This document shows positions 1-17,534 of a stretch of 17,534 nucleotides of DNA, piece after piece (position 1 is the first letter of the stretch; each line of letters starts with the position of its first letter). The notes under the pieces were generated by a model, which saw nothing but the letters and a program-made list of their open reading frames with translations, was not told the DNA's origin and did not search any database. Source of the DNA: Cladosporium sp. IMV 00045 (Eukaryota; Ascomycota; Dothideomycetes; Cladosporiales; Cladosporiaceae); contig MSJI02000165.1 of NCBI GenBank assembly GCA_001931905.2, forward strand, positions 1-17,534, read 5' to 3'. The translations under genes and the position numbers were made by a program.

Positions 1-1224
1 CTGGACGCGGAACGGTTACGGGAGAGCATGCAGCAAGAGATCGATACTTTGAAGCGAGAGAAGGAAGAGGACCAGCGAGCGCAGGCGGAGAACGACCGAG
101 ACCTGACGGACATACGGGAGCGTCTCGATGCTCTGCGCACGGAGAACGAGAACCTGCACGCGCAGAACGAGGACATGCAGCAGCAGATGCACAACCACCA
201 GGCCGAAGTGCAGGAGCTGAGGGAACAATCACATCAAGGCGGGAGCGCAGACTCGGAACACCGGATAAAGCTCCTCGAAGAACAGCTGGCCACGCAGGAG
301 AAACTCACAAACGAAGTCCGCGACGAGGCCACGGTATACCTCCGCGAGATGCGCGATCTCAGCCGACAGACCGACTCCGCCATCGAGCAAGAGGAGAAAC
401 TCACCGCCCAAGTATCCAAGCTGGAAAGCGAAATCGACGAATGGCGGGAACGCTACGCCAAAGCAAAGGCGCAGAACAAGGCCCTCCGCGCCTCCACTCT
501 GGGACTCGGCCTCTCCGCCGTCGACATGGGCAGCCTCTCGCGCAGCGAAAGCTTCATCTCACCAGACGGCTTGGTCTGTGACGTGGACATCACCAAATTC
601 CAACTCTCCGTCGACGAGCTGCTCAAATCCGCCCGCCAGCCCGGCACGCACGCCATGCTCGAGAGCGTCAAGCAAGTCACCCTCTGCGTCTCCTCCATCT
701 CCTCCACAATCGGCACCGACGGCTACCCGACGCCCTCCCCCTCGCCTCACTCCCCCAGCGCCCCGCCCAGCACCTCCCCCAGCGTCGCCAAACTCAAAGC
801 CCGCGTCACCGGCACGGCCAACAGCCTCATTACGGCGACGAAGCAGCACGCTTCCGCCTCGGGTCTCTCCCCCGTCGCCCTCCTCGACGCTGCAGCGAGC
901 AACCTCACTGCCGCCGTCGTCGAGCTCGTCAAAGCCGTCGGCGTCCGCCCTTCCTCCGCTTCCGAACTGCAAGACGCCAGTGCAGACCTCGACTCCATCT
1001 ACAGCCCGGACCCGGCCTACCCGTCCGGTCTGGCGGGCTCGCACGACAGCATGGCGCGCAGTCTGGGGAATGTCGACTCCCCGCCAGTGCCGCCGCTTAA
1101 TGTTGGTAATGCCAATGGGCAGCAGAAGAAGGCTAATGGCTGGTTTGGTTGGGGCAAGGGCACGAGTGTGGAGGGCTCGCCGAGGTCGCCGGAGAGTGCG
1201 GATGAGTATGATGTTTATCGTTGA
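1..1224 (+). CDS. Spa2-like polarisome scaffold protein, C-terminal part (5' end outside window)
   Basis: The frame is open from the first base, so the gene begins upstream; 407 residues are visible before TGA at 1222-1224. The first 165 or so residues are charged and heptad-rich (many E, Q, K, R), a long coiled coil. It is followed by the Ser-rich stretch TLGLGLSAVDMGSLSRSES and then a conserved block beginning VCDVDITKFQLSVDELLKSA and running through KQVTLCVSSISSTIGTDG, which I recognise from the C-terminal region of fungal Spa2/SpaA proteins. A Pro/Ser-rich linker and a second helical block (about residues 255-310) come next, then a low-complexity tail containing GWFGWGKG. Spa2 proteins scaffold the polarisome at hyphal tips, with Bni1-type formins and MAPK components as known partners. 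The assignment rests on recognising the C-terminal block; the N-terminal SHD/GIT repeats are not in view. No intron is evident in this part. Confidence 0.8.
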   Translation: MDAERLRESMQQEIDTLKREKEEDQRAQAENDRDLTDIRERLDALRTENENLHAQNEDMQQQMHNHQAEVQELREQSHQGGSADSEHRIKLLEEQLATQEKLTNEVRDEATVYLREMRDLSRQTDSAIEQEEKLTAQVSKLESEIDEWRERYAKAKAQNKALRASTLGLGLSAVDMGSLSRSESFISPDGLVCDVDITKFQLSVDELLKSARQPGTHAMLESVKQVTLCVSSISSTIGTDGYPTPSPSPHSPSAPPSTSPSVAKLKARVTGTANSLITATKQHASASGLSPVALLDAAASNLTAAVVELVKAVGVRPSSASELQDASADLDSIYSPDPAYPSGLAGSHDSMARSLGNVDSPPVPPLNVGNANGQQKKANGWFGWGKGTSVEGSPRSPESADEYDVYR

Positions 1225-2400
1225 GAGGGAAAAGAGAGGGTTGTGAAGGGAGGGAAGGGAAGAAGCAGTAATGTCTTTTTTTAACCACCATTGGATGTCA
1301 GGAAGGGGAAATGGGCGAGGTCAAGGCTTGATTGGATGTTTTCTGGAGTTGGCTTGGTGGGAGCAGGCATTGGAAAAAGAAAGGAAGGGAGAGAGGATCA
1401 GCCTTCTCTTCTCTCTCTTCTTTTCTCCGTTTTGGAGGCTTTTTCTTCTCTGCTTCTTTTGGATATACCGCAGCAGCACCTTTCTTGACGGGCGAACCTT
1501 ACGAGGCGTCACTTTATATACCTTATCTTTCTCGTTCTTTCTTTTACCTTTCTTTTCCAGCGAGAAGAGACACTTTTTGGATAAATTCAAGTACGAGGGG
1601 TCTTTTTGGATCAGATCAATCAAGATTGATATACCGTATTCGATTCTGTCAAGACCTTCCTGTATCAACCAACTGTGCATCTAGCTGGCTTGCTGTGGAC
1701 TTCGTTCGGTTCATGTTCGAGGGCTTCTGGATGTTGCCGGTGCACTGGCGCGGCTGTATGCTCTGGTTTGCATTTCGAGTTTCGTCTTCGATAAGGGAGG
1801 CTAAGAGGCGGGTGTATCCACCATACACACGTTTCAGAAGGAAGCATACTCGGGCGGGGCCTTGATGTTACCTTAGGTTACCTAAGCAAAGCAGCGCCAA
1901 GCGAAGTTTACTCGGACTTCATCTCTGGTTTCCTTGCAGGTTATCTTGTCTTTGTTCATTACATGTAGGCAACGATAGTCTTCTTTCTGCATTGCATTGC
2001 CTTGCGTGTGTAATGATGCATCATCGTTGAGTCTTTGATGGTACCGGTCGTTGGCGCCACTGCTTTGTAAGCCGATGCTTGCCAGTCACATCTGCTCGCG
2101 CTCCATCAAGCGTTCAGAAGTCCAACAGCAAGGACGAGCGAACACCGACAACAGCAGGATCACAGTAGGTGGATATACCGGTCGCATTGGAGGTTTGGGT
2201 AGAGAAACAATGCCATACAATCTACATAAACTAACTATATACTACCGGCACAGCAGTCACCCAACGCCCCAACCCCCCTCACAAACACCTCAACACCTCC
2301 AGGACTCCCTCACAAACACCCCAACACCTTCAAAACCAAGCTGACACCAATCTCCTCCCATCCCTTCACAAGAACCCCCATCCCTCCACAAGATCCAAAC
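1225..2400. other. Intergenic region, 3' side of the Spa2-like gene and of the convergent snoRNA host transcript
   Basis: No convincing coding region. The first 300-400 bases are purine/pyrimidine-biased and fit a 3' UTR of the Spa2-like gene. An imperfect palindrome CTTAGGT-t-ACCTAAG sits at 1872-1886. Small tandem duplications begin near 2278. The minus-strand transcript described below must end somewhere between about 2000 and 2460; no terminator can be placed from sequence alone. Confidence 0.5.
2278..2396. repeat. Further short tandem duplications (periods 31 and 20)
   Basis: CTCACAAACACCYCAACACCT occurs at 2278-2298 and 2309-2329. CCCATCCCTYCACAAGA occurs twice near 2358 and 2378. This C- and A-rich tract carries at least two independent small duplications and no open frame of interest. 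Confidence 0.75.
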
Positions 2401-2402
2401 CA

Positions 2403-2496
2403 TCCTGCATCGAATGCTTCCCGAGTGACCGCTGGCCTTTGCAAACATGTCCTGCATCTAACGCTTCCCAGGTGACCGCCAGGCCCTCACCAAAAA
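2403..2496. repeat. Two-copy 47-bp tandem duplication
   Basis: The units at 2403-2449 and 2450-2496 share TCCTGCATC, GCTTCCC and GTGACCGC with scattered differences. It follows the 73-bp duplication in the host transcript's direction. Confidence 0.75.
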
Positions 2497-2605
2497 ACAC
2501 CGACCACCCGTGGGCCTAGCAGTCACCAATACCGGCGTTGCGTTTGCCAGCTCTTGCCGCGCAGCCCGCCTCTTTCCCAGAGCAGCTTGCTGGATGTGCT
2601 GGGAG

Positions 2606-2751
2606 CCAGGATGGTATTGCTTGGACCGGCTCAAGGTCTGGTGTTGTTGACGACCTCGCGCTGGCGATGAGAGGAATGCCAGTATCGCATTGCTTGGACT
2701 GGTTCGCGGCTTGGTGTTGTCGGCAAGCTTGCGCTGGTACAGAGAGGAGTA
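2606..2751 (-). repeat. Two-copy 73-bp tandem duplication in the last host exon
   Basis: Units 2606-2678 and 2679-2751 have equal length and share blocks such as ATTGCTTGGAC and TTGGTGTTGT (plus-strand reading), with many substitutions between them. The duplication is therefore old. It lies in E15 of the host transcript. Confidence 0.8.
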
Positions 2752-2879
2752 CCAGGCGGGCTGCATGCGGAAAGGCGGAAGAGGCTGCTGGAACCCTGGA
2801 TCGAGGTGTGTCTGTTTGTTCGAAAGCGTCAGCGACAGTTCAAGGCCTCAATGTTGCACGACTCCAAGTGGTACGAGTT

Positions 2880-2956
2880 TCAATCAGAGGTCTGTTGTTG
2901 GGTTCTCGACATTGCCCTAAGGCTGTGGTAGCGAAACCGGATGTCTCATCTTGTAG
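2880..2956 (-). ncRNA. Intronic box C/D snoRNA candidate 9 (intron 14)
   Basis: C box AAGATGA (same variant as candidate 5) at 2952-2946 and D box CTGA at 2887-2884, in the intron 3000-2812 (donor GTCAGT, acceptor AACAG). D ends 72 nt before the acceptor. An internal stretch is complementary to UAGCGAAACC, a conserved LSU rRNA segment, but it is not directly next to a good D' box. Upstream of D eight bases match AGGUCUGU of 18S rRNA, but D+5 would then fall on C rather than on a methylated base I know. Confidence 0.6.
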
Positions 2957-3118
2957 GTTGAGAGTTGATGACGGGTGCGGAGGGGGATCTTCTCACTGAC
3001 CTTGCAAGTAGGGTTGTCCCAGCTGAAGGGCGTATGGCGACATGTCCTAAGTCACACGCAGTCAGCACTGATCCAAGACTTTGAAGCGAAGTAGTAGAGC
3101 GCGCAGCATGAAGTCGAG

Positions 3119-3197
3119 AGTTTCAGACTTGGTAATGGTAATTCTCACGGTTGTCACCAGCGAGTGGTAAGCAGAGCTAAAAGAAATCATCATGGAT
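3119..3197 (-). ncRNA. Intronic box C/D snoRNA candidate 8 (intron 13)
   Basis: C box ATGATGA 3193-3187 lies 38 nt from the donor GTTAGC at 3231. D box CTGA 3126-3123 ends 76 nt from the acceptor at 3047. The guide ends ATTACCAAG-T, complementary to CUUGGUAAU. That resembles the 18S rRNA segment around yeast Gm1572 (snR57 target), with G at D+5. I recall many Pezizomycotina having a different base inside this segment, so the target is tentative. No clear terminal stem. Confidence 0.68.
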
Positions 3198-3353
3198 GGT
3201 GTGGTGTGCTGGAAGAGAGAGTCTTGCTAACCTTGGAGTTTGCGCGCAGCTTGGTGTTTGCGCGGATGATGACGAAGGTGATGCGTGTCCTGGAGAGCCT
3301 TGATGTCAGCGCTGGTTCTCAAGGGCGATGCGATGCTCATGAGGGTTGTTGGA

Positions 3354-3440
3354 TTCCGTTCAGAGTGGGGTTTTGGTATCATAGATATTCGCCCGCATGG
3401 CCAAGCGAATTCAGGAAGACCTTGTTAGATCCTCATGGAA
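3354..3440 (-). ncRNA. Intronic box C/D snoRNA candidate 7 (intron 12)
   Basis: All four boxes are present: C ATGAGGA 3436-3430, D' CTGA 3414-3411, C' ATGATAC 3382-3376, D CTGA 3363-3360. TTCC (3440-3437) pairs with GGAA (3357-3354). D ends 70 nt before the acceptor at 3290. Upstream of D', 12 bases pair with GAAGACCCUGUU of LSU rRNA except for one A-C mismatch, and D'+5 then marks the A of GAAGACC. The donor at 3472 is GCAAGT, a GC-AG intron chosen because it puts the C box 36 nt inside, as in the neighbours. Confidence 0.72.
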
Positions 3441-3649
3441 GGGGTGAGGGAGGAGGGTAGGGAGAGACTTGCGATGAGCTTCCAGGGTCTTTCTCTACCG
3501 CGCGAAGGTTGCGGCTCGGAAACAGAGGATTGCACGGAGCAATATCGATTGGTCGCCATGTCGAGGACGGTCTTGCACCTGTGAAGCACGTTTGTCAGCA
3601 GTCTGGTCGAGAACAAGTAACGTTATGTGCAGAGGCCGTGAAAGAAGGT

Positions 3650-3733
3650 CATCTCAGGTGAGTGTGAGCTGTACTCCTGTCTTTCTTCAGAGAAAATCAG
3701 AAGATTAGCAAGACAGATGAAATCATCATTGCT
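3650..3733 (-). ncRNA. Intronic box C/D snoRNA candidate 6 (intron 11), possible U6 guide
   Basis: C box ATGATGA 3729-3723, D' box CTGA 3700-3697, D box CTGA 3657-3654, inside the intron 3774-3579 (donor GTAATC). D ends 75 nt before the acceptor. The ten bases directly upstream of D' (3710-3701) are complementary to AAGAUUAGCA of U6 snRNA. D+5 would fall on a U of GAUUAG, which is not one of the U6 methylation sites I know. The same U6 element occurs in the two preceding introns, which suggests copies of one ancestral unit. Confidence 0.7.
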
Positions 3734-3900
3734 GACCAGGCATGGGTAGGCGACTGAGGAGGCGTTAAGATTACCTTTTAAGGACTTGTGGGCATGGCCC
3801 TGGAGCCGCTTGCGTTTGTCGGTTTGTTGGAAAGTTGGCACCTGCGAATGAGTACGGTCAGCGGACTGCTCGACGATGAAGCTCAGTAATGTCCTTCCAA

Positions 3901-4074
3901 TGGCCAACAACAGCAGTAGTTCAGACGTGCTGGCTGCTGTGAACCTAAGGAGCTACTCAAAAGCAACAACAGCCTCTGCGGTTTTGTATCAGCGCGGCCT
4001 CGTGGGCGAACACCCGACAAAGGCAGACTCGAAAGATTAGCATGGAGTGTTCATCATGACTGTTGCGTTGGCCA
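3901..4074 (-). ncRNA. C/D-like module 1 in intron 10: stem-closed, U6-complementary element
   Basis: The arms 4074-4060 and 3913-3901 (TGGCCAAC-gc-AACAG against CTGTTGTTGGCCA) give 13 bp with a 2-nt bulge. C box ATGATGA is at 4057-4051, two bases inside the stem. D box CTGA at 3924-3921 ends 79 nt before the acceptor at 3842. The 13 bases at 4045-4033 are complementary to AAGAUUAGCAUGG of U6 snRNA. An internal hairpin, GGCTGTTGT with ACAGCAGCC (imperfect), and a C-like CTGATAC near 3990 match parts of module 2, so the two are diverged copies. Another CTGA at 3992-3989 could be the D box of a shorter RNA. The donor GTAAAG at 4109 is weak. Confidence 0.5.
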
Positions 4075-4233
4075 CTGATGAAACGGACAAGGGAATGGGG
4101 AGGCTTTACGAATGATGGTTCGAGAGCCCGTGGGCATCGCTTCGTGTAGCTTGTGGTTGTCGGTTCGTGGAATCGGGAAGTTGCACCTGCGAGAGTCTGA
4201 TCAGCGGACTGGTCAAAATGATGAGAGGGTCAG

Positions 4234-4532
4234 TTATGTCCTCCAGTGGCCAACACAACATTGACACTCAGTATGTGACTGCTGCCCGTAAGCAAAAAAG
4301 GCAGCAGCCCTGAAACTTGTTTTCTTATCATGCGCTGCCTTTGTAGATCGGACACCCCTCAAGTTTGGATCGGACACCCCTCAAGTTTGGATCGGACACC
4401 CCTCTGGATCGGACACCCCTCAGAATCGGACACCCCTCAGTTTTGTTGTCAAAGACAACGGCAGCTCGATAGATTAGCATGTTTCATAACATCATACTGT
4501 TGTGTTGGCCACTGGTGAAACGGAGGACATAA
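4234..4532 (-). ncRNA. C/D-like module 2 in intron 9: long stem, U6-complementary element, tandem repeat in its loop
   Basis: The arms 4532-4498 and 4260-4234 form an inverted repeat: all 27 nt of the 3' arm can pair, including an 18-nt perfect stretch, with one 8-nt bulge in the 5' arm. Just inside are a C-box-like ATGATGT (4495-4489) and a D box CTGA (4271-4268). D ends 81 nt from the acceptor at 4187. After the C box, 4481-4471 is complementary to AGAUUAGCAUG of U6 snRNA. The loop also contains five copies of a short repeat (4347-4440), a second C-like box ATGATAA (4331-4325), and an 8-bp hairpin CTGCTGCC/GGCAGCAG (4279-4307). It may be one long RNA with internal boxes, or an outer stem around a shorter snoRNA from 4331 to 4268. 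It is homologous to module 1. Confidence 0.5.
4347..4440 (+). repeat. Five-copy tandem repeat, core ATCGGACACCCCTC
   Basis: The 14-base core occurs without change at 4347, 4369, 4391, 4408 and 4425. The period is 22 for the first three copies, with spacer AAGTTTGG, and 17 for the last two, with shortened spacers. On the minus strand it reads GAGGGGTGTCCGAT and lies inside the loop of module 2. Module 1 lacks the array but has a related GTGTTCG at the matching place. Confidence 0.95.
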
Positions 4533-4694
4533 AGGAGTGGGGAGACGTTCAGATTGGGTCACCGTAGGATGCTCGTGGAGAGCTGTTGGTTGTTGCGAGG
4601 TCGTTCGAAGTCGGCAGGACGGTCGAGGTATCTGGAGCGACTTGCTGTCAGCGCTGGACTTGAAGATGATCAGGCGGAATGAAAGGATGCGGCG

Positions 4695-4793
4695 GAAGCA
4701 TATCAGGCGACATTGTGGGCTTTGTCGGTTGTTCTCCCTCAGCGACCCTCGGGTCTCGGTTGGAGGAGTGATAGGGGATTCATCTTTTGCTTC
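4695..4793 (-). ncRNA. Intronic box C/D snoRNA candidate 5 (intron 8)
   Basis: C box AAGATGA (one change from consensus) at 4786-4780 and D box CTGA at 4706-4703. They are closed by a perfect 6-bp terminal stem, GAAGCA (4793-4788) with TGCTTC (4700-4695). The D box ends 71 nt before the acceptor of the intron 4827-4632. Nine bases directly upstream of D (4715-4707) are complementary to GCGACAUUG. I recall this as part of the conserved LSU segment AUAGCGACAUUGC, and D+5 would point to the C of GCGAC. Confidence 0.75.
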
Positions 4794-4911
4794 GGTGGAA
4801 AGTGTGGCTGAGGTGAGAACGACGAACCTTGAGAATTGCCTGTTTGCGAGAAAGTGTCAGTCATTGTACTAATGATCTCGCAGATGAAAGGAGTAGATGC
4901 GTTTCGAGAGG

Positions 4912-5043
4912 GATGTCAGAAGGCAAGCTCATGCTGTTTTTTCTTCCACGAAGGGATAGCCACTGCCGGCCCTGGGGCACCAGACTTACAGGCTGCCCAG
5001 CAGCTCGGAGTGAAGTATTCGAAGGCAGGGTGTCATCATCCTC
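4912..5043 (-). ncRNA. Intronic box C/D snoRNA candidate 4 (intron 7), long
   Basis: C box ATGATGA 5039-5033 lies 35 nt from the donor, and D box CTGA 4919-4916 ends 76 nt from the acceptor of intron 5074-4840. The distance from C to D is about 124 nt, longer than in the neighbours. Pairing next to the boxes is weak (GAGG with CCTC, asymmetric). I found no convincing rRNA target. The position in the intron follows the same rule as the others, which is the main support. Confidence 0.55.
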
Positions 5044-5192
5044 AAGGATGTTTGTGAAAAGGGGGAATACTGACCTGAAGGCGCTTTGCTGTGGTGTCTT
5101 GGAAGGGCGTCTTTGTTGTTGGGAGTCAAGCCCTAAACGGAGCGAGTGTCAGTGTGAGCTTGCAGAAGTGTGGGCGAAACGTTTGCGATGTG

Positions 5193-5269
5193 TCTCCATC
5201 AGGTTAAGGTAGCCAAGAGCTTTCTCAAAGAGATGAGGTCGTTGGGTTTCTCATCATGGGTTGGGGAGA
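5193..5269 (-). ncRNA. Intronic box C/D snoRNA candidate 3, LSU rRNA guide (intron 6)
   Basis: C box ATGATGA 5257-5251 and D box CTGA 5202-5199, with outer stem TCTCC (5269-5265) and GGAGA (5197-5193). The D box ends 66 nt before the acceptor at 5133. The guide at 5216-5204 is complementary over 13 nt to UUAAGGUAGCCAA, a near-universal large-subunit rRNA segment next to helix 69. Counting five from the D box predicts 2'-O-methylation of the second A of CUUAAGG. This may be the position served by yeast snR13 (adjacent methylated adenosines), but I have not verified that. It is the best-supported guide in the locus. The intron starts with GCAAGT, a GC-AG donor. Confidence 0.85.
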
Positions 5270-5403
5270 TGTGGAGGGAGGTGTCTGGACTTGCCTTCGT
5301 GTGCTTGTTGTGTGCTTGTTGGCGGCTGAGTGTTGGTTGCACTGCGCGGAATGTTAGCTGATGTCTTCTCAGGTTGCGATGCAGAAAGTGCGACATGGAT
5401 GTG

Positions 5404-5496
5404 CTGATCAGAAGTGTGGTCCTCGGGATTGAGATCCCATCAACAGGGTGTGTTCAGTTGATGTGTGTGAATACGAGGGTGTGTCTCGTCATGGAT
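5404..5496 (-). ncRNA. Intronic box C/D snoRNA candidate 2 (intron 5)
   Basis: All four boxes can be seen in the intron 5527-5342: C ATGACGA 5492-5486, D' CTGA 5457-5454, C' around TGATG 5442-5438, D CTGA 5411-5408. The D box ends 66 nt before the acceptor. Upstream of D' the ten bases at 5474-5465 are complementary to GUGUGAAUAC, and upstream of D eight bases are complementary to AAGUGUGG. As I remember it, both lie close together in the conserved 3' half of large-subunit rRNA. The D' match does not reach the D' box directly, so its modification site is not defined. Confidence 0.75.
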
Positions 5497-5740
5497 GAGG
5501 GGAATGAGAGGAGCGACGCGAACATACCTTGATCGCTGCTGGCAGCGACGGTGTTCAAGGCAGAGGGGACTTGGATATGTGTTTGAATGACATACCCAGA
5601 CACTTGCTGGCGCGCAGAGGTGGTTGACTGGACGGGTCGGCGCATGCGCTTCCTCTTGGGTGAGTTCTGGAAGCGACAGTACTGCAAGGCAAAGGTCAGT
5701 GAGGTGTTCTCTTTCGCTTTGTTTGCAGAGGTAAGTGAGG

Positions 5741-5851
5741 TTGATCCGAAGATCAGATAGCATGGCTTGTTCGACACCGACCGGCGAGTTGCACGATCCT
5801 TTTTTCGAAGTTAAGGATGAGAAGAATGGTATCATCATCGAAGAAGATCAA
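5741..5851 (-). ncRNA. Intronic box C/D snoRNA candidate 1 (intron 4)
   Basis: C box ATGATGA at 5838-5832 and D box CTGA at 5756-5753, inside the intron 5876-5682. An outer stem TTGATC (5851-5846) with GATCAA (5746-5741) brings the two boxes together. The D box ends 71 nt before the acceptor. The bases upstream of D (GCCATGC and neighbours) can pair with several rRNA or U6 segments, but none of these fits the D+5 rule well, so the target is open. Confidence 0.72.
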
Positions 5852-6771
5852 TGAGGGTTGGGGAAGAGGTACTTACCATGTTGTGAGAGGTGCTGAAGGT
5901 CAACGCGCTTGCGCGGGCAAGCTTGGTGGGCGCCGCAGGTGGAGGTGCGCGTTTGCAAGCTCACAATGCAAAACCTGGGTGAGAATGTTAGCTTTTTTGT
6001 TGACAGACAGGGAGGAGTGAGCATATGCTAACCTTGCACAGGCATTGCTCGCCGGAGTTGTAGTGGTGTTTGGCCGAGGTCGCGGTGGATGCGACGTGCG
6101 CTGCCGCCGCGGCGTGACGTGAAGTGCGGCAACAGGTGCCTGTTGCGACCGGCGAAAAGCACATAACTACAAGTGTCAGCGAATATTCTCGGTCGAGGTG
6201 ATACAGTCGAGCAAGATGTACTCGCGTCGATGCAGGATGCGTGCTCACTGCCATTGTTGCTGTTGCGTGGATCGATCAGTCTTGCTGAGCGCAAGACCTC
6301 ACTTCACCGACGCCACCAGCCACTCGGCGGATCGCTGTCAGAGAGAGAAACTTACCTTTTGAGGTTGACGAGCCTGTTGAGATGCTTCGCAACGTGCTTG
6401 ACAACCGCCTGGTGTTAGTTTGGGGTGTTGGAGTTGTTGCGTTGTTGGATGGTGCTGAGAGTTGGTTGTGTGGTGAGCGAGGCAGGACTTCACAACAAAG
6501 CTTCGAATTGATTGTGGGTCGACGACTGCGCCACACTAGCGCCGTTTGCACTCACATGAGGAAGGCACGCCTTCCCTAGGTGACGTGCTACCACAACAAT
6601 GCTTCTGCATCGCTTCAGCAACGCGGAGGTAATCGGAGATTGCCTGGCATGAGTACGAATCGATTCTGCACCCATTGGATCGTTGCAAGTAGCGTATCTG
6701 TTGCGGAGGAAGTTCATGAGATCGAGCACTGCAATCACAACGAGAAAGCGAAGGTCGAAAGGCTTTGGCAT

Positions 6772-8162
6772 CGATGTATCTTCGTCAGGGTTCGGGTATC
6801 GAGGACATTGTAGCTATTGGATCTATGCTAGATCGATTTAGACCAGTCTCTATCAACCACTTCATGAGGACAACCAGACTGTCTATCTGTTTCCCAAGCC
6901 ATAGCTAATTCAGAATCAATCTACCACTCAAAGCATCATTAAATCAACACCACTACACCGACGCACTGACTTGGCGCACGAGACAAAGCTCCTCTACAAT
7001 TCAATCATCTGCACGCATCAATATGCACACCCGAACTCGACGACTATGCGCTTCGATACCACAACATCACAAATCAAAACGCTCCCACCAAGAATCACCG
7101 AAGTCCTGATCATAGTCGCGACGACCTCCTTTCTAACCGCACCTTGAAAGCGACGCTGCCGATCTCGTCGCGCACGCGACAGGTCCAGCAGCGATGTGAT
7201 CTGCCTCTCCGATACTTCCCACAAGCGCCTGCGAGCATTGCGAGACGAATGCGAATGAGAAGGGAATGGAGATCAACTCAAGAGCAGACACCTTTCATCG
7301 ATTACTTCTCCTGTAGCGGGCTGGGTAGTGAGCAAAAGTCCGAGGAAGAGCGCGAGGCCGTCAAGGAACCCATTGATTCGGACAAGTCCTTCGAGGGATC
7401 ACGTACGGATTCAAGAAAAGCATTGATGTCGTCGCGTTTACACTACCCTTGTTGAAGTACATCCGGAGAGCATGAGGTTTGGCAGCACGTACTGGCAGCA
7501 ACTGAGACATGGAACATCTCTGTCGCGAACGAACCACCTACATGTTGGGAATCATGCCATGCAGCCTTGCTCAACGATCGAACGAGAAGAGGAGAGTGGA
7601 AGAGCTAGATAACTTATCCTATGATTGAGGACAGCGTGCGAGAAAAAGAGAAGGGAGGGGATACATTGACACGGCGAGCGAAAGAACAACACAGAATGGG
7701 TTGGGAGATAGCACAGTACCATGGCCGAAACATTGTCATAAAGGATACCGATCTACTGCTACTGTTCTATGCACTTTGATATCTGGTATGATACACGAAT
7801 CACCGGAGAACGCGTCGGTCTTGATGGTCTCCAGGGTGTATGAGGAAAAAGGGCATACACGGTCAAATGAGAAGGATATTGAACTACACAAAGAAGTCCA
7901 AATCAAGCACCTCATTGTCAAACAAGTCATCATGTTTGCACTTGTCTTGCGCCGGAATTCGTTGCGACAGAGGCGCGCTTTTGCTGGCTAAATAGCGCCA
8001 TCACAGCAAGGTCAGATCGTGAAGCGGTAAAATCCTGTGGACAAGAACCGTAGATGGGGAATGTTATACAAGTAGAAAGAAAGGGATAGAGTGATTTGAT
8101 CAATTAATTCACATAAACCTGGATTACTATCCTCCAATTGACACGAATAACGCGTAGATGCA
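6772..8162. other. Gene-poor region upstream of the snoRNA host gene
   Basis: The host promoter should lie in the first few hundred bases, read on the minus strand; no TATA-like or other element stands out. On the plus strand a stop-free frame runs from about 6970 to 7455 (about 160 codons, ending LMSSRLHYPC), but it has no ATG near its start and no recognisable domain. I do not call it a gene. No C/D box pairs with the host's spacing, tRNA or known RNA gene were found here. Confidence 0.5.
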
Positions 8163-8546
8163 CTATCTTTCTATGCTGTTCTCACTTCTAGCCTCAGCAT
8201 CGTGCGCTCTCGCTCTCAAACCACCAGCCGGCGGTTCGTCCTTGTCTTGTCTCTGCGCCTCTGGCTCCTGTGTAGGTTGGCTGGCGGGACCAGAGGATTC
8301 TGCTACTGGTGGGTCGGTGATGTTCTCTGATTTCGACTGAGCAGCTTGGGTTTTGGCCCTCAGGTCACCAGATTCTGGATCGTCGATGTTGAGCTGTTGA
8401 GCAAGCGGTTCTTGTGATGTATGTTTGGTATCAGTGGGAGACTGGAATCGGGTGTATGAAGAGATGGCGTTGGCTTGAATGCGGACGTGAGAAATTCGTA
8501 GAAATCTCGAAGACCTCCCAATCGAAGTGAGATTTCGCAACATCAT
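8163..8546 (-). CDS. Small hypothetical protein with mitochondrial-type presequence and internal repeat
   Basis: 127 residues. The start is the first of two adjacent ATG codons (8546 and 8543). The first 35 or so residues (MMLRNLTSIGRSSRFLRISH and on) are rich in Arg and Ser and lack acidic residues, as in mitochondrial targeting sequences. The remainder is polar and probably disordered. A motif appears twice, GDLRAKTQAAQSKSEN and GGLRARAHDAEARSEN, each after a Pro-containing acidic or polar linker, which suggests an internal duplication. I do not recognise the family and assign no function. It is divergent from the peptidase gene, with 392 bp between the start codons. The repeat and presequence argue that it is real; absence of homology information is the main doubt. 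Confidence 0.6.
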   Translation of the reverse strand: MMLRNLTSIGRSSRFLRISHVRIQANAISSYTRFQSPTDTKHTSQEPLAQQLNIDDPESGDLRAKTQAAQSKSENITDPPVAESSGPASQPTQEPEAQRQDKDEPPAGGLRARAHDAEARSENSIER

Positions 8547-8938
8547 TTTGGACAGCGGCAAAGATATTTTTGATTGGTATGTAGTTTAATAGTTGATATC
8601 AGTGACAAGAGGTGAGGTTGGATATCGTCCCCGCTTTGCCCAAGTCGACAAGCCGACGGACTATACTCGGATTGGCAGGCGACGATAACGAGATGGGCTG
8701 AGCCGATAGGAATCGTCATCATACAGAGCAAGCTCGTGATAGCCAGAGTCTTGCTTGGGTTGCTTGAAGATACAAGACTACTGCCGTTGCCGGGCGGTAC
8801 CTTTGTCTACGCGTGACTTGTAATAATTTGCGGTATTCTCAGCTGTAGGTGTTGTTTGGCTTATTTTTTACTTGCATACCGTATATGGCACGTGTGAAGC
8901 GTAGCCAACGCCAGGACGGCGAGAAAGCAACCAGGATA
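8547..8938. promoter_or_regulatory. Divergent intergenic region between the small protein and the M28 peptidase
   Basis: It must contain the promoters of both flanking genes. I see no distinct box that I could assign to a regulator. In-frame upstream ATG codons for the peptidase occur nearer its start (for example 8886) but in weaker context. Confidence 0.5.
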
Positions 8939-11364
8939 ATGCCTCACGAGCGCTCGCCTTTGCTGGAACGAGTTCCCGTAGCGGAGCCAACAGATCGGTA
9001 TCCTCATACAAGCGTAAGTTTGTCCAAACCTCCCTTTCAGACGCACGGTAGTCAACTCACACGATCTCCAGGTCCGTCGCTTCTGCACCATCGTACTCAT
9101 CGCCGTGCCACTCCTCACACTCGCCATCGTCTTCTTCTGTGTAGCGGTAGGAGGAGACAACGACCTCTTTGGCGACCGAGGAGCAAATTTGCTCTCAAGC
9201 TTATCGCGAACAAGCAAACACGAGCTACCACACCCTTCCTGGCCACAAAGCGATGGCATCAGCTACTCAGAGCTGAAGAAGATCCTCCTGGACACCCCGG
9301 AAGCCGAAAAAGCTCGCGAATGGAGCAAGTACTACACCGCTGGGCCACATCTTGCAGGCAAGAATCTGAGCCAGGCGGAATGGACACGCGATCGGTGGGA
9401 GGAATGGGGTGTCCAGAGTGAGATTGTGGCATACAACGTTTACATCAACTATCCTATGGACAACCGACTTGCTCTGCTGAAGCAAGGAGAGGTTGAGTTT
9501 GAGGCGACTTTGGAAGAGGATGTACTGGAAGAAGACCCGACGACTGGGCTTGACGATCGCGTGCCTGTCTTCCATGGATATTCCGCGAGCGGCAACGCGA
9601 CAGCACAGTACGTCTACGTCAACTACGGAACCTATGCCGACTTTGAGGAGCTTCTCAAGGCTGGTGTGCATCTGAAAGGCAAGATCGCACTCGTCAAGTA
9701 CGGGCGGATTTTCCGCGGTCTCAAAGTGAAGAGAGCAGAAGACCTGGGCATGGTGGGCGTGATTATCTACTCTGACCCAGGAGATGATGGCGAAATCACG
9801 GAGGAGAATGGCTACAAGCCTTACCCAGATGGCCCAGCGCGCCATCCTCGCTCTGTGCAAAGAGGCAGCGTGGAATATTTGAGTAAGACATCGCCTTTCC
9901 AACTATCTTCGACCTGCTTTGTGCTGACCAAATTTAGGTATCGGGCCCGGCGACCCTACGACTATTGGCTATCCATCCAAACCAGGTGTGCCCCGGCAGT
10001 CGACAGAAGGAAAGACACCGTCAATCCCATCTATCCCTCTTTCATATGCCGAAGCTCTGCCTCTGCTTCGCGCTTTGAACGGCCACGGACCCAAAGCCTC
10101 TTCTCTTTCGCCTGCATGGCATGGAGGTGGTCTGGGCTACAAGAATGTGAGCTACAACATCGGCCCAACTCCGTCGGAGATCACCCTCAATCTTGTCAAC
10201 GAGCAAGAGTACGTCACTACAGACCAGTGGGACACCATCGGCATCATAAATGGTTCCATTTCAGACGAGGTCGTCATCATTGGAAACCACCGTGATGCCT
10301 GGGTAGCTGGCGGGGCAGCAGATCCCAACTCCGGTTCTGCCGCTCTCAACGAGGTCATTCGTGCATTTGGTGTTGCGCTTGACAAAGGCTGGAAGCCTCA
10401 GAGAACCATTGTCTTTGCATCATGGGACGGCGAAGAATATGGCTTGGTCGGTAGCACTGAGTGGGTGGAAGAATACCTGCCCTGGCTCACCGACGCAGCA
10501 ATTGCATACATCAACGTTGATGTTGGCGCAGTTGGACCCAACTTCGAGGTCTCTGCGGCACCGCTGCTCAACAAAGCCATTTACGACGTTTCTGCTCAAG
10601 TTCAGAGCCCGAACCAAACAGTTGCAGACCAAACTGTAGCTGATCTCTGGGACGGCTATATCAGCACCATGGGCTCTGGCTCTGACTTTACAGCCTTCCA
10701 AGACTTCGCCGGCATTCCCTCCATCAACGTCGAATTTGGCGGCGCAAAGAACGGTCCAGTCTATCATTACCACTCCAACTACGATTCCTTCCACTGGATG
10801 GACAAGTACGGCGACCCTGGATTCAAGTACCACGAGGCGATCGCAAAGATCATCGCGCTGCTGGCAGCGAAGCTCTCCGAAGAGCCCATCGTGGGCTTCA
10901 ACGCCACCGACTACGCTGTAGGTTTGGAGAGCTACCTGCGCCGCATGCGCGAGACCACAGAAGCCGAAGACACCTTAGGGAAAGATGTCTTCCTCCCTCT
11001 CGAGAAAGCGATCCAAGCATTCAAATTCTCCGCCACGAAACTTGACGCTCGCGCGACTGAGCTCCAAGCCCAGGTCTCATCGCCGGGCCTCACTACTCTC
11101 AAGAAGAAAGCGCTGTTCAAGAAGATTCACGCCGTGAACAAAGAATACAAGCTGCTCGAGCGCAGATTTTTGTACCAGCCAGGTCTGGACACGAGATCGT
11201 GGTTCAAGCACGTCATTTTCGCACCTGGGCTCTGGACTGGGTATGCCGGAGCGACTTTCCCTGGTATTGTGGAAGCTATTGAGTTTGGCAAGGAGTGGGA
11301 GGTCAAGAAGTGGGTTGGGATAGTCGCTGGAGTTGTTGGTGGGGCAGCATTGACGATGTCGTGA
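8939..11364 (+). CDS. M28 metallopeptidase, glutamate carboxypeptidase II (NAALADase)/transferrin receptor family, type II membrane protein
   Basis: Three exons, 8939-9013, 9072-9882 and 9938-11364; introns of 58 nt (GTAAGT...CCAG) and 55 nt (GTAAGA...CTGAC...TAG). Predicted 770 residues, close to GCPII size. The start ATG at 8939 has A at -3; ATG 8886 is in frame but in poorer context. The cytosolic tail holds ERSPLLE, a dileucine-type sorting signal; one membrane segment follows at about 29-51 (TIVLIAVPLLTLAIVFF). A PA-type domain lies about 150-290. The peptidase domain has all expected di-zinc residues: H413 in NHRDAW, D424 in ADPNSG, catalytic E461 and ligand E462 in WDGEEYG, D490 in INVDVG, and a His of YHYHS (572/574). 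A TFR-like helical dimerisation domain follows. The protein ends in a hydrophobic glycine/alanine tail (GIVAGVVGGAALTMS). It probably hydrolyses C-terminal acidic dipeptides or peptides in the vacuole or outside the cell; substrate unknown. Relatives include yeast Vps70 and Tre1/Tre2, the latter lacking catalytic residues. Confidence 0.93.
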
Positions 11365-11615
11365 GCATGAACATACAAAGGCATAGAAAGCCAAAAACGG
11401 GCCTGAAGATGAAGATGACCGGTTCGACTGGAAGATTCGATTCTTTATAATAGTACATAAGCGCCATGGCGGGAAACTGATGAAATTAGAGCAATAAAGT
11501 AAACCGATCTAATACACTACGGCCAATAATCTCAAGGGGTATCAAACATTCGTCAAAGAGAATCTTGCGTGTACCCGTTCTCAATGTTTTCATCAAAGCT
11601 GGCTCGCAAAAACAC
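11365..11615. other. Convergent intergenic region (3' ends of peptidase and photolyase genes)
   Basis: About 250 bp between two stop codons facing each other. AT-richer stretches such as TTCTTTATAATAG (near 11440) and GCAATAAAG (near 11490) could serve in 3' end formation. Nothing else was seen. Confidence 0.5.
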
Positions 11616-13526
11616 TCAGTTGTGCACACCGCCACCAACATTAGCAGTGCCTCTCCCCAGCCCTTCCTTATACCTAGCCAACGCCCTATCCCTACACTGC
11701 TTATGATCCACGATCGCCTTGGGATACCCAGCCTTCTCAGCCTGCTTTCCGGCACCGCGTCCATACGGGTCGTGAATCGCTTTACCAGCAACATCCTTCA
11801 ACTCCGGCAGCCATCGGCGAATATACTCTCCATCAGGATCAAACTTCTCCGACTGAAGCAGCGGATTGAAGATACGGAAGTAAGGCTGCGGATCCACACC
11901 CGTAGAAGCAGAAAAGCCCCATCCGCCATTATTGGAAGCGAAATCACCATCGATCAAATGCTCCATGAAATACCTCTCACCCATACGCCAGTCGAGAAGC
12001 AAATCCTTCGCCAAAAACGAGGCAACGATCATTCTACAGCGGTTGTGCATGTAGCCCATCTCATTGAGCTGGCGCATGGCGGCGTCGACGATGGGGAACC
12101 CCGTGCGGCCTTCTTTCCACGCCGCGAAGTGCTCGTCGTTGTACTCCCATTCGATCTGCGTGTATTCGTACTTGAACGGCTTGTTCATGCACACGAAAGG
12201 CCAGTGGGCGAGCACGTGTTTGTAGAAGTCCCGCCACGCGAGCTCGGAGATGTATCCTACAATACCTGCGTTGCCGCCATCGAGCTTCTTGACGCTGTTT
12301 GCGTCGCGGGCGGCGCGGACTGCCGTGCGAGCGGCAAGGGTGCCGGAGGATAGGTGGACGGATAGGATGGATGTGCTGTTTGCGGCTGGGAGGTTGCGGG
12401 TGTCTTTGTACTTGGTGACTTTTTCCTTGAGAAAGCGTTCCAATCGAGCTTGAGCTTCGTGCTCGCCTGGTGGCCAGAGATGGATGAAGCGTTCCCTTTC
12501 CTTCTCCGAGAGGCGTTTGTTTGAAGGAGCCTCAGGTAGTGCAGCAGAGAAGATGTCCTCGAACCTTTGCTTCGCAGCCTCATCGTTGGCAGCAGGTGGA
12601 TCGGCGGCATTGAGCAGGTGTGGATGCTCGTGGACATGCTTTATCCAGCTCTTGAACCAAGGAGAGTACACAGAATACTGCTTCCCAGCACCTGTCATGA
12701 GCGTCTCCGGAGGCACGACAACATCGTCGTGCACAGCGGTGAAATTGATGCCTTCTGCCAGACACTTCTTGACCAGCTTGGTTTCCCTCCTCAGCTCATC
12801 CACTTCGTACTCAATATTGCAGAAAACGTTCTTCGCTCCCCACTCCTTGAACCTGTCGACCAGATGCCCAGGCACATCCTTCCTGTCCTCGATAGTCGCA
12901 GTGTATAAGGGCACATTCAGCTGAGCGAGATCGTTCTTCAAGACCTCCAAAGTCCTCAACTCAAAGTCCACGCGCACGGCGCTGGTCGCGTGAGCCTGGT
13001 AATCCTGAGGGCTGATAATGAACACGCAAATAAGCGGTATGCCCTTCTCTTCAGCCTTTTGACTCGCGAGCGAAAGGCCGCGGTTATCCTGAAGTCGCAA
13101 GTCGCGCTTGAACCAATGCACCACGCTTTCGCCCGCCGGGAGCTGATCGCGGGCTCCTTGAGTTTCGCTCAGAGTCTTGTCGAGGACTTCGAGAGGACGA
13201 GGGAGTTCGTTGTCGTTGTAGCGCTTGCAGCGTTCGTTGCTCATCTCTGGCGGGTAGAACTCGCGTTGGACGATGCCTGCGCGCTCTTCGGGGCGGGAAT
13301 GGTCGAAAGTGGGTTCATCTTTGTGAAGGCCCTTAGTTTCGCGTTTCTTGCTTGCTGAGGGTGGGCGGACGGGTGATGTGGCCTTGCGTTTAGGCGCCAT
13401 GCTCGCAAGTCGTCTTTGGCGTGGTATACCTTGGAGGAATGCGCTGGGGTATTGTTGGTTGCTCACGAGAGGGAAGCGACAGAAGAGACGTGAGGAGAAA
13501 CGAGAGCAGTATGCGATTCTTACCAT
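11616..13526 (-). CDS. phr1: Class I CPD photolyase (deoxyribodipyrimidine photolyase)
   Basis: Uninterrupted frame of 636 residues from ATG 13526, or 594 from the internal ATG at 13400. The N-terminal photolyase domain begins near residue 135 with VVHWFKRDLRLQDNRGL. The FAD-binding half contains SILSVHLSSGTLAAR, ELAWRDFYKHVL, GRTGFPIVDAAMRQL, MHNRCRMIVASFLAKDLL and NNGGWGFSASTGVDPQPYF followed by RIFNP. These match the class I CPD photolyases of fungi rather than DASH cryptochromes or 6-4 enzymes. It repairs cyclobutane pyrimidine dimers using blue light. The first 42 residues are Arg/Ser-rich without acidic residues and end RQRRLAS, like a mitochondrial presequence; right after them MAPKRKATSP and ASKKRE look like nuclear localisation signals. 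Two start codons could thus give mitochondrial and nuclear forms. Fungal phr genes are usually light-induced, but I could not identify an element. Confidence 0.95.
   Translation of the reverse strand: MVRIAYCSRFSSRLFCRFPLVSNQQYPSAFLQGIPRQRRLASMAPKRKATSPVRPPSASKKRETKGLHKDEPTFDHSRPEERAGIVQREFYPPEMSNERCKRYNDNELPRPLEVLDKTLSETQGARDQLPAGESVVHWFKRDLRLQDNRGLSLASQKAEEKGIPLICVFIISPQDYQAHATSAVRVDFELRTLEVLKNDLAQLNVPLYTATIEDRKDVPGHLVDRFKEWGAKNVFCNIEYEVDELRRETKLVKKCLAEGINFTAVHDDVVVPPETLMTGAGKQYSVYSPWFKSWIKHVHEHPHLLNAADPPAANDEAAKQRFEDIFSAALPEAPSNKRLSEKERERFIHLWPPGEHEAQARLERFLKEKVTKYKDTRNLPAANSTSILSVHLSSGTLAARTAVRAARDANSVKKLDGGNAGIVGYISELAWRDFYKHVLAHWPFVCMNKPFKYEYTQIEWEYNDEHFAAWKEGRTGFPIVDAAMRQLNEMGYMHNRCRMIVASFLAKDLLLDWRMGERYFMEHLIDGDFASNNGGWGFSASTGVDPQPYFRIFNPLLQSEKFDPDGEYIRRWLPELKDVAGKAIHDPYGRGAGKQAEKAGYPKAIVDHKQCRDRALARYKEGLGRGTANVGGGVHN
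13398..13400 (-). promoter_or_regulatory. Alternative internal start codon of the photolyase gene (nuclear form)
   Basis: This ATG is codon 43 of the longer form and directly follows the presequence-like segment. Starting here gives MAPKRKATSP at the N-terminus, with the NLS-like basic cluster exposed. Both starts keep the complete catalytic domain. Confidence 0.5.
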
Positions 13527-14208
13527 TGAAGGGGATTTCACTAGTCAGCAATGGGAAAAAGGCCAGTGCAGATACCTTATATTATGCATTTCGATCGCGA
13601 CTGGCAAGAAGCATGCGCGATTGTCGTGTGAGATCATTCCGCTGTCCAGATCGAGAACCACAAAAAGCCACCAGATTAACGAGCGCTTAGCGCAGATCGA
13701 GAGACGCACGTCCCTTGTATGGAAGTATATTGTTTTGCAAGGGACGTTGGTTTGAGGATATGTTTGGGTGACATTTCACATGTATGTAAAGCTTGGAAAC
13801 AATTGGGAGAAAGGTAAATTGATTTCACGATCAAATTGGTGACTGTAGACACTAATCTGGGTAATTAGACAAAGAAGAAGAGTAAGAAGCTCGTAACCTG
13901 AACATTTCAGGCCAGAGCAGTATGAAGAAAGCAAATTGCAAGATAGACAAGAAATGTAAGATTCACAAGAGCAAATCGAAGTCAACGCAGAAATAAGGCA
14001 TGCAAGAACTCCAAAGTATGGCAGTATTAGCCCCGTGATAGCAACATCGACATGGAATTTCCACTTTCCGTCGCCGGCTTATTTTCTTGTTTTCGGTCAT
14101 CGTCAGTCGTTCGGTAGTCATCAAGTATCGTAGCTCACTGAAGCAATTTTGCCAGTGCATTCGAGCGAAGTCGAAAGGAAGCAGTATATTGGTGAGATCG
14201 CAATATGC
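13527..14208. other. Intergenic region between the photolyase start and the forkhead gene's 3' end
   Basis: About 680 bp. It contains the photolyase promoter and 5' leader, and the 3' UTR of the forkhead gene. The part from 13750 to 14110 is AT-rich. No coding region or RNA gene found. Confidence 0.5.
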
Positions 14209-15917
14209 TCAAGAGCGCATCGGCTCAACAGACAGCCTATCCATCGTAACAGGCGTCATATCCTCCGAGATAAAGCTCCCTTCAGTAGCCAGACTCGGAG
14301 TGTCAGGCGTGAATTCGTCATGGTTCCCGAACAGCCCACGAGTCTCATGATCAAGGTGCGACAGCTCGAATTCCGTCAAAAAGCCGCCTCTCGGTGGGCT
14401 GCCGAAAGCAGCAGGAGAGTTGGTCATGGCCTTTGATGGACCGTCATAGCCGACTTGGACTTCGTTCGGGGTGTGAGGGTTGGAGAGACTGGGGTGTGTG
14501 ATCGTGCTGAAGGCATCGTCTTCCATCGGTTGTAGGAAGTAAGGGCTTGGAGGCTGCGAGACGTGGTGGGGGATGGGAGGTGGAGCCATGCTGTTTGGAA
14601 TCCACATTTGCTGCTGGGGTGAGGTTGTAGGGTGACTTGAGGTAGGCATGGAGGTTGGTGGGAAGTATGCTGCTTCTTGCTTGCGCATGCCACGATGGTG
14701 TCGCTCGATTCCGCCATAGTGTTGCGCGCCGGACACTCGAGCCTGCATAGCCCTTCTGTGTGCAGAGGCTGCACGAGTCGCCTGCCCGCCTTTTGCGCCG
14801 GAGATCTGGCGCTTGAGAGCGGGCGATGAGCGGCGCTCTGGCTTGCGCTTGGGGTCTTTGCGGTACCGAGTAGTGGAGATGACGCCTTCTTGAAGCGCGC
14901 GGTCGGTGAGGCGCCAGAGAGAGCCTTTCTTAGCGCCGTGCAGAGTAGAGGCAGTGACTCGCTCGAAGGCCTGTGTGGAGTCAGTAAGCTGTGCGTTGAC
15001 GAAGAAGTCACAGATGCTTCTGGATGACCTACCGCATTCATGCTGAGATTGTGTCTCACGCTGTTCTGCCAGCCAGTACTGGCCGAGTCTCGCGCTTTCT
15101 GGCTGTGTCGAAACACCCAGTTGTAGATGTCTTTGAGGCTCATGGTGTGATCTTGCGCTTCGAGCAGACATTGATGCAACAACTGGGCATAACATGGATC
15201 TGCAACCTCGCCGTTGACGTTCTCGTCCATGTCCTCTTCCTCAAGGATCATGTTGTCGTACTCCAGAAGTCCGGCGGTCGGCTGGCGTTGCTCGACGTGA
15301 TGAGGCGTGTGAAAGGCAGGTTCTTGATGCTGAGGTATCATCGTCGGAACAAAGCCGCCCGAGTTCGGGAGACCAACCGGGTTGGAGTAGTAGTGCTCGT
15401 GACTGACATCGTTCGGCAGACCGTGAAGCCGCAAGGGAAGTGAACGTTGAGCCATGGTTGATTGCTCATAGTTGTTTGTTGGGTACGCGTGAGTGGGCAT
15501 GCCGTGATAGCCCGAAGTGGTGTTCAGCTGCAAGCCGTGAACATGCGATGGCAGTGTGGTGAATGACGGATTCGAAGATGAGGCCTGCATTGCAACCTCG
15601 CTCTCGGTGCTGGAAAGAGCCATTCTCGACTCAATCGATGAACTCGGTTGTTGGAGCTTGGTATCTGATTGTGGTGATTGTCGAGCAACCTTGACTGTTG
15701 ATACAGATGCAGACGTCGATGTTGTATCGTCGTCGGCAGTGTCGAACGTGGTGTCGAGTAGAGCATCGAATGCTGTGCTGTCAAGCTGCTGTGAATGATC
15801 GAAGAATGTGTCGAGCAGTATGTCATCGCCACGAGGTGTCTGCTTCGGGGACGATGACTTGCTGTCACGCGGCTGGCAAGCGGTGGCTGAAGGGGAGGTC
15901 TCCATGACCATGTCCAT
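14209..15917 (-). CDS. Forkhead (winged helix) transcription factor
   Basis: Two exons, 15917-15033 and 14970-14209, joined across a 62-nt intron (GTAGGT...ACTGAC...ACAG); 548 residues. A stop codon lies in frame just before the ATG (TAA four codons upstream). The N-terminal 235 residues are Ser/Gln/His-rich. The forkhead domain spans about 240-325: YAQLLHQCLLEAQDHTMSLK, DIYNWVFRH, the recognition helix GWQNSVRHNLSMN, then KKGSLWRLTDRAL and the fungal extension GVISTTRYRKDPKRK. The intron falls directly after the recognition helix (Ala295). The C-terminus is Pro/Ser-rich with short acidic motifs such as LTEFELSHLDHE. The STTRYRK extension reminds me of the FhpA-type fungal forkhead proteins linked to development, but I am not certain of the subgroup. 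It acts in the nucleus as a DNA-binding regulator; targets unknown. Confidence 0.9.
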
Positions 15918-17534
15918 GTGGACTTAGTCGTGAGCAGAATGTCTTATCTTGTATGCAGGATATGACAGTCTCAGAAGGGCGCTTTTTTTTAAGACTGAAG
16001 CTGTTGTTCTGATCGTATGCAGACTTTAGATTGACTGGGATGCTCGGAGTGGGTTGAGCCAGCGTTTTGAATCCAGGCAGAGAGTACCGCTCTTGTGTTG
16101 TGCAGGGCGGAGGCAGCTCGCTGGCAACCTTCTTTACCACCTACTTCCCAGATCGAGCGTGAGGGTTAGCAAGCCGCCGATGGCCGTCCCGGCACCCAGG
16201 ATATGCTCCAAACTCGTCTGTGAGGTCAAAGGCCCAATTGGAAGGGCTACCGTTAATCGCGGACTTGTTCGCAGCAAAGAAAAACAATGTCAGATGGGTG
16301 GATGAAACAGCGGCGGAAGAGATAAAAGAGGCAACGGATATACCACGCCGACCCTACCTATGCGCCTAGCGCGAGAGTGTGTCTGTATTCACGCTGTCGG
16401 CCCGCGCATATGCTGGCAAGCTGCAGAGGGCATTGTCAGGCTGTGCAGTAACGCGGCCACTATCGGGAAGATGCGCATGCTGGCAGCAGCAGTGCTCGTC
16501 ATGAGCACCAGCACATGGAGGCCGCATAGCAGACGGCTTTGACAGTATGGACGCACAGACTCTCAAATTGCCAAAGGGAGACTACGCTGCCCGCAGAACG
16601 ATAGCAACTGCTGGGCGACAAACGAGAGACGTACCTACCCTAAAGCCATTGGACGTGGACAACGCCAACATACGCATAGGCTGCTGTATTACGAGGCGAG
16701 GTTGGGATCAAGGAAGATCCAAACCATCGATGCACAAGACCACGGTCCGAGCAGTGGAAGAGAGGAGGGCGGATGGTAGGCAGCCGCGGGCCGGCCTCAG
16801 ACAGAACAGAGGTCGCACGTGATAAGGCGAGGTGGCTGACGGACACCTGCTCACGGGAACATTAGACTCATCCGCGGACGCAAGACCGGCAACCAGCGGC
16901 ACGACGGCCACCCGCTCAGTGCGCTCTCTACACGGGCGACGACAATGGACAGTGGTCGTGTGGGACATGCGCCTGGGGAATACAGGGCCGCAGCCGGTGA
17001 ATGGACAGCTGCAGTGCCACCAATAGCCCGCACACCGCACGCCCTGAGATGGTGCAACGGGCCTAGACTTCCTGTCCTGCCAGGATGCGTAATCTTGCTT
17101 GATGTTGCTTGTCGGTCTCTAATTGTGCTGGTTGTTTGGATATGTCTGCCGCTTGGGTTGTTTGGCGTGGCATGGGGTCGGGGAGGACTTTGTCGGCGCT
17201 GGCAGCGTTTGCTGATGTAATTGTCAGTACAGACAAGCATGGCCTTCGGTATCTCGCTATGTTTGGACTCAACCTCAAAGGTAGCATTCAACTGCACAGC
17301 CTGCTCGAGCGTCTATAGCGCTTTGCCGACGCAAGTATAGTAGATTGCGCCACACATCAAGCGCCTACCCGTCTGTAACGACGCTCGGTTATCTGCGTCT
17401 ATCCGGCTTCTTGACGGGTGTACGCCATATATGCAACGTCGAACACCAGCAATTCGGCGAGTAGAGTAGGTGCGTGCTGCGCGTACGTCTCACCGCAGCT
17501 GTTTCATCAATAGATTGAGCTGGGTGATTCACAG
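15918..17534. other. Gene-free region upstream of the forkhead gene
   Basis: The first several hundred bases probably hold the long 5' leader and promoter of the forkhead gene, as is common for fungal regulators. The longest frame here (16851-17297, minus, 148 codons) has no recognisable domain and a composition rich in Arg, Pro and Ser, so I do not support it as a gene. No tRNA, repeat array or transposon remnant found. Confidence 0.5.

What the first reader, a model, noticed from the sequence alone, without database searches (positions are those of the whole stretch)
2458..6771. Intron-encoded snoRNA cluster in one host transcript: up to eleven C/D elements in consecutive introns
From the minus strand, introns 4 to 14 each contain a C-like and a D box, several with terminal stems and D'/C' boxes. 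The exons are tiny (12 to 154 nt) while the introns carry the conserved signals, which inverts a normal gene. Clusters of intronic snoRNAs are known in filamentous fungi, but one this large that also holds U6-directed and stem-closed modules would be worth describing. The exon chain is my inference.
Basis: partly seen in the sequence, partly recalled or inferred. Interest (0 to 1): 0.88.

Follow-up and report, generated by a model that had tools for sequence, protein, structure and literature searches.

The report
Fungal gene hosting eleven intronic snoRNAs
A stretch of fungal DNA looks like a non-coding gene whose job is to carry about eleven small guide RNAs, one in each of eleven consecutive introns; such genes are known, but this one is large, does not match the described fungal sets it was tested against, and three of its RNAs look aimed at the splicing RNA U6.

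Summary
On the minus strand, eleven consecutive modelled introns (window 5876-2812) each hold one box C and one box D, the D box 50-67 nt upstream of the branch point; shuffled introns would give about 0.2 such introns of 11. Internal exons are 12-154 nt without codon periodicity, and all three frames are open for long runs, so the host looks non-coding. Best reading: a UHG/GAS5-like snoRNA host gene of an unnamed Mycosphaerellales-type fungus.

Such genes are known in filamentous fungi. This one is larger than any fungal cluster I saw in print and does not match clusters I-III in guides. S3 has a 13-nt exact match to 25S rRNA (A2271). S6, S7 and S8 carry 11, 13 and 12 nt exact complements of U6; none of 1000 shuffled sets has three of 10 nt or more, though S6 and S7 are tandem duplicates and so not independent. 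They are closed by 18- and 16-bp stems. Seven of 11 have no convincing target. Rfam reaches no threshold.

Splicing, expression and conservation could not be tested. I rate it a new member of a known kind with unusual parts.

The parts
2230..6520 (-). Proposed non-coding host transcript (ends arbitrary); 13 modelled introns plus a possible one at 6409-6555
   Evidence: splice signals; exon chain
5753..5838 (-). S1: C/D element, C ATGATGA to D CTGA; flanking stem including TTGATC/GATCAA; D guide holds a 9-nt complement of U6 (not significant)
5682..5876 (-). intron carrying S1
5408..5492 (-). S2: C/D element, C ATGACGA, D' CTGA at 5457, C'-like GTTGATG (by eye); no convincing target
5342..5527 (-). 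intron carrying S2
5199..5257 (-). S3: C/D element; D guide TTGGCTACCTTAA pairs 13 nt with 25S rRNA, N+5 = A2271 (yeast numbering)
5133..5294 (-). GC-AG intron carrying S3
4916..5039 (-). S4: long C/D element (124 nt), no convincing target
4840..5074 (-). intron carrying S4
4703..4786 (-). S5: C/D element, C AAGATGA, no convincing target
4632..4827 (-). intron carrying S5
4268..4495 (-). S6: 228-nt C/D element with 11-nt U6 complement CATGCTAATCT one nt before D'-like TCGA, internal tandem repeat and internal hairpin
4243..4515 (-). S6 closing stem: arms 4498-4515 and 4243-4260, 18 bp, 100% complementary
   Evidence: fold (z -2.83)
4187..4561 (-). intron carrying S6 (donor GTGACC weak; 3' end set by similarity to unit 7)
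3921..4057 (-). S7: 137-nt C/D element, tandem duplicate of S6; 13-nt U6 complement CCATGCTAATCTT directly before D'-like TCGA; 16-bp closing stem with a bulge
3842..4109 (-). intron carrying S7
3654..3729 (-). S8: C/D element, D' CTGA at 3700; 12-nt U6 complement TGCTAATCTTCT, of which the last 2 nt lie in the D' box
3579..3774 (-). intron carrying S8
3360..3436 (-). S9: C/D element, C ATGAGGA, D' CTGA at 3414; no convincing target (12 of 13 nt to 25S with the mismatch at N+5)
3290..3472 (-). GC-AG intron carrying S9
3123..3193 (-). S10: C/D element; weak Rfam similarity to snR61 (27.9 bits, gathering 45)
3047..3231 (-). intron carrying S10
2884..2952 (-). S11: C/D element, C AAGATGA, no convincing target
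2812..3000 (-). intron carrying S11

Best explanation
This is a non-coding snoRNA host gene on the minus strand of an unnamed Mycosphaerellales-type fungus. It would be transcribed as one precursor and spliced (inferred). Each of eleven debranched introns would be trimmed by exonucleases down to a box C/D RNA protected by the core C/D proteins (inferred from the known pathway). The spliced exons are by-product. The snoRNAs then guide 2'-O-methylation: S3 of 25S rRNA at A2271 (predicted from a 13-nt exact match), and S6, S7 and S8 of the U6 snRNA core next to the AGC triad (sequence match shown, methylation inferred). The N+5 rule points to U6 U45 in S. pombe numbering, a site not known to me as methylated, so the U6 contact may be a methylation guide or a chaperone contact. 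The set grew at least once by tandem duplication of a whole intron-exon unit (units 6 and 7). The long closing stems of S6 and S7 would bring together the ends of the two longest introns and mark the snoRNA ends (inferred).
For: Eleven of 11 introns hold C+D at fixed spacing, expected 0.20. D box to branch point is 50-67 nt in 11 of 11. Outside the locus the minus strand gives 0 rows in the same scan. Exons: codon-position asymmetry 0.056, equal to shuffles (p 0.49), against 0.22 for an equally long piece of the photolyase gene of this window; open runs of 292, 320 and 261 codons in the three frames. S3 guide: 0 of 60 shuffles reach its score, the only one of 18 guides tested to do so. U6: longest exact complements 11, 13 and 12 nt in S6-S8, reached by 0.6%, 0% and 0.4% of 1000 shuffles of each; 0 of 1000 shuffled sets of eleven have three elements with 10 nt or more, 0.4% have two. 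S6 and S7 introns align far above shuffles (36 versus null maximum 11). Closing stem of S6: 18 bp perfect. The same architecture is described for Euascomycete clusters (PMC3596301, parts 1-3 of 6 read; PMC2780460, sections 3 part 1 and 8, and passages).
Against: No Rfam family reaches its gathering score in the window. Only S3 of 18 guides beats all its shuffles; the U6 guides are reached by 5%, 7% and 12% of shuffles in that mismatch-tolerant test over all targets (the boxes of S6 and S7 were set 1 nt off there). In the looser scan, over boxes with up to one mismatch, three shuffled target sets gave maxima up to 14.6 in other elements (9.3-10 in S3, whose match scores 13.0). An 11-nt exact rRNA complement also occurs in S10 out of register, so matches of that length to the long rRNAs are not rare. 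S6 and S7 are duplicates, hence not independent, and their U6 stretch (16 of 17) is not much more alike than their other parts (79-96%). Seven of 11 elements have no convincing target. Flanking stems reach p 0.01 in 3 of 11. The S6 donor is weak. Expression and related loci could not be examined. Spacing limits were set after inspection.
Confidence: 0.87

Rival explanations
1. A protein-coding gene with many short exons whose introns happen to host snoRNAs.
For: The spliced chain has a 292-aa ATG frame crossing all eleven snoRNA introns; 0 of 300 base-shuffles have an ORF as long, and with per-exon base-shuffles the longest open run has p 0.004.
Against: All three frames are open, for 292, 320 and 261 codons; dinucleotide shuffles reach the longest run in 5.2% of cases; codon-position asymmetry equals shuffles (p 0.49), against 0.22 for photolyase. 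I did not search this frame for homologues.
Confidence: 0.06
2. Only some of the eleven (those with exact C boxes, strong stems or guides: S1, S3, S4, S6, S7, S8, S10) make stable snoRNAs; the rest are decayed copies or chance boxes in ordinary introns.
For: Five of 11 C boxes carry a mismatch; 7 of 11 elements lack a convincing target; stems reach p 0.01 in only 3 of 11.
Against: The five mismatched ones keep the same D-to-branch-point spacing; such an arrangement is found in only 0.0075-0.03 of shuffles of each of their introns.
Confidence: 0.3
3. Several separate transcripts (for example a 5' gene up to about 5975 and a snoRNA gene from about 5880), not one host.
For: The two introns upstream of S1 carry no C/D element found by the scan and are differently built (58 and 189 nt; no structure signal in the 189-nt one, z -0.12). 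No promoter or transcript-end analysis was made.
Against: The eleven snoRNA introns are contiguous and share exon size and signals; no exon between them is longer than 154 nt.
Confidence: 0.2

Closest known systems
Fungal polycistronic intronic snoRNA clusters I-III (snR72-78; snR57-55-61; snR41-70-51), described in PMC3596301, and the six N. crassa clusters of PMC2780460
   Same: Mostly one C/D snoRNA per intron, non-coding host, small or absent internal exons, Euascomycetes, short open frames
   Different: Eleven snoRNAs rather than up to seven; of 56 yeast rRNA sites tested the best ideal-guide matches are 11 nt (18S A796, S7) and 10 nt (25S U2729, S2, out of register; 5 of 30 shuffled sets also reach 10), so the composition of clusters I-III is not seen. 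Clusters IV-VI were not tested as such
GAS5 / UHG (SNHG) host genes of animals
   Same: Non-coding multi-intron host with one C/D snoRNA in nearly every intron; GAS5 carries ten (PMC10743478, passages read)
   Different: Fungal, short introns (162-375 nt), no evidence of shared snoRNAs
N. crassa CD11 / yeast and S. pombe snR53 (18S Am793/796 and U6)
   Same: By its listed targets (PMC2780460 table) CD11 must pair with the same stretches of 18S and U6; S7 matches U6 for 13 and 18S for 11 nt. I did not see the CD11 sequence
   Different: Three elements instead of one; the match favours U6 over 18S; the D'-like box lies further 3', so N+5 shifts by two nucleotides (my geometry); S6 and S7 are 228 and 137 nt from C to D with long stems (CD11 is 79 nt)
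snR61 / SNORD38 family (Rfam RF00476)
   Same: S10 aligns over the whole model with C, D and part of the guide (27.9 bits, E 0.32)
   Different: Below the gathering score of 45; its 11-nt 25S complement is shifted relative to A1133 and no proper D' box follows it

Membership tests
Box C/D snoRNA (S1-S11) | C box RUGAUGA and D box CUGA in correct order | tested here: met
   D CTGA in 11 of 11; C exact in 6 of 11, one mismatch in 5 of 11
Box C/D snoRNA (S1-S11) | Terminal or external stem closing the C/D pair | tested here: inconclusive
   p 0.01 or less in 3 of 11 (S1 0.010; S6 and S7 0 of 500); S3, S5, S10 p 0.06-0.09; the other 5 of 11 weaker
Box C/D snoRNA (S1-S11) | 10-21 nt antisense to rRNA or snRNA immediately upstream of D or D' | tested here: inconclusive
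   S3 clear (13 nt, 0 of 60 shuffles); S6-S8 to U6 (11, 13, 12 nt exact); 7 of 11 no convincing match; the finder missed the true site of 1 of 2 positive controls, so absence is weak evidence
Box C/D snoRNA (S1-S11) | Stable RNA bound by fibrillarin, Nop56, Nop58 and Snu13 | not testable with these tools
   no RNA data
Intronic snoRNA host gene (UHG/GAS5-like) | One snoRNA per intron at a near-constant distance from the branch point | tested here: met
   11 of 11 modelled introns, 50-67 nt
Intronic snoRNA host gene (UHG/GAS5-like) | Exons without protein-coding signal | tested here: met
   no codon periodicity; three frames open
Intronic snoRNA host gene (UHG/GAS5-like) | Spliced, and payload more conserved than exons | not testable with these tools
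   no relatives' DNA or RNA reachable (genome search gave no answer)
Fungal clusters I-III | Guides for the sites of snR72-78, snR55/57/61, snR41/51/70 | tested here: not met
   Ideal 13-nt guides for 56 recalled yeast sites: the only match of 10 nt or more to a cluster I-III site is 25S U2729 in S2, out of register and not beyond shuffles
snR61 (RF00476), for S10 | Score at or above the Rfam gathering threshold | tested here: not met
   27.9 bits against 45

The most novel reading that the evidence does not exclude
A lineage-specific fungal host gene that carries mostly orphan C/D RNAs, grows by tandem duplication of intron-exon units, and devotes three neighbouring introns to guides against the catalytic core of U6 snRNA, two of them in a new architecture: a 137-228 nt C/D RNA sealed by a 16-18 bp stem with an internal hairpin and, in one, an expandable tandem repeat. 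That would be a spliceosome-modifying locus made by splicing itself.
Probability: 0.3. Interest if true: 0.65.

Novelty: new member of a known kind. Interest (0 to 1): 0.45.

Why it matters
Fungal snoRNA lists rest, as far as I saw, on yeasts and a few Pezizomycotina. A cluster of eleven with no Rfam family at threshold suggests that much of the C/D repertoire of Dothideomycetes is unlisted. If the U6 guides are real, U6 modification next to the AGC triad in fungi becomes directly testable, and the duplicated unit 6/7 gives a case of snoRNA birth by intron-exon duplication inside a host gene.

Tried and rejected
Rfam at gathering scores found nothing in the window; E-value mode gave 6 weak matches in 2200-7200, one of them on the plus strand, none at threshold, and none in 5900-8200. 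H/ACA or C/D content of the 189-nt intron 6355-6167: no structure signal (z -0.12) and no CTGA 45-70 nt upstream of its branch point (list). Coding host: rejected on codon periodicity and three-frame openness. The apparent S6 match to 18S around A420 lies in one arm of an internal hairpin and is not taken as a guide. The S6 D guide to 25S U2186 (3% of shuffles) and the S4 D guide to 25S G2660 (5%) are not taken as targets either. General tandem origin of all eleven introns: among the 55 pairs only S6-S7 reached the local score of 15 that I followed up. Related loci in viral contigs by the photolyase and M28 peptidase proteins: pattern matches (2 and 6) but no relative. The paper 'The fungal snoRNAome' (recalled; DOI tried) is not held. 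Term searches in PMC2467506 and PMC5738166 gave 0 for snoRNA. PMC12508059 (outline) and PMC10324135 (passages) were seen and not used.
Full report
What was checked. The finding says that introns 4 to 14 of a minus-strand transcript each hold a C-like and a D box. I located branch points, acceptors and donors and C and D boxes on the minus strand and modelled eleven introns: 5876-5682 (S1), 5527-5342 (S2), 5294-5133 (S3), 5074-4840 (S4), 4827-4632 (S5), 4561-4187 (S6), 4109-3842 (S7), 3774-3579 (S8), 3472-3290 (S9), 3231-3047 (S10), 3000-2812 (S11). Branch points are CTGAC in nine, CTAAC in one (S2) and CTGAT in one (S6). Two introns (S3, S9) start with GC. The S6 donor (GTGACC) is weak, and the S6 3' end was fixed by its similarity to unit 7; one search used slightly different ends for S6 and S8, corrected.

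More than chance. In all eleven introns CTGA lies 50-67 nt upstream of the branch-point motif (mean 57.6, sd 4.6), and a C box (exact in 6, one mismatch in 5) lies 35-66 nt from the donor. With intron interiors shuffled keeping dinucleotides (2000 shuffles each), 0.0075-0.03 of shuffles per intron have such an arrangement, 0.20 introns expected in total against 11 of 11 seen. I set the limits after looking, so this overstates the significance. The same rule run over the whole window gave 11 rows on the minus strand, which are 9 of the 11 elements and nothing outside the locus, and 4 rows in 3 places on the plus strand; its donor pattern was widened to include the donors of S7 and S8, and missed those of S4 and S6. 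Flanking stems reach p 0.01 or less in S1, S6 and S7 only.

Host. Exons between the snoRNA introns are 12-154 nt. The spliced chain has a 292-aa ATG frame, which at first looks coding (0 of 300 base shuffles). I read it as composition: the three frames have open runs of 292, 320 and 261 codons, dinucleotide shuffles reach the longest in 5.2%, and codon-position asymmetry is 0.056, the same as shuffles (p 0.49), while an equally long piece of the photolyase gene in the same window scores 0.22. The frame is poor in T (0.17) and hence in stops. It was not searched for homologues.

Organism. Neighbouring genes are an M28/TFR-type peptidase, a photolyase, a forkhead protein and a VBS_C3G9 protein. 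Among the 120 best photolyase relatives listed (of 2300), the closest are unnamed environmental proteins at up to 86% identity; the best named are 74-75% (Meristemomyces, Oleoguttula, Baudoinia). Meristemomyces and Baudoinia are Teratosphaeriaceae, order Mycosphaerellales, class Dothideomycetes, so I place the host there by inference.

Targets. I compared guides with recalled yeast rRNA, an S. pombe-type U6 and other recalled snRNAs. Of 18 guides tested, one (S3, D box) beat all 60 of its shuffles: TTGGCTACCTTAA pairs 13 nt with 25S, N+5 at A2271; the same 13 nt occur in the fetched LSU fragment L001. In the looser scan three shuffled target sets gave maxima up to 14.6 in other elements but 9.3-10 in S3. 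A2271 is not among the yeast sites I recall, and the N. crassa table has no entry at 2233, the corresponding position by my offset of 38. S6, S7 and S8 contain 11, 13 and 12 nt exact complements of U6; the last 2 nt of S8's lie in its D' box. The next longest are 10 nt to 25S and 18S in S6, 11 nt to 18S in S7 and 8 nt to U5 and 25S in S8. Dinucleotide shuffles of each element reach these U6 lengths in 0.6%, 0% and 0.4% of 1000 cases; 0 of 1000 shuffled sets of eleven have three elements with 10 nt or more and 0.4% have two; 3.6% have at least one of 11 nt or more. In the mismatch-tolerant guide test over all targets the three are reached by 5%, 7% and 12% of shuffles. With D'-like TCGA, TCGA and CTGA, N+5 is U45 in S. 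pombe numbering in all three (hand count on the recalled U6). By its listed targets the N. crassa CD11 / snR53 guide pairs with the same stretches of 18S and U6; S7 also matches 18S A796 for 11 nt, above the maximum of 10 in 30 shuffled sets. The remaining seven elements have no convincing target. Because my finder recovered the true site for only one of two positive controls, I call them unassigned, not proven orphans.

S6 and S7. The two introns and the exons after them are tandem duplicates. The 5' arm is 21 of 23 identical, the U6-antisense plus D' 16 of 17, the next exon 49 of 62; all eight parts compared lie between 79 and 96% in a gap-friendly alignment, so the U6 stretch does not stand out strongly. 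S6 is sealed by an 18-bp perfect stem and no one of 200 shuffles folds as well (z -2.83); S7 by 16 bp with a 2-nt bulge, with 4 of 200 shuffles folding as well (z -2.01). Between D' and the internal hairpin, S6 carries five copies of a unit of about 15 nt, spaced 17-22 nt. With S6 and S7, S8 shares the U6 antisense; its intron as a whole does not align to theirs above the score followed up.

Comparison. Luo et al. 2013 (PMC3596301; parts 1-3 of 6 read) describe three snoRNA clusters, the largest of seven, fully intronic in Euascomycetes, in poorly conserved non-coding hosts with small or lost exons. Liu et al. 2009 (PMC2780460; Background part 1 of 2, Discussion and passages read) describe six clusters in N. 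crassa, two with alternatively spliced UHG-like hosts. Candida has five shared clusters with 19 snoRNAs in all (PMC5033589, passages). GAS5 has ten C/D snoRNAs (PMC10743478, passages). The present locus works like these, with a different and larger payload. Of 56 yeast rRNA sites, no cluster I-III site is matched by a guide in register. I saw no fungal host with eleven in the listings of eight literature searches; those cover open-licence papers only, and I opened only the papers named here and in Tried and rejected.

Limits. Splicing, expression, conservation and methylation are therefore inferred.

Noticed in passing
window 4346-4445: Five copies of a unit beginning GATCGGACACCCCTC (plus strand), one of them with a changed first base, inside S6 between its D'-like box and internal hairpin; no such array was reported in the duplicate S7.
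   Followed up: partly
window 2605-2756: Two 73-bp tandem copies (74% identical) in the proposed terminal exon.
   Followed up: no
window 2276-2332 and 2403-2479: Further short direct repeats just downstream of the cluster.
   Followed up: no
window 6520-2230, minus strand, spliced: The exon chain is poor in stops in all three frames at once (runs of 292, 320, 261 codons), which might matter for escape from nonsense-mediated decay.
   Followed up: partly
window 5294 and 3472: Two of the eleven snoRNA introns use GC rather than GT donors.
   Followed up: no
window 8163-8585, minus strand: 140-aa open frame without a Pfam match upstream of the host gene.
   Followed up: no
L001 1-3101: A eukaryotic large-subunit rRNA fragment filed under a bacterial metagenome assembly (Gammaproteobacteria isolate DT_94): probably contamination.
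   Followed up: no
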